Positions 1 to 64,000 of a stretch of 64,000 nucleotides of DNA are shown here, piece after piece. Position 1 is the first letter of the stretch, and each line of letters begins with the position of its first letter. Origin of the DNA: an uncultured Bacteroidota bacterium (lineage in GTDB: Bacteria > Bacteroidota > Bacteroidia > Flavobacteriales > Flavobacteriaceae); the NCBI GenBank assembly GCA_902598525.1, contig CACKBZ010000003.1, positions 1 to 64,000 of the forward strand, written 5' to 3'. Both the position numbers and the translations under genes were made by a program. The notes under the pieces are model-generated. The model was not told where the DNA came from and made no database searches. It saw only the letters and a list, made by a program, of their open reading frames with translations.

Positions 1-132
1 AAAAAAGGTGATTTAGTAAAAGTTTTAGGTAGAGGAAAAATTGATGTTCCAGTTAATGTTACTGCCCATAAATTCTCTACCTCGGCTGAAAATTCAATAG
101 AAAAAGCTGGAGGTAAAACAACTAAAATTTAG
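1..132 (+). CDS. rplO: 50S ribosomal protein L15, C-terminal fragment (5' end outside window)
   Basis: Reads [43 protein letters not shown], directly upstream of secY as in the conserved spc operon. Confidence 0.9.
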
Positions 133-1485
133 ATGAATAAATTAATAGACATAATTAAAAACATATACAACATTAAAGAATTAAGAGATAGAATTCTTTT
201 TACTCTAGGTTTGTTATTGGTCTATAGATTGGGTGCACAAGTTGTTCTTCCAGGTGTTGACTCTCTTGCTTTGTCTGATCTTTCAACAAGGACTGATGGT
301 GGAGGTTTGTTAGGTATATTAAATGCATTTACTGGAGGTGCTTTTGCTAATGCATCTATATTTGCTCTTGGAATAATGCCATATATTTCAGCAGCTATTG
401 TAGTACAATTAATGGGTGTTGCACTTCCTTATCTTCAAAAGCTACAGAAAGAGGGTGAGAGTGGTAGAAAAAAAATTACTCAAATTACTAGATGGTTGAC
501 AATCTTTATATGTGTTGTCCAAGCTCCTGCATACTTATATGGACTTAGTGCACTTGGTGTTCCAGAGAGTGCATTTATTTTTGGAAGAACACCAATGTTT
601 GTCTTATCATCAATAATTATTTTAGTAACAGGTACAATTTTCGCCATGTGGCTTGGTGAAAAAATAACAGATAAAGGTATTGGAAATGGAATATCACTTT
701 TAATAACGGTAGGTATTGTTGCGACTTTGCCTCTTTCCTTTACACAAAATCTTGTTTCAAGAGTCTCAGAAAGTAACGGTGGTTTAATAATGGTAGTTAT
801 TGAGCTTGCAGTTTGGTTAGTAGTAATTTTATTATCGATACTATTGGTTATGGCTGTTAGACAAATTCCAGTTCAATATGCTAGGAGGAATTCCGTCCCT
901 GGATCTCAATCTTCAGGTATGTCTACTAGGCAGTATATACCATTAAAGCTTAATGCTTCAGGTGTTATGCCAATAATTTTTGCTCAAGCACTTATGTTTG
1001 CGCCAGCAACTATTGGAAGTGTTTTTAGTGATTCATCTGTAGGTCAATGGCTTCAAGCAAGTTTTTCCGATATATTCGGATTATGGTACAATATTTTATT
1101 TGCACTTCTAGTTATAATCTTTACATTTTTTTATACTGCAATTACAGTCCCAACTAATAAAATGTCAGATGATTTAAAAAGAAGCGGTGGATTTGTTCCT
1201 GGTATAAGACCAGGTAATGAAACATCAGAATATTTAGATTCAGTAATGTCTCATATTACTTTTCCTGGGTCTTTATATTTAGCTGTAATAGCAATTTTTC
1301 CTGCTGTAGTTGTTCAATTAATTGGTATGCAACAAGGTTGGGCGCTTTTTTATGGAGGGACATCCCTCCTAATTATGGTGGGAGTTGCTATAGATACAAT
1401 TCAACAAGTAAATGCATATCTACTCAATCATCATTATGATGGACTTATGAAATCTGGTTCAATGAGGAGTAAACCAACAATATAA
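133..1485 (+). CDS. secY: Protein translocase subunit SecY
   Basis: 450 aa multi-TM protein with SecY motifs ([24 protein letters not shown]) between rplO and infA. Confidence 0.98.
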
Positions 1486-1487
1486 AT

Positions 1488-1703
1488 ATGGCTAAACAAA
1501 AATCTATAGAACAAGAAGGAAAAATTATAGAGGCTCTCTCAAATGCAATGTTTAGAGTAGAACTCGATAATGGACATGTTGTGACTGCCCATATTTCTGG
1601 TAAGATGCGTTTGCATTACATCAAGCTCCTTCCAGGTGATAAAGTAAAGCTTGAGATGAGTCCTTATGATTTAACAAAAGCAAGAATAACATTTAGAATG
1701 TAA
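1488..1703 (+). CDS. infA: Translation initiation factor IF-1
   Basis: 71 aa; [35 protein letters not shown] is the IF-1 S1-like fold. Confidence 0.98.
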
Positions 1704-1710
1704 AAATATT

Positions 1711-1827
1711 ATGAAAGTAAGAGCATCAATAAAGAAACGAAGTAGTGAATGTAAAATCGTCAGAAGAAAGGGTCGATTGTACGTTATAAATAAAAAAAAT
1801 CCAAGGTTTAAACAAAGACAAGGTTAA
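1711..1827 (+). CDS. rpmJ: 50S ribosomal protein L36
   Basis: Read by eye (too short for the ORF track): [38 protein letters not shown], between infA and rpsM. Confidence 0.96.
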
Positions 1828-1829
1828 TT

Positions 1830-2204
1830 ATGGCAAGAATTTCAGGTATAGACATACCAAAAGATAAAAGAGGAGCAATTGCTTTAACATATATATATGG
1901 AATAGGTAGAAGCCTTGCTTTAACAATTCTAGAAGAAGCTAAAGTTGACTTAAACAAAAAAGTTTCTGATTGGGATGATAAAGACATTGCCAGTATCAGA
2001 GATGTTGTTGGAAAGCTTAAAATTGAAGGAGAGTTAAGGTCAGAGACTCAACTAAACATAAAGAGATTAATGGATATTGGAAGTTTTAGGGGTATTAGAC
2101 ATAGAACAGGATTACCTTTAAGAGGACAAAGAACCAAAAATAATTCTCGTACAAGAAAAGGAAAAAGAAAAACTGTAGCTAATAAGAAAAAAGCAACTAA
2201 ATAA
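1830..2204 (+). CDS. rpsM: 30S ribosomal protein S13
   Basis: [26 protein letters not shown]...[18 protein letters not shown]. Confidence 0.99.
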
Positions 2205-2206
2205 TT

Positions 2207-2590
2207 ATGGCAAAATCTAGTAGTAAAAAAAGAAAAGTAATTGTTGATTCATCAGGTGAGGCTCACATCAATGCTTCATTTAATAATATAATCATATCAA
2301 TTACCAATTTAAAAGGTGAAGTTATTTCTTGGTCTTCAGCTGGAAAAATGGGTTTTAAAGGCTCAAAAAAGAATACTCCATTTGCAGCTCAAACTGCGGC
2401 AGAGGATGCAGCTAAGATTGCCCATGATGCTGGTGTAAGAAGAATTAAAGTTCTAGTCAAAGGACCTGGAAATGGTAGAGAATCTGCGATTAGAACCCTA
2501 CATAATAATGGCTTGGAAGTTTCTGAGATTATTGATGTTACTCCAATGCCGCATAATGGGTGTAGACCACCTAAAAGAAGAAGAGTTTAA
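2207..2590 (+). CDS. rpsK: 30S ribosomal protein S11
   Basis: [27 protein letters not shown]...[12 protein letters not shown]. Confidence 0.99.
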
Positions 2591-2604
2591 TTAATAGAAT
2601 TTAA

Positions 2605-3210
2605 ATGGCAAGATATACAGGACCAAAAACAAAAATCTCAAGAAAGTTCGGTGAACCATTATTTGGTGAAGACCGCTCACTAGAGAAAAAAAATTACCCA
2701 CCCGGGCAACATGGTAATACAAAGAGGAGAGCTAAAAAGTCAGAATATGCTATTCAGTTAATGGAAAAGCAAAAGGCCAAGTATACCTATGGTATCCTAG
2801 AAAAGCAGTTTAGGAATATATATGACAAAGCTAATAGAGGAAAAGGTATTACTGGTGAATTGCTTTTGCAGTTATGTGAATCTAGACTTGATAATGTTGT
2901 CTACAGAATGGGAATATCAAACACCAGGGATGGTGCTAGACAATTAGTATCTCATAAACATATACTTGTTAACGGATCTATTGTTAATATCCCATCCTAT
3001 ACTCTAAGACCTGGCGATAAAATTTCTATAAGAGAAAAATCCAAGTCTTTAAAATCAATTGAAAGTTCTCTAAGAGAGAATTTATCTGAATATGAATGGA
3101 TAAAATTTAATAGAGAACGTTTAGAGGGAGAATTTGTCTCTTTACCTGAAAGAGAACAAATCCCAGAAAATATAAAAGAACAACTAATTGTAGAATTATA
3201 CTCAAAATAA
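2605..3210 (+). CDS. rpsD: 30S ribosomal protein S4
   Basis: [21 protein letters not shown]... S4 with S4-domain [10 protein letters not shown]. Confidence 0.99.
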
Positions 3211-3216
3211 AAAAAT

Positions 3217-4209
3217 ATGGCAATTTTAAACTTTCAAAAACCAGATAAGGTTATCATGATTGACTCAACAGAGTCACATGGTAAATTCGAATTTAGACCT
3301 TTAGAACCAGGATATGGTTTAACTATTGGTAACGCACTTAGAAGAGTATTATTATCTTCTTTGGAGGGTCATGCTTTTACATCCGTAAAAATTGATGGTG
3401 TAGATCATGAATTTTCTACTATTAAAGGTGTTGTTGAAGATGTAACTGAAATCATCTTAAATATAAAGCAGATTAGACTAAAAAGACAAATTGATGATAT
3501 AGATAATGAAACTATCAATGTTATTGTTGGTAACCAGAAGGTTTTCAAAGCTTCAGATCTTCAGAAGTTTATTTCAGGTTTCCAAATTCTTAATCCTGAT
3601 CTTGTTATATGTAATTTAGAGAAAGATGTAAAGTTAAGTATTGAATTAAATATTGAGAAGGGAAGAGGGTATGTCCCAGCTGAAGAAAATAAAAAGTATA
3701 ATGAATCAGTTGGAGTAATTGCTATCGACTCAATATTTACTCCTATAAAGAACGTTAAGTATGACATAGAAAATTACAGGGTTGAACAAAAGACTGATTA
3801 TGAAAAACTTATCCTTGAAATTATTACAGATGGATCGATACACCCTAAAGATGCTCTAACTGAAGCTGCAAAAATTCTTATTCATCACTTTATGTTATTC
3901 TCAGATGAATTAATTACTCTTGAAGCTGATGAAATCGCACAATCTGAAACTTATGATGAGGAATCTCTTCATATGAGACAGTTGCTCAAAACTAAACTTA
4001 TTGATATGGATTTATCTGTTAGAGCACTAAACTGTTTAAAGGCTGCAGAAGTTGATACACTGGGAGATCTTGTATCTTTTAATAAAAATGATTTAATGAA
4101 GTTTAGAAACTTTGGTAGAAAATCTTTGACAGAGCTTGAGGAATTAGTTATTCTTAAAGGTCTATCATTTGGTATGGATCTTACTAAATATAAATTAGAT
4201 AAAGATTAA
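3217..4209 (+). CDS. rpoA: DNA-directed RNA polymerase subunit alpha
   Basis: [23 protein letters not shown] and alpha-[20 protein letters not shown]. Confidence 0.99.
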
Positions 4210-4212
4210 ATA

Positions 4213-4650
4213 ATGAAACACGGCAAAAAAATAATTAAACTTGGTAGGAAATCAGCTCATAGAAAAGCCATGCTTGCTAATATGGCTGTATCGTTAATTG
4301 AACATAAGAGAATTACTACTACCTCAACCAAGGCTAAAGCTTTAAAAATTTTTATCGAACCCTTAATTACCAAATCAAAAGATGATAATACACACAATAG
4401 AAGAATATGCTTTAGCAAATTGAGAAATAAGAATGGTGTTAAAATCTTATTTGATGAGATATCAACTAAGGTTGCTAACAGACCTGGTGGTTATACCAGA
4501 ATAATTAAATTAGGCAACAGAATGGGAGACAATGCCTCAATGGCTATGATTGAACTTGTCGATTTTAATAGTCTTTATAATTCAAAACCAGTGCAGGAAT
4601 CTTCAAAAGAATTATCCGATGATTCTAAAGAAGAAACTAAGTCAAATTAA
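4213..4650 (+). CDS. rplQ: 50S ribosomal protein L17 with acidic/serine-rich C-terminal tail
   Basis: [34 protein letters not shown]; tail [21 protein letters not shown]. Confidence 0.98.
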
Positions 4651-4671
4651 CACTAAAAAAAGTAATTAACA

Positions 4672-4705
4672 AAAGGACATATGTGTTTTCATATGTCCTT
4701 TTTTT
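4672..4705 (+). terminator. Intrinsic terminator downstream of rplQ
   Basis: AAAGGACATATG-TGTTTT-CATATGTCCTTT 12-bp perfect inverted repeat followed by T tract. Confidence 0.9.
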
Positions 4706-4725
4706 ATGTAATTTTACTTTCCGAA

Positions 4726-5820
4726 ATGACTTATAAAAAAAGGAAAAAAGGACTTGTACTGTTAGCTGATGGTACGGTTTTCTATGGTCGTTCTGCGGGA
4801 ATTAATGGTACTTCTTTTGGCGAAATCTGCTTTAATACAGGTGTAACAGGATATCAAGAGATTTTTACTGACCCTTCTTATTTTGGTCAAATTATGGTTA
4901 CTACAACATCTCATATCGGTAATTACGGTATTAAGATGAATGAGTCACAGTCACAGAAAATATATATAAGTGGACTAATATGTAAAAACTTTAGTTATGT
5001 AAATTCCAGACACAACTCTAAATCAATAAAAAAGTGGTTTGATTCAAATAATCTGGTAACTGTATGTGATGTTGATACCAGAGCTCTTGTGAGATATATA
5101 AGAGATAATGGGGCAATGAATGCAGCAATTACAACAGAGATAGATAAGATATCCGAAATAAAGAAAAAGCTTAATAGATTTCCGAAAATGGATGGCCTTG
5201 AGTTAGCATCCAAAGTCTCTACAAAACACCCTTATGAAATAGGTGATAAAAATTCAAAAAAAAGATTAGCAGTAATTGATTTAGGTATAAAAAAAAATAT
5301 ACTTGATAATTTTGTTAAAAGAGATTTATATATTAAAGTTTTTCCCTTTGACACAGATCTTGATGAAATGCTAAATTTCAAGCCTAACGGATTTTTTCTC
5401 TCTAATGGTCCTGGTGATCCAAAACCTTTAAAAAAGGTAATTCAAACAACTAGAGAAATTCTTCAGAAAAATTATCCATTATTTGGAATCTGTCTTGGCC
5501 ATCAAGTAATTGCTTTAGCAAACGATATAAAAACATATAAAATGTTCAATGGACATAGGGGAATAAATCATCCTGTTCTAAATATCAATACAGGTAGGGG
5601 AGAGATTACTTCTCAAAATCATGGTTTCGCTGTTGATTATGAAACAGCTATTGCTAATAAATCTGTTAAAATCTCACACAAGCATTTGAATGATGAGACT
5701 GTTGCTGGTCTTGAAATAAAATCTAAGAATTGTTTTTCTGTTCAGTATCACCCCGAGGCAGGTCCTGGTCCTAACGATGGAAACTATTTATTCGATCAAT
5801 TTTTATCCAAATTAAATTAA
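4726..5820 (+). CDS. carA: Carbamoyl-phosphate synthase small subunit
   Basis: KGLVLLADGTVFYGRSAG..., GATase motif PLFGICLGHQ. Start moved from ORF-track 4681 (inside terminator) to ATG 4726 (MTYKKRKKGLVL). Confidence 0.97.
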   Translation: MTYKKRKKGLVLLADGTVFYGRSAGINGTSFGEICFNTGVTGYQEIFTDPSYFGQIMVTTTSHIGNYGIKMNESQSQKIYISGLICKNFSYVNSRHNSKSIKKWFDSNNLVTVCDVDTRALVRYIRDNGAMNAAITTEIDKISEIKKKLNRFPKMDGLELASKVSTKHPYEIGDKNSKKRLAVIDLGIKKNILDNFVKRDLYIKVFPFDTDLDEMLNFKPNGFFLSNGPGDPKPLKKVIQTTREILQKNYPLFGICLGHQVIALANDIKTYKMFNGHRGINHPVLNINTGRGEITSQNHGFAVDYETAIANKSVKISHKHLNDETVAGLEIKSKNCFSVQYHPEAGPGPNDGNYLFDQFLSKLN

Positions 5821-5823
5821 CTA

Positions 5824-7119
5824 ATGACTAAAATAAAAAGTATAGTAGCAAGACAAATCTTTGACTCTAGAGGAAACCCCACAGTTGAAACTGATGTAAT
5901 CACCACAAATAATGTAATAGGTAGAGCCGCTGTGCCATCTGGTGCCTCAACAGGTGTGCACGAGTCTGTGGAATTAAGAGACAATCATTCAACTTACATG
6001 GGTAAATCTGTTTTTAATGCTGTAAAAAATGTAAATGAACTTATTTCAAAAGAACTAAATAACTTATCTATTTTTGATCAAGAGCTAATTGATGAAAAAA
6101 TGATTAATCTAGATGGTACTAATAATAAGTCAAAACTTGGTGCAAATGCAATTCTTTCTGTCTCTTTGGCTGTTTCCAAGGCAGCTGCAAATGAAAAAAA
6201 TATCTCACTATATAAATATTTGGGCACTTCTGTGTCAAATGTTTTACCTGTGCCGCTAATGAATATAATTAATGGTGGGAGCCATTCTGACTCACCAATT
6301 TCATTTCAAGAATTCATGATTGTTCCAATTGGAGCAAAGAGTTTTACTAATGCTTTACAGATAGGTAATGAGGTTTTTCATAATTTAAAATCTATACTTA
6401 AATCTAGAGGTCTTTCAACTGCTGTGGGTGATGAGGGTGGATTTGCTCCAGAGTTAAAAGGTACGGAGGATGCCATAAATACAATTATTGAAGCTGTAAA
6501 TAAAGCGGGATATGAAATGAAAAAAGATGTAATGCTAGCATTAGATTGCGCTTCATCTGAGTTTTATAAAGATGGGTATTATGATTATTCAATATTTGAA
6601 AAAGATAATCTTACAAAATTAAATTCAAATGAACAAGTTGATTTTTTAGTTGATTTATGTGAAAAGTATCCAATAATTTCAATCGAGGATGGTATGGATG
6701 AGAATGATTGGGAGGGATGGAAACTTCTAACAGAAAAGATTGGAGATAAGGTTCAGCTTGTAGGTGATGATCTTTTTGTAACTGATATAAAGAGATTATC
6801 TAAAGGAATAAACGAAAATATTGGCAATTCTATTTTAATTAAATTTAATCAGGTTGGTTCTCTTTCTGAAACTATATCCTCAATAAATTTAGCTACTAAA
6901 AATAATTTTACATCTGTTATTTCTCATAGATCTGGTGAGACAGAGGATTCTACAATTGCAGATCTCTGTGTAGCTTTTAATACTGGGCAGATTAAAACTG
7001 GATCAATGTCTAGGAGTGATAGGATGTCAAAATATAACCAACTATTAAGGATTGAAGAAGAGCTCGGAGATAATGCTAAATTTCTTGGTAAAGATGCATT
7101 TAATGTAAACCTTTCCTAA
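5824..7119 (+). CDS. eno: Enolase
   Basis: [32 protein letters not shown]. Confidence 0.99.
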
Positions 7120-7159
7120 TTTAAATTTTAATTAATTTTTTTCTTAACCCCAGGTAAAT

Positions 7160-7167
7160 TAAATTTG
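7160..7167 (+). promoter_or_regulatory. Putative Bacteroidota -7 box (TAnnTTTG) upstream of gltA
   Basis: TAAATTTG 16 nt before the gltA ATG; matches the Bacteroidota sigma consensus. Confidence 0.5.
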
Positions 7168-7182
7168 TAGAAATACCTAAGG

Positions 7183-8478
7183 ATGGGAAAATCTGCAAAA
7201 ATTGAATTTAATGGAAAATCTTTTACTTTCCCTGTAATAACTGGTTCTGAAAATGAGGAAGCTATTGATATAAATCAGCTAAGATCTGAAACAGGTCTTA
7301 TTACCTATGATCCAGGATATAAAAATACAGGTCATTGTATAAGTGAAATAACATATCTTGATGGAGAAAACGGTGTACTTAGATATAGAGGTTACTCAGT
7401 TGATGAATTATGTAAAAAGAAGTCTTTCTTAGAAGTTGTCTATCTTTTAATTTATGGTGATTTACCAACTAAAACAAACCTTCAAAAGCTTCAAGCTGAT
7501 ATCAGGGAGGAAGCTTTGGTAGATGAGGATTTAAAACAAATTTTTAAAAGCTTTCCCAAATCTGCTCATCCTATGGGAGTGTTATCATCTTTAACATCTG
7601 CATTAATTGCATTCAACCCACTTAACGAAACAAAAATTTCACTAAAGGATAAAGAAGGTACAACTGAAGAAGATAAAATGTATTTATCCACTGTAAGACT
7701 TCTTGCTAAATTTCCAATTATGTCCTCATGGACCCTAAGAAAGCTTAAAGGACTCCCTTTGAACTATAGTAACAATAACCTTGAGTATACAGAAAATATT
7801 GCATATATGATGTTTGCAAAGCCAAATCAGGATTATAATCAAAATGATATTATTGTAAATGCCTTAAATACTCTTTTGATACTTCATGCTGATCATGAGC
7901 AAAATTGTTCAACTTCAACTGTTAGAATTGTTGGTTCTTCATATGCTGGTTTATACGCATCAATATCTGCAGGTATTTCTGCTCTTTGGGGAAGACTTCA
8001 TGGAGGAGCTAATCAGGCAGTAATAGAAATGTTAGAATTAATTAAAAATGATGGTTCTGATATTGAAAAATATATAAATAAAGCAAAAGATAAATCTGAT
8101 CCGTTTAGACTTATGGGATTTGGTCATAGAGTATATAAAAACTTTGATCCAAGAGCTAAAATAATTAAAGAAGCTGCTGATCAGGTACTTAATGATCTAG
8201 GTATTGAAGACCCAATTCTTGAAATTGCAAAATCAATTGAAGAAAAGGCCTTAAATGATGAATATTTCATTGAAAAGAAGTTATATCCTAATGTAGATTT
8301 CTACTCTGGAATTATATATAGGGCTTTAGGTATCCCTACTGAAATGTTTACCGTAATGTTTGCATTAGGAAGAATACCTGGCTGGATTGCACAATGGAAG
8401 GAGATGAGAGACTCAAAAAATCCAATTGGAAGACCAAGGCAGATATATAATGGTCCAACACATAGATCAATTTCATAG
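7183..8478 (+). CDS. gltA: Citrate synthase
   Basis: LHADHEQNCSTSTVR, GRLHGGANQAV, GFGHRVYKNFDPRAK. Confidence 0.98.
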   Translation: MGKSAKIEFNGKSFTFPVITGSENEEAIDINQLRSETGLITYDPGYKNTGHCISEITYLDGENGVLRYRGYSVDELCKKKSFLEVVYLLIYGDLPTKTNLQKLQADIREEALVDEDLKQIFKSFPKSAHPMGVLSSLTSALIAFNPLNETKISLKDKEGTTEEDKMYLSTVRLLAKFPIMSSWTLRKLKGLPLNYSNNNLEYTENIAYMMFAKPNQDYNQNDIIVNALNTLLILHADHEQNCSTSTVRIVGSSYAGLYASISAGISALWGRLHGGANQAVIEMLELIKNDGSDIEKYINKAKDKSDPFRLMGFGHRVYKNFDPRAKIIKEAADQVLNDLGIEDPILEIAKSIEEKALNDEYFIEKKLYPNVDFYSGIIYRALGIPTEMFTVMFALGRIPGWIAQWKEMRDSKNPIGRPRQIYNGPTHRSIS

Positions 8479-8483
8479 GCTCA

Positions 8484-10256
8484 ATGGATATCAAATCAGA
8501 TATTTCAATTTTAGTTTCAAGTTTTTTAGAAAAAAATTTTAATCTCATAACAGATGATATTGAGATTCAGAATACAAAGAAAGAATTCACAGGCGACTTA
8601 ACTGTTGTTCTTTTCCCTTTTTATAAACTTATTGAAAAGAATCAAATTTCATCATTTGCAAAAGATCTTGGAGGAAATTTAGTAAGTAAATCGGAAAAAA
8701 TTGACTCATTTAATATAGTTGGTGGTTTTTTGAATCTTATTGTTTCTGACAAATTTTATCTAGACTTCATAAATTCTATTAAAGATGATATTAATTATGG
8801 AAAGTCAAAAACAGTGGAAGAAACTTTTATTATTGAATTTTCATCTCCAAACACAAACAAACCACTGCACTTAGGACATATAAGAAATAATCTTTTAGGG
8901 TATTCTGTTTCAAAAATACTTGAGGCAAATGGAAAAAATGTAAAAAAAGTTCAAATTATCAATGATAGAGGTATACATATATGTAAGTCAATGGTAGCTT
9001 GGAAACAATATGGTGAGGGTAAAACTCCTGAATCAGAAAATATAAAAGGAGATAAATTTGTAGGTGAATATTATATACTATTTAATAAAATACATAATGA
9101 ACAAAAAAAACAACTTATAGATACTGGTGAGGATAAAGATAAAGCAGAAGAGAATACTCAGATTATGCTAGATGCTAAACATGAGTTGAAAAATTGGGAA
9201 AAAAATGATAAAGAAACTCTGAAAGTATGGAAAATGATGAATGAATGGGTATATGAAGGCTTTGAGAGTACATACAATTTATTAGGAGTTTCTTTCGATA
9301 AAAACTACTATGAAAGTCAGACATATCTGTTAGGAAAAGATATAATTAAAGATGGCTTAAATAATAATATATTTTATAAAAAAGATGATTCATCTGTCTG
9401 GATAGACCTTGATGATGAAGGACTTGATAAAAAACTTCTATTAAGGTCTGACGGAACATCTGTATATATGACACAAGACCTTGGAACTGCAGTTCAAAGA
9501 ATTTCTGACAATGAAAATGTTAAGGGAATGATTTATACGGTGGGAAATGAACAAGATTACCACTTTAATGTTTTATTTAAAATTTTAAAAAAGCTTGGCT
9601 ACGATTGGGCCAGCTATCTATCTCACTTAAGTTATGGAATGGTAGATTTACCGTCTGGAAAAATGAAAAGCAGAGAAGGAACTGTTGTTGATGCAGATGA
9701 TTTAATATTTGAATTAATTCAAAATGTTAAAGAAACGACAGAGAATCTTGATAAATTTAAATCAAATAAAGATGCTCTAGACTATGAGGATTACAAAAGC
9801 ATTGCCCTTGGGGCATTAAAATATTATATACTTAAAGTAGACCCAAAAAAAAATATCCTTTTTAATCCCAATGAGTCTATTGATTTGAATGGCAATACTG
9901 GTCCTTTTATACAGTATGCATATGTTAGGATACAGTCAATCATAAAAAAGTATAATAATGAAATTTTAATTAATAACTCATACTCTTTGAATGAGAAAGA
10001 AAAAGAGGTTATAAAGATAATATATGATTTACCAATCGTTATAAAAAACTCATGTAACGAACTATCTCCTGCACTAATTGCAAATTATTTATATGATCTT
10101 GTTAAAAGCTACAACTCTTTATATCAAAATTTTAATATTCTAAATTCTGAATCTAAAGAATCAACATCAGTAAGACTTTTAATTTCTTTAAAGACAAGAG
10201 ATATAATTAAGCTATGTTCAGAGCTCCTGGGTATAGATCTTCCAAATAAAATGTAA
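8484..10256 (+). CDS. argS: Arginyl-tRNA synthetase
   Basis: Class I HIGH-like motif SSPNTNKPLHLGHIRNNLLG; C-terminal ArgRS anticodon-binding domain. Confidence 0.98.
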   Translation: MDIKSDISILVSSFLEKNFNLITDDIEIQNTKKEFTGDLTVVLFPFYKLIEKNQISSFAKDLGGNLVSKSEKIDSFNIVGGFLNLIVSDKFYLDFINSIKDDINYGKSKTVEETFIIEFSSPNTNKPLHLGHIRNNLLGYSVSKILEANGKNVKKVQIINDRGIHICKSMVAWKQYGEGKTPESENIKGDKFVGEYYILFNKIHNEQKKQLIDTGEDKDKAEENTQIMLDAKHELKNWEKNDKETLKVWKMMNEWVYEGFESTYNLLGVSFDKNYYESQTYLLGKDIIKDGLNNNIFYKKDDSSVWIDLDDEGLDKKLLLRSDGTSVYMTQDLGTAVQRISDNENVKGMIYTVGNEQDYHFNVLFKILKKLGYDWASYLSHLSYGMVDLPSGKMKSREGTVVDADDLIFELIQNVKETTENLDKFKSNKDALDYEDYKSIALGALKYYILKVDPKKNILFNPNESIDLNGNTGPFIQYAYVRIQSIIKKYNNEILINNSYSLNEKEKEVIKIIYDLPIVIKNSCNELSPALIANYLYDLVKSYNSLYQNFNILNSESKESTSVRLLISLKTRDIIKLCSELLGIDLPNKM

Positions 10257-10260
10257 AAAA

Positions 10261-10290
10261 AAAGTCGCCCTAAGGCGACTTTAATTTCAT
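10261..10290. terminator. Intrinsic, probably bidirectional terminator between convergent argS and proteorhodopsin
   Basis: AAAGTCGCC-CTAA-GGCGACTTT perfect hairpin flanked by A tract on one side and T on the other. Confidence 0.85.
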
Positions 10291-10301
10291 TTGAGTGTAA
10301 A

Positions 10302-11018
10302 TTACTTAGATACAGCTAGGTTGTATACAACAAGACCGAAACCGATTTTGTTAATAGCATCACCGACGTTGTATATAACATCCATTTGACCTGCAAGGCC
10401 ACTAAAGATACCACTATACCAACCTTCAGTTCCTGCCATATATCCGATAGGATAAATAGCCCAACCTATAAGTACGAATTTACATAGCATTTTATGCGCA
10501 CTCTCAACATTTCCACCAGCCGACTTAGCTAGTTTAGCTGCATTACCCATGAATATTTCATGAACAATTGCAAAATATGCTAGACCTGAAACTAGACCCC
10601 ATAATTGAGCATTTAATCCCATGATCCCTGCTTCACCGAAGTATCCGGTAACAAGCATTACAGTTGAAAGGAGAATAAGCTTCCATAACATGCCTTTAGT
10701 AGCACCTGATGGTTTTAAAATTAGATAAAACTCTACACACATTAGTGGTACAGTTAAGATCCAATCTACGTACCTGTAAGCAGTAGTTATAGACCCTTCA
10801 GCTGCAGCTTCTCTCATATAATAGTAGTGAAGAGCTGCGATACCAGTAATTAAAGCCGAAACTAGCATTGAAGTCTTCCACTTATCAGCTACTAAATTCA
10901 TAGCATTGAAAAAGAATAGGGTAGATGCTAACATTGCAGCAAATCCAATCCAAAAAGTGAAATCAGTCAAGCTTAAATCAGTGTTTAAAACTGGTAAAAT
11001 ACTTAATAAATTTTCCAT
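10302..11018 (-). CDS. Proteorhodopsin (light-driven proton pump type; green-tuned by Met at eBAC position 105)
   Basis: 7-TM microbial rhodopsin; RYVDWILTVPLMCVEFYLIL gives the D-T-E motif (D85,T89,E96 here), ALHYYYMREA histidine, retinal lysine K224 in DAINKIGFG. Confidence 0.98.
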   Translation of the reverse strand: MENLLSILPVLNTDLSLTDFTFWIGFAAMLASTLFFFNAMNLVADKWKTSMLVSALITGIAALHYYYMREAAAEGSITTAYRYVDWILTVPLMCVEFYLILKPSGATKGMLWKLILLSTVMLVTGYFGEAGIMGLNAQLWGLVSGLAYFAIVHEIFMGNAAKLAKSAGGNVESAHKMLCKFVLIGWAIYPIGYMAGTEGWYSGIFSGLAGQMDVIYNVGDAINKIGFGLVVYNLAVSK

Positions 11019-11127
11019 AATTAAATTAATTATTGTTTATAGAAAAGTAAATTAAATAAAATAATGCAATAAAAAAACATAATTTGAAAAAAAATCATAT
11101 CTTTTTTTATGAAAAATTCATTGAAAT

Positions 11128-12015
11128 ATGTCAAAAATTATCATATTCAGAATAGCAGTTGCCACCTTTTTTATCATTCTAAGTTGTTTATTTTCAGTAA
11201 ATTATCAGGATATGGTTGGCTTTTCACTTATTTTATCTGTTGGATTAATTCATGGTGCAAATGACCTGTTAATAATTAAAAGAAATACAAGCTCGGATAC
11301 AAATTTTAGTCAATCTAAGAGCTTTATTAAATATTTTGGTATTGTTTTAGCAGGATTAATTTTCTTTTATTTTTTTCCTTCTTTTGCTCTAATTTCATTT
11401 ATTCTAGTATCTATTTATCATTTTGGTGAACAGCATATTGAGGCTATTCCACTGGATAAAAACTTAAAAAACGGTCGAAGATATATATCAATAATTTCTC
11501 ATGGTATACTTTTATTTACAATTATTTTTATGAATAATACTAAAGTTGTAGTAGATGTATTTTCATCATTTAATATTGTGTTTTTAAATTACAATTTCTT
11601 AATAATTATATTAATTATAACTTCAATTCTGTATGCTTCAATTTTAATAATCAAAAAAGATTTACAAACTTTTTTAATAAGTGAAATTTTATTTTTTGGT
11701 CTTTTTTATTTTTTATCAATTACCTCTTCATTAATACTATGTTTTTCAGTTTACTTTATCTTTTTTCATAGTATCTTATCTATAAAGGATCAGGTAAAAT
11801 ATATATATGGTAGTAATAATTCAAAATCTTTAAAAAGATATATAAAAAATTCACTTCCTTATTTTATTCTTGCTTTGATCTTCTTGATTTTATTTTATAT
11901 CTATACTGAAATTGATAATAATGATCTTTTACCTATTATTTTTACATTTCTTGCAGCTATAACTTTTCCTCATGTTTTGGTAATCGAAAAAATGTATAGA
12001 ACTATGAAACAATAG
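11128..12015 (+). CDS. blh: Brp/Blh-family beta-carotene 15,15'-dioxygenase (retinal biosynthesis)
   Basis: Multi-TM protein with Brp/Blh-type motifs LIHGANDLLI, SIYHFGEQHIEA, TFPHVLVIEKMY; divergent from proteorhodopsin. Confidence 0.93.
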   Translation: MSKIIIFRIAVATFFIILSCLFSVNYQDMVGFSLILSVGLIHGANDLLIIKRNTSSDTNFSQSKSFIKYFGIVLAGLIFFYFFPSFALISFILVSIYHFGEQHIEAIPLDKNLKNGRRYISIISHGILLFTIIFMNNTKVVVDVFSSFNIVFLNYNFLIIILIITSILYASILIIKKDLQTFLISEILFFGLFYFLSITSSLILCFSVYFIFFHSILSIKDQVKYIYGSNNSKSLKRYIKNSLPYFILALIFLILFYIYTEIDNNDLLPIIFTFLAAITFPHVLVIEKMYRTMKQ

Positions 12016-12028
12016 TTTGGGCAATATG

Positions 12029-12036
12029 TATATTTG
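12029..12036 (+). promoter_or_regulatory. Putative -7 box (TAnnTTTG) upstream of folD
   Basis: TATATTTG 14 nt before ATG 12050; no well-spaced -33 TTTG. Confidence 0.4.
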
Positions 12037-12049
12037 AAAAAATATTTCT

Positions 12050-12925
12050 ATGAAAATAATTGACGGTAAGAAGATTTCTAACGATGTCCTAGATGAAATT
12101 AAAATAGTTGTAGACGAAAGAATAAAGAATAGAAAAAAAGTGCCACACCTAGCTGCAGTTCTTGTTGGTGACGATGGTCCCAGTGAAACATATGTAAAAA
12201 GTAAGATTAGGGCATGTGAAAGAGTTGGATTTAATTCTTCTTTATTCAAATTTGATATGGATATTTCTCAAGATGAATTATTAAAGGAAATTATAAAAAT
12301 TAATGAAAATCAAGATATAGATGGATTTATAGTACAGCTTCCATTACCCTCAAACATAGAACAAGAAAAGATATTAACACAAATATCACCTAATAAGGAT
12401 GTCGATGGATTTCATCCATATAATTACGGTAAAATGACATTAGGTATTGATACCTTTTTGCCCGCTACTCCTGCTGGGATTGTTGAGCTAATCAAAAGAT
12501 ATAAAATAGAACTTTCTGGTAAAAAATGTTTAGTAATAGGTAGAAGTCAAATAGTTGGACTGCCAATAAGTATACTGCTTGGTCAAAATAAATCCTATGC
12601 TAATGCAACTGTAACTGTTGCACACAGTCAAACTAAACACTTAGACTTATTATGTGCCAGTTCAAATATTATAATTTCTGCAATTGGAATCCCAAATTTT
12701 TTGAAATCTAGTATGGTGAGTGATAAAACAGTTATAATTGATGTAGGAATATCGAGAATCGAAGATAGTACATCACCTCGAGGCTATAAGATAGTTGGCG
12801 ATGTTGACATTGAGGATTTTCGTGATAGAGATATCATGATTACACCTGTGCCAGGGGGTGTTGGTCCAATGACAATTGCTATGTTACTACAAAATACATT
12901 AAAAGCATGTCAACTTAATGACTGA
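12050..12925 (+). CDS. folD: Bifunctional methylenetetrahydrofolate dehydrogenase/cyclohydrolase
   Basis: VLVGDDGPSETYVKSKIRACERVG, QLPLPSNI, DVDGFHPYNYG, PVPGGVGPMT. Confidence 0.99.
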   Translation: MKIIDGKKISNDVLDEIKIVVDERIKNRKKVPHLAAVLVGDDGPSETYVKSKIRACERVGFNSSLFKFDMDISQDELLKEIIKINENQDIDGFIVQLPLPSNIEQEKILTQISPNKDVDGFHPYNYGKMTLGIDTFLPATPAGIVELIKRYKIELSGKKCLVIGRSQIVGLPISILLGQNKSYANATVTVAHSQTKHLDLLCASSNIIISAIGIPNFLKSSMVSDKTVIIDVGISRIEDSTSPRGYKIVGDVDIEDFRDRDIMITPVPGGVGPMTIAMLLQNTLKACQLND

Positions 12926-13795
12926 CTACTCAATCCGATTCATTAAACTGTATATCTTTAAAATAAGTAGACCAAAAATCACACTTGAAACTATTAATAA
13001 TAAGTTTGTTAATCCAGTTGACGAAAATGAAAGTCTTATTAATATAGTACATATAATAAAACCTGTATTTCTCATAATTTGACTATATCTTTCCGTATAT
13101 AGAAAAGATAATAGAAGTATAAAAACATCAGCAATAATAAGTATTGAAAAAAAAGTGGTATAGAAAACTTCATTAACATAATAAAATGAACTAGCAAAAT
13201 TTGAGCTCATTCCAATTGAATACCAATTTAATATACCTAAAGCAAACAATACGACCATGACAGGTATAAGAGCAATACTAATAATCTTCTTTGAGTCAAT
13301 AAATTTAAATATGTCTTTATTATTTTTTTTAATCTCAATTTTAGATTTTACATAATTGAATAAATAGATTAAAAAGAAAAGAATCAAAATACATACTAAA
13401 TCATAGGTAATTTGAAGATTATCTGGGTTTTGAAACCAATTTTCAGCATTAAGATCAAGCTTTGGTATATCATAAAAAATTCTCCTAATAATTATTAATG
13501 AAATAATTTCAAATTGTTTTAAAATAGAAGTTGTAAAGGATCTAGGTAGATAAAAAATCAATAAGAATATTTCATAATATAGAATTATTGAAAATGGAGT
13601 ATAAATAGCCGAAATAGGATTTGTTAGTAATAAACTTTCATTACCTATACTAATTATTGAATTATTATTTAGTAAAACTAGTGAGAGGTGAAAAATAAAT
13701 CCTAAAGTTGCAGTCCAAATAGTAAAATTTTCAATCTTCTTCCTATTAAACTCCGAAAAAATTATATCAAATATTTTAGAACCAAGTTTAAGCAT
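12926..13795 (-). CDS. Multi-TM membrane protein of unknown function
   Basis: 289 aa ORF with several hydrophobic segments; no motif I recognise. Confidence 0.7.
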   Translation of the reverse strand: MLKLGSKIFDIIFSEFNRKKIENFTIWTATLGFIFHLSLVLLNNNSIISIGNESLLLTNPISAIYTPFSIILYYEIFLLIFYLPRSFTTSILKQFEIISLIIIRRIFYDIPKLDLNAENWFQNPDNLQITYDLVCILILFFLIYLFNYVKSKIEIKKNNKDIFKFIDSKKIISIALIPVMVVLFALGILNWYSIGMSSNFASSFYYVNEVFYTTFFSILIIADVFILLLSFLYTERYSQIMRNTGFIICTILIRLSFSSTGLTNLLLIVSSVIFGLLILKIYSLMNRIE

Positions 13796-13797
13796 AA

Positions 13798-14226
13798 TTA
13801 AAGTTTTGTTGAGAAAATCATTTCCATATCTTTAAACGTTTTAAATTCTAGTGCATTGCCAGAATTATCATAAAAGAACATAGTTTTTTGTTCGCCAGGA
13901 AGTCCTTCAAATCGAGTGTAGGGCTCAATAACAAACTTAATATTATTATTTATTAATGACTCAGCAAAATTATCAAAATCATCCCATGGTATTATAACTC
14001 CAAAATGTGGGATTGGAACTGATTTACCATCAACTTCATTATGATGCTTATTGCCGATATGATTTGGATCTACGTGGATAACTAATTGGTGACCAAAAAA
14101 ATCATAGTCAGCCCACTCATTAGATTCTCTGCCTGGTTTACAACCAAGTATGTTTTGATAAAAATTCTTAGATTCGGAAAGATCTTTCACCGGAATTGCA
14201 AGATGAAATGGTGATAATTTTCTCAT
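13798..14226 (-). CDS. VOC (glyoxalase/bleomycin-resistance fold) family protein
   Basis: FHLAIPVKDLSESKNFYQNILG...MFFYDNSGNALEFKTF. Start placed at internal Met (MRKLSPFHLAIPV) instead of ORF-track 14277, removing overlap with neighbour. Confidence 0.88.
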   Translation of the reverse strand: MRKLSPFHLAIPVKDLSESKNFYQNILGCKPGRESNEWADYDFFGHQLVIHVDPNHIGNKHHNEVDGKSVPIPHFGVIIPWDDFDNFAESLINNNIKFVIEPYTRFEGLPGEQKTMFFYDNSGNALEFKTFKDMEMIFSTKL

Positions 14227-14233
14227 AACTATG

Positions 14234-15409
14234 TTAATATAATAAATATTTCTGTCTAATTTTTTTAAACTTTTCAAGACCCTTTCTCCAAGAATTTCTT
14301 ATTTCTATTTCACTGACTCCCTCAATAATTTGTTTTTTCAGCATGGATGAGCCTGATAATTTATCAAAATCACTTCTGAAGAATTTAGTTTTATCATCTA
14401 TCTGACTGTAAGAATTCATTAGCCATTTAAGTTCAATCGAATTTGAAGTTTTATAATTTTTTAGATTTTTTCCATAAGATTCTATCCCTTCTAATTTTGG
14501 GTATTGACTTCCAAAATTTGGTTGAGGTATGAAGCTGTAGTCACTATCAAAATCTGGATGTCCATAAACTTGAAATTGATTATCAGTACCTCTACCGACA
14601 CTTACTTCTGTTTTTTCTAAAAAAGCTAAACTAGGATATAAATAAATTGATTGAATATTCGGAAGATTGGGTGAAGGTCTAATTGGTGGTATATACTTTA
14701 ATTTATGATTATAATTTTTAAGCTTTATAACTTCTATATTAACTTTCAAATTATTCTCTAGCCAACCCTCTCCATTTATCATTAAACCATATTCTCCTAT
14801 TGTCATCCCATAAACTATTGGAACTGGGTGAAGCCCTATAAAACTTTTGTTCTCAAGATCCAAAACAGGTCCATCAATATAAAACGAGTTTGGATTAGCT
14901 CTATCCATAATTATGAACTTTTTATTTTTCCTTGCAGCTGACTCCATTGCATAGTGAAGTGTAGATAAATATGTATAGAACCTGACACCAACATCTTGAA
15001 TATCAAAAATTATAACATCCACATTTTTAATGTCATCATCTTTTAATTTTCTATTATTTCCATAAAGAGAAATAACCTCAATATCTTTATAGAATGTATT
15101 TTCAAATTTTTCTCCATCATCTTTATCTCCAAGAAAACCATGTTCAGGGGTAAAGATTTTATTTACAGATATTCCTAATGATAGAAGAGTATCAATAATA
15201 TGGGTTTTACCTTTCTCGGTTTTCAATACACTGGTATTGTTAGCAATTAATGCAACTTTTTTATTTTTTATTTTGTTGAAATAGTAATCAATTCTTTCAG
15301 CACCTTGCACTATTTCTTGGGAATAAATTGAATAATTAAATTGGAATATAACAATGAATAAAAATGTATTTTTGAATAAATAATTTATTTTGAATCTTCC
15401 ATTTTTCAT
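14234..15409 (-). CDS. DUF1343 / NamZ-type exo-beta-N-acetylmuramidase family protein, exported
   Basis: VALIANNTSV, FTPEHGFLGDKDDGE, FDIQDVGVRFYTYLSTLHYAM, IMDRANPN, GMTIGEYGLMINGEGWL; N-terminal hydrophobic signal. Confidence 0.88.
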   Translation of the reverse strand: MKNGRFKINYLFKNTFLFIVIFQFNYSIYSQEIVQGAERIDYYFNKIKNKKVALIANNTSVLKTEKGKTHIIDTLLSLGISVNKIFTPEHGFLGDKDDGEKFENTFYKDIEVISLYGNNRKLKDDDIKNVDVIIFDIQDVGVRFYTYLSTLHYAMESAARKNKKFIIMDRANPNSFYIDGPVLDLENKSFIGLHPVPIVYGMTIGEYGLMINGEGWLENNLKVNIEVIKLKNYNHKLKYIPPIRPSPNLPNIQSIYLYPSLAFLEKTEVSVGRGTDNQFQVYGHPDFDSDYSFIPQPNFGSQYPKLEGIESYGKNLKNYKTSNSIELKWLMNSYSQIDDKTKFFRSDFDKLSGSSMLKKQIIEGVSEIEIRNSWRKGLEKFKKIRQKYLLY

Positions 15410-16622
15410 TTACAAGAAATTAAAGAATAGTACTGATAAAAGTAATACTTCATCTCGTATTATAAAAATTGCAAAATTCTCTGTTTTTATTGGAATATTT
15501 ATATCATTAAGTGCAGTTTCAATTGGGAAAGGTTTACAATCATCTATAAATGAGACTATATATAATATTACTCCTGATATATCAATCTCTAGCTATGAAA
15601 ATAATGATAGAGGGATAGCATCAGAAATAATCAAAGAATCAGAGTTTATAGTTGATGAAGTCAATAGACTTTATCCTGATATTAAATTAAATTTTACTCT
15701 TGAGAAACCATCAATAATTACAGTTAATAATTCTATCGAAACTTTAATTTTTAGAGGAGTTAAAGATGGATTAAACTTTAAAAGTTTTGATCAATTTATA
15801 ATAGAAAAACTAAATGATGTACCTCAAAGTTTAAACGATGTGCTAATATCTAAATCTCTACTTGAGAAACTAAAAATTAATGTTGGTGATGATATTAGAC
15901 TATTTTTTCGAACGAATAATTATCAGAAAATACCAAATATCAGAAATTATAGAGTTTATGGTGTCTATCAAACTGATTTTCCTGATTTTGATTCAAACTA
16001 TATAATTGGGAATATTAATTCTCTTCAAAATTTATTCAAATTAAGTTCTAAAGATTTTGGTGCAATAGAGCTAATTGTTGATGATAAACAAAGTATTACA
16101 AGTATTAAAAACAATTTATTATCCAAGGACATATTTATAAATAATAATATATCATTATTAAATGTTCAAGAAAAATATAAAAATATATTTGACTGGATAT
16201 CTATTTTTGATTTTAATATTCTAATTATTTTAGTTCTTATGATAGTTGTAGCAATTATTAGTATAATAATATCTATGTTAACTCTCATATTTGAGAGAAT
16301 AAAAATGATTGGTGTCTTAAGCTCTCTGGGGGGTGATAATAAATTACTTGGAAAAGTATTTTTATATCAAGGTATCGATATTCTAATTAGAGGAATTATT
16401 CCTGGTAATATTTTATTTATAATTATTTCGTACATTCAGAATAACTATAAGATCCTTGGTTTAAATCCAAATGATTACTACGTAGACTCTGTTCCATTTT
16501 TAATTGATATTACTTACATAATTTCTCTTAACTTATTCTTTGTAATTATTGGAACAATCATTCTATTTGCAACTTTTTCATCAATTACTAGATTTGTTCC
16601 AACAATTAATATAAACTCCTAA
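15390..16622 (+). CDS. FtsX/LolC-E-like ABC transporter permease
   Basis: MNLPFFIYKKLKN..., MacB-like periplasmic region then three TMs with FERIKMIGVLSSLGG and FLYQGIDILIRG. Confidence 0.85.
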   Translation: MNLPFFIYKKLKNSTDKSNTSSRIIKIAKFSVFIGIFISLSAVSIGKGLQSSINETIYNITPDISISSYENNDRGIASEIIKESEFIVDEVNRLYPDIKLNFTLEKPSIITVNNSIETLIFRGVKDGLNFKSFDQFIIEKLNDVPQSLNDVLISKSLLEKLKINVGDDIRLFFRTNNYQKIPNIRNYRVYGVYQTDFPDFDSNYIIGNINSLQNLFKLSSKDFGAIELIVDDKQSITSIKNNLLSKDIFINNNISLLNVQEKYKNIFDWISIFDFNILIILVLMIVVAIISIIISMLTLIFERIKMIGVLSSLGGDNKLLGKVFLYQGIDILIRGIIPGNILFIIISYIQNNYKILGLNPNDYYVDSVPFLIDITYIISLNLFFVIIGTIILFATFSSITRFVPTININS

Positions 16623-16623
16623 A

Positions 16624-17601
16624 ATGAAGTATTACAAAAATATTCTTGAAAAAATTGGGGATACACCCTTAATCAAGCTAAATAAAGTTTGTAAATCTAT
16701 TGATTCAAATGTATTTGTCAAAGTTGAAAGTTTTAATCCTGGTAATTCAGTCAAAGACAGAATGGCTGTAAAAATGATTGAGGATGCAGAAAAAGATGGA
16801 AGATTAAAGCCAGGAGGAACAATCGTTGAAGGTACCTCTGGTAATACTGGAATGGGATTAGCACTTGCAGCTATAGTTAAAGGTTATAAATTAATTTGTG
16901 TATCAAATGATAAACAATCTAAAGAAAAGTTTGATATTCTTAGAGCTATGGGTGCTGAAGTAGTTGTTTGTCCAACAAATGTTGAGGCTGATGATCCAAG
17001 GTCTTATTATTCAGTCTCCAAAAGAATTTCAGAAGAAACAAAGAACTCATGGTATGTAAATCAGTATGATAATCCATCAAATACTACAGCTCATTACGAA
17101 TCAACTGGTCCAGAAATATGGAAACAGACTAATGGAAAGATTGATCACTTTGTTGTAGGTGTAGGTACAGGTGGGACAATTTCTGGTGTTGGAAAATATT
17201 TAAAAAAAATGAAACCTAGTGTTAAAATATGGGGTATTGATACTTATGGATCTGTATTTAAGAAATACCATGAAACAGGAATTTTTGATGAAAAAGAAAT
17301 CTATCCATATTCTACAGAGGGAATTGGTGAGGACATTCTACCTAACAATGTTGATTTTGAGGTAATTGATCATTTTGAAAAAGTGACCGATAAAGATGCT
17401 GCTTTATATACAAGAAAATTAGCTAGAGAAGAAGGTATCTTTGCTGGTAATTCATGTGGTGCAGCTATAGCTGGAATGATCCAGCTAAAATCTAATTTTA
17501 AAAAAGGCCAGGTTGTTGTTGCATTGCTTCATGACTCAGGAAGTAGATACATAGGAAAAATATACAATGATGATTGGATGAAAGAAAAAGGTTTTATTTA
17601 A
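16624..17601 (+). CDS. PLP-dependent cysteine synthase / cystathionine beta-synthase-like protein
   Basis: FNPGNSVKDRMAVKMI, EGTSGNTGMGLA, VGTGGTISGVGKYLK; lacks CBS domains. Confidence 0.92.
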   Translation: MKYYKNILEKIGDTPLIKLNKVCKSIDSNVFVKVESFNPGNSVKDRMAVKMIEDAEKDGRLKPGGTIVEGTSGNTGMGLALAAIVKGYKLICVSNDKQSKEKFDILRAMGAEVVVCPTNVEADDPRSYYSVSKRISEETKNSWYVNQYDNPSNTTAHYESTGPEIWKQTNGKIDHFVVGVGTGGTISGVGKYLKKMKPSVKIWGIDTYGSVFKKYHETGIFDEKEIYPYSTEGIGEDILPNNVDFEVIDHFEKVTDKDAALYTRKLAREEGIFAGNSCGAAIAGMIQLKSNFKKGQVVVALLHDSGSRYIGKIYNDDWMKEKGFI

Positions 17602-17611
17602 TTTTAAAATC

Positions 17612-19297
17612 ATGAAAAAATATTTAATACTTATATCATTTTTAAATTCTTTAATTCTACTTCCTCAAGATAGAATTACAGGTGAGCCTTTTTCTACTAG
17701 ATCAGAAGTTATAGCATCTAACGGAATGGTTGCAACTAGTCATCCTCTTGCAACTCAAGTTGGAATTGATATCCTAAAAAAAGGTGGAAATGCAATTGAT
17801 GCTGCAATAGCTGCTAATGCTGCAATTGGATTAATGGAACCAACTGGAAATGGGATTGGTGGTGACTTGTTTGCCATTATATGGATAGAAAAAGAAAAGA
17901 AATTATATGGCCTTAATGCAAGTGGTAGATCTCCAAGTAGCTTGGATTTAGATTTCTTTAAAACTAATAACTATTCAAGTATTCCAGCATATGGTCCTCT
18001 TCCTGTTAGTGTTCCTGGATGTGTTGATGGATGGTTTGAGCTTAATGAAAGATTTGGATCAATGAAAATGAGTAGTATATTAAAACCTGCAATTGAATAC
18101 GCTGAAAATGGTTTCCCAGTCACAGAGCTCGTTTCTTATTATATGGAATTAGCATCAAATAATTTTCACAATTATCCTAACTTTAAAGAAACTTATTTTA
18201 TTAATGGAGCATCTCCAAAAAAAGGTGAACTATTTAAAAACCTTGATCTAGCAAATACACTTAAAATAATTTCAAATGAGGGTAGGAAAGGATTTTATGA
18301 AGGCGAAATAGCAAATATAATTTCTACATTTATTCAAGAACAAGGTGGATTCCTTTCATATGAAGATTTAAAAAATCATAGATCAGAATGGGTTGAACCT
18401 GTATCAACAAACTATAGAGGTTATGATGTTTGGGAGCTCCCACCAAATGGTCAAGGAATAGCAGCTCTTCAAATACTTAATCTTCTTGAAGGATTTGATA
18501 TAAAATCAATGGGCTTTGGGTCAGCTGAATATATACATCATTTAGTTGAAGCCAAGAAAATTGCTTTTGCAGATAGAGCAAAATATTATGCAGATACAGA
18601 TTTTAATCAAATCCCCACCCAATATTTAATCTCAAAGGAATACTCTGATAAAAGAAGGCCTGAGATTAATCCAAATCAAGCAGCTGAATCTGTTACAGCC
18701 GCAAACCTTGAAAATGGTGATACAATTTATTTAACAACAGCTGATAGTAGCGGTAATATGGTATCTTTAATTCAAAGTAACTACAGAGGTATGGGTTCAG
18801 GTATGGTTCCTCCAGGTCTTGGTTTTATGCTTCAAGATAGAGGTGAGCTTTTTTCACTTGAGGAAGGACATTTTAATGTTTATGAGCCAAATAAAAGACC
18901 CTTTCATACTATAATACCCGCTTTTATTACAAAAGATAATAAACCTTATGTAAGCTTTGGACTAATGGGAGGCGCTATGCAACCTCAAGGTCATGCCCAA
19001 ATTGTAATTAACCTGATTGACTTTGGAATGAATCTTCAAGAGGCTGGTGATGCTCCAAGAATTAGACACCAGTCTGATGAACAGCCAACAGGAGGAGTTA
19101 TGAATAATGGTGGGGAGTTAGCTTTAGAGCAAGGCTTTGATTTTAAAGAAATTCGAAAATTAATTAAGAAGGGACATAAAATTATATATGATCTAGGCTC
19201 ATTTGGTGGCTATCAAGCTATAAAGATTGATTATGAAAATAAAATATACTATGGCGCCTCCGAATCAAGAAAAGATGGAAGCGCTATTGGATATTAG
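17612..19297 (+). CDS. ggt: Gamma-glutamyltransferase
   Basis: GGNAIDAAIAANA, GNGIGGDLFAI, TIYLTTADSSGNMVSLIQSNY (catalytic Thr region), FGLMGGAMQPQGH; signal peptide. Confidence 0.94.
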   Translation: MKKYLILISFLNSLILLPQDRITGEPFSTRSEVIASNGMVATSHPLATQVGIDILKKGGNAIDAAIAANAAIGLMEPTGNGIGGDLFAIIWIEKEKKLYGLNASGRSPSSLDLDFFKTNNYSSIPAYGPLPVSVPGCVDGWFELNERFGSMKMSSILKPAIEYAENGFPVTELVSYYMELASNNFHNYPNFKETYFINGASPKKGELFKNLDLANTLKIISNEGRKGFYEGEIANIISTFIQEQGGFLSYEDLKNHRSEWVEPVSTNYRGYDVWELPPNGQGIAALQILNLLEGFDIKSMGFGSAEYIHHLVEAKKIAFADRAKYYADTDFNQIPTQYLISKEYSDKRRPEINPNQAAESVTAANLENGDTIYLTTADSSGNMVSLIQSNYRGMGSGMVPPGLGFMLQDRGELFSLEEGHFNVYEPNKRPFHTIIPAFITKDNKPYVSFGLMGGAMQPQGHAQIVINLIDFGMNLQEAGDAPRIRHQSDEQPTGGVMNNGGELALEQGFDFKEIRKLIKKGHKIIYDLGSFGGYQAIKIDYENKIYYGASESRKDGSAIGY

Positions 19298-19301
19298 CTA
19301 A

Positions 19302-21092
19302 TTAAAAACAATAGTGGTTTTCTGCAATTACTTTATTAGCAACATGTTTCTTTAATTCAAAAATATTTGGATTATTTGAATACTTCAACTTGTTTAAAAC
19401 AGAATCATAAATTTTTTCCTGGCTTTTATCATCAATAACACTGTTTATAATATCTCTAGACTTTTTTTCAATTATTTTTGAAGCTTCATATATATAAATT
19501 TTTGACATGCTAATCTGATATTCTTGATCATTTGCTGAGGTTCTATTAATGTTCTTAATTGTCCTTTTGAGAGTTGACTCAGAGATGTATGTTTCGATAG
19601 CTAAATCAGAAAGACTCAGCAATACCTGCTGATTCTTATCAATCTCAGCACCAAATTTTTCAAACGATTTACCAAGCAACAGTAAGAAAACCTTTTTCAT
19701 ATTTTCGACTAAAGTTATTTCATCATTTAGTTCTTCTGAATTTTCTAAGATTTCTTGAGATTTATTTTCAATTATATCTTGATAAGCAGACATAATATCA
19801 AGTTCTCCTCTCATAGCTTTCTTTAGAATCATACCTATGCTTAGCATTCTATTTATTTCATTTGTTCCTTCATATATTCTTCCAATTCTTGCATCTCTCC
19901 AGGCGCTTTCGATTGGTGCTTCCGCAGAGAATCCCATTCCTCCAAATATTTGAACCCCTTCATCAGCACATATCTGCATATCCTCAGAAATTGCGACTTT
20001 AAGTATAGAACATTCAACAGCAAATTCTTCAACACCTTTAAGCTCAGACTCTTGTTTAGATAAACCACTAGCTTCATATTCGTCAATCTTAGATTGAACA
20101 TCGCTAGCTGCTCGATAACATGCTGATTCTCCAGCATAACAAGAAGTTGCCATTGATGCAAGTTTCTCTTTAATTGCTCCAAAGCTGGAGATAGGTTGTT
20201 TAAACTGTACCCTATTGTTTGCATATTCAGTAGAAATAGTTATCGATCTTCTTTGTCCATCTAAATTACCCGCACCTAATTTGATTCTTCCTACATTAAG
20301 AGCATTCATGGCAATTTTAAATCCACCATTTCTTTCACCCAGAAGATTTTCAACAGGAACAATTGTATCTGTAAAGAATACTTGTCTAGTTGAAGATGAA
20401 TGAATTCCTAATTTCTTCTCTTCTTCTCCAAGTTTAATACCATTATTTGGGTCGTTGAGAACTATAAATGCTGTAATATTTTTATCATCTTCAATTCTTG
20501 CAAATACTATAAATAAATCAGCAAATCCGGCATTAGATATCCACATTTTTTGTCCATTAATTTTATAATGTTTACCATCATCACTTAGTTCTGCTTTTGT
20601 TTTACCAGAGTTTGCATCAGAACCTGCAGTTGGCTCAGTTAAACAATATGATCCAAACCATTCTCCAGATGTCAGCTTTGGTAAATATTTTTGTTTTTGA
20701 TCTTCGTTTCCAAACAAGTAAATCGGAAGAATTGCTATACCTGTATGAGCACCGTAGGCAGTTGCTACAGATCCAGATACTCCAGAAACGTAGTCGACAG
20801 CAAGCATAGTTGAAACAAAGTCCATTCCCATACCGCCATATTTTTCTTCAAGAGATACTCCAAGTAAACCTAGTTCCCCAATCTTCTTCATTGCCTGTAC
20901 AGTAAGGTCATAATTTTTTTCTTCATATTTCATTTTGTCAGGCCATATTTCTCTATCCATAAAATCAATTATGGTATCTTTCATCATTAACTGTTCTTCT
21001 GAAAAGTCCTCAGGAGTAAAAATTTCATCTGATAGTGATTCTTTTAAAATGAACTCACCACCTTTAAGTTTTGTTTTATTTTTTGTGGGCAT
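19302..21092 (-). CDS. Acyl-CoA dehydrogenase
   Basis: SYCLTEPTAGSDANSGKTKA, KMWISNAGFADLFIVFA, QIFGGMGFSAEAPIESAWRDARIGRIYEGTNEI. Confidence 0.95.
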   Translation of the reverse strand: MPTKNKTKLKGGEFILKESLSDEIFTPEDFSEEQLMMKDTIIDFMDREIWPDKMKYEEKNYDLTVQAMKKIGELGLLGVSLEEKYGGMGMDFVSTMLAVDYVSGVSGSVATAYGAHTGIAILPIYLFGNEDQKQKYLPKLTSGEWFGSYCLTEPTAGSDANSGKTKAELSDDGKHYKINGQKMWISNAGFADLFIVFARIEDDKNITAFIVLNDPNNGIKLGEEEKKLGIHSSSTRQVFFTDTIVPVENLLGERNGGFKIAMNALNVGRIKLGAGNLDGQRRSITISTEYANNRVQFKQPISSFGAIKEKLASMATSCYAGESACYRAASDVQSKIDEYEASGLSKQESELKGVEEFAVECSILKVAISEDMQICADEGVQIFGGMGFSAEAPIESAWRDARIGRIYEGTNEINRMLSIGMILKKAMRGELDIMSAYQDIIENKSQEILENSEELNDEITLVENMKKVFLLLLGKSFEKFGAEIDKNQQVLLSLSDLAIETYISESTLKRTIKNINRTSANDQEYQISMSKIYIYEASKIIEKKSRDIINSVIDDKSQEKIYDSVLNKLKYSNNPNIFELKKHVANKVIAENHYCF

Positions 21093-21250
21093 ATTTAAAT
21101 TTTATTTAAAATTCGTTTTTTTAATTTTCTAACATTTATAAACACCTAAATTTTTACAATACTCACATTTATTAATATAAAGTAAAATATTGTAAATCAA
21201 ACATTTATAATATAAAATAAACTATTTCTAACTAAATTAAAAAAATCAAA

Positions 21251-24200
21251 TTAGGTTTTTGACAACCATTTATAGCTATTGTCAAATACTTTTATCCATG
21301 GAGAAAATTTATCGTCTCTATTTTCAGGATAATAAGCCCAGTTATGAGGGTAAATTGACCTTTCTAAATGTGGCATCATTACAAGATGTCTCCCATCATT
21401 TGAAACTAGCATTGCTGTATTGAAATCTGAACCATTAGGATTTGCTGGATATGAATCATAAAGAAATTTTCCTGCTATAGAATATTTATCTTCCGTGTAT
21501 GGAAGATTAAACTTCCCTTCTCCATGTGCTGACCATACGCCTAGTTTACTTCCCTCCATTCCTTTTAACATAATTGAAGATGTATCTTTAATTTCAACAG
21601 ATAAAAATATGCACTCAAATTTTCCAGACTCATTATGTAACATTTTAGGTTTATCAGAGTGATCTTTGTTAATTAACCCAAGTTCAATAAATAATTGACA
21701 ACCATTGCATACTCCAAGGGATAGAGTGTCATCTCTATCAAAGAAATTTTCGAGTGCTTTTTTAGCAATCGGATTAAAAATAAATGAACCAGCCCATCCC
21801 TTAGCGGATCCAAGAACATCTGAATTAGAAAACCCTCCAACTGCAACCAAAAGTTGAATATCCTCTAGACTCTCTCTACCAGATATTATATCTGTCATGT
21901 GTATGTCTTTAACATTGAAACCTGCAGCACTCATCATAAATGCCATTTCTCTCTCAGAATTACTGCCTTTCTCTCTTAATACAGCAGCATTAATTTTATT
22001 TCTATTACTTGAGAGTAATGAGCCATTAAAATTTTTAGGGAACGAGAATTTAAGAGGCTGTTTTTTATAATTATTATACCTTTCACTGGATTTATTTTTT
22101 AGTGTCTGTTTTTTGTCAAAGTCCTTAGAAGTCGAATACCATATGTCCCTATATGTATATATATCAAAAGAGAATTCATCCTCATAGTTTAATATATTTA
22201 ATTTTCCATCTAGATTTACTTTACCAATCCTATAACAATCTACACCTATGTCAAAGAATACTTTAGTTAAGTCTATTTCTGATTGAATTATTACTCCTGG
22301 ATTTTCAGAAAAAAGCAATTTAATTGAATCTTTACAATCAACTTGATTAAGATTAATATTCATACCAACATTATTACTTGTAAAACACATCTCAAGTAAT
22401 GAGGTAATTAATCCTCCAGATGAGATATCATGACCTGATATAATCTTGTCATCAATTATTAAATCTTGTATTAAATTAAATGAACTTTTAAATTTTTTAT
22501 AATCTATAACAGTAGGTGATTCGGATCCAACTCTATTTAGAGTTTGGCCAAAAGATGATCCTCCTAATTTATAGTCATCTGAAGAAAGATTTATATAAAA
22601 AATCTCACCTTTTTCTTTACTTAGAACAGGTTTAATTACTTTTCTAATATCAATACAATGAGCAGATGCAGATACAATTACAGTACCAGGAGATTTTACT
22701 TTTTGTTCATCATATTTTTGAACCATTGATAGTGAATCTTTTCCAGTTGGAATATTTATACCTAATGATATTGCAAAATCTGAACATGCTTCTACAGCGT
22801 CATATAATCTCGAATCTTCACCTTCATTTCCACATGGCCACATCCAGTTTGCAGATAGAGAAACTGAATTTATTCTGTCTTTAAGAGGAGCCCATACAAT
22901 ATTTGTTAAAGATTCTGCTATAGAGTTTATACTTCCAACTTTTGCATCGATTAAACCAGAAACTGGAGAATGTCCGATTGATGATGCAATTCCATCATAA
23001 CTAGTATAGTCTAATGCAACAACTCCACAGTTAGCAAGAGGAAGTTGAATCTCTCCAACAGTTTGTTGTTGAGCAATTCTTCCAGTTACACATCTATCAA
23101 CTTTATTTGTAAGCCAATCTTTGCATGCAACAGCTTCTATTTTTAAAACATTTTCCAAGTACTCATTAAAGAGTTTGCTATCATATTCAATTTCCATGTA
23201 ATTTGACTCAATTGATGAATCAATCATAATTTTTTTTGGCGCATCACCAAAAAGACTATCTAAATCAAGATTAATAGTCTCAATATCATTTGATCTATCT
23301 TTTACTCTAAATTTTTTATCAGCTGTAATTTTCCCAACCTTAAATATTGGAGCTCTTTCTCTATCAGCAATTTTTTTTACCAATTCATAATCTTTCTCTT
23401 TAATTATTATACCAATCCTCTCTTGAGATTCGTTACCAATTATTTCTTTATATGATAGAGAGGGGTCTCCAATAGGAAGTGAATCTAAATATATTTCACC
23501 TCCAATATCCTCAACTAACTCAGAAAAACAATTAAGATGTCCACCTGCTCCATGGTCATGAATAGATATTATTGGATTTTCGTCCATCTCAAATAAAGAT
23601 CTAATCGTATTTGTCACTCTTTTCTGCATTTCAGGATTAGACCTTTGAACGGCATTTAATTCTATCGCATCATTATAACTTCCGGTATCTGTTGATGAAA
23701 CAGAGGCCCCACCCATACCTATTCTATAATTATCTCCTCCAAGAAGTACTATTATATCCCCTTTTTCCGGGGTTCTTTTCATTGCCTGACTCAATTCTCC
23801 AAATCCAACACCACCTGCTAACATTATAACTTTATCAAAAGATTGCAAATCGTTGTTTTCATGATGTTCAAATGTAAATAAAGAACCAACTATTAGTGGT
23901 TGACCAAAACAATTACCAAAGTCAGAAGCACCATTAGATGCTTTTATTAAAATATCCAAAGGAGTTTGATACTTCCAAATTCTTTCTGGTATATTTTTTT
24001 CCCATAGTTTATTCTTATCTAATCTCGAATATGGAGTCATGTATACAGCAGATCCTACTAATGGTATGGAACCTGTTCCCCCTGCAGCACGATCTCTTAT
24101 TTCTCCACCTGAACCTGTTGCTGCTCCATTATACGGTTCAACAGTTGTTGGAAAGTTATGTGTTTCTGCTTTCAGTGAGATTATACTATTTATTTCTTTA

Positions 24201-24898
24201 TTTATGTAGAAGCTACTTTTATCAGAAAATTTAGGTTGAAATTGAACAATATTGGGACCTTTAATAAACGCTACATTATCAGAATATGCTGAAACAATAC
24301 CATTTTTATTTGCCTTTGAAGTGTTTTTTATTAAACTAAATAAGCTCTCTTTTTTTTCTATGCCGTCAATTATAAATTTTCCATTAAATATTTTGTGTCT
24401 ACAATGTTCAGAGTTTACCTGAGAAAATCCATAAACCTCAGAGTCACTTAAATATCTTCCTATTTTTTTTGATAATTTTTCTAAATATGATATTTCAAAC
24501 TCGTCTAGTGCTAATCCTTGTTCATCATTGTAAGCTTTTATATTATCAATAATTATTTTTTTCTCTGGATTTAGAATACTAGCAAAAATTTTTTGATTTA
24601 ATTCATCGTATTTCTGGTGAATCATTCTGTCGAATGATTTATTAATTATTACATTATCGAACTCCTCAATACGAACTAATGATTCAACTCCCATATTTTT
24701 TGTTATCTCAACTGCATTCGTACTCCAAGGAGAAATCATTGAAGACTTCGGTCCAATAAACTTTTCCTCAATTATATCTTTATTAATTATTGGCGAATTA
24801 AGTGCCCAGGATATTTTTTTTAAATTTTCAGCTGATAATTTTACAGAGGTTTCTACAGCAAACACTTTTGATTTTGAATCACCAAAAAATAATATCAT
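21251..24898 (-). CDS. purL: Phosphoribosylformylglycinamidine synthase (single-chain)
   Basis: 1215 aa; SEHCRHKIFNGKF, KAETHNFPTTVEPYNGAATGSGGEIRD, C-terminal GATase LGVCNGCQLFIELGL. Confidence 0.98.
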   Translation of the reverse strand: MILFFGDSKSKVFAVETSVKLSAENLKKISWALNSPIINKDIIEEKFIGPKSSMISPWSTNAVEITKNMGVESLVRIEEFDNVIINKSFDRMIHQKYDELNQKIFASILNPEKKIIIDNIKAYNDEQGLALDEFEISYLEKLSKKIGRYLSDSEVYGFSQVNSEHCRHKIFNGKFIIDGIEKKESLFSLIKNTSKANKNGIVSAYSDNVAFIKGPNIVQFQPKFSDKSSFYINKEINSIISLKAETHNFPTTVEPYNGAATGSGGEIRDRAAGGTGSIPLVGSAVYMTPYSRLDKNKLWEKNIPERIWKYQTPLDILIKASNGASDFGNCFGQPLIVGSLFTFEHHENNDLQSFDKVIMLAGGVGFGELSQAMKRTPEKGDIIVLLGGDNYRIGMGGASVSSTDTGSYNDAIELNAVQRSNPEMQKRVTNTIRSLFEMDENPIISIHDHGAGGHLNCFSELVEDIGGEIYLDSLPIGDPSLSYKEIIGNESQERIGIIIKEKDYELVKKIADRERAPIFKVGKITADKKFRVKDRSNDIETINLDLDSLFGDAPKKIMIDSSIESNYMEIEYDSKLFNEYLENVLKIEAVACKDWLTNKVDRCVTGRIAQQQTVGEIQLPLANCGVVALDYTSYDGIASSIGHSPVSGLIDAKVGSINSIAESLTNIVWAPLKDRINSVSLSANWMWPCGNEGEDSRLYDAVEACSDFAISLGINIPTGKDSLSMVQKYDEQKVKSPGTVIVSASAHCIDIRKVIKPVLSKEKGEIFYINLSSDDYKLGGSSFGQTLNRVGSESPTVIDYKKFKSSFNLIQDLIIDDKIISGHDISSGGLITSLLEMCFTSNNVGMNINLNQVDCKDSIKLLFSENPGVIIQSEIDLTKVFFDIGVDCYRIGKVNLDGKLNILNYEDEFSFDIYTYRDIWYSTSKDFDKKQTLKNKSSERYNNYKKQPLKFSFPKNFNGSLLSSNRNKINAAVLREKGSNSEREMAFMMSAAGFNVKDIHMTDIISGRESLEDIQLLVAVGGFSNSDVLGSAKGWAGSFIFNPIAKKALENFFDRDDTLSLGVCNGCQLFIELGLINKDHSDKPKMLHNESGKFECIFLSVEIKDTSSIMLKGMEGSKLGVWSAHGEGKFNLPYTEDKYSIAGKFLYDSYPANPNGSDFNTAMLVSNDGRHLVMMPHLERSIYPHNWAYYPENRDDKFSPWIKVFDNSYKWLSKT

Positions 24899-24935
24899 TT
24901 CAGAATATTAAGCTGTAAATTTAGTTGATTTAAAA

Positions 24936-26750
24936 TTACATTTGAAGTTCATTCATATTTTTATATGAAGAATTTGAGTTAATAAGTTCATCATGTGTTC
25001 CTTCTGCTACTATCCTGCCTTTGTCAATTAAAATTATTTTATCACATTTTTTAATTGTTGAAAACTTATGAGCAATTATTAGTGAAGTCTTATCCAACAT
25101 TAACTTATCAATTGCATCTTGAATTTTCTTTTCAGATTCACTATCTAAAGAGGATGTAGCTTCATCTAAAATTAAAATGGATGGACTCTTAAGCATTGCA
25201 CGAGCAATTGTTAGTCTTTGCTTCTGTCCACCTGAAAGCTTTCCTCCATAATCACCAATATTTGTATCATATTTTTCAATTTGTTGAATTATAAATTCGT
25301 GAGCATTCGCTTCTTTGGCAGCATTTACAATATCTTCGTCCATAGAGTCTAAATCTCCAATTCTTATATTATTCATAATTGTGTCGTTGAAAAGGATTGA
25401 CTCTTGTGTAACAATAGATATATTCTTATAAAGAGAATCACGAGTAATTGAAGAGATTTCCATTCCATCTATGCTTATTGATCCAGAGTTAGAATTATAG
25501 AAGCCATTTAATAGGTTAGCAATAGTTGTTTTTCCACTTCCAGATGATCCAACCAAAGCAACACTCTCACCTTTCTTAATTGAGAAAGAAATATTATCTA
25601 ATATTTTTATTTGTCCATATGAGAAATCAACATTTTTAAATTCTATTTTATCATTAAATGTTTCAAGTAATTGGTCTCTATTTGAATCATTGTCAGGTTG
25701 AAATTCAATTATTTCAAATACCCTTTCAGCTGCAGCATTTCCCTTTTTAATACTGTAAAAAGACTTACTTAAATTTTTAGCCGGAGTTAAAATATTATAA
25801 GCAAGACCCATAAATACAATAAAAGTTGTTCCAGAAATTGTTTCATTAATTAACACCATTTTACCTCCAAACCATAAAAGAACTCCAATAACTAAAATAC
25901 CCATGAATTCACTAAATGGACCTGCTAAGTTTTTCCTGTTTATTACTTTATTCGAAAATTTATATAGCATTTGATTTATACTATTAAATTTTTGATTAAA
26001 ATACGACTCCGAAAGAAAAGACTTAATAACTTTTTGTCCACTTATAGTCTCATCAATCATAGAAAGAAAATTACTTTGTTGTTGTTGAACCTCTTTAGAA
26101 TCTTTTCTAAGTTTTTTTCCAATTATTGAAATTATAAATCCTGAGATCGGAATAAAAAGGATCACAAATAAAGTTAGCTCAGGACTTATTGTAAACATTA
26201 CAATTAAGGTGAATAAAATTGTTAGTGGTTCTCTAACCATTAGCTCTAAAATAGAAAGATATGAAGTCTGAATTTCTAGTATATCTGCAGTAATCCTTGA
26301 CATCAAATCACCTTTTTTCTTATTTAAGAAATATGAAATTGGCATTGAAATTACTCTTGAATATAGTTTACCTCGTAAGTTTTTAAGTAATCCATTTTTT
26401 ACAAAAGTTATATTATAGAGTGCCAGGTAATTGAATAAATTTTTCATCAAAAAAAAGAAAATCACAATCCCAACAACTAAAATTAGAGTTGATGAAATAT
26501 CAGTTTCTAATTGTCTTGATATATAATAGTTAAAGTAATCCTCTAAGTATTCTCTTATATTACTGATTCCAGAATACTCTGGTTCACTATACACGTCCTT
26601 TGTCTGTTTAAAAAGTACATCAAGCATTGGAATAAATGATACAAAAGCTAGAGCACTAAAAATTGCATAGAGTATATTAAATATAATATTCAATACTCCA
26701 TAATAAGTATAATCTAGACCATATTTTAGAACCCTTGTAAAGTAATTCAT
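24936..26750 (-). CDS. ABC transporter, fused permease/ATPase (MsbA-like)
   Basis: Walker A GSSGSGKTT, signature LSGGQKQR, Walker B ILILDEATSSLD, N-terminal TM domain. Confidence 0.95.
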   Translation of the reverse strand: MNYFTRVLKYGLDYTYYGVLNIIFNILYAIFSALAFVSFIPMLDVLFKQTKDVYSEPEYSGISNIREYLEDYFNYYISRQLETDISSTLILVVGIVIFFFLMKNLFNYLALYNITFVKNGLLKNLRGKLYSRVISMPISYFLNKKKGDLMSRITADILEIQTSYLSILELMVREPLTILFTLIVMFTISPELTLFVILFIPISGFIISIIGKKLRKDSKEVQQQQSNFLSMIDETISGQKVIKSFLSESYFNQKFNSINQMLYKFSNKVINRKNLAGPFSEFMGILVIGVLLWFGGKMVLINETISGTTFIVFMGLAYNILTPAKNLSKSFYSIKKGNAAAERVFEIIEFQPDNDSNRDQLLETFNDKIEFKNVDFSYGQIKILDNISFSIKKGESVALVGSSGSGKTTIANLLNGFYNSNSGSISIDGMEISSITRDSLYKNISIVTQESILFNDTIMNNIRIGDLDSMDEDIVNAAKEANAHEFIIQQIEKYDTNIGDYGGKLSGGQKQRLTIARAMLKSPSILILDEATSSLDSESEKKIQDAIDKLMLDKTSLIIAHKFSTIKKCDKIILIDKGRIVAEGTHDELINSNSSYKNMNELQM

Positions 26751-27695
26751 CTAAAAAGTTTTCTCTTTGATTGAGTATTTATTTTTACTAATATTAAATT
26801 TAATTATTATCTCAGCTAAAAAACCAGCTATAAAAAATTGGGCACCTAATACTATTGTAATTAAGGCAATATAGAACTCAGGTTTTGATGTTATCAATCT
26901 TGAGGAAGTATCTATGAAAAGTTTATTATACCCAAGATAAATTGTAAACAAAATACCAACTGTAAACATTATGGTACCTAAAGTCCCAAAAAAATGCATT
27001 GGTCTCCTGCCAAATTTTTCAGTAAACCATAAAGTAATTATATCAAGGAACCCTCTTATAAATCTCTCATTACCAAATTTAGTTTTCCCATATTTTCTTG
27101 CTTGGTGTTTTACAACATGTTCACCTATTCTATTAAATCCTTTATTCTTTGCAAGTATTGGAATGAACCTATGCATATCTGCATATAAACTAATTGACTT
27201 AGCAACTTCATTTTTGTATACTTTTATACCACAGTTAAAGTCATTTAGATTAATTCCTGAAAAGACTCTTGCAACTAAGTTAAAAAAGTAAGAAGGGACT
27301 CTTTTAGTAATAAAAGAATCATGCCTTTTCTTCTTCCAACCAGAGATCAAATCAAGATCATTGTCTATTAGCTTTTTTACCATCAATGGTATTTCTTCAG
27401 GTGAGTCCTGAAGATCAGCATCCATCGTAGCAACATACTTTCCTTTTGCTTCTGAAAAACCAAGGCTTAAAGCTTGTGATTTTCCATAATTTCTATTAAA
27501 AGAAATTCCTTTACGATTTAAGTTACTAATAGTTATACTTTTAATAATATCCCATGATGAGTCATTACTGCCATCATCAACATATATAACCTCATAATCA
27601 AAATCTTCATATTTAAATGAAAGTGAAATCCAATCATCAAGTTCTTTTAGTGACTCAGATTCATTAAAAAGAGGTATGATGACAGAAACATCCAT
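26751..27695 (-). CDS. Family 2 glycosyltransferase with two C-terminal TMs (DPM1/GtrB-like)
   Basis: VSVIIPLFNESESLKEL, YVDDGSNDSSW, MDADLQDSPEEI. Confidence 0.94.
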   Translation of the reverse strand: MDVSVIIPLFNESESLKELDDWISLSFKYEDFDYEVIYVDDGSNDSSWDIIKSITISNLNRKGISFNRNYGKSQALSLGFSEAKGKYVATMDADLQDSPEEIPLMVKKLIDNDLDLISGWKKKRHDSFITKRVPSYFFNLVARVFSGINLNDFNCGIKVYKNEVAKSISLYADMHRFIPILAKNKGFNRIGEHVVKHQARKYGKTKFGNERFIRGFLDIITLWFTEKFGRRPMHFFGTLGTIMFTVGILFTIYLGYNKLFIDTSSRLITSKPEFYIALITIVLGAQFFIAGFLAEIIIKFNISKNKYSIKEKTF

Positions 27696-27703
27696 AAATT
27701 ATA

Positions 27704-28255
27704 TTAAGCAGGTTTATTTTTCTTCAGTGCTAATCCAGTAATTAATGAAATTATACTACCAAAAAATAAAGATGAAGCAATACCAAATACAGCAATCATT
27801 GAAGGTGAAAGAAAGAACTCGATACTTCCCTCAATTGCTTCAATCATCTCATCTGTTAGTTCAGGATTTTGCTCAATTGCCTGATCAATTGAATACTCCA
27901 TTACTTTAGTCATTGTATCTGGGTCAAGAATTGTCATCTGAAGAATTCCATAGACAGTCCCGATAACTGATCCCAAAACACATATACCAAGTCCAATTTT
28001 AAAGCCTTGCCCTAAACTTATGAAACCCTCGTTTGCTTTTTTAAAAGCTAATTGTCCAAAAACAACTGCTCCAACTGTCAATACCAAGTTAACTATGCTT
28101 TGGAGAGAGCCTTGTTCAATATGCATATCCATTAGGAATAACATCAGTGAAAATGCCACTGTTATTCCTCCTAATAAAAGTCCATAATTTATTATTACTG
28201 ATTTTATTGTTCCGTTAGTTTGAATCATTTCTTTTGTATTAATTGTGAAAAGCAA
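27704..28255 (-). CDS. DUF4199-like membrane protein
   Basis: IINYGLLLGG..., GFKIGLGICVLGSVIGTVY; adjacency to GT2 is typical of Flavobacteriia. Confidence 0.75.
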   Translation of the reverse strand: MLFTINTKEMIQTNGTIKSVIINYGLLLGGITVAFSLMLFLMDMHIEQGSLQSIVNLVLTVGAVVFGQLAFKKANEGFISLGQGFKIGLGICVLGSVIGTVYGILQMTILDPDTMTKVMEYSIDQAIEQNPELTDEMIEAIEGSIEFFLSPSMIAVFGIASSLFFGSIISLITGLALKKNKPA

Positions 28256-28295
28256 AATTAAGCAATTATAATGATAGGATATATGAAAAAAATTT

Positions 28296-28303
28296 TAAAT
28301 TTG
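28296..28303 (+). promoter_or_regulatory. Putative -7 box (TAnnTTTG) upstream of rpmE
   Basis: TAAATTTG 17 nt before ATG at 28320/28321 region. Confidence 0.5.
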
Positions 28304-28319
28304 CACTCACTTTTAGGCT

Positions 28320-28751
28320 ATGAAGAGTAATATACATCCTGAAAACTATAGATTAGTGGCATTTAAAGATATGTCCAATAACGATGTATTTATTACTAAA
28401 TCGACTGTAGAAACTAAAGAAACCACAAAAATTGATGGTGTTGAGTATCCGCTCTTTAAATTAGAGATTTCAAGAACATCTCACCCTTATTATACTGGTA
28501 AGTCTAAGCTTGTAGATACTGCTGGTAGAGTTGATAAGTTTAGAAGTAAATATGCAAACTTTAATCAGCCTGCCACTAACGATGCATCTGCTGAAGAGAC
28601 ACCTGCTGAGGCATCTGCTGTTGAGGCACCTGCTGAAGAGGCACCTGCTGAAGAGGCTACTGCTGAGGCACCTGCTGAAGAGGCACCTGCTGAAGAGGCA
28701 CCTGCTGAAGAGGCTACTGCCGAATCCTCTGAAGAAGAATCTGATTCATAA
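28320..28751 (+). CDS. rpmE: 50S ribosomal protein L31 type B with Ala/Glu/Pro repeat C-terminal extension
   Basis: [35 protein letters not shown]...[43 protein letters not shown] then APAEE repeats. Confidence 0.95.
28585..28725 (+). repeat. In-frame 15-bp tandem repeat (gcacctgctgaagag, APAEE) in the rpmE 3' end
   Basis: Multiple near-perfect copies, with gctactgct(gag) variants. Confidence 0.95.
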
Positions 28752-28762
28752 TACCCCAAGTT

Positions 28763-30091
28763 TTGTCTTCAATAAACATATCTTCTAGGTCTAAAAGAAA
28801 GATTTCTTCTGTTGCTATTTATACTCTAGGTTGTAAATTAAACTTTTCTGAATCTTCATATATATCAAAATCCTTGAAAGAGAACGACTATGAGATTGTT
28901 GATTTTAAGGATTATGCAGATGCATATGTTATTAATACATGCTCTGTTACGGAAAATGCAGATAAAAAATTCAAGTATTATGTAAAGCAGGCACAAAAAA
29001 TCAATCCAGACGCATTTATTGCTGCTATAGGTTGTTATGCACAATTAAAACCTAAGGAGCTACTTGATGTTGATGGAGTAGATATAGTCCTTGGCGCATC
29101 TGATAAGTTTAATTTATTGGATTATTTAAAAAACATTGATAATGATCTTTCTAATAAAGTTCATTCATGTAACATAAATGAGGTTGACTTATTTAAAGAA
29201 AGCTATTCATTAAATCACAGAACTAGGGCATTTCTTAAAGTACAGGATGGTTGTGACTACAAATGTAGCTTTTGTACAATCCCACTTGCAAGAGGTAAAT
29301 CTAGAAGTGATACCATAGTTAATATTTTAAAAAATATAAAAAAAATTGACTCTCAGGAAATAAAAGAAATTGTGCTAACAGGCATTAATCTCGGTGATTA
29401 TGGTAAAAATGACGAAGAAAATAATAAATGTAATTTTTATGATTTAATTAAAGAAATTGAAAATCTAGAAACAAATATTAGGTTTAGAATCTCATCAATT
29501 GAACCTAATTTACTTACTGATGAAATAATTGAATTTATAAGTAAAAGTGAAAAATTTGTTCCTCATTTTCATATTCCACTTCAAAGCGGAAGTGACTCTG
29601 TACTTAAACTCATGAGAAGAAGATATGATTCAAGTCTATACAAAAGTCGAATCAAAATGATTAAGGAATTAATGCCAGAGGCATCAATCGGAGTTGATGT
29701 GATTGTTGGTTTTCCTGGAGAAGACGATGATAAATTTTTAGATAGTATGAATTTTATAGAGTCACTTGATGTGTCATACCTTCATGTATTTACATATTCT
29801 GAAAGAGATAATACACATGCAATAACTTTACCTAAAATTGTCAATCCAAATACTAGATCTAAAAGGAGTAAGCTTTTGAGACTTCTTTCAAGTAGAAAAA
29901 AATCCGATTTCTATAAAAGTAACATTGGTACTGAACATAATGTTTTATTTGAGTCTGAAAATAAGAACGGATACATAGAAGGTTTCTCTGAAAACTATCT
30001 TCGTTTTAGAACAATTTGGGATCCAAAATTGGCGGGAACCATTAAACAAATGAAATTTAGTGAGATTGATCCAGAAGGATTTGCAATCTAG
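28763..30091 (+). CDS. mtaB: tRNA (N6-L-threonylcarbamoyladenosine(37)-C2) methylthiotransferase
   Basis: IYTLGCKLNFSES, DGCDYKCSFCTIPLARGKSRS radical SAM CxxxCxxC, IPLQSGSDSVLKLMRRRY. Confidence 0.93.
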   Translation: MSSINISSRSKRKISSVAIYTLGCKLNFSESSYISKSLKENDYEIVDFKDYADAYVINTCSVTENADKKFKYYVKQAQKINPDAFIAAIGCYAQLKPKELLDVDGVDIVLGASDKFNLLDYLKNIDNDLSNKVHSCNINEVDLFKESYSLNHRTRAFLKVQDGCDYKCSFCTIPLARGKSRSDTIVNILKNIKKIDSQEIKEIVLTGINLGDYGKNDEENNKCNFYDLIKEIENLETNIRFRISSIEPNLLTDEIIEFISKSEKFVPHFHIPLQSGSDSVLKLMRRRYDSSLYKSRIKMIKELMPEASIGVDVIVGFPGEDDDKFLDSMNFIESLDVSYLHVFTYSERDNTHAITLPKIVNPNTRSKRSKLLRLLSSRKKSDFYKSNIGTEHNVLFESENKNGYIEGFSENYLRFRTIWDPKLAGTIKQMKFSEIDPEGFAI

Positions 30092-30391
30092 TTAAAGCTT
30101 TATTCCGACAGGTAATAAATGCTTAAAGGATTTATTTTTTCTGACAAAGCCTGCTATTCTTGGGGAGGTTGGCACAACTCTCAAATTTTTACTTTCAATA
30201 AATTCTAGAACTTTTACTATAAAGTCTTCCTCAAAGGATTTATCCTTAATAGTTTCAGGTATATGAATTTTGGTAAGAAAAATCTTCCTTTCTTGTTCTG
30301 CGTATTCTATTCTTGCTAATGAGTCTGATACTTTTACTTCAAACTGTCTTAAAAACTCATTATTTTCTAATGTTATTTCGCTCATAAACAA
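30092..30391 (-). CDS. Small GNAT-like N-acetyltransferase (COG2388 type)
   Basis: ARIEYAEQERKIFLTKIHIPE...LRVVPTSPRIAGFVRKN. Likely start is the internal Met (MSEITLE). Confidence 0.75.
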   Translation of the reverse strand: MFMSEITLENNEFLRQFEVKVSDSLARIEYAEQERKIFLTKIHIPETIKDKSFEEDFIVKVLEFIESKNLRVVPTSPRIAGFVRKNKSFKHLLPVGIKL

Positions 30392-30445
30392 AAAAGTCGG
30401 ACAGCAAAGATAAAAAAAATCTATTTACGATAAAAAAACCTATTA

Positions 30446-30961
30446 CTAAATTCTTTTCATCTGCTCTTGCATTAACTTAATTTGAGCAGTTAGCATATTA
30501 TGTTTATCAAATGTCTTTGCCTCTGTAAGTAATGATTGGGCTTCTCTTTTTCTTCTTTTTTGCATCATAATTCCTGCAAGACTAAGTTTAGCCATTGCAA
30601 CATCATGACTCATATTTAATCCTAGCTTTAAGGCCTCGCGAAAATGTTTTTCAGCAATTGTCAGATTTTTCTGAGATTGAATTAACCCATGGAGGTAAAA
30701 GTAAAATCCTTGCTGTTTTTTTACCAAAGCAGATTTAGGATTTCTTATTAATTTGAGAATTCTTTCGGTTTTATCAAAATTTTGTTTCCTTAAACTTAAG
30801 AATGCAAATATTAAAACTTCATTTTTAAAATACAGTACAATCAGCAAGATTGATAGAATTATGAGAAATATTCCATTTCCAATAAATGTTTCAGTTATTT
30901 GAAATACTCCATACCCAAAAAGAGAAACTGACGCTATAAGCTTAATAATTTTTGGTATCAT
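30446..30961 (-). CDS. Small membrane-anchored TPR-like protein of unknown function
   Basis: N-terminal TM pair followed by helical repeat (AEKHFREALKLGLNMSHDVAMAKLSLAG). Confidence 0.65.
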   Translation of the reverse strand: MIPKIIKLIASVSLFGYGVFQITETFIGNGIFLIILSILLIVLYFKNEVLIFAFLSLRKQNFDKTERILKLIRNPKSALVKKQQGFYFYLHGLIQSQKNLTIAEKHFREALKLGLNMSHDVAMAKLSLAGIMMQKRRKREAQSLLTEAKTFDKHNMLTAQIKLMQEQMKRI

Positions 30962-31017
30962 ATATAATGCTAATTTACAATTTAAAAATATTTATATGAA
31001 GTTGAATAAAAAGATAT

Positions 31018-31025
31018 TATATTTG
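31018..31025 (+). promoter_or_regulatory. Putative -7 box (TAnnTTTG) upstream of rpmH
   Basis: TATATTTG 20 nt upstream of the GTG start at 31046. Confidence 0.5.
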
Positions 31026-31045
31026 CCAGCGATTAAATTACTAAA

Positions 31046-31204
31046 GTGAAAAGGACTTATCAACCATCTAAAAGAAAGAGAAGAAATAAGCATGGTTTCA
31101 TGGAAAGAATGTCAACTGCTAATGGACGTAGAGTTTTAGCAAGTAGGAGGGCTAAAGGTAGGAAAAGATTATCCGTTTCAGATGAATCTCGTCATAAGAA
31201 ATAA
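31046..31204 (+). CDS. rpmH: 50S ribosomal protein L34 (GTG start)
   Basis: Read by eye, not in ORF track: (V)[51 protein letters not shown]. Confidence 0.97.
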
Positions 31205-31226
31205 TTTTTAATAACTTTTTTTAGAT

Positions 31227-31252
31227 GGTGCTTTTACAGCACCTTTTTTTTA
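31227..31252 (+). terminator. Intrinsic terminator after rpmH
   Basis: GGTGCT-TTTAC-AGCACC hairpin followed by nine T. Confidence 0.85.
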
Positions 31253-31269
31253 TATTTTAGTGTGATTTT

Positions 31270-34122
31270 ATGCCCAAGGATAAAAAAATTAAATCAATTC
31301 TTATAATTGGCTCAGGACCTATAATTATTGGTCAAGCATGTGAATTTGATTATTCTGGATCTCAAGCATTAAGATCTTTAAAGGAAGATGGAATTAAGAC
31401 TATCTTAATTAATTCCAATCCCGCTACCATTATGACTGATCCTTCAATGGCAGATCATATATATTTAAAACCTCTTACAACAAAATCAATCATTGAAATA
31501 TTAGAAATTCATAATGAAATTGACGCTGTATTACCAACAATGGGAGGTCAGACTGCTTTAAATCTGTGTATTGAGGCCCAAGAAAAAGAAATATGGTCAA
31601 GGTTTAATGTTAAAATCATTGGTGTTGATATTGATGCAATTGAAATTACAGAAGATAGAGAAAAGTTTAGGAATCTTATGAATGAAATTGATATTCCCGT
31701 TGCCCCTGCGGAAAGTGCTTCCTCTTTCTTAAAAGGTAAAGAAATTGCTCAAATATTTGGCTTTCCACTTGTAATTAGACCTTCTTTTACTTTAGGTGGA
31801 ACAGGAGCATCAATAGTGTTTGAGGAAAATAAATTTAATGACTTACTAACAAGAGGATTAGAGTCATCTCCCATTCACGAAGTTCTAATTGACAAAGCTC
31901 TTATTGGTTGGAAAGAATATGAGTTAGAGTTATTAAGAGATAAAAACGATAATATCGTAATTATATGTACTATTGAAAATATGGATCCGATGGGGATCCA
32001 TACTGGAGATTCTATTACTGTAGCACCCGCAATGACATTATCTGATACCACTTACCAACGAATGAGAGATATGGCTATAAAAATGATGAAAAGTATTGGA
32101 GACTTTGCTGGTGGTTGTAATGTTCAATTTGCTGTAAGTCCAGATGAAAATGAAGATATTATTGCTATTGAAATTAACCCTAGAGTTTCAAGATCATCTG
32201 CATTAGCTTCTAAAGCGTCAGGATATCCAATTGCTAAAATTGCAGCAAAATTAGCCCTAGGCTATACCTTAAATGAATTAAACAATCAAATTACAAAATC
32301 TACTTCAGCTTTGTTTGAACCAACACTTGACTATGTTATTGTAAAAATTCCAAGATGGAACTTTGATAAATTTGAAGGTTCTGACAGAACTCTTGGCCTA
32401 CAAATGAAAGCAGTTGGCGAAGTAATGGGTATTGGAAGATCGTTTCAAGAGGCTCTTCATAAAGCAACTCAATCACTTGAAATTAAAAGAAATGGACTTG
32501 GAGCTGATGGAAAAGGTTATAAAGATTATAATACCATTATAAGTAAACTAACAAATGCTAGCTGGGATAGAGTATTTGTAATTTATGATGCAATACAAGC
32601 AGGTATTCCTTTAGATAGAATATATGATTTAACAAAAATTGATATGTGGTTCTTGAAACAGTATGAAGAACTAAATATCTTAGAACAGGTGATTTCTAAA
32701 TTAGATATTGAAAAAATTGATTATGACTTGCTTCTTGAAGCAAAACAAAAAGGGTTTGCTGATAGACAAATTGCATATATGCTTGGATGTCTTGAAAGTG
32801 AAGTTTATAAAAAGAGAGATAAATTAGGTATTAATAGAGTTTACAAATTAGTTGACACTTGTGCTGCTGAATTTCCAGCACAAACCCCTTATTATTACTC
32901 TACTTTTGAAGAAAAAATAAAGACAAATGATAATAAAGAATTTTCTGAAAATGAAAGTACAGTCACTGATAAAAGAAAAATTATCGTTTTAGGTTCAGGG
33001 CCTAACCGTATTGGTCAAGGAATTGAATTTGATTATTGTTGCGTGCATGGTGTTCTTGCAGCTAGTGAGTGTGGTTACGAGACTATTATGATAAATTGTA
33101 ATCCAGAAACTGTTTCAACAGATTTTGATATATCAGATAAACTTTACTTCGAGCCAGTATTTTGGGAACATATTTATGATATAATTAGGCATGAAAAACC
33201 TGAGGGAGTAATCGTACAATTGGGTGGACAAACTGCACTTAAATTGGCCGAAAAACTGGATCGTTACGATATCAAGATAATTGGAACAGAATTTAAGTCT
33301 CTTGATCTAGCTGAGGATAGAGGAAGTTTCTCCAATCTTCTTAAAGAAAATAATATACCATATCCTGATTTTGGTGTAGCTACAAGTGCAAAAGAAGCTG
33401 TAGAGTTATCAGATAAACTCAACTTTCCAATATTAGTCAGACCATCGTATGTTTTAGGTGGTCAAGGAATGAAAATTGTCATCAATAAGGAGGAGCTTGA
33501 GGAGCATGTTGTTGATTTATTATCAAAAATTCCAAACAATAAGCTATTGTTAGATCATTATTTGGATGGGGCAATAGAGGCTGAAGCTGATGCTATATGT
33601 GATGGAGAAGATGTTTATATCATAGGAATAATGGAGCATATTGAGCCATGTGGTATTCACTCAGGTGATTCAAATGCAACTCTACCTGTATTTAATCTTG
33701 GTGAGTTTACAGTTAAACAAATTAGAGATCATACAAAAAAAATTGCATTAGCTCTAAATACTGTAGGATTAATTAATATCCAGTTTGCAATTAAAGACGA
33801 TAAAGTCTTTATAATTGAAGCAAATCCCAGAGCTTCTAGGACGGTACCATTTATCTCTAAAGCTTACAAAGAACCATATGTTAACTATGCTACAAAAGTA
33901 ATGCTTGGTGAAAATAAACTAAAAGATTTTAAATTTTCTCCAAAGCTGCAAGGTTACGCTATAAAGCAACCTGTATTTTCTTTTAACAAATTCCCAGATG
34001 TAAATAAACAGCTAGGCCCCGAAATGAAAAGTACGGGTGAGAGTATTCTATTTATCAATGACTTGAATGATGATGATTTCTTCGAATTATATTCAAGAAG
34101 AAAGATGTATTTAACCAAATAA
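31270..34122 (+). CDS. carB: Carbamoyl-phosphate synthase large subunit
   Basis: 950 aa; duplicated ATP-grasp halves (IGSGPIIIGQACEFDYSG / LGSGPNRIGQGIEFDYCC). Confidence 0.98.
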   Translation: MPKDKKIKSILIIGSGPIIIGQACEFDYSGSQALRSLKEDGIKTILINSNPATIMTDPSMADHIYLKPLTTKSIIEILEIHNEIDAVLPTMGGQTALNLCIEAQEKEIWSRFNVKIIGVDIDAIEITEDREKFRNLMNEIDIPVAPAESASSFLKGKEIAQIFGFPLVIRPSFTLGGTGASIVFEENKFNDLLTRGLESSPIHEVLIDKALIGWKEYELELLRDKNDNIVIICTIENMDPMGIHTGDSITVAPAMTLSDTTYQRMRDMAIKMMKSIGDFAGGCNVQFAVSPDENEDIIAIEINPRVSRSSALASKASGYPIAKIAAKLALGYTLNELNNQITKSTSALFEPTLDYVIVKIPRWNFDKFEGSDRTLGLQMKAVGEVMGIGRSFQEALHKATQSLEIKRNGLGADGKGYKDYNTIISKLTNASWDRVFVIYDAIQAGIPLDRIYDLTKIDMWFLKQYEELNILEQVISKLDIEKIDYDLLLEAKQKGFADRQIAYMLGCLESEVYKKRDKLGINRVYKLVDTCAAEFPAQTPYYYSTFEEKIKTNDNKEFSENESTVTDKRKIIVLGSGPNRIGQGIEFDYCCVHGVLAASECGYETIMINCNPETVSTDFDISDKLYFEPVFWEHIYDIIRHEKPEGVIVQLGGQTALKLAEKLDRYDIKIIGTEFKSLDLAEDRGSFSNLLKENNIPYPDFGVATSAKEAVELSDKLNFPILVRPSYVLGGQGMKIVINKEELEEHVVDLLSKIPNNKLLLDHYLDGAIEAEADAICDGEDVYIIGIMEHIEPCGIHSGDSNATLPVFNLGEFTVKQIRDHTKKIALALNTVGLINIQFAIKDDKVFIIEANPRASRTVPFISKAYKEPYVNYATKVMLGENKLKDFKFSPKLQGYAIKQPVFSFNKFPDVNKQLGPEMKSTGESILFINDLNDDDFFELYSRRKMYLTK

Positions 34123-34124
34123 AA

Positions 34125-35639
34125 CTAGTCAAAGTCTATTTCAATATCATCTATAATTAGGTACTGCTTCTTTAATTCTGAGAAATTGATAAGTTCTCTA
34201 CCAAAACTTTCATTTAAATTTGATGATCGGGAAATTGATGTTATGTTACCTAAAATATGGTCAATTGCTGTTTTTAACAGCCTTTCATCAGGATCTCCTA
34301 ATACTCCGAGATTATTTAATCTTTCTAATATTTCTATATCAGGTGTAAGTCCATTGTCAAAATCTGCAAAGCCTGCAGAATTCCCTGATTTTGTAACAAT
34401 TGGTTGCATCGCATACTTATGGTCAGGATTAACATTACCATCATTATCGATATAGTCCTTAACAGTTATAGATCCTTGATTTTTACCGACAGTAACATCG
34501 CCAATTTGAATAACATCAATATATGCAGATAGATTATTAATTAATCCCTCACTTGCAGAAGCTGTTGATCCTGTGGTAAGTACATACAGTTTATTAAGAT
34601 TTAAACTTTGAAAAACTTGGTCATCGTATGAAGCAAAAAATCGAGTACTGAAGTCTGTATCAGCATATGCAGCTGTAACTTTACTATTAAATACTCTTTC
34701 AGAATAAACTTCTCCATTAAATTGACCAGTAATTAGTGATGCCAATAACGTTTGAGTAGTTGAGCCACCTCCAGGATTATATCTTAAGTCAAGAACTAAT
34801 TCATCAACATTATTATTTTTAAACTCGGCAAATAAATCCATCAATTCATAATTATGGTCTATTCCCTCTGATTCAACATATCCAACAAATTGATTGTACA
34901 TAAGATATGCAATTTTTTTACCTCCTGTTTCAATTATATCATGAATATAAATAGGGTCTTGTACAAGCTTTGACTCATTTAGAGCATATGAATCACCAGT
35001 TGAATACATAGTTACACATCCGTTCGTATCAGTAAATTCAATTAATGATAATCCTACTGTGTATGATTTTGAGTCGCCAAATAATAAATTCCTATAGTTG
35101 TTTCGATTCATCCTAACATTATTAATCTCATTAAAGAACATCCCTCTTTCAATACCCTTAGCTTCTGCGTCAGAATCTTTTTGAACATATTTAACCCAAC
35201 CGAATACATCTTCGTTATTACATTCTAGGAATAATCCAAATTCCATACCGTTTTCAGTCACTACACCGTCAAGACTTTGTTCTAAAACATCATAGTCATC
35301 CATAATCCAGCTAAATCTATCATCTGGATGTAACAATGACTCGAAAAAATCTTCGGGACCATACCTATTTAAAAAGTCAAAATAAGCATCTGCATCATTA
35401 GTCTTTGTATCAGCTAAATTTGGGACATTTTCTTGCCAATAGTACCAAAAATTTAATCCCTCCCAAATAAAATCATTTATATCAATCTTTAATTCATCTA
35501 TTACCTCAGTTTGAGCATTATTATTATTATTATTATTATTAACTACTTCGTTAGTTTCAACCACTTCATCTGCATCCTTTGAACAGCCTGCAAGAAGTAA
35601 GATAAGTATTGTGTAAAATTTAATTTTTTTCATAATCAA
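34125..35639 (-). CDS. S41-family peptidase, lipoprotein
   Basis: Lipobox LLLAGC, poly-Asn linker, tail-specific protease domain LDLRYNPGGG and TTGSTASASEGLINNL. Start could be 35633. Confidence 0.9.
   Translation of the reverse strand: MIMKKIKFYTILILLLAGCSKDADEVVETNEVVNNNNNNNNAQTEVIDELKIDINDFIWEGLNFWYYWQENVPNLADTKTNDADAYFDFLNRYGPEDFFESLLHPDDRFSWIMDDYDVLEQSLDGVVTENGMEFGLFLECNNEDVFGWVKYVQKDSDAEAKGIERGMFFNEINNVRMNRNNYRNLLFGDSKSYTVGLSLIEFTDTNGCVTMYSTGDSYALNESKLVQDPIYIHDIIETGGKKIAYLMYNQFVGYVESEGIDHNYELMDLFAEFKNNNVDELVLDLRYNPGGGSTTQTLLASLITGQFNGEVYSERVFNSKVTAAYADTDFSTRFFASYDDQVFQSLNLNKLYVLTTGSTASASEGLINNLSAYIDVIQIGDVTVGKNQGSITVKDYIDNDGNVNPDHKYAMQPIVTKSGNSAGFADFDNGLTPDIEILERLNNLGVLGDPDERLLKTAIDHILGNITSISRSSNLNESFGRELINFSELKKQYLIIDDIEIDFD
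35517..35540 (-). repeat. Trinucleotide microsatellite (ATT)8 encoding Asn8 after the S41 lipobox
   Basis: Eight consecutive att triplets on + strand (AAT codons on - strand). Confidence 0.95.
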
Positions 35640-36978
35640 TTCCTGTATAGTTATATGGTGTTATTTTTTTTAATTCTAATTTAATATTATTATTTACGTC
35701 TAAATTATCAATAAATCTATGAATAGATTCTTTATCTAATTTAGAATTTTTTCTTGTAAGGTGTTTCATTATTTCATAAGGATCTTCAAATCCCTCCCTT
35801 CTTAAAATTGTTTGTATAGCCTCAGATATAACTATCCAATTATTTTCAATATCTGTATTTATTTTTTCTTGATTTACATAAATCTTATTCAGCCCTTTAA
35901 TTATTGATTCAAAAGAAATCAGAGTATGGCTAAATGGAACACCCACATTTCTCAAAACTGTGCTGTCAGATAGGTCCCTTTGAAGCCTTGATCTTGTTAA
36001 TTTATTTGAGAAAAAATCAAAAATTGAATTAGCAACTCCAATATTACCCTCTGCATTTTCAAAATCAATTGGATTTACTTTATGTGGCATTGCTGATGAA
36101 CCTACTTCTTTATCAACAATTTTTTGATGAAAATAATCATGTGAAATATATGACCATATATCTTGGCACATATCTAGTAAAATATTGTTTATTCTCCTGC
36201 AGTTATCGCAAAGTGATGCAAATGAATCATAATGTTCAATCTGAGTAGTTGGATAGGAATAGTTTAAGCTAAGATTTTTTTCTACAAAATTCTTTGCAAA
36301 TTTTTTCCAGTTAATATTTGGGTATGCAACTTTATGTGCATTAAAATTTCCAACTGCACCAGCAAATTTAGCAGAGTTTGGTATCTGCTTTAAACTTTTT
36401 AATTGTTCATTTATTCTAGTCCAAAAGACCATAAATTCTTTACCTAATTTTGTGGGTGATGCTGGTTGACCATGAGTTCTAGAAATAATGGTTATATTTT
36501 CATAATCATCTGCTCTAATTTCAATCAGGCTTAATAATTCATTTATCTTAACTAAGTATACATCATTAATAAATTCTTTTATTGATAGAGGTATAGCAGT
36601 ATTATTTATATCTTGAGAAGTCAAACCAAAGTGGATAAATTCTTTAAATTCTGAAATGCCAAGTTCATCAAACCTTTGCCTTAAAAAATATTCTACAGCT
36701 TTAACATCATGATTTGTAACCTTTTCAATTTTCTTTATTTCGATTGCATCATCAATAGAGAAATCAAGATAGATTTTTTTTAAATCCTCAAACTTTTTTT
36801 GATTAAAACTTTTTAATTGAGGAATTTTTTCTTTACATAAAGCAATAAAGTATTCAATCTCAACTTTTAATCTGTAATAAATAAGTGCTTTTTCGCTAAA
36901 GTACTTTTTTAAACTTTTAGTTTTATCGAAATACCTGCCATCGATAGGTGATATAGAATTGAGATTATTTTCATTCAT
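35620..36978 (-). CDS. purB: Adenylosuccinate lyase
   Basis: SPIDGRYFDKTKSLKKYFSE, THGQPASPTKLGKE, signature GSSAMPHKVNPIDFENAEGN. Confidence 0.98.
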   Translation of the reverse strand: MNENNLNSISPIDGRYFDKTKSLKKYFSEKALIYYRLKVEIEYFIALCKEKIPQLKSFNQKKFEDLKKIYLDFSIDDAIEIKKIEKVTNHDVKAVEYFLRQRFDELGISEFKEFIHFGLTSQDINNTAIPLSIKEFINDVYLVKINELLSLIEIRADDYENITIISRTHGQPASPTKLGKEFMVFWTRINEQLKSLKQIPNSAKFAGAVGNFNAHKVAYPNINWKKFAKNFVEKNLSLNYSYPTTQIEHYDSFASLCDNCRRINNILLDMCQDIWSYISHDYFHQKIVDKEVGSSAMPHKVNPIDFENAEGNIGVANSIFDFFSNKLTRSRLQRDLSDSTVLRNVGVPFSHTLISFESIIKGLNKIYVNQEKINTDIENNWIVISEAIQTILRREGFEDPYEIMKHLTRKNSKLDKESIHRFIDNLDVNNNIKLELKKITPYNYTGIDYEKN

Positions 36979-37008
36979 TTGGCAAATATAAGTTAACTGA
37001 GGAGTATA

Positions 37009-37767
37009 TTAAAATTCAAGAAGCTTGTATTCATCATAACATTCATTAATAGCTTCCATTATCTGAAGGTCATTTGCCTTTTGAATAAATGTATCTGAAA
37101 AATTACAATTTCTTAAAATTTCATCAATATCAATTTTTTCAACTCCAAGCAATTGAACAAGTACTTCTCTATCAAATTTTGTTGATAATAAATTCTTTAT
37201 TTCTTCGTCATTTCTCATAAGTCTTAATTTATCCATTTGAGAAGATTTTTTCCTAAATAAGTTATTTAAAAAATCAGCAGGATTAAATATTGCACCAATT
37301 ACTTTAGATATTCCTGACCTAGACCTCCTGCCCGCCTCATATCCAAGATTTAAACCAATTATTCTATATCTAGCAGATGTATTGACGGGAGCATTTTTGA
37401 CATCTATTTCAAGATAACCAGTAAGTTGATATGGTTTAATCACAATCTCTTCTAATGCAAAGGCTAGTTCAGTTAGTTCAATAGTATTATCCTTGAATCT
37501 AATTAGATCATTTGTGACAACTATTTTTAGAGGCTTATAACCTATGTAAGAAAAGTACAGTGTATCATTAACTTTTGCTTGGATTTCAAATTCTCCAGAA
37601 GAATTTGTGATAGTTCCTTTCACCTTAGTAAGGTTAATAACGTGGACGTTTTGAAGAACTGATTCAGAAGTCTCGCTTTGAACTTTACCCGTTACACTTT
37701 CGTTTGGAACTTGAGAGTATGCAATTGAAGAAATACAAAGAATTATAACTAAAAAAAACTTTTTCAT
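37009..37767 (-). CDS. Exported carboxypeptidase-regulatory-like (CarbopepD_reg) domain protein
   Basis: Signal peptide; VTGKVQSETSESVLQNVHVINLTKVKGTITNSSGEFEIQAKVNDTLYFSYIGYK. Confidence 0.8.
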   Translation of the reverse strand: MKKFFLVIILCISSIAYSQVPNESVTGKVQSETSESVLQNVHVINLTKVKGTITNSSGEFEIQAKVNDTLYFSYIGYKPLKIVVTNDLIRFKDNTIELTELAFALEEIVIKPYQLTGYLEIDVKNAPVNTSARYRIIGLNLGYEAGRRSRSGISKVIGAIFNPADFLNNLFRKKSSQMDKLRLMRNDEEIKNLLSTKFDREVLVQLLGVEKIDIDEILRNCNFSDTFIQKANDLQIMEAINECYDEYKLLEF

Positions 37768-37809
37768 TTGGCTAATTGCTAAATTAGAAAGAATAAATTA
37801 TAATTAAGC

Positions 37810-40254
37810 ATGAATTACTATGTAGATGTAATATTACCTCTCCCTTTAAAAGGAACTTTTACTTACCAAGTAACACATGATGAGTTTAAAAAATTAGAAA
37901 TTGGATATAGAGTTGCTGTGAGTTTTGGAAAGAGAAAGATTTACACTGGTATAGTTCAAGAGCTTCACAATAAAAAACCTGAGTCATATGAGACTAAATC
38001 AATTGAATTTATTTATGATAACAACAAGCTTATCACACAAAAACAAATAGATTTTTGGAATTGGTTATCAAAATACTACTTCGTTCCTATTGGAGATATA
38101 ATGAAAGCTGCTGTTCCTTCAACGTTTCTTCTAGAAAGCGATAGTCTCATAATAAAAAAAGAAATATCGGATGATGATTATGGTAAACTTTCTGATGATG
38201 AATTTTTGATATATGATGCTCTTGGTATACAAAATCTTAAGTTAAATGATATTTCTCAAATTATCAATAAGAAGAACCCGTACCCAATAATTCAAAAAAT
38301 GATTAGTAGTGGATATGTTGAGATTAATTACGAGATAAAGGAAAAGTATTCGCCAAAACTTTTAAATGCAATTTTTCTTAATAGTTCATTATTTAGCCAA
38401 AAAAATATTGAAAAGTCGTTCAATCTTTTAAATAACTCTCCCAAGCAAAAGGAAATTTTATTGTTATTAATAAGTTTAATAAAAAACAAGGACTACATTA
38501 TCCTAAAAGATTTTAAAAAGACAGCTAGATTTTCAGACACAACGATTAAAAGTTTAGAAAAAAAAGGATTGATAGCTATAAGAAAAATAAAAATTGATCG
38601 CAATAATATTTTAAATGATAAACCCAGATCGTCAAACTTATTATCTAAATTACAAAATGATGCTTTAAAAAAAATAAAGAAAAAACTTGAGAAAAAAGAT
38701 ATTCTTCTTCTTCATGGAGTCACATCATCAGGAAAAACAGAAATTTACATAAAGCTTATTGAGGACTATATTAAAAAAGGTCAACAGATCCTCTATTTAT
38801 TGCCAGAAATTTCATTAACAACTCAGATAATTCAAAAACTAAAAAATTATTTTGGAAATAAGATATCTGTTTACCATTCTAGATATTCATTAAATGAGAG
38901 AACTGAAGTATGGGAGAATGTCAAAAAAAATAAAGAAAATTCTCAGATAGTCATAGGGGCAAGATCATCTATTTTTCTTCCATTCTATGATTTAGGTTTG
39001 ATTATTGTTGACGAAGAGCATGAGGTTTCTTATAAACAACAAGAGCCTTCCCCTAGATATAACGCGAGGGACTCAGCTATCTACTTATCAAAAATTTATA
39101 AAACAAAAGTAATCTTAGGCTCTGCAACACCGTCAATTGAATCAGCATTTAATGCTAAAGATGGTAAGTATGGTTTAGTCGAAATATTTGAAAGGTATGG
39201 AAACATACAAATGCCACTTATTCGTACACTTGATATGAGAACTGAACCTAAGCATGAATTCAATTCTATTTTTTCTAAAAAGTTAGTTGATGAAATAAAT
39301 AAATCTGTTGATGAAGGTGGACAGGTAATTCTATTCAGAAATAGGAGAGGGTATTCACCTCAATGGCAATGTAATTCATGTGGATATAATCATATGTGTG
39401 ATAATTGTGATGTAAGTTTAACATATCATCTTCACTCAAATAAACTCAGATGTCATTACTGCGGATTTCAATCAAAAGCTTCTGTAAAATGTTCCTCATG
39501 TGGAATGGAAACAATGGGTCACAGAGGTGATGGAACTCAACAAATTGAAGAGGTTGTTAAGGAAATTTTTCCAAAATTCAGAATTAACAGAATGGATTGG
39601 GACACAACTAGGGGTAAATGGGATTTTGATACAATAATAAATTCATTTGCTGATAATGAAATTGATATATTAATTGGCACACAAATGATTACAAAAGGGC
39701 TTGATTTTAAAAATGTCAGTCTTGTTGGTGTTATAAATACAGATCATTTTTTAAACTTTCCTGATTTTAGAGCACATGAAAAAGCTTTTCAAGTTTTAAC
39801 TCAAGTAGCTGGAAGATCTGGAAGGTCAGATAACACTGGTAAGGTCTTTCTACAAACTTATCAACCTGATCATCCAATTATTAAAAATGTATTAGATAAT
39901 AATTATGAAAAAATGTATGATAAACAGATGATTGAAAGGAAAGATTATAAATATCCACCATTTGTAAGACTAATTAAGATAACAATGAAAGATAAGAGTT
40001 TTGATAAATTGAATAGTTCTTCAGATTGGCTTAATAAAGCAATTAGAGCAAACTTTAAGGGCTTAGTTCTAGGTCCAGTATACCCAGAAATTTCAAGAAT
40101 TAAGAATAATTATCTTAAGGAGTTCCTGGTGAAACTCAAAGATTTAAACGATCTAAATATTTTTAGAAGTAAATTCCAATTAATAATGAGAAGCTTTGAT
40201 TCTATTTCAAAGTTTAGAAGCGTTAAAATCATTATAGACGTTGACCCTAATTAG
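37810..40254 (+). CDS. priA: Primosomal protein N' (replication restart helicase)
   Basis: LLHGVTSSGKTEIY, VDEEHEVSYKQ, zinc-binding CNSCGYNHMCDNCD...CHYCGF...CSSCG. Confidence 0.98.
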   Translation: MNYYVDVILPLPLKGTFTYQVTHDEFKKLEIGYRVAVSFGKRKIYTGIVQELHNKKPESYETKSIEFIYDNNKLITQKQIDFWNWLSKYYFVPIGDIMKAAVPSTFLLESDSLIIKKEISDDDYGKLSDDEFLIYDALGIQNLKLNDISQIINKKNPYPIIQKMISSGYVEINYEIKEKYSPKLLNAIFLNSSLFSQKNIEKSFNLLNNSPKQKEILLLLISLIKNKDYIILKDFKKTARFSDTTIKSLEKKGLIAIRKIKIDRNNILNDKPRSSNLLSKLQNDALKKIKKKLEKKDILLLHGVTSSGKTEIYIKLIEDYIKKGQQILYLLPEISLTTQIIQKLKNYFGNKISVYHSRYSLNERTEVWENVKKNKENSQIVIGARSSIFLPFYDLGLIIVDEEHEVSYKQQEPSPRYNARDSAIYLSKIYKTKVILGSATPSIESAFNAKDGKYGLVEIFERYGNIQMPLIRTLDMRTEPKHEFNSIFSKKLVDEINKSVDEGGQVILFRNRRGYSPQWQCNSCGYNHMCDNCDVSLTYHLHSNKLRCHYCGFQSKASVKCSSCGMETMGHRGDGTQQIEEVVKEIFPKFRINRMDWDTTRGKWDFDTIINSFADNEIDILIGTQMITKGLDFKNVSLVGVINTDHFLNFPDFRAHEKAFQVLTQVAGRSGRSDNTGKVFLQTYQPDHPIIKNVLDNNYEKMYDKQMIERKDYKYPPFVRLIKITMKDKSFDKLNSSSDWLNKAIRANFKGLVLGPVYPEISRIKNNYLKEFLVKLKDLNDLNIFRSKFQLIMRSFDSISKFRSVKIIIDVDPN

Positions 40255-40276
40255 AGAATACTTTAGTAAAAATAAA

Positions 40277-40308
40277 TTTGGCAGATATTATTTAAAAACC
40301 TAATTTTG
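40277..40308 (+). promoter_or_regulatory. Putative Bacteroidota-type promoter of rpsF-rpsR-rplI
   Basis: TTTG (40277-40280) - 20 nt - TAATTTTG (40301-40308), 17 nt before ATG 40326. Confidence 0.7.
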
Positions 40309-40325
40309 CGGCCTAAGAAATTAAG

Positions 40326-40667
40326 ATGAAAAACTACGAGACAGTATTTATTTTAAACCCTGCTCTTTCAGAAGAACAAGTTGAAAAAGCTGTAGACAAG
40401 TATGAGAAGTTTTTAAAATCAAATGGAGCTAAGATTGTTAGTAAGGAGATTTGGGGCTTAAAAAAATTAGCATATTCAATCCAAAATAAAAATAGTGGTT
40501 TTTACAATCTTATTGAATATGCTGCCCAAGCTGATGTTGTATCCTCGTTAGAGTTGGAGTTCTCAAGAGATGAGACTGTCATGAGATATTTAACAGTTAC
40601 ACTTGAGAAAGATGCAATTGAGTGGGCAGAAAAAAGAAGAAATAGAAAAACAAAAAAAGCTAGTTAA
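40326..40667 (+). CDS. rpsF: 30S ribosomal protein S6
   Basis: [18 protein letters not shown]...[20 protein letters not shown]. Confidence 0.98.
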
Positions 40668-40669
40668 TT

Positions 40670-40966
40670 ATGGCGGGTATAGATGAACAATCAAAAATTA
40701 AAAATGAAGGAGAGATTAGATATCTATCCCCTCTTGATATAAGTACTTCAAAGGAAAAGAAGTATTGTATGTTTAGAAGATCAGGTATTAAGTATGTAGA
40801 TTATAAAGATCCAGATTTCTTAAATAGATTTATTAATGAACAGGGAAAGATTTTGCCAAGACGTTTAACAGGTACTTCTCTTAAATACCAAAGAAAAGTT
40901 GCAACAGCAGTCAAAAGAGCAAGACATCTAGCTCTTTTACCATACGTTGGAGATTTATTAAAATAA
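40670..40966 (+). CDS. rpsR: 30S ribosomal protein S18
   Basis: [61 protein letters not shown]. Confidence 0.98.
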
Positions 40967-40968
40967 TT

Positions 40969-41421
40969 ATGGAAATTATACTTAAAGAAAACGTCGCAAA
41001 TGTTGGTTTTAAAGATGAATTAGTAACAGTCAAGGCTGGTTTTGGTAGAAACTTCCTTATTCCATCTGGAAAAGCAATTTTAGCTACAGAATCTGCAAAA
41101 AAAGTATTAGCTGAAAATCTTAAGCAAAAAGCCTTCAAGGAAAAGTCAATTATTGATGAGACAAATAAGATAGCTTCTAAAATTTCTAAACTCGATATCA
41201 AACTTTCAGTGAAGGTTGGTCCTGATGGTAAACTCTTTGGATCAATATCTAATGCTGATATTGCAAAGGCTCTAATAGATAAGAAAATTGAGGTTGAAAA
41301 AGAAAATATATCAATACCAGGTAAATCAATAAAAAGAATTGGAAAATATCAAGCATCCATAAGACTTCATAGAGAAGTTTCAACTCAATTAAATTTTGAG
41401 CTTCTACCTGAAAAGAAATAA
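40969..41421 (+). CDS. rplI: 50S ribosomal protein L9
   Basis: MEIILKENVANVGFKDELVTVKAGFGRNFLIPSGKAILAT. Confidence 0.98.
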   Translation: MEIILKENVANVGFKDELVTVKAGFGRNFLIPSGKAILATESAKKVLAENLKQKAFKEKSIIDETNKIASKISKLDIKLSVKVGPDGKLFGSISNADIAKALIDKKIEVEKENISIPGKSIKRIGKYQASIRLHREVSTQLNFELLPEKK

Positions 41422-41464
41422 TTTCATAACTTTATTGTTTACTTGATTATCAATTAAATTTTTG

Positions 41465-42841
41465 ATGTCTCAAAAACTTAGTACACCAAAGGGAACAAGA
41501 GATTTTTTTTCATTAGAATTAAAAAAGAGAAATTTCCTTTTAAATGTTTTAAGAGATAGCTTTGAATCATTCAATTTTCAAGAGATTCAAACACCTTCCA
41601 TAGAAAACCTGTCTACTCTAATTAACAAATATGGAGATGAAGAAGATTCTCTGATGTTTAAAATTTTATCTTCAGGTGAAAAAATTAAAAAAGCAGATAT
41701 TAATTCATTCAAGGATGGAAATTTGCATGGATTTGCAAACTCATTATCCGACAAAGCATTAAGGTATGATCTTACTGTTCCTCTATCAAGATTTGTAAAG
41801 CAAAATTTAAATGAAATTACTTTTCCATTTAAAAGATTCCAAACTCAATTAGTATGGAGAGCAGATAGACCCCAAAAAGGAAGATTTAGAGAGTTCCTTC
41901 AATGCGATGTTGATATAATTGGAGAAAAAAATTGTTTAAATGAAGTTGAGTGTATAAAAATATATGATTATGTTTTTGAAAAACTGGGACTTCCAAAATT
42001 AATTTTAAGAATAAATAACAGGGAAGTTTTGGAGGGTATATCTAGAATTATGAATATAGAAAATTTATCAGAAATTTCTTCGACACTCGATAAGTCTGAT
42101 AAAATAGGAATTGATCAAGTTAAAGGTGAATTAGTGAAAAAGGGCATAAATTCTGAATCAATTGATAAACTTCTTTTCTTTTTAAATATAGATGGATCAA
42201 ATCAGTATAAAATTGATAAAGTAAGAGAAGAGTTTAGTATTAATAAAATTTCAACAGATTCTATTGATTTGATAGAAAAAATAATTGACACTTGTAATCA
42301 ATTTGAGTTAAAAAATATTGAGTTAAAATTTGATCTATCATTAGCTAGAGGGCTTGGGTATTATACCGGAACTATAGTTGAAGTCTCTGCTCCTAAAGAA
42401 TTTAGTATAGGTTCTATTGGAGGAGGAGGTAGATATGATAACTTAGTCCAAGAGAATAATCCTAAGTTAAGCGGTTTTGGAATATCATTTGGTTTTGATA
42501 GAATTTTTTTAATTCTAGAAGAGCTTAACCTTTTTCCTAATTTATTAGATTCATCTAAGTCATTTCTTTTTCTAAATTTTGGTAATGATAAAATCTCCAA
42601 TTTTATTAATTCTATAAATAAATTAAGAGAGGATGGCATTGTCTGTGAAATATATCCAAGCGATATTAAAATTAAAAAGCAATTGGACTATGCAAATAAA
42701 AAACAGATTGATTTTGTTGTAATTATTGGAGAAGATGAATTGAAGAAAGATATTTTTAAGGTTAAGGATATGTCAAAAGGTGATGAATCAACTTACTCTC
42801 AAATAAATTCTTTAGTAGAAAAAATAAAAGAAATTAGCTAA
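41465..42841 (+). CDS. hisS: Histidyl-tRNA synthetase
   Basis: TPKGTRDFFSLE, RADRPQKGRFREFLQCDVDIIG, GLGYYTGTIVEV. ATG at 41465 preferred over TTG 41462. Confidence 0.97.
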   Translation: MSQKLSTPKGTRDFFSLELKKRNFLLNVLRDSFESFNFQEIQTPSIENLSTLINKYGDEEDSLMFKILSSGEKIKKADINSFKDGNLHGFANSLSDKALRYDLTVPLSRFVKQNLNEITFPFKRFQTQLVWRADRPQKGRFREFLQCDVDIIGEKNCLNEVECIKIYDYVFEKLGLPKLILRINNREVLEGISRIMNIENLSEISSTLDKSDKIGIDQVKGELVKKGINSESIDKLLFFLNIDGSNQYKIDKVREEFSINKISTDSIDLIEKIIDTCNQFELKNIELKFDLSLARGLGYYTGTIVEVSAPKEFSIGSIGGGGRYDNLVQENNPKLSGFGISFGFDRIFLILEELNLFPNLLDSSKSFLFLNFGNDKISNFINSINKLREDGIVCEIYPSDIKIKKQLDYANKKQIDFVVIIGEDELKKDIFKVKDMSKGDESTYSQINSLVEKIKEIS

Positions 42842-43667
42842 AATGATTATGCCATTTTCTGAATGGCCTCTCCAACAAACTAATAAATTTGGAATTCAAT
42901 TTTTCATTCATATCTGTATCTACTCCATACTTTATTTTACCCTTATCCAATTCCATAAATGTGCCAAAGAGTCTGTCCCAAATTGAAAAAATATTGCCAT
43001 AGTTAGAATCTGTATATGGTAATTTGAAATGATGGTGAACTTTGTGCATGTTAGGGGATACAATGATATAACTTAATAATTTATCTAATTTATCAGATAT
43101 TTGAATATTTGCATGATTAAATTGTGAGGCCAAAACTGAAATGGATTGATATAAAAGGACTAATCCAATAGGAGCTCCAGAAATAAATATCCCAATAAAT
43201 GTGAATACAAATCTTACTATGCTTTCAAGTGGATGATGTCTATTGGCAGTTGTTGTATCAACCTTATGATCAGTATGATGAACAATATGGATATACCAAA
43301 GTAATTTTACCTTATGCTGAACTAAATGTGGAAGGTATGCTCCGATTAAGTCTAAAACTAGAATCCCAATTATAACATTAATAATTAGATAGTTTGAATT
43401 AATTAAATGAATTATACCAAAGCTATTTTCAAATGTCCAGTCTGAGGCAAAAATTAATAAAAAAGCAAATAAAAAGTTAACAATTATAGTAGTAACAGTC
43501 AATAAAAAATTTGGAATTGAATGTATCCATTTTTTATAATTAAGAAATTTAAATGGAACAATACCTTCAATTATCCAAAAAAATGTAATCCCTGAAACAA
43601 TTATAATTGCTCTATTTACTGATGAGATATTTTCAAAAATTAAAATAAAATTTTCCAAACTATTCAA
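42834..43667 (-). CDS. Sterol desaturase / fatty acid hydroxylase superfamily protein
   Basis: Membrane di-iron His clusters: HLVQHKVKLLWYIHIVHHTDHKVDTTTANRHHPLE, HKVHHH. Confidence 0.9.
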   Translation of the reverse strand: MNSLENFILIFENISSVNRAIIIVSGITFFWIIEGIVPFKFLNYKKWIHSIPNFLLTVTTIIVNFLFAFLLIFASDWTFENSFGIIHLINSNYLIINVIIGILVLDLIGAYLPHLVQHKVKLLWYIHIVHHTDHKVDTTTANRHHPLESIVRFVFTFIGIFISGAPIGLVLLYQSISVLASQFNHANIQISDKLDKLLSYIIVSPNMHKVHHHFKLPYTDSNYGNIFSIWDRLFGTFMELDKGKIKYGVDTDMNEKLNSKFISLLERPFRKWHNHFS

Positions 43668-45471
43668 ATTTAATTATGTTATTGGAAGTGTCTATATCAG
43701 CAAGAAGTCCAGTCGGATTTATATCAATGGATTTGATTGACTCCATTTTACTTTTAATTTCAAATTCATACTTTTTGTAAGCCCATGACCAATCTTCTAG
43801 CTGTATCCATTTATCTGCATATTCTGGCTTACTCTTCTCACCTCTCATTAGAGATATAGGAATATAATAGAATTCTTCATTACCGTCTTTATATCTAACA
43901 AGAATTTCAAGTGGCATAGGCATTAGACCAATTCTTTCTAAAGTTATAACTGACTTTTTTTTCCTATTCTCAACACTTTTGATAGCATAATCGATTTGAT
44001 TTGTAGTTTGTGTCCAATCAGTTAAATACCAGTTTAAAAGTATTCCAGATGATTGCTCTGCTACTCTTCTAAGATCATTTGGTAAGGGATGTGTAAATTT
44101 ATATTTATCAAAATAATTTTTAATAGTTTTTTCAAACGCTTTTTCACCAATTATATAATTTAGCTGACTAAGAAAAACAAATCCTTTATCATATGCTGCA
44201 TCTTCATATGCTCTGTTATATTTAAATCTATTTGCATTTGTAGCAAGCGGCATTTCCTGTCCTGAGGTTGCAAGAGAAATATAGTCTTGATAAGGTCTTT
44301 CAGTAAATATTGGATGAAAGTCAATATTAAATACATGACTTTCAGCAAGTTCACCAAAATATGAGGCAGATCCTTCATCCATCCAAGCATGATTCATTTC
44401 ATTAGTAGCTAAAACTCCTTGAAACCATGCATGAGCTAGTTCATGTGATGTAACACTGATAAGAGGTATTAATTCTTCACCGTAATTTAATAATGTTAAC
44501 ATTGAATACTCCATTCCACCATCTCCACCTTGAACAACAGAATACTGTTTATAGGGGTATTCACCAATATAATTATTAAAAAAATCCATTAGTTCGGCAG
44601 TTACGGGTTGAAGTGTTTTCCAATTTGCTATTATTTTTGGGTCATTTTTGTAATAAAAATTAAGTTTTACCCCATTTGGACCTGGATAAATATCATGGAT
44701 ATATTCTGAGTCTGCAGCCCATGTAAAGTCATGAACTTTAGGTGCTTTAAAGTTCCAAACCCTTTTTTTACCAGATAGATAACCTAATTTATTGTTATTA
44801 GGATCTGTTTCTTGTATGTAACCAGAGGCAGCAACGATAAAGTCTTTGTCAATTTTTATCGTGACATCAAAATCACCCCAAACTCCGTGAAATTCTCTAC
44901 CAGTATAAGGTGCAGTATTCCAACCTTCGTAATCGTACTCAGATATTTTTGGATACCATTGAGCCATAGAATACTTTACACCCATTGGAGAATCTCTTCC
45001 GGCTCTTCGTATAGTTATTGGGATTTGTCCATTAAAATTCATGGTAAATAAAGATGATTCTCCAGGAAGAATTGGATTTGTTAATGTTACTTCGAGAATA
45101 GTGTCGGAGACAAAAGAGTCGATATTAAGCCCGTCTTGTTTTAAATTATTAACCTTTAATTGGCCATATTCGTGAGGTTCTAAATCTTTAATATTAACAT
45201 CAAATCTTCGATTATTATCATCACCATTATTTAATCTCTCTGCCATATCACTTTCTGGTCTAAATGCATTAAAATATAAGTGAAAGAATACTTTATTCAA
45301 TGTATCTGGAGAGTTGTTAGTATATAAAACCTCTTGGCTACCTTTAAATGTATTTTTCTTAACGTCTACATCAATATATATTTTGTAGTTAGCATTTTGT
45401 TGCCAACTATTTTGGCCATTAATTGATAAGGTAAATACTAGAGCAAAGAATAAAAATTTATAATTATACAT
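43660..45471 (-). CDS. M1-family metallopeptidase, exported
   Basis: GGMEYSMLTLL, zinc motif HELAHAWFQG...E, signal peptide. Confidence 0.93.
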   Translation of the reverse strand: MYNYKFLFFALVFTLSINGQNSWQQNANYKIYIDVDVKKNTFKGSQEVLYTNNSPDTLNKVFFHLYFNAFRPESDMAERLNNGDDNNRRFDVNIKDLEPHEYGQLKVNNLKQDGLNIDSFVSDTILEVTLTNPILPGESSLFTMNFNGQIPITIRRAGRDSPMGVKYSMAQWYPKISEYDYEGWNTAPYTGREFHGVWGDFDVTIKIDKDFIVAASGYIQETDPNNNKLGYLSGKKRVWNFKAPKVHDFTWAADSEYIHDIYPGPNGVKLNFYYKNDPKIIANWKTLQPVTAELMDFFNNYIGEYPYKQYSVVQGGDGGMEYSMLTLLNYGEELIPLISVTSHELAHAWFQGVLATNEMNHAWMDEGSASYFGELAESHVFNIDFHPIFTERPYQDYISLATSGQEMPLATNANRFKYNRAYEDAAYDKGFVFLSQLNYIIGEKAFEKTIKNYFDKYKFTHPLPNDLRRVAEQSSGILLNWYLTDWTQTTNQIDYAIKSVENRKKKSVITLERIGLMPMPLEILVRYKDGNEEFYYIPISLMRGEKSKPEYADKWIQLEDWSWAYKKYEFEIKSKMESIKSIDINPTGLLADIDTSNNIIKFE

Positions 45472-45485
45472 TCGTACAATTTTTT

Positions 45486-45514
45486 CAAATATAATTAAAT
45501 ACTAACATTACAAA
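45486..45514 (-). promoter_or_regulatory. Putative Bacteroidota-type promoter of the M1 peptidase gene
   Basis: Minus strand TTTG - 17 nt - TATATTTG, 14 nt before the ATG at 45471. Confidence 0.6.
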
Positions 45515-45553
45515 TGTTAAAGAATTCAAAATCAATATATTTATAAAAAAATA

Positions 45554-48070
45554 GTGATGAAAAAAATTGTAATATTTAGTTTATTGTTAACATGGACTTT
45601 GTCCTCTCAAGATTATTATTATTCAAAATATGCTCCATTTAATGAGAGTATAAAGACTCCAGAGGAATTTCTTGGATATCCAATTGGCGAAATGCATACA
45701 AGGCATGACTTAATAGTATCATATATGCAGTACTTATCGAATATTTCTAAAAAAGCTCAAATTTTTTATTATGGAAATACATATGAAAAGAGAAAACTAT
45801 TAATTCTTGCAATATCATCACCGGAAAAAATTTCTAATCTAGAAGAAATTCGGGACGAACATATTTCTTACATAGATCCAGACCATCCGAATTATAATAA
45901 TCAAGCTAAACCTGAAGATTTTCCTGTAATTATAAATTTAGGATACGGTGTGCATGGAAATGAACCTTCGAGTTCAGAGGCAGCTCTTCTTACAGCATAT
46001 ACCTTAGTAAGTTCTGAGTCAGATGAAATTAAAAATTATTTATCTCAGTCTATTATTCTATTAGATCCAACAATTAATCCAGATGGAAGAGATAGACATA
46101 CACATTGGGCTAATACTTATAAAGGATCTCCTATTGTTGCAGATCCTCAGGATGCAGAACATAATGAGTACTGGCCAGGAGGAAGAACTAATCACTATTG
46201 GTTTGATTTAAATAGAGACTGGTATCTTGGAATCCATCCAGAAAGTAGAGGTAAACTCAAATGGTATCATTCATGGCAGCCTAATGTTACAACAGACTTC
46301 CATGAAATGGGATCAAACAGTACATATTTTTTTGTTCCATTTAAGCCAAATGGATCTTTTGAACCAGTAATTCCAAAAGAGAATTATGATTATTTTAATT
46401 TTTTATTTGGCTCATACTATGCCAAAGCCTTAGATGAGATAGGGACCCTATATTTTACAAGAGAAGTATATGATAGAACATACCCAGGATATGGATCTTC
46501 TTATCCAGATTATTTGGGTGGAATAGGAATACTATTTGAACAAGCAAGTTCAAGAGGGCATATACAGGAAACTCAGTTTGGAGAAATTACTTTTCCTTTC
46601 ACAATAAGAAATCAATACATATCTGGAATGACTACTGTAATGGCCTCCGTTGAAAATAAAGAATCACTTAAAGACTATCAAGGAAAGTTTTTTAAATCTG
46701 CGATGACTGAGGCAAACCAAAAGAAAGTCAAAGGATATATATTTAATCTAGGAAAGGATAAAAATAAAACCAAAGCATTTATTGATAAGTTAAAAATACA
46801 CAACATAAATATTCTTAGAGATGGAAAAAAATTTTATGTGCCCACTGCACAAAAAAATTATAGGTTGGTTCGAACTTTTTTTGAGACTCAAGAAAAATAC
46901 AGAGATAGTGTCTTCTATGATGCTTCAGCCTGGTCTATGGCAAATATTTATGACATTGACTACTCCTCATCAAATAAAAACTTTACAGGTGATGAAGTAA
47001 ATAGCATAGATGATCTTTTTGAAGTCAATAAATTTCCTAAATCAAATTATGCATATATAATAGACTCACAGGACTACAACATTCCTGCAATTATTTATAA
47101 TCTTTTAGATAATGAAATATTTACATCATCTGCATTTAAGCCACTTACAATTAGAACATCTGATGGAATTAAAGATTTTAATTATGGATCTATTATAATT
47201 CCATTATCTATACAAAAGAAATTAAACTCAGATGAACTTTATAAAAAAATGCAAAAGATTCAAAAAAAGTATAATGTAGACATATACTCAGTCGAAAGTG
47301 GTTTAAGTTCGTCTGGAGTTGATTTAGGAAGTAGGAATGTTTTACCACTAAATAAACCCAGAGCAATGATGCTTATTGGAACGGGAGTAAGGGCATATGA
47401 AGCAGGAGAAGTTTGGCACTTATTAGATCAAAGAGTTGGTATGCCAATCTCAAAAATACCACTGAGAAACCTTGATAATGTATCAATGGATAAATATAAT
47501 GTACTTGTATTGGTATCAGGAAACTATAAGCTATCTAATAATCAAATTGAAAAAATAAAAAAATGGGCTGAGAGTGGTAATACAATTATTAGTATTGGTT
47601 CAGGTTCCAAATTTTTAATTGATAACAAAATAGTTGATGAGAGTATTGTTGAAAAGAAAGAATCCAATGTAATTAGTTACCTTGATTATGGAGATGCAGC
47701 AGAGAACAGGGGTAAGGAACAAGTTGGTGGAGTTATACTAAAATCTAAAATTGATTTAACTCATCCACTATCTTTTGGATATTCAGATAATTCGCTACCG
47801 GTATATAAAAACAACTCAATCTGGTTAAAACCATCAATTAATGAATATTCATCTGTAGTAAGATATTCAGAAAATGCTCTAATAGATGGATTTCTTTCTG
47901 AGAGTAATAAAAAAATACTTAGTGAATCAGTTTCTTTGGTTGTCTCAAAAATAGGAAATGGGATTGCTGTAATGTTTTCTGATAATCCAAATTTTAGAGG
48001 AGCCTGGTATGGAACTAATAGACTTTTTTTAAATGCAATTTTTCTAGGAGATAGAATTTATATCCCTTAA
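45554..48070 (+). CDS. M14-family zinc carboxypeptidase, exported
   Basis: Zinc motif GVHGNEPSSSEAALL, NPDGRDRHTHWAN, FDLNRDWYLG, TDFHEMG, Glu in ILFEQASSRG; signal peptide. Confidence 0.92.
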   Translation: MMKKIVIFSLLLTWTLSSQDYYYSKYAPFNESIKTPEEFLGYPIGEMHTRHDLIVSYMQYLSNISKKAQIFYYGNTYEKRKLLILAISSPEKISNLEEIRDEHISYIDPDHPNYNNQAKPEDFPVIINLGYGVHGNEPSSSEAALLTAYTLVSSESDEIKNYLSQSIILLDPTINPDGRDRHTHWANTYKGSPIVADPQDAEHNEYWPGGRTNHYWFDLNRDWYLGIHPESRGKLKWYHSWQPNVTTDFHEMGSNSTYFFVPFKPNGSFEPVIPKENYDYFNFLFGSYYAKALDEIGTLYFTREVYDRTYPGYGSSYPDYLGGIGILFEQASSRGHIQETQFGEITFPFTIRNQYISGMTTVMASVENKESLKDYQGKFFKSAMTEANQKKVKGYIFNLGKDKNKTKAFIDKLKIHNINILRDGKKFYVPTAQKNYRLVRTFFETQEKYRDSVFYDASAWSMANIYDIDYSSSNKNFTGDEVNSIDDLFEVNKFPKSNYAYIIDSQDYNIPAIIYNLLDNEIFTSSAFKPLTIRTSDGIKDFNYGSIIIPLSIQKKLNSDELYKKMQKIQKKYNVDIYSVESGLSSSGVDLGSRNVLPLNKPRAMMLIGTGVRAYEAGEVWHLLDQRVGMPISKIPLRNLDNVSMDKYNVLVLVSGNYKLSNNQIEKIKKWAESGNTIISIGSGSKFLIDNKIVDESIVEKKESNVISYLDYGDAAENRGKEQVGGVILKSKIDLTHPLSFGYSDNSLPVYKNNSIWLKPSINEYSSVVRYSENALIDGFLSESNKKILSESVSLVVSKIGNGIAVMFSDNPNFRGAWYGTNRLFLNAIFLGDRIYIP

Positions 48071-49260
48071 TGAAATGGGTTAAAGACATAGGGCCTGGAG
48101 TATTAATTGCAGCAGCATTTATCGGACCTGGAACTGTGACTTTATGCACCATTGCAGGTGTATCTTATGGCTATTCTTTAATTTGGGCTATAATTTTATC
48201 AATTTTTGCCACAATATTTTTACAAGAATTGTCTCTTCGTATAGGATTAGCTACAAAGATGAATGTTGCAGAAGTAATAAGGAAATCTGTTAAGTCAGTT
48301 TTTTTAAATAGGTTTTTGCTGATTTTAATAGTATCATCTATTTTAATCGGAAATGCTGCATATGAAGCAGGAAATATTACAGGTGCATCTCTTGGTATAT
48401 CAGGAATAATTAATTATGAGGCAATTAATAATATACCTCTTTTTATAGGAATAATTGCTTTTGTAATTCTTTACCAAGGTAACTACAAGATCATAGAAAG
48501 ATTCTTAATTATTTTGGTTTTACTAATGAGTCTCTCATTTTTTCTTACTGCAATAATTACAAGACCTGATATAAGTGCTCTTCTTGCTGGTATATTTACA
48601 CCTAAGGTTAATGAAAAAAGTATATTAATTGTCCTTGGATTGATAGGGACAACTGTAGTTCCCTACAATATATTTTTACACTCATCACTTGTAATTGAAA
48701 AATGGGGTTCAATAAAAAAGCTTAAAACAGCAAGAATTGAGAGTTTCATATCAATTTTTCTGGGAGGTATCGTATCTCTATCAATAATTGTTACTGCAGC
48801 ATCTGTAAATACTCAAGATGTTGACAGTATCATTGATTTGGCTAAGGGTTTAGAACCTTTATACGGTAAATTTGCGATTTATTTTCTAGGAATTGGGCTT
48901 TTTGCATCAGGTATAACATCTTCAATTACTGCCCCTTTGGCAGCATCGTACGTAGCAAAAAGTTGTTTTGGTTGGAAAGGATCAATGAAAAGTACAAAAT
49001 TTAGACTAGTTTGGATATTAGTTTTACTATTTGGAGTTATTGTATCAATGATTGATATCAATCCGATCGAAATAATAAAGTTTGCTCAGTTTTCTAACAG
49101 TTTACTTCTTCCAATAATTGCAATTATTCTTTTGTGGATAGTAAATAATAATAGAATCACTGGAAGTCAATATAGTTACAATTATCAGAATATCTTTGGA
49201 GCTATTATTATAATAATAAGTATTGTCTTAGGAGCTAGAGGAATTATTTCAATTTTCTAA
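48070..49260 (+). CDS. Nramp-fold (SLC11-related) transporter lacking the canonical metal-binding motif
   Basis: FIGPGTVTLCTIAGVSYGYSLIWAIIL...LRIGLAT aligns by eye with Nramp TM1; TTVVPYNIFLHSSLV with TM6. Confidence 0.88.
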   Translation: MKWVKDIGPGVLIAAAFIGPGTVTLCTIAGVSYGYSLIWAIILSIFATIFLQELSLRIGLATKMNVAEVIRKSVKSVFLNRFLLILIVSSILIGNAAYEAGNITGASLGISGIINYEAINNIPLFIGIIAFVILYQGNYKIIERFLIILVLLMSLSFFLTAIITRPDISALLAGIFTPKVNEKSILIVLGLIGTTVVPYNIFLHSSLVIEKWGSIKKLKTARIESFISIFLGGIVSLSIIVTAASVNTQDVDSIIDLAKGLEPLYGKFAIYFLGIGLFASGITSSITAPLAASYVAKSCFGWKGSMKSTKFRLVWILVLLFGVIVSMIDINPIEIIKFAQFSNSLLLPIIAIILLWIVNNNRITGSQYSYNYQNIFGAIIIIISIVLGARGIISIF

Positions 49261-49976
49261 TGATTAATATTAACTGTGATCTAGGTGAGGGGTTAAATAA
49301 TGAGCATATATTAATGCCCTTAATAAACTCATGTAATATTGCATGCGGAGGACATGCAGGTGATTCTCAAAGTATGATTGAATGTGTTGAAATTTCAATA
49401 AGAAATAATGTTAACATAGGAGCACATCCCTCTTACCCTGATAAAGAAAATTTTGGAAGGAAGAAAATTGATATTTCAAGATCTGAACTTCATGATAGTA
49501 TATTAAATCAGATTGAAAATCTAAATTCAATTGCATCATCATACGGAATAAAACTTCATCATATTAAAGCACATGGAGCATTGTACAATCAGATGTTTAA
49601 GGATAAGGATTTATCAAATTTTTATTTAGATACATTAAATAATTTTAAAGATAAATGTTATGTATATGTTCCTTTTAATTCTGAAATTGAAAAGTCTGCT
49701 TTAAGAAAAGGATTTAAAATTATGTATGAAGCCTTTGGTGATAGAAGATACAATGATGATTTATCTTTAGTATCTAGAGAAAGAATAGATGCTCTAATTA
49801 ATACTCCAAATTTAGTTATTGATCAAATTACTAATATTAAAGATTTAAAAAAGATCAAATCTATCAATGGCATATATAAATCAATAAAGGCAGATACTAT
49901 CTGTATTCATTCTGATACGGATAATTCAATTGAAATACTTAGGAAGATTAATGAGGTTTTTAAAAATAAAGAATAA
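49260..49976 (+). CDS. pxpA: 5-oxoprolinase subunit A (LamB/YcsF family)
   Basis: ININCDLGEGLNNE...SCNIACGGHAGDSQSM, HIKAHGALYNQM. Confidence 0.96.
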   Translation: MININCDLGEGLNNEHILMPLINSCNIACGGHAGDSQSMIECVEISIRNNVNIGAHPSYPDKENFGRKKIDISRSELHDSILNQIENLNSIASSYGIKLHHIKAHGALYNQMFKDKDLSNFYLDTLNNFKDKCYVYVPFNSEIEKSALRKGFKIMYEAFGDRRYNDDLSLVSRERIDALINTPNLVIDQITNIKDLKKIKSINGIYKSIKADTICIHSDTDNSIEILRKINEVFKNKE

Positions 49977-50677
49977 TGCAATTTTTTAATTTAAATGAAA
50001 ATACATTTTTGATTACCTGGAATCAAAATCTTGATTCAAATTTAACAAACCTTCTCACATCGTATCGAAATATAATTATTTCTATTTGTGGAGATGATAT
50101 CCAAGATTGTGTTCAATCTATAAAATCTCTTTTAGTTATAACTCATAATAATGGATCCTCAATAAAAGAGATAATTGAAAAAATTAAAATGATAGATCCT
50201 AAGAAAATCAATATTAAAAACAAAAAGATCAAAGTATGGAAAATTCCTATTTGTTATGATCTAGAATTTGCTCCTGATATTAAAGCTGTATCTGATTTAA
50301 ATAATATCTCAATTCAAGATTTGATTGAAATTCATTTATCTAAAACATATGATGTTTTATCAATGGGATTTTTACCTGGATTTATGTATTTAGGTAAAAC
50401 TGATAATAGAATCCATTGTGAGAGAAAAGTAAAACCTTCTTTAAATATTAAAAAAGGTTCAATCGGACTTGCACTTAATCAGACTTGTATTTACCCCACT
50501 GAAAGCCCAGGTGGTTGGAATATAATTGGTATTACACCTATTGAATTATTTAATCTTCAGTCTAATTCCCCATGTTTTAGTAAACCTGGAGACAAAATTC
50601 AATTCGTAGAAATATCTAAATCCCAATATGTGTCTTCTTTAAAAAATCCAGATAAACCAGATTTTATTGAGTTATGA
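49976..50677 (+). CDS. pxpB: 5-oxoprolinase subunit B (KipI family)
   Basis: IPICYDLEFAPDIKAVS, MGFLPGFMYLG, SIGLALNQTCIYPTESPGGWNIIG. Confidence 0.96.
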   Translation: MQFFNLNENTFLITWNQNLDSNLTNLLTSYRNIIISICGDDIQDCVQSIKSLLVITHNNGSSIKEIIEKIKMIDPKKINIKNKKIKVWKIPICYDLEFAPDIKAVSDLNNISIQDLIEIHLSKTYDVLSMGFLPGFMYLGKTDNRIHCERKVKPSLNIKKGSIGLALNQTCIYPTESPGGWNIIGITPIELFNLQSNSPCFSKPGDKIQFVEISKSQYVSSLKNPDKPDFIEL

Positions 50678-51507
50678 TAAAAGTTATTTCAAAAGGTCTC
50701 TATACAACAATTCAAGACAAAGGAAGATTTGGATATAGAAATATAGGAGTTCCATCCTCAGGGTATATGGACAGTGAAAGTGCTGAAACTGCAAATCTGA
50801 TTATCAATAACCCTAAAGATAATCCCTTAATTGAGGTAACACTTATTGGACCAACCTTAGAGTTTGAAAAATCAGCAGTTATATGTATTACAGGAGGAGA
50901 ATTTAGTCCCACACTAAATGATATTAAAATTAGTTCATATTCGGCTATTGAGGTTAATAAAGGAGATATACTTAAAATAAATAATTCTTCAATTGGCTCA
51001 AGATGCTATATATCTATCCAAGGAACTATTATTTCTGATACAATTCTTGGAAGTAAATCATTTTATCATCAGATAACTAATTCTAATATAATTGAAGATG
51101 GGGATATATTTTTATTTAAAAAGAATATAAGAACACTAGAACAAAAATATACTCACAAAAAATTTGAATTAAATAAAACTATAAATGTTTTCAGAGGTCC
51201 AGAATTTGAATTTTTGAGTAAGGAATCCATTAAGACTCTATTTAATGAGGAATTTTCAATTGGGATTAATAATAGAATGGCATATAATTTATTAGAGAAA
51301 ATTCAGGATGGAGTTAATTCAATAATATCTTCTGGAGTTATTCCTGGAACAGTTCAACTAACTCCATCAGGCAATATAATAATTCTTCACAGAGACTCTC
51401 AGACAACAGGAGGGTACCCCAGAATTCTTCAGTTAAATGAAAAATCTTTAAATGATTTAGCACAACTAAGAACAGGAGATAATATAAGATTCAAATTACT
51501 GAATTAG
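50674..51507 (+). CDS. pxpC: 5-oxoprolinase subunit C (KipA/biotin-dependent carboxyltransferase-like family)
   Basis: ISKGLYTTIQDKGRFGYRNIGVPSSGYMD, RVFRGPEF-like segment NVFRGPEFEFL, GVIPGTVQLTPSGNIIILHRDSQTTGGYPRI. Confidence 0.96.
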   Translation: MIKVISKGLYTTIQDKGRFGYRNIGVPSSGYMDSESAETANLIINNPKDNPLIEVTLIGPTLEFEKSAVICITGGEFSPTLNDIKISSYSAIEVNKGDILKINNSSIGSRCYISIQGTIISDTILGSKSFYHQITNSNIIEDGDIFLFKKNIRTLEQKYTHKKFELNKTINVFRGPEFEFLSKESIKTLFNEEFSIGINNRMAYNLLEKIQDGVNSIISSGVIPGTVQLTPSGNIIILHRDSQTTGGYPRILQLNEKSLNDLAQLRTGDNIRFKLLN

Positions 51508-51521
51508 TAAAAAGATTAAAG

Positions 51522-52991
51522 CTATTTAGTTGGAATGATGTACTTCATAGGATCAAAATCCCATAAATATGGTAGAATAAAGTATACAAAAATAGTTAGT
51601 AAAATAATCGAGAGAATATTCATCCAGATTCCAACTCGAACCATATCAGGAATTCTTAGGTATCCAGATCCAAAAACAACAGCATTTGGTGGAGTAGCAA
51701 CAGGTAGCATAAATGCACATGAAGCAGCTACAGTAGCAGAAACCATTAAAATAAATGGATGAACATCAATTGTCATAGCCATAGGATATAGAACTGGTAA
51801 TAACATTGCAGTAGTTGCTAGATTAGAAGTTATTTCAGTTAAGAAATTGACAGATGCAATTAAGATAAATACTAATAGGATGAGTGAAACACCATCTAAC
51901 AATGTCATTTGAGTTCCAATCCATAATGCTAATCCACTATCTTTAAAGCCAGCAGCTAGAGCCATTCCACCTCCAAATAGTAATAATATACCCCATGGAA
52001 GTTTTACTGCTTCATCCCAATTTAATAGTCTTCTCTTTCTATTCTTTGTAGGCAAAAGAAAAATAATAACAGCACTAATCATTGCAATGATTGTATCATC
52101 AATAACCGGCACTATAATTTTTAATAAGTTATCTCTTGTAACCCAAGCGAATGCAGTTAAAGCAAACACTATTGCTACTAATTTCTCCTCATATGAAATT
52201 TTACCCAGCTTATTTAATTGTCTTAATATTTCCTCTCTACCTCCTGGAAAAGCTTTCTGTTTAAAACTAAATGCAAAACTTGTTAAATACTTCCAGCATA
52301 AAAACAATAGTATTATTGAAATAGGAAGACCAAACTTAAACCATTGAGCAAAAGTTATCTCATATCCAAATGATTCTTGAACCACTCCAGCTAAAACTAA
52401 ATTAGGTGGTGTTCCAATTAAGGTCGCAACACCTCCAATTGAAGCACTATATGCTATACCTAGCATCAAAGCTTTACCAAATATCTTATTTTCATTTTTA
52501 TCAGTATCTGGATTATCTTTTAATTGGGAAACAATTGCAAGAGCAATAGGTAGCATCATAACAGCAGTCGCAGTATTAGATATCCACATTGACATGAAGG
52601 CTGTTGCTATCATAAAACCTAAAATAATGTTAATTACACTAGTCCCAATAATATTAATTATGTTAAGAGCTATTCTTTTATGCAAGTTCCATTTCTGTAT
52701 AGCAATTGCAATTATAAATCCACCAACGTATAAAAAAACATATTTATGTCCAAAAGATGCTGTAGTTTCAGATAATTCAAGCCCACCAGTCAGAGGGAAT
52801 AATACAATAGGTATAAGAGCTGTAACAGCAATAGGAATTGCCTCAGTTATCCACCAAATTGCAATCCAAATTGTAGATGCTAAGACTGCGTTAGCTTGTG
52901 GACTTAAGCCTTCAGGATGAAAATATAACAACACTAAAGTGAATGCTAAAGGACCTGAAATTAAGCCAATACTTTTTGAATTAAACTTCAT
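51522..52991 (-). CDS. SLC13/DASS-family sodium:carboxylate (or sulfate) symporter
   Basis: ASTIWIAIWWITEAIPIAVTALIPIVLFPL, SIGGVATLIGTPPN, FLTEITSNLATTAMLLPVL, LPVATPPNAVVFGSG. Confidence 0.92.
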   Translation of the reverse strand: MKFNSKSIGLISGPLAFTLVLLYFHPEGLSPQANAVLASTIWIAIWWITEAIPIAVTALIPIVLFPLTGGLELSETTASFGHKYVFLYVGGFIIAIAIQKWNLHKRIALNIINIIGTSVINIILGFMIATAFMSMWISNTATAVMMLPIALAIVSQLKDNPDTDKNENKIFGKALMLGIAYSASIGGVATLIGTPPNLVLAGVVQESFGYEITFAQWFKFGLPISIILLFLCWKYLTSFAFSFKQKAFPGGREEILRQLNKLGKISYEEKLVAIVFALTAFAWVTRDNLLKIIVPVIDDTIIAMISAVIIFLLPTKNRKRRLLNWDEAVKLPWGILLLFGGGMALAAGFKDSGLALWIGTQMTLLDGVSLILLVFILIASVNFLTEITSNLATTAMLLPVLYPMAMTIDVHPFILMVSATVAASCAFMLPVATPPNAVVFGSGYLRIPDMVRVGIWMNILSIILLTIFVYFILPYLWDFDPMKYIIPTK

Positions 52992-53117
52992 AAACAGCCC
53001 TAAAAATAATCTATTTTAATTTAATTAATCACTAGATAAAAATTAAATTATTGTGATAAATAAATATCATAATAATTTTCATGGGATAAAGTTGATCTTT
53101 ATATTGTGGGTTAAATT

Positions 53118-54329
53118 ATGATCAAATACATCAAAATTACACTCTTATGTTTTGCTTTTAATTCTATTTGTATTGCACAAAGTAGTTTAGATGTTTCAAA
53201 ACTTAAAGATCTTGAAATCTATCTTAACGAAGAAATTAGGAATAATAAAGCAGCTGGAATTGAAGCTTTAATTTATCATAAAGGTGAAATTGTTTGGCAT
53301 GAAGCATATGGATACAGTAGTTTACAAGATAATCTTCCACTTGAGAAAAATAGTATTTACTATATTCAATCAATGACTAAACCTATTATGAGTGTAGCAA
53401 TAATGCAGCTAATAGAAAAAGGAAAATTGAGATTAGATGATAATGCATCGAAGTATTATCCTCCTTTAAAAAAGCTAGAAGTAATTGAAGATATAAATAC
53501 AGGAATTTATGGTCCAACAGTTGATGTAAAATATCCAATAACTATCAGACAACTTCTTACACATACTGCTGGTCTTTCACATGGGCTAGAAGAAAATATT
53601 TTTGATCAACAACTTTTTAAGTTAATGTATAATGACCTATTTGATCCTGCTGAATATGATATACTTGAAGAGAGGGTAGAGAAGCTTATGCAAGTTCCAT
53701 TAATTGGCCAGCCCGGAGAACAGTGGTACTATAGTGCTGCTCCAGATATTTTGGCCTTAATTTTACAAAAAATAACCGGACAATCTATCAATGAATACCT
53801 TAGAGAAAACATCTTTGACCCACTATTAATGTTTGACACAGGGTATAATGTTAAAAAAAATCAACAACAAAGGATAATGCAAGTCCACTTCAACATCGAA
53901 GATGGGAGTATGGTCAATAGTCATGTACAAGTTCCACCATCAGGAAATACTGTTTATGGAGGAACTCACGGGTTATTCTCATCTACTGAAGATTTTCTCA
54001 AATTCTGTAAAATGATTTTAAATAAAGGAACTTTAAACAGTCAAAGAATTTTATCAAAAAATACAGTAGAAATGATGACAAAAAATCAAATTGGTAAACT
54101 CATTGGTCCAAGCAGAGGGTTTGGGTTTGGATTTGGAGTTTTATATGATACAACTAAAGATGTTAGTCCTGCAAATAATGGTCAAATATATTGGGGAGGG
54201 TATTTTAAAACACATTTTTTTATCGATCCTAAAGAAGAACTCATTGGGATAATAATGACCCAAAAGGTTCCAAGTAACGAAGACTATATTATTGCAATTA
54301 CTCAAGCAGTTTATGGGGCTATGGATTAA
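53118..54329 (+). CDS. Serine hydrolase (beta-lactamase class C-like), exported
   Basis: SxxK in YIQSMTKPIMSVAIMQLIEKGKLRLDDNASKYYP, YYSAAPDILALIL YxA/S motif; signal peptide. Confidence 0.92.
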   Translation: MIKYIKITLLCFAFNSICIAQSSLDVSKLKDLEIYLNEEIRNNKAAGIEALIYHKGEIVWHEAYGYSSLQDNLPLEKNSIYYIQSMTKPIMSVAIMQLIEKGKLRLDDNASKYYPPLKKLEVIEDINTGIYGPTVDVKYPITIRQLLTHTAGLSHGLEENIFDQQLFKLMYNDLFDPAEYDILEERVEKLMQVPLIGQPGEQWYYSAAPDILALILQKITGQSINEYLRENIFDPLLMFDTGYNVKKNQQQRIMQVHFNIEDGSMVNSHVQVPPSGNTVYGGTHGLFSSTEDFLKFCKMILNKGTLNSQRILSKNTVEMMTKNQIGKLIGPSRGFGFGFGVLYDTTKDVSPANNGQIYWGGYFKTHFFIDPKEELIGIIMTQKVPSNEDYIIAITQAVYGAMD

Positions 54330-54333
54330 GTAT

Positions 54334-54370
54334 AAAAAACCCCGAAAGTATATACTATCAGGGTTCTTTT
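54334..54370 (-). terminator. Intrinsic terminator downstream of tRNA-Ser (may also serve the convergent serine hydrolase gene)
   Basis: Minus strand AACCC...GGGGTTTTTT hairpin with T tract. Confidence 0.65.
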
Positions 54371-54371
54371 G

Positions 54372-54456
54372 CGGAGAAAGAGGGATTCGAACCCCCGGAG
54401 GTGTGACCCTCAACAGTTTTCAAGACTGCCGCATTCGACCACTCTGCCATTTCTCC
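54372..54456 (-). tRNA. tRNA-Ser (anticodon TGA), CCA not encoded
   Basis: Reverse complement GGAGAAATGGCAGAGTGGTCGAATGCGGCAGTCTTGAAAACTGTTGAGGGTCACACCTCCGGGGGTTCGAATCCCTCTTTCTCCG: 7-bp acceptor, long variable arm, T-loop GGTTCGAATCC. Confidence 0.96.
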
Positions 54457-54545
54457 AATGGAGTTGCAAATATACATGATTTTGAGAATAAAAAAATTAT
54501 TAAAACTTTACCTAAATAAAAAAGAATTATCTTGTTAAAAGTATC

Positions 54546-55319
54546 ATGTTTTTAGATATAAATTCAATTTTAATTTTAGTTGGAATTGGTCTTTTCGCAG
54601 GTGTTGTAAATACACTTGCCGGAGGTGGATCGTTGGTTACTCTCCCTGTTTTAATTCTTTTTTTAGGTCTAGATGAGGCTACTGCTAACGGTACAAATAG
54701 GCTTATGGTTATAACTGCAGCTCTTGTAGCAAGTTATGGTTACAGAAGTAAAGGAGTTACTACTCACCCGTGGGGTTTATATTTTGGAATTATAGCAACA
54801 TTTGGAGCAATAATTGGGGCTAAAATAGCAATTGATATTGATGGTAATACCTTTAAAAGATTCCTTGCCATTATTATGATATCTGTTGGATTAATTATTG
54901 TATTTAGATCCAAATCAATAGCATCTTTAGATCTTCCTGAAAGGCTATCAGGAAAATATCTTTTAGGAGCACTGATAGGGTTCTTTTTTATTGGTGTATA
55001 TGGTGGTTTTCTTCAGGCTGGTGTAGGAATTGTTATAATGCTTTTGTTAACTCAAATAAATAGAATGAATTTACTTAGAACAAATTCTGTTAAAGCCTTT
55101 TCAGTATTTATATATTCAATTGCTGCAGTATTAATTTTTGCTTTAGACGGAAAGATTCTTTGGATGGTTGGTTTTTGGATGGTTCTTGGATCTGTTGTTG
55201 GTGCTTGGCTGTCAAGTAGGTGGTCAGTAAAAAAAGGTGATAAGGTAATTAGGGTAACACTTTTGCTAATGGTATCATATATGGCTGTTAAACTTTGGTT
55301 TGATACCTTTAATACTTAG
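54546..55319 (+). CDS. TauE/SafE-family (DUF81) membrane permease
   Basis: GLFAGVVNTLAGGGSLVTLPVLIL...GTNRLMVI and repeat GFFFIGVYGGFLQAGVGIV...RTNSVKAF. Confidence 0.92.
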   Translation: MFLDINSILILVGIGLFAGVVNTLAGGGSLVTLPVLILFLGLDEATANGTNRLMVITAALVASYGYRSKGVTTHPWGLYFGIIATFGAIIGAKIAIDIDGNTFKRFLAIIMISVGLIIVFRSKSIASLDLPERLSGKYLLGALIGFFFIGVYGGFLQAGVGIVIMLLLTQINRMNLLRTNSVKAFSVFIYSIAAVLIFALDGKILWMVGFWMVLGSVVGAWLSSRWSVKKGDKVIRVTLLLMVSYMAVKLWFDTFNT

Positions 55320-56415
55320 TATAATTATCAATACTCAGTCCATAACCAGATAAACCAATTCTAGCCTCCTGTCTTGAATTAGTTAGTAAATTAATTTTAG
55401 AAATTCCAATCTCATGAAGTATTTGAGCTCCTATACCAAAATCTCTAAAATCGACCTTAGGTTTATTTGCTGGTTCAATTAAAGAAATTAATTTATCTAA
55501 AATATTTTTTGGTGATTGAGTTTGATTAATAAAAATAATTGCACCCTTCCCTTCTTTATTTATTTTCTCAAAAATTTCATCATATTTAATCTCATTTGTT
55601 CCTTTTAAAATTTTAGTAACGTCACTATCATTCATAGATGAGTTAACCCTAGTTAGAATAGTTTCATTTGATTTCCAATTGCCAAGAGTTAAGGCAATAT
55701 GAACCTGGTTATTATTTGTCTGTTTAAATGCTCTTAATCTGTAACTACCAAAACTGGTTTTAATATTTTTATCAAAAATTTTATCAATTAGACTATCATT
55801 TTTCATTCTGTATGCAATTAAGTCTTCTATTGAGGCAATTTTAAGATTAAACTTTTTAGCTACCTCATAAAGTTGAGGAAGCCTTGACATTGTTCCATCA
55901 TCATTCATTATTTCAACAATTACACCTGCTGGTTTAAATCCAGATAATCTGGCAAAATCAATTGCAGCTTCGGTGTGCCCCGTTCTTCTTAAAACACCAC
56001 CATTTTTTGCTATTAAAGGAAATACATGACCTGGTCTTTGAAGATCATCAGGTTTAGTTTTACTGTCAACTAGTGCTTTAACAGTTTTAGCTCTATCAGA
56101 TGCAGATATGCCAGAAGTAACACCATTCCCTTTTAAATCAACAGAAACAGTAAAGGCTGTCTCAAGAGGGTCAGTATTATTTGGAACCATTTTTTCAAGG
56201 TTAAGTTTTGAGCATAAATTTTCCGACATAGGCACACAGATTAAACCTCTTCCGTGTTTAGCCATAAAATTAATCTTCTCTGAGTCAATTGTTTCAGCAG
56301 CAGTAATAAAATCACCTTCATTTTCTCTATTTTCGTCGTCTACAACTATAATTATTTCTCCATTTTTAAAGGATTTGATGGCATCTTCTATTTTATCTAA
56401 ATTAATTTTATTCAT
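55309..56415 (-). CDS. ribB: 3,4-dihydroxy-2-butanone-4-phosphate synthase with degenerate GTP cyclohydrolase II-like C-terminal domain
   Basis: IIIVVDDENRENEGDFI, HGRGLICVPM, RRTGHTEAAIDFARLSG; C-terminal RDFGIGAQILHEIGISKINLLTNS. Confidence 0.95.
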   Translation of the reverse strand: MNKINLDKIEDAIKSFKNGEIIIVVDDENRENEGDFITAAETIDSEKINFMAKHGRGLICVPMSENLCSKLNLEKMVPNNTDPLETAFTVSVDLKGNGVTSGISASDRAKTVKALVDSKTKPDDLQRPGHVFPLIAKNGGVLRRTGHTEAAIDFARLSGFKPAGVIVEIMNDDGTMSRLPQLYEVAKKFNLKIASIEDLIAYRMKNDSLIDKIFDKNIKTSFGSYRLRAFKQTNNNQVHIALTLGNWKSNETILTRVNSSMNDSDVTKILKGTNEIKYDEIFEKINKEGKGAIIFINQTQSPKNILDKLISLIEPANKPKVDFRDFGIGAQILHEIGISKINLLTNSRQEARIGLSGYGLSIDNYTKY

Positions 56416-57845
56416 CTCTTGCGATAATTTTGAATAGTTGAAATTATTCTATCAAATAAATTAAAATTAAATTCCCTATCCATAGATACTATCTTTGTTA
56501 GATATAAAGCAAAAGGTGCGATAACAATTGTTGATATCCAGCTTCCTAAAAAGGGACTTAATGAATTATCTTCCGCAGCATTTTTTCCAAATACACCAAT
56601 GTAATGATATGTTAAAAAAATAACTATCGATAAAACTAATGGTAATCCAAGTCCTCCTTTTCTAATAATTGCTCCAAGTGATGCACCAATTAAAAATAAA
56701 AATATACATGCGAATACAAGGCTATATCTTTCATTCATAGTTAGCTTGTGAATATTAATTAGTTTTTGTTGAAGAAAGAAAGTTTTCTTTTTGTTGTTCA
56801 ATTGTCTTAAATATATATCAGCTTCATTATCTGCTCTTGAGAGTATGCTATTTAATTCATATGATTGTGGATCATCTAAAATATTAAGGAATGAAGTATT
56901 TCCATCTATTTCAAGTTCATCAACCTGATCTGGTCTTATATTAGGAAGTTTTCTCATTGTATGACCATTTAAAAAACTTTCACTAAACGTAAGCTTATCT
57001 TCCTGAAATTGCTTAATAAGTGTATCTGAACTTCTCCTCAATTGATCTACCTTTTGCATTTTATAAGTTGACTTGTAGTTTTCTTCATCCAAATCGATAT
57101 TATTAAAATCTGAAATGTCAATATTTAGTATATACTCATCAAAAGAAGCCCTACTGTGAGGATATTTTTGTTGATCAGAGGCAGAGTTGCCAACTAAGTC
57201 CTCGTATCTGTTTCCATTTTTTAAAACTAACTGAAGAAAATTATCATTATTGTTCCTAACTTCACCTGACTCAGCCTTTATAACTAGTCTATTTATTTCA
57301 TCATCTGATATTGAATGAAGAATTATATCTTCCAAATATTGTTCATTATCGCCGTATTTCCTTGAAACCTTGATATTTAAATTACCTATGTCATTAAATA
57401 TTCCCTCTCGTATACTTAATGTTGGTTTTAGCTTAGCTAGATTTTTCCTCAGATTATATGATTTTACCTCACCAAAAGTTGCAACATGATTAGAAAAATA
57501 AAATGATCCAACTCCTAGAAATACATGGAATATAAATAATGTAATCATACTTCTAACAATCGAAATACCATTTGATTTCATTGCAATAAATTCATAGTTT
57601 TCAGATAAAGTTCCATAAGTTGTTAAAGAAGCTAGTAATATTGATAATGGAAGAACTAATGGAACAAGTTTAGGAGAGAAATAAATAAAAAATTTACCAA
57701 TTGTAATTATGTCAAGACCTTTACCTGCTAATTCATCTATATATAGCCAAAAAGTTTGAATAATGAAGATTAAAAAACATATCGCAAAAACACCAATAAA
57801 TCGTGTCAGATAAAACTTTAATATGTATTTGTCTAATATTTTCAA
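56412..57845 (-). CDS. LptF/LptG (YjgP/YjgQ) family permease
   Basis: MKILDKYILKFYLTRFIGVFAICFLIFI...PLVLPLSILLASLTTYGTLSENYEFIAMKSNGIS. Confidence 0.94.
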   Translation of the reverse strand: MKILDKYILKFYLTRFIGVFAICFLIFIIQTFWLYIDELAGKGLDIITIGKFFIYFSPKLVPLVLPLSILLASLTTYGTLSENYEFIAMKSNGISIVRSMITLFIFHVFLGVGSFYFSNHVATFGEVKSYNLRKNLAKLKPTLSIREGIFNDIGNLNIKVSRKYGDNEQYLEDIILHSISDDEINRLVIKAESGEVRNNNDNFLQLVLKNGNRYEDLVGNSASDQQKYPHSRASFDEYILNIDISDFNNIDLDEENYKSTYKMQKVDQLRRSSDTLIKQFQEDKLTFSESFLNGHTMRKLPNIRPDQVDELEIDGNTSFLNILDDPQSYELNSILSRADNEADIYLRQLNNKKKTFFLQQKLINIHKLTMNERYSLVFACIFLFLIGASLGAIIRKGGLGLPLVLSIVIFLTYHYIGVFGKNAAEDNSLSPFLGSWISTIVIAPFALYLTKIVSMDREFNFNLFDRIISTIQNYRKR

Positions 57846-58465
57846 TCTTCTATTAAAATATAATCTTTAAATTTTTCTTTATCAAATTTAAATAAAGAAC
57901 CTGTAAGAGGTATATTGAAATTATAACTTAATGTTAAAAAAGTACTTAAAACTAAATTATCTCTGTTTAATAAATCAATTTGTTTAATTGATAGCATATT
58001 TGAATCAATAATAATCTTATAGATGATATCATCTTGAATTTTACTTATAGCACTTACAATTATTGATTTATTATCTCCATTGTCTATGTCGATATCAAAA
58101 TCATCTTTAAAAAAATTAAATAGTTGTACAGGAGAAAAATTAAAAAAAGTATTTGATTCAGAGGTTACTATAATTTCTTTATTTTCATGAATAATTGTAT
58201 AAAGCATAGAACCATCATAAATTTGGTCTATTACTTCAGTATCAATAAAATACTTTTTACCCTCAACATATAATCTTCCGTTTGTTGGGAACAAATCATT
58301 TTCATTCTTGGTGTTAATTGTAAAGTTATATAATGCATTTTCCAAGTTTAAAGTATTTTCCATTACTTTCCTTAGTATTTCAATTCCAGAATTTTGTCCT
58401 TTTACAATTGAAAAACTTAGTAAACAAATTATTAAAAAAAACTTAAGGTTAATTTTTGATTTCAC
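57842..58465 (-). CDS. LolA-like outer membrane lipoprotein carrier
   Basis: Signal peptide; NFTINTKNENDLFPTNGRLYVEGKKYFIDTEVIDQIYDGSMLYTI; between ftsK and lptF/G-like gene. Confidence 0.82.
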   Translation of the reverse strand: MKSKINLKFFLIICLLSFSIVKGQNSGIEILRKVMENTLNLENALYNFTINTKNENDLFPTNGRLYVEGKKYFIDTEVIDQIYDGSMLYTIIHENKEIIVTSESNTFFNFSPVQLFNFFKDDFDIDIDNGDNKSIIVSAISKIQDDIIYKIIIDSNMLSIKQIDLLNRDNLVLSTFLTLSYNFNIPLTGSLFKFDKEKFKDYILIED

Positions 58466-60719
58466 TTAATAAGCTTTCTAAAGAATTTAAATCTGTAATT
58501 AAAACCTGTCGTGGTTTACTTCCCTCAAATGGTCCGACTATGCCTGCATCTTCCATTTGATCTATTAATCTTCCAGCTCTATTGTATCCGAGCTTTAATT
58601 TTCTTTGAAGTAGGGATGCAGACCCTTGCTGATTACTTACAATTACCCTTGCAGCTTCGTCAAACATTGAATCTCTATCCTCTAAAGATATGTTTGAAGA
58701 ATCTTTACCATCCTCTTTTGAAAATTCTGGTAAAATATATGCTGAGGTATAACCTGTTTGAGAACCAATATAATCTGATAATTTTTCAACCTCTGAAGTA
58801 TCGATAAAACCACATTGAATCCTAGTTAATTCGTTAGACTGTGAATATAAAAGATCACCTCTTCCAATTAATTGCTCAGCTCCACCAGTATCTAAAATTG
58901 TCCTCGAATCAATTTTAGAGGTTACCCTAAATGCTATCCTTGCAGGGAAATTAGCTTTAATCAACCCTGTTATTACATTTACCGAGGGTCTTTGAGTTGC
59001 AATAATTAAATGAATTCCAACTGCTCTTGACAATTGTGCAAGTCTTGCAAGAGGTGTTTCAACCTCTTTTCCAGCAGTCATAATCAAATCAGCAAATTCA
59101 TCAATAACTAAAACTATATATGGTAAAAATGTATGACCATTTTCAGGATTTAGCTTTCTAGAAATAAACTTATCATTATATTCTTTGATATTTCTTGTCA
59201 TTGCATCCTTAAGCAACTCATACCTTTTGTCCATTTCTACACATAAAGAATTAAGTGTATTGATTACTTTATCATTATCAATTATAATAGCGTCATCAGA
59301 ATCAGATAATTTTGCTAAATAATGTCTTTCAATTTTATTAAAAATTGATAGTTCAATTTTTTTTGGATCAACCAAAACAAACTTAACCTCTGCAGGATGT
59401 TTCTTATATATCATTGATGTCAAAATTGCATTAATTCCAACAGATTTTCCTTGTCCGGTGGCACCTGCCATTAGCAAGTGTGGCATTTTTGTTAGATCAA
59501 CTACAAAAGTCTCATTACTGATAGTTTTTCCTAGTGTAATTGGAAGCTCCATATCGGACTCAATGAATTTTTTTGAGGATAAAAGAGACTTCATCGATAC
59601 AATTGATTTCTTCTTATTTGGAACCTCAATACCAATGGTCCCTTTTCCTGGAATTGGAGCAATTATTCTTATTCCAAGAGCAGATAGAGATAATGCTATG
59701 TCATCTTCTAAATTTTTAATCTTTGATATACGAACTCCAGCATCTGGAACAATTTCATATAGAGTTACTGTAGGTCCTATTGTGGCTTTAATTTGTTTTA
59801 TTCCAATATTATAGTTTTTTAAGGTGTCAACAATTCGATTCTTATTTGATTCTAACTCTTCTTGATCTATTTTTATTGTTCCATCTCCATAATCTTTAAG
59901 AAGATCAACACTGGGATTCTTAAAACTCCTTAGTTCAAGAGTAGGATCAAATTTTATAGAATCAACATTTGAAAAATCAACATTTTTTGTTGATATTTCT
60001 TCCTCATTTATTTTCTCGACCTCAATTGATATATTATCAGTGCCAACATTATTATTGGGTTCGGTTTCGTCTAAAATTAAATTATCATTTTGTTTATCTT
60101 CATCAATATTTTCAATGATATCATCCTTTTCAATCTCTAACTCTGAATCAAGAATCTTTTGCTCTTTAGCTTTAAAAAAGTTATTAATTAAACTAAGAGT
60201 ACCTGAAGGTGTTACATTAAATAATATAGCAATAGATATTATAAACGAAAATATAAGTATTAGTAATATTCCAATCCTTCCTATGTAAGACTCTAAAAAC
60301 AGATTAACTTCAAATCCAACAAGGCCTGATTGAACAGGGAAATAATTTTTTAAATAACCACTTAGGATTGTGATCCAGATTAATAACATTAAAAGCCAAT
60401 TGATCTTTCCAAAAAGATCAAAGATTTTTTTATTAAATAAAGTATAATAAGATGATACAAGTAAAATTATCGGAAAAACAAAGCTGGAAAATCCAAAAAG
60501 TTTATAAATAAATAGGTGACTTATGTATGCTCCTGTTTTACCAAGAATATTTTCAACTTCAATATCTCTATCGAAAATCATATCAACATTACTTTGGTCA
60601 ACTTTCCAATTAAAAATGTAGGAGATAAATGAGGCAAACAATACTAGAGATGAAAATAATAGAATATATCCAAATACAACTTTAAACTTACTCTTATTAG
60701 CTTTTTTCTTGCTATTCAT
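58449..60719 (-). CDS. ftsK: DNA translocase FtsK/SpoIIIE
   Basis: MPHLLMAGATGQGKSVGINAILTSMIYK, VLVIDEFADLIMTAGKEVE, LAQLSRAVGIHLIIATQRPSVNVITG; C-terminal gamma winged helix. Confidence 0.97.
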   Translation of the reverse strand: MNSKKKANKSKFKVVFGYILLFSSLVLFASFISYIFNWKVDQSNVDMIFDRDIEVENILGKTGAYISHLFIYKLFGFSSFVFPIILLVSSYYTLFNKKIFDLFGKINWLLMLLIWITILSGYLKNYFPVQSGLVGFEVNLFLESYIGRIGILLILIFSFIISIAILFNVTPSGTLSLINNFFKAKEQKILDSELEIEKDDIIENIDEDKQNDNLILDETEPNNNVGTDNISIEVEKINEEEISTKNVDFSNVDSIKFDPTLELRSFKNPSVDLLKDYGDGTIKIDQEELESNKNRIVDTLKNYNIGIKQIKATIGPTVTLYEIVPDAGVRISKIKNLEDDIALSLSALGIRIIAPIPGKGTIGIEVPNKKKSIVSMKSLLSSKKFIESDMELPITLGKTISNETFVVDLTKMPHLLMAGATGQGKSVGINAILTSMIYKKHPAEVKFVLVDPKKIELSIFNKIERHYLAKLSDSDDAIIIDNDKVINTLNSLCVEMDKRYELLKDAMTRNIKEYNDKFISRKLNPENGHTFLPYIVLVIDEFADLIMTAGKEVETPLARLAQLSRAVGIHLIIATQRPSVNVITGLIKANFPARIAFRVTSKIDSRTILDTGGAEQLIGRGDLLYSQSNELTRIQCGFIDTSEVEKLSDYIGSQTGYTSAYILPEFSKEDGKDSSNISLEDRDSMFDEAARVIVSNQQGSASLLQRKLKLGYNRAGRLIDQMEDAGIVGPFEGSKPRQVLITDLNSLESLLSEIKN

Positions 60720-60763
60720 ACAAGTTTTGTATTTAACAAAAATACAAATATGAGTTTAGATAA

Positions 60764-62236
60764 TTAGTTTTTGGTAGCTAAAGTCCTAATTTTTATTCTA
60801 AATGCTGCGAATAATAAAGTCATAAATGGACTTATCCAATTAAATATTGCATATATAAAATACTCACCTACACTAACTCCTAAAACAGATGAGTGATAAG
60901 CACCACAGGAATTCCATGGAATTAAAGCTGAAGTAACAGTAGCTGAATCTTCTAAAGTCCTACTAAGATTCTCTGGTGCAAGATCTTTATCCTGATATGC
61001 TTTTTCAAACATTTTACCAGAGACAACTATAGATAGATATTGGTCAGAGGCAGTTAAATTTAGTGCTAGACATGAAGCAACAGTACTTGCGAATAATTTA
61101 AAAATATTATCAGCCCAATTTAGTAATGCTTTACTTATTGATTTAATTGCTCCAATTGCATCCATCGACCCTCCAAAAATCATTGTACCTAAAACTAAAA
61201 AAATAGTATTTAACATTCCAATCATTCCTCCAGTTGAAAAAAGTTCATTTAAAATTTCACTATCAGTAGTTATAGATACATTGCTTGTAATAGTGTCTAT
61301 TACTACTTTGTATGAAGTAATTATAGAGCTATTTGAGGAATCTGAAAGCTCATTAATTATTTGAGGTTGAAATAAAATTGAAAATAATCCTCCTAAAAGT
61401 GTTCCTACAGTAAGTGCTATTATTGGAGGGGTCTTTTTTACAATCATAATTAATACAATAATTGGAACGATAAAAAGCACTAACGAAATATTAAATGTAT
61501 TTTCAATTGACTCAATTAAAAATGAATTATCAGTTGGGCCGTTAGATGTCTGATATATACCAAGTATAATAAAAACTATTAAAGTAATTGAGATACTCGG
61601 AATTGTTGTATGTGTCAAATATCTAATGTGTTTGAATAAATCTACTTTTGAAACTGCAGCAGCTAGGTTCGTAGTATCACTAAGGGGAGACAATTTATCT
61701 CCAAAATAAGCACCAGCAATTACTGCTCCACCCACCATTCCTGCAGGAATTCCTAGGGCTTTTCCAATACCTACAAGGGCAATTCCTACTGTTGCTGATG
61801 TTGTCCAGCTACTACCAGTTGCAACTGAAATAATTGAGCATATAACTATACATGCTGGTAAAAATATATTGGGATCAAGAATTTTTAATCCATAGTATAC
61901 CATTGAAGGAATAATTCCACTAATCATCCATGTACCAGCTAGAGCTCCTACCCATAATAATATAATTAGTGCTGGTGTGACAGACTTAATACTATTTGAT
62001 ATGCTATTAATAACATCTTTGTAAGAAACATTATATCGATTGCCAATTAAAGCTGCAAAAGCTCCGCTAAGTATGAGAATAAATTGACTTGAACCGGCTA
62101 AAGGATCTGCATCATAAATAAATACGTTAGCATAAAGGTTAAATGATAACAAGGTTACCAAAAAGATTAGAGGTAAAATTGCAATTTGCAGAGGTAAAAT
62201 TCTTCTGTTTTTTTCTTCCAATGTAGATAATATCAT
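60764..62236 (-). CDS. NhaC-family Na+/H+ antiporter
   Basis: SWTTSATVGIALVGIGKALGIPAGMVGGAVIAGAYFGDKLSPLSDTTNLAAAV. Confidence 0.94.
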   Translation of the reverse strand: MILSTLEEKNRRILPLQIAILPLIFLVTLLSFNLYANVFIYDADPLAGSSQFILILSGAFAALIGNRYNVSYKDVINSISNSIKSVTPALIILLWVGALAGTWMISGIIPSMVYYGLKILDPNIFLPACIVICSIISVATGSSWTTSATVGIALVGIGKALGIPAGMVGGAVIAGAYFGDKLSPLSDTTNLAAAVSKVDLFKHIRYLTHTTIPSISITLIVFIILGIYQTSNGPTDNSFLIESIENTFNISLVLFIVPIIVLIMIVKKTPPIIALTVGTLLGGLFSILFQPQIINELSDSSNSSIITSYKVVIDTITSNVSITTDSEILNELFSTGGMIGMLNTIFLVLGTMIFGGSMDAIGAIKSISKALLNWADNIFKLFASTVASCLALNLTASDQYLSIVVSGKMFEKAYQDKDLAPENLSRTLEDSATVTSALIPWNSCGAYHSSVLGVSVGEYFIYAIFNWISPFMTLLFAAFRIKIRTLATKN

Positions 62237-62312
62237 ACAATTTCAGAATTTTTTTTTAGATGCAAAATATTATTAAGCAGTTATTTGACTAAACTTTAAT
62301 TATTTTTACGGA

Positions 62313-63242
62313 GTGGAACATAAAATTGAAAAAATCTTAAAAGAGAAGATTAAAGCTTTTGAAAAATGTAATTTTTTAATTGCAGTAAGCGGAGGAGTTG
62401 ATAGCATGGTTCTTGCAGATCTTTTTCTAAAAAATAATTTAAATTTTTCTATAGCACACTGTAACTTTAAATTAAGATCAAATGAGAGTGATACAGATCA
62501 TGATTTTGTAAAAAAGTGGAGTTTAAAGCATAAAATTCATTGTCACAGTAATGAATTTAATACAGTGGAATTTTGTAAAAAGAATAAAATGGGTATTCAG
62601 GAGGGGGCAAGAAAACTAAGGTATGATTGGTTTGACGAACTTTTATCTAAGTATGATTTTGATTATTTAGTTACAGCTCACCATTTAGATGACCAAATAG
62701 AGACTTATCTTATAAACTCTTCAAGAGGATCAGGAATTAAAGGATTATTAGGTATTGTATCAAGCACAAAAAAAATTTTTAGGCCACTACTTGATGTTTT
62801 AAAAATTGATATTTTGAACTATGCAAAATTTAATTCTGTAGAGTATAGAGAAGATTCATCAAATTCTAGTGATGATTATCAAAGGAATATGATAAGAAAC
62901 TCTATTCTTCCAAGATTTAAGGAATTTGATGATAATGTTATGTTAAAGTTCAAAACAACAATCAATAACCTACACTCAACTAAGATATTTGTAGATAATA
63001 TAATAGAGGATACAAAAAATGAGCTCTTTAAAATTGATTCAAAATCAATAAAAGTTAATATTGAAATGCTTATGCAAAAGAAACCGTTAGAGTTTTATGT
63101 ACACAATCTATTTTATGAATTTGGCTTTAACTATAAAGAAGTTATTAAAATATTTAATTCAGATTCAGGTAAACTCATTTTGTCAACCACCCACAGTATG
63201 ACAAAGCTAAAAGGTGATTTAATAATCAAGAAAAATGACTAG
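62313..63242 (+). CDS. tilS: tRNA(Ile)-lysidine synthase (GTG start)
   Basis: FLIAVSGGVDSMVLADL PP-loop, AHHLDDQIETYLINSSRGSGIKGL. Confidence 0.95.
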   Translation: MEHKIEKILKEKIKAFEKCNFLIAVSGGVDSMVLADLFLKNNLNFSIAHCNFKLRSNESDTDHDFVKKWSLKHKIHCHSNEFNTVEFCKKNKMGIQEGARKLRYDWFDELLSKYDFDYLVTAHHLDDQIETYLINSSRGSGIKGLLGIVSSTKKIFRPLLDVLKIDILNYAKFNSVEYREDSSNSSDDYQRNMIRNSILPRFKEFDDNVMLKFKTTINNLHSTKIFVDNIIEDTKNELFKIDSKSIKVNIEMLMQKKPLEFYVHNLFYEFGFNYKEVIKIFNSDSGKLILSTTHSMTKLKGDLIIKKND

Positions 63243-64000
63243 AAATATACTCTTTAGCTTTATATCAATTTTCTCTTTAAACGCTCAGGATATTGAACCG
63301 GTTAAGTGGGATTATGATGTAAATAAAATTAATGATAATGAATATAATATCTCTTTTAGTGCATCAATATTAAATGGATGGAAATTATATTCTCAATTTT
63401 CTCCTGATGAAGGTGCTCTACCAACTTCATTTAGCTTCATTAATAATATTTCTAAATTTGAAGCAGACGAATTATTCAATGAGGATAATTACATAGTTGG
63501 CTTTGATAATGTCTTTAAAATGGACCTATATTATTATGAAAATGAAGCCAATTTCAATCAAAATGTAAAGTTATTAGATAAAGATTTAAATCAAATTAAA
63601 GTCGAAATTGATTATTCATCATGTGATGATGAACTATGTATCTTCAGAAATGAAACTTTTAACGTAGTTCTTGATAATAGTATTAAGACTACTGAGTCTG
63701 AAAATGTGACCTTAGAGGATATAAGGAAGTACAATGCACTTGAACTTGATTTAGACAAATCGAATTATGATTCTGTAAACTTTATTGAAAAATCAAATTA
63801 TTTTGAAATATTCATATTTGGTTTAATTGCGGGCTTTTTAGCATTATTGACACCTTGTGTATTCCCTATGATACCATTAACTGTATCTTATTTTATTGAT
63901 GAATCCAAACTTAAATATAGTGGGGCAATCTCAGCATCACTTTATGGTGGATTCATAATTCTAATTTATATTTTATTAAGTATTCCTTTTCATGTTTTTG
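63235..64000 (+). CDS. DsbD-family protein-disulfide reductase, N-terminal part (runs off window end)
   Basis: Read by eye: MTRNILFSFISIFSLNAQDIEPVKWDYD...LTPCVFPMIPLTVSYFIDESKLKYSG; overlaps tilS by 8 nt. Confidence 0.88.
   Translation, partial: MTRNILFSFISIFSLNAQDIEPVKWDYDVNKINDNEYNISFSASILNGWKLYSQFSPDEGALPTSFSFINNISKFEADELFNEDNYIVGFDNVFKMDLYYYENEANFNQNVKLLDKDLNQIKVEIDYSSCDDELCIFRNETFNVVLDNSIKTTESENVTLEDIRKYNALELDLDKSNYDSVNFIEKSNYFEIFIFGLIAGFLALLTPCVFPMIPLTVSYFIDESKLKYSGAISASLYGGFIILIYILLSIPFHVF

Follow-up and report, generated by a model that had tools for sequence, protein, structure and literature searches.

A genus-wide M14 carboxypeptidase slot beside an orphan-type Nramp gene and pxpABC in Flavobacteriaceae: a possible pyroglutamate acquisition operon

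Described pxp operons and the layout of the unit

Among described systems, the pxp operons of Corynebacterium glutamicum and Bacillus subtilis are the closest to the locus studied here, and both include an Nramp-family gene. The C. glutamicum pxpTABC operon has the order transporter-pxpA-pxpB-pxpC, encodes a PxpABC 5-oxoprolinase and is accompanied by a GntR regulator; its Nramp-family protein PxpT is 50% identical to YcsG and is required for growth on 5-oxoproline (PMC13274462). In the B. subtilis pxp (ycsF/kipIA) operon, ycsG lies downstream of pxpA (PMC13274462), and its Nramp-family product YcsG has been reported to be a manganese importer (PMC10448178). The literature on pxp-operon Nramp proteins is divided, with manganese proposed in one case and 5-oxoproline in the other.

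The window, that is, the whole stretch of 64,000 nucleotides that was analysed, belongs to a 1.17 Mb draft genome (79% complete) of a small marine, uncultured member of Flavobacteriaceae. Its unit shares with C. glutamicum the Nramp-family transporter, the PxpABC 5-oxoprolinase and the order of these four genes, and with B. subtilis the presence of an Nramp-family gene within the operon. However, the transporter gene stands upstream of pxpA and not downstream as in B. subtilis, its product is far from YcsG-type proteins, unlike PxpT, and the unit has an M14 peptidase gene, whereas the C. glutamicum operon has no peptidase (PMC13274462) and no M14 gene is described for that of B. subtilis.

All five genes lie on the forward strand. 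The first encodes an exported M14 zinc carboxypeptidase of type A (837 aa; 45557..48070; assigned by ORF, Pfam Peptidase_M14 and fold), followed by an Nramp-fold transporter of the metal-site-less 'orphan' type, a predicted 5-oxoproline importer (48070..49260; Pfam Nramp, gene context and marker residues), and by genes for the 5-oxoprolinase subunits PxpA (LamB/YcsF; 49260..49976; Pfam LamB_YcsF), PxpB (49976..50677; Pfam CT_C_D) and PxpC (50674..51507; Pfam CT_A_B), three subunits which are encoded together and conserved in the genus loci. Successive genes overlap by 1, 1, 1 and 4 bases, with the sequence TAATG at 48070, 49260 and 49976, and ATGA at 50674-50677. The original prediction of a single co-directional unit including PxpABC was borne out by the ORFs, by four overlapping junctions that lie where it had placed them, and by the Pfam domains; its M14 reading frame is present and ends at 48070 as proposed, while the start is likely the ATG at 45557 and not the GTG at 45554.

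Gene overlaps alone are weak evidence for a unit, because overlaps are common in this compact genome, where 11 of 38 co-directional gene pairs within the window overlap. Stronger evidence than the overlaps themselves is the invariant junction between M14 and the transporter gene (48068..48072, forward strand), whose 1-base TAATG overlap is shared without change by all 21 genus loci read; across the genus, variation is seen at the pxpA/pxpB and pxpB/pxpC junctions. The five-gene unit is almost certainly real and conserved. Its predicted extent holds for the window, but relatives often have a longer unit, since in many genomes of the genus an extra exported hydrolase gene, encoding either a beta-propeller/amidohydrolase protein (about 1125 aa) or else a Met-zincin (about 850 aa), lies at most 15 bases from M14 or overlaps it. 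The window and genomes G015 and G022 are without this gene, and in the window its place is an intergenic stretch (45472..45556) between M14 and a divergent M1 peptidase gene; depending on the genome, the peptidase encoded by the divergent gene beyond belongs to M1 or to M28. What lies directly upstream of M14 thus varies among genomes of the genus, while the position of M14 stays. A simple Bacteroidetes promoter pattern was absent before M14 and present for the divergent M1 gene.

At not quite an even chance, the unit would be an operon for pyroglutamate (5-oxoproline) acquisition, leading from the M14 peptidase through import to hydrolysis by PxpABC to glutamate.

The M14 gene and its place in the genus

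The M14 protein carries a signal peptide, with a Gln after the presumed cleavage site (...TLSS|QDYY), and this residue, Q18, is nearly invariant among relatives. Residues H133, E136, H249, N219-R220 and E328 are invariant in 30 M14 sequences, and we take them to be the carboxypeptidase A zinc ligands HxxE...H, the NR carboxylate pair and the catalytic Glu. An AlphaFold model (mean pLDDT 79, with poor confidence in the catalytic loops) matched carboxypeptidases A, N, T, B and others in a fold search. The protein shares with the carboxypeptidase A/B/N/T kind the fold and the catalytic and carboxylate-binding motif residues, but differs from it in its size (about 840 aa, a long C-terminal region included) and in sequence, as phmmer gave no match to PDB chains at E 0.01; NCBIfam gave no name for it.

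The original prediction had made M14 the first member of the unit and would have been refuted by its absence from this position in close relatives. It is not absent: M14 lies directly upstream of the transporter gene in 22 of 22 assembled genus loci (20 fetched loci, that of G023 and the window), in a few of which the contig begins within M14. The pxpA gene is present in 21 of the 24 other genomes of the genus. Joint loss of M14 and pxp in G003, G008 and G009 was considered as evidence and rejected; these genomes are uninformative because the contig ends at the locus in G008 and G009, and G003 is 54% complete.

Outside the genus, the transporter gene precedes pxpA in 33 of 40 pxp loci from other genera of the family, where a DUF2891 lipoprotein gene is often first, and M14 precedes the transporter gene or pxpA in none of the 40. 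In a collection of about 85,000 species genomes, the transporter gene adjoins M14 in six of the 80 best M14 loci, all six with 65-82% M14 identity and the flanking genes of this genus; linkage to the pxp transporter was found in none of the remaining 74, and an exported amidohydrolase gene follows M14 in 50 of the best 80. Because none of the 40 pxp loci of other genera carries M14 and the six linked M14 loci are all genus-like, the link of M14 to pxp arose, as far as these loci show, within this genus. The same M14 subfamily occurs in dozens of further genera without pxp genes nearby and is therefore not specific to 5-oxoproline.

Two deep M14 types exist in the genus, A and B, being 73-82% and 65-68% identical to the window M14, respectively, and three genomes carry type A at the pxp locus and type B elsewhere, unlinked. 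On the pxpTABC tree, at least six changes between A and B are required, all forced by well-supported branches, and a single origin is rejected (p=1e-4); the tree of flanking genes forces at least four. In the close pair G004 and G019, DNA identity is about 70% up to the TAATG shared by M14 and the transporter gene and jumps there to about 95%, and in G013 and G021 it rises inside the last 100 bases of M14. These jumps at the M14 end indicate that M14 was replaced as a block while its slot was retained. As to where the types differ, 8 of 17 fixed A/B differences fall in M14 residues 230-325, near the active site (p=0.001), a range picked after the fact, so that this clustering is a lead only. 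The repeated replacement of M14 in a kept slot favours a functional link to pxpTABC; it supports such a link without proving it, because allelic recombination alone could keep the junction and nearly all genomes of the genus are drafts.

Joint need, and not a shared substrate, might also account for the arrangement: M14 may be a general peptide-scavenging carboxypeptidase whose operon with pxpTABC reflects a joint supply of nitrogen and amino acids needed simultaneously. This is a possible though somewhat doubtful explanation, in keeping with a locus rich in exported peptidases (M1 or M28 on the divergent side, Met-zincin or amidohydrolase upstream), with the life of the M14 subfamily apart from pxp elsewhere and with the second, unlinked copy in the three genomes mentioned above. 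However, it leaves unexplained why M14 holds its position in every one of the 22 loci despite at least six replacements, while the upstream hydrolase is not kept. A further proposal, that the ancestor of the genus came to have M14 beside pxpTABC through genome compaction and that allelic recombination through conserved flanks has kept the junction since, draws on the frequency of overlaps in the window and on the capacity of homologous exchange to preserve a junction without selection; yet the unit is unbroken although divergence within the genus reaches about 30% in the transporter protein and about 50% in PxpB, and these same genomes do differ in the gene that directly precedes M14, which makes a purely neutral neighbourhood improbable.

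The transporter and its likely substrate

In Slc11/Nramp proteins, metal is bound through the motifs DPGN in TM1 and MPH in TM6, and DraNramp binds manganese via D56, N59 and M230 (PMC6398981). The window transporter reads GPGT and VPY instead. The same holds widely in Flavobacteriaceae (n=53), as the D site is G and the N site is T or S in 52 of 52 readable sequences, the M site is V in 52 of 53 and the H site is Y in 53 of 53. The MntH model scored far below its cut-off (161 versus 430 bits). The protein also has a Y in helix 3 with an N four residues away, and helix 6 contains T, V and Y; these substituents are the ones with which the 'orphan' outgroup of Nramp has been mimicked (PMC10606218). 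Judged by these marker residues, the transporter carries the marks of the uncharacterised 'orphan' Slc11/Nramp outgroup, with which it shares the markers and the lack of the metal-site D, N and M (PMC10606218, PMC9606685). The Nramp outgroup has been viewed as possibly bridging metal carriers and those of non-metal substrates (PMC4072509).

The expectation that the Nramp-like protein is of YcsG type did not hold, because it is 19-20% identical to the YcsG-like Nramp proteins that Klebsiella and Fusobacterium encode next to pxpA, and its markers are those of another subfamily. These two comparators are 46% identical to each other and are without metal motifs too; measured against them, the window transporter is not close and would fall outside the YcsG/PxpT subfamily. 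No relatives of it were detected at E 1e-4 in the plasmid pxp loci of Vibrio, Burkholderia, Ensifer, Deinococcus and Embleya.

Gene context points to the substrate. The transporter gene is present in 16 of 21 genomes of the family that bear pxpA and in none of nine that lack it. Haloarchaeal relatives, 39-43% identical and with the same helix 1 signature, were inspected on six plasmids; on five of these, they are encoded directly before hydantoinase/oxoprolinase HyuA/HyuB genes. One transporter type thus accompanies two kinds of ATP-dependent lactam hydrolase, PxpABC in flavobacteria and hydantoinase/oxoprolinase in haloarchaea, which to our knowledge are not related to each other. Since these two kinds of gene adjoin it, 5-oxoproline is the likeliest substrate, and the transporter quite probably carries it, in agreement with what had been predicted. 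The link to lactamase genes is not universal, because relatives in Pseudoalteromonas and Qipengyuania and one haloarchaeal copy stand without them. It is very unlikely that the protein instead imports manganese or another divalent metal for PxpA or M14, the operon serving to detoxify internally formed 5-oxoproline: manganese import was reported for B. subtilis YcsG (PMC10448178), and Nramp-related NrmT proteins carry magnesium and an outgroup protein probably manganese (PMC4072509), but here none of the D, N and M ligands is retained, DraNramp D56 mutants do not transport metal (PMC6398981), and the transporter also accompanies the second kind of lactam hydrolase in archaea.

Pyroglutamate caps and their possible recovery

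For the acquisition of pyroglutamate by this operon, a large source may lie in exported proteins, the cell's own or those of dead neighbours. In Bacteroidota, removal of the signal peptide leaves most exported proteins with an N-terminal Gln, which is cyclised to pyroglutamate (PMC5837995), and the proteins are stabilised by this cap, presumably because it keeps aminopeptidases off (PMC10653852). A simple scan (not SignalP) covered seven plausible SPI-like exported proteins of the window, and five of them, M14 included, fit this Q-rule; an eighth match of the scan, carB, was a false positive. Of the 24 other genomes of the genus, 17 have genes for plant-type glutaminyl cyclase, and the window's own draft, 79% complete, gave no match to them. 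Four M28-family matches in this draft were considered for the cyclase role, and no cyclase was identified among them; one was compared with PDB and resembles aminopeptidases. Pyroglutamyl peptidase I was found in none of 16 genus genomes searched.

The chain that leads from the specificity of M14 to the import of 5-oxoproline is inferred. The M14 enzyme would act in the periplasm or outside the cell, trimming peptides from the C terminus, so that pyroglutamate-capped peptides, which are closed to ordinary aminopeptidases, would be cut from the other end and free 5-oxoproline would be released at the last cut. The orphan-type Nramp protein would then import 5-oxoproline, and PxpABC would convert it to glutamate with ATP. 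That M14 acts on pyroglutamyl peptides is a tentative assignment, somewhat short of an even chance.

In the open-licence literature searched, no paper was found to connect PxpABC with the Q-rule, or a pxp operon with an M14 gene. What is new lies above all in the slot that M14 holds throughout the genus, with its repeated replacement, and in the evidence that gene context gives on the orphan-type Nramp protein. It is possible, though on balance doubtful, that the members of the orphan Nramp outgroup import 5-oxoproline or related lactams and that the metal transporters arose beside them; in this genus, one such importer would be coupled to a carboxypeptidase in a route dedicated to recycling pyroglutamate caps. 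The transporter bears on the dispute over whether Nramp proteins of pxp operons carry manganese or 5-oxoproline. If the proposal is true, it would give the orphan outgroup a testable substrate and would bear on a possible origin of metal transporters from carriers of non-metal solutes. For Bacteroidota, it would supply the missing end of the Q-rule, namely the recovery of the pyroglutamate that is put on most of their exported proteins.

Replacement of the M14 gene at the pxp locus

The first gene of the unit (window 45557-48070) encodes a type A M14 carboxypeptidase, and at this one locus the two deep sequence types of M14, A and B, have been swapped at least six times (fetched loci L034, L047, L041, L049 and L113-L115), with a breakpoint that coincides with the M14 stop codon or lies close to it. 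The fixed differences between the two types seem to cluster in the vicinity of the active site.

M14 genes away from pxp genes

In other genera, a conserved exported amidohydrolase of ~525 aa is encoded 3' of M14 in most cases (L096-L110, L121-L195), and is a likely partner enzyme. Within the genus, a PIG-L-like deacetylase gene adjoins the unlinked type B copies in genomes G022, G010 and G021 (L113, L114 and L115).

The transporter gene and its neighbours

On haloarchaeal plasmids (L196, L200, L201, L202, L204), hydantoinase/oxoprolinase A and B genes directly follow a metal-site-less Nramp homologue, and a gene for a ribbon-helix-helix protein lies upstream. In other Flavobacteriaceae (L054-L090), a DUF2891 lipoprotein gene is often first in the pxpTABC run, upstream of the transporter gene. 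In G018, a congener (L046, two-contig assembly), a stop or frameshift interrupts the transporter gene.

Other genes of the window

A rhodopsin-like gene (window 10302-11018) and an adjoining Blh-type carotene dioxygenase-like gene (window 11128-12015) were recognized by sequence reading only. The same reading revealed a gamma-glutamyltransferase-like exported protein (window 17612-19297), encoded 26 kb from the unit, which could contribute to gamma-glutamyl metabolism.
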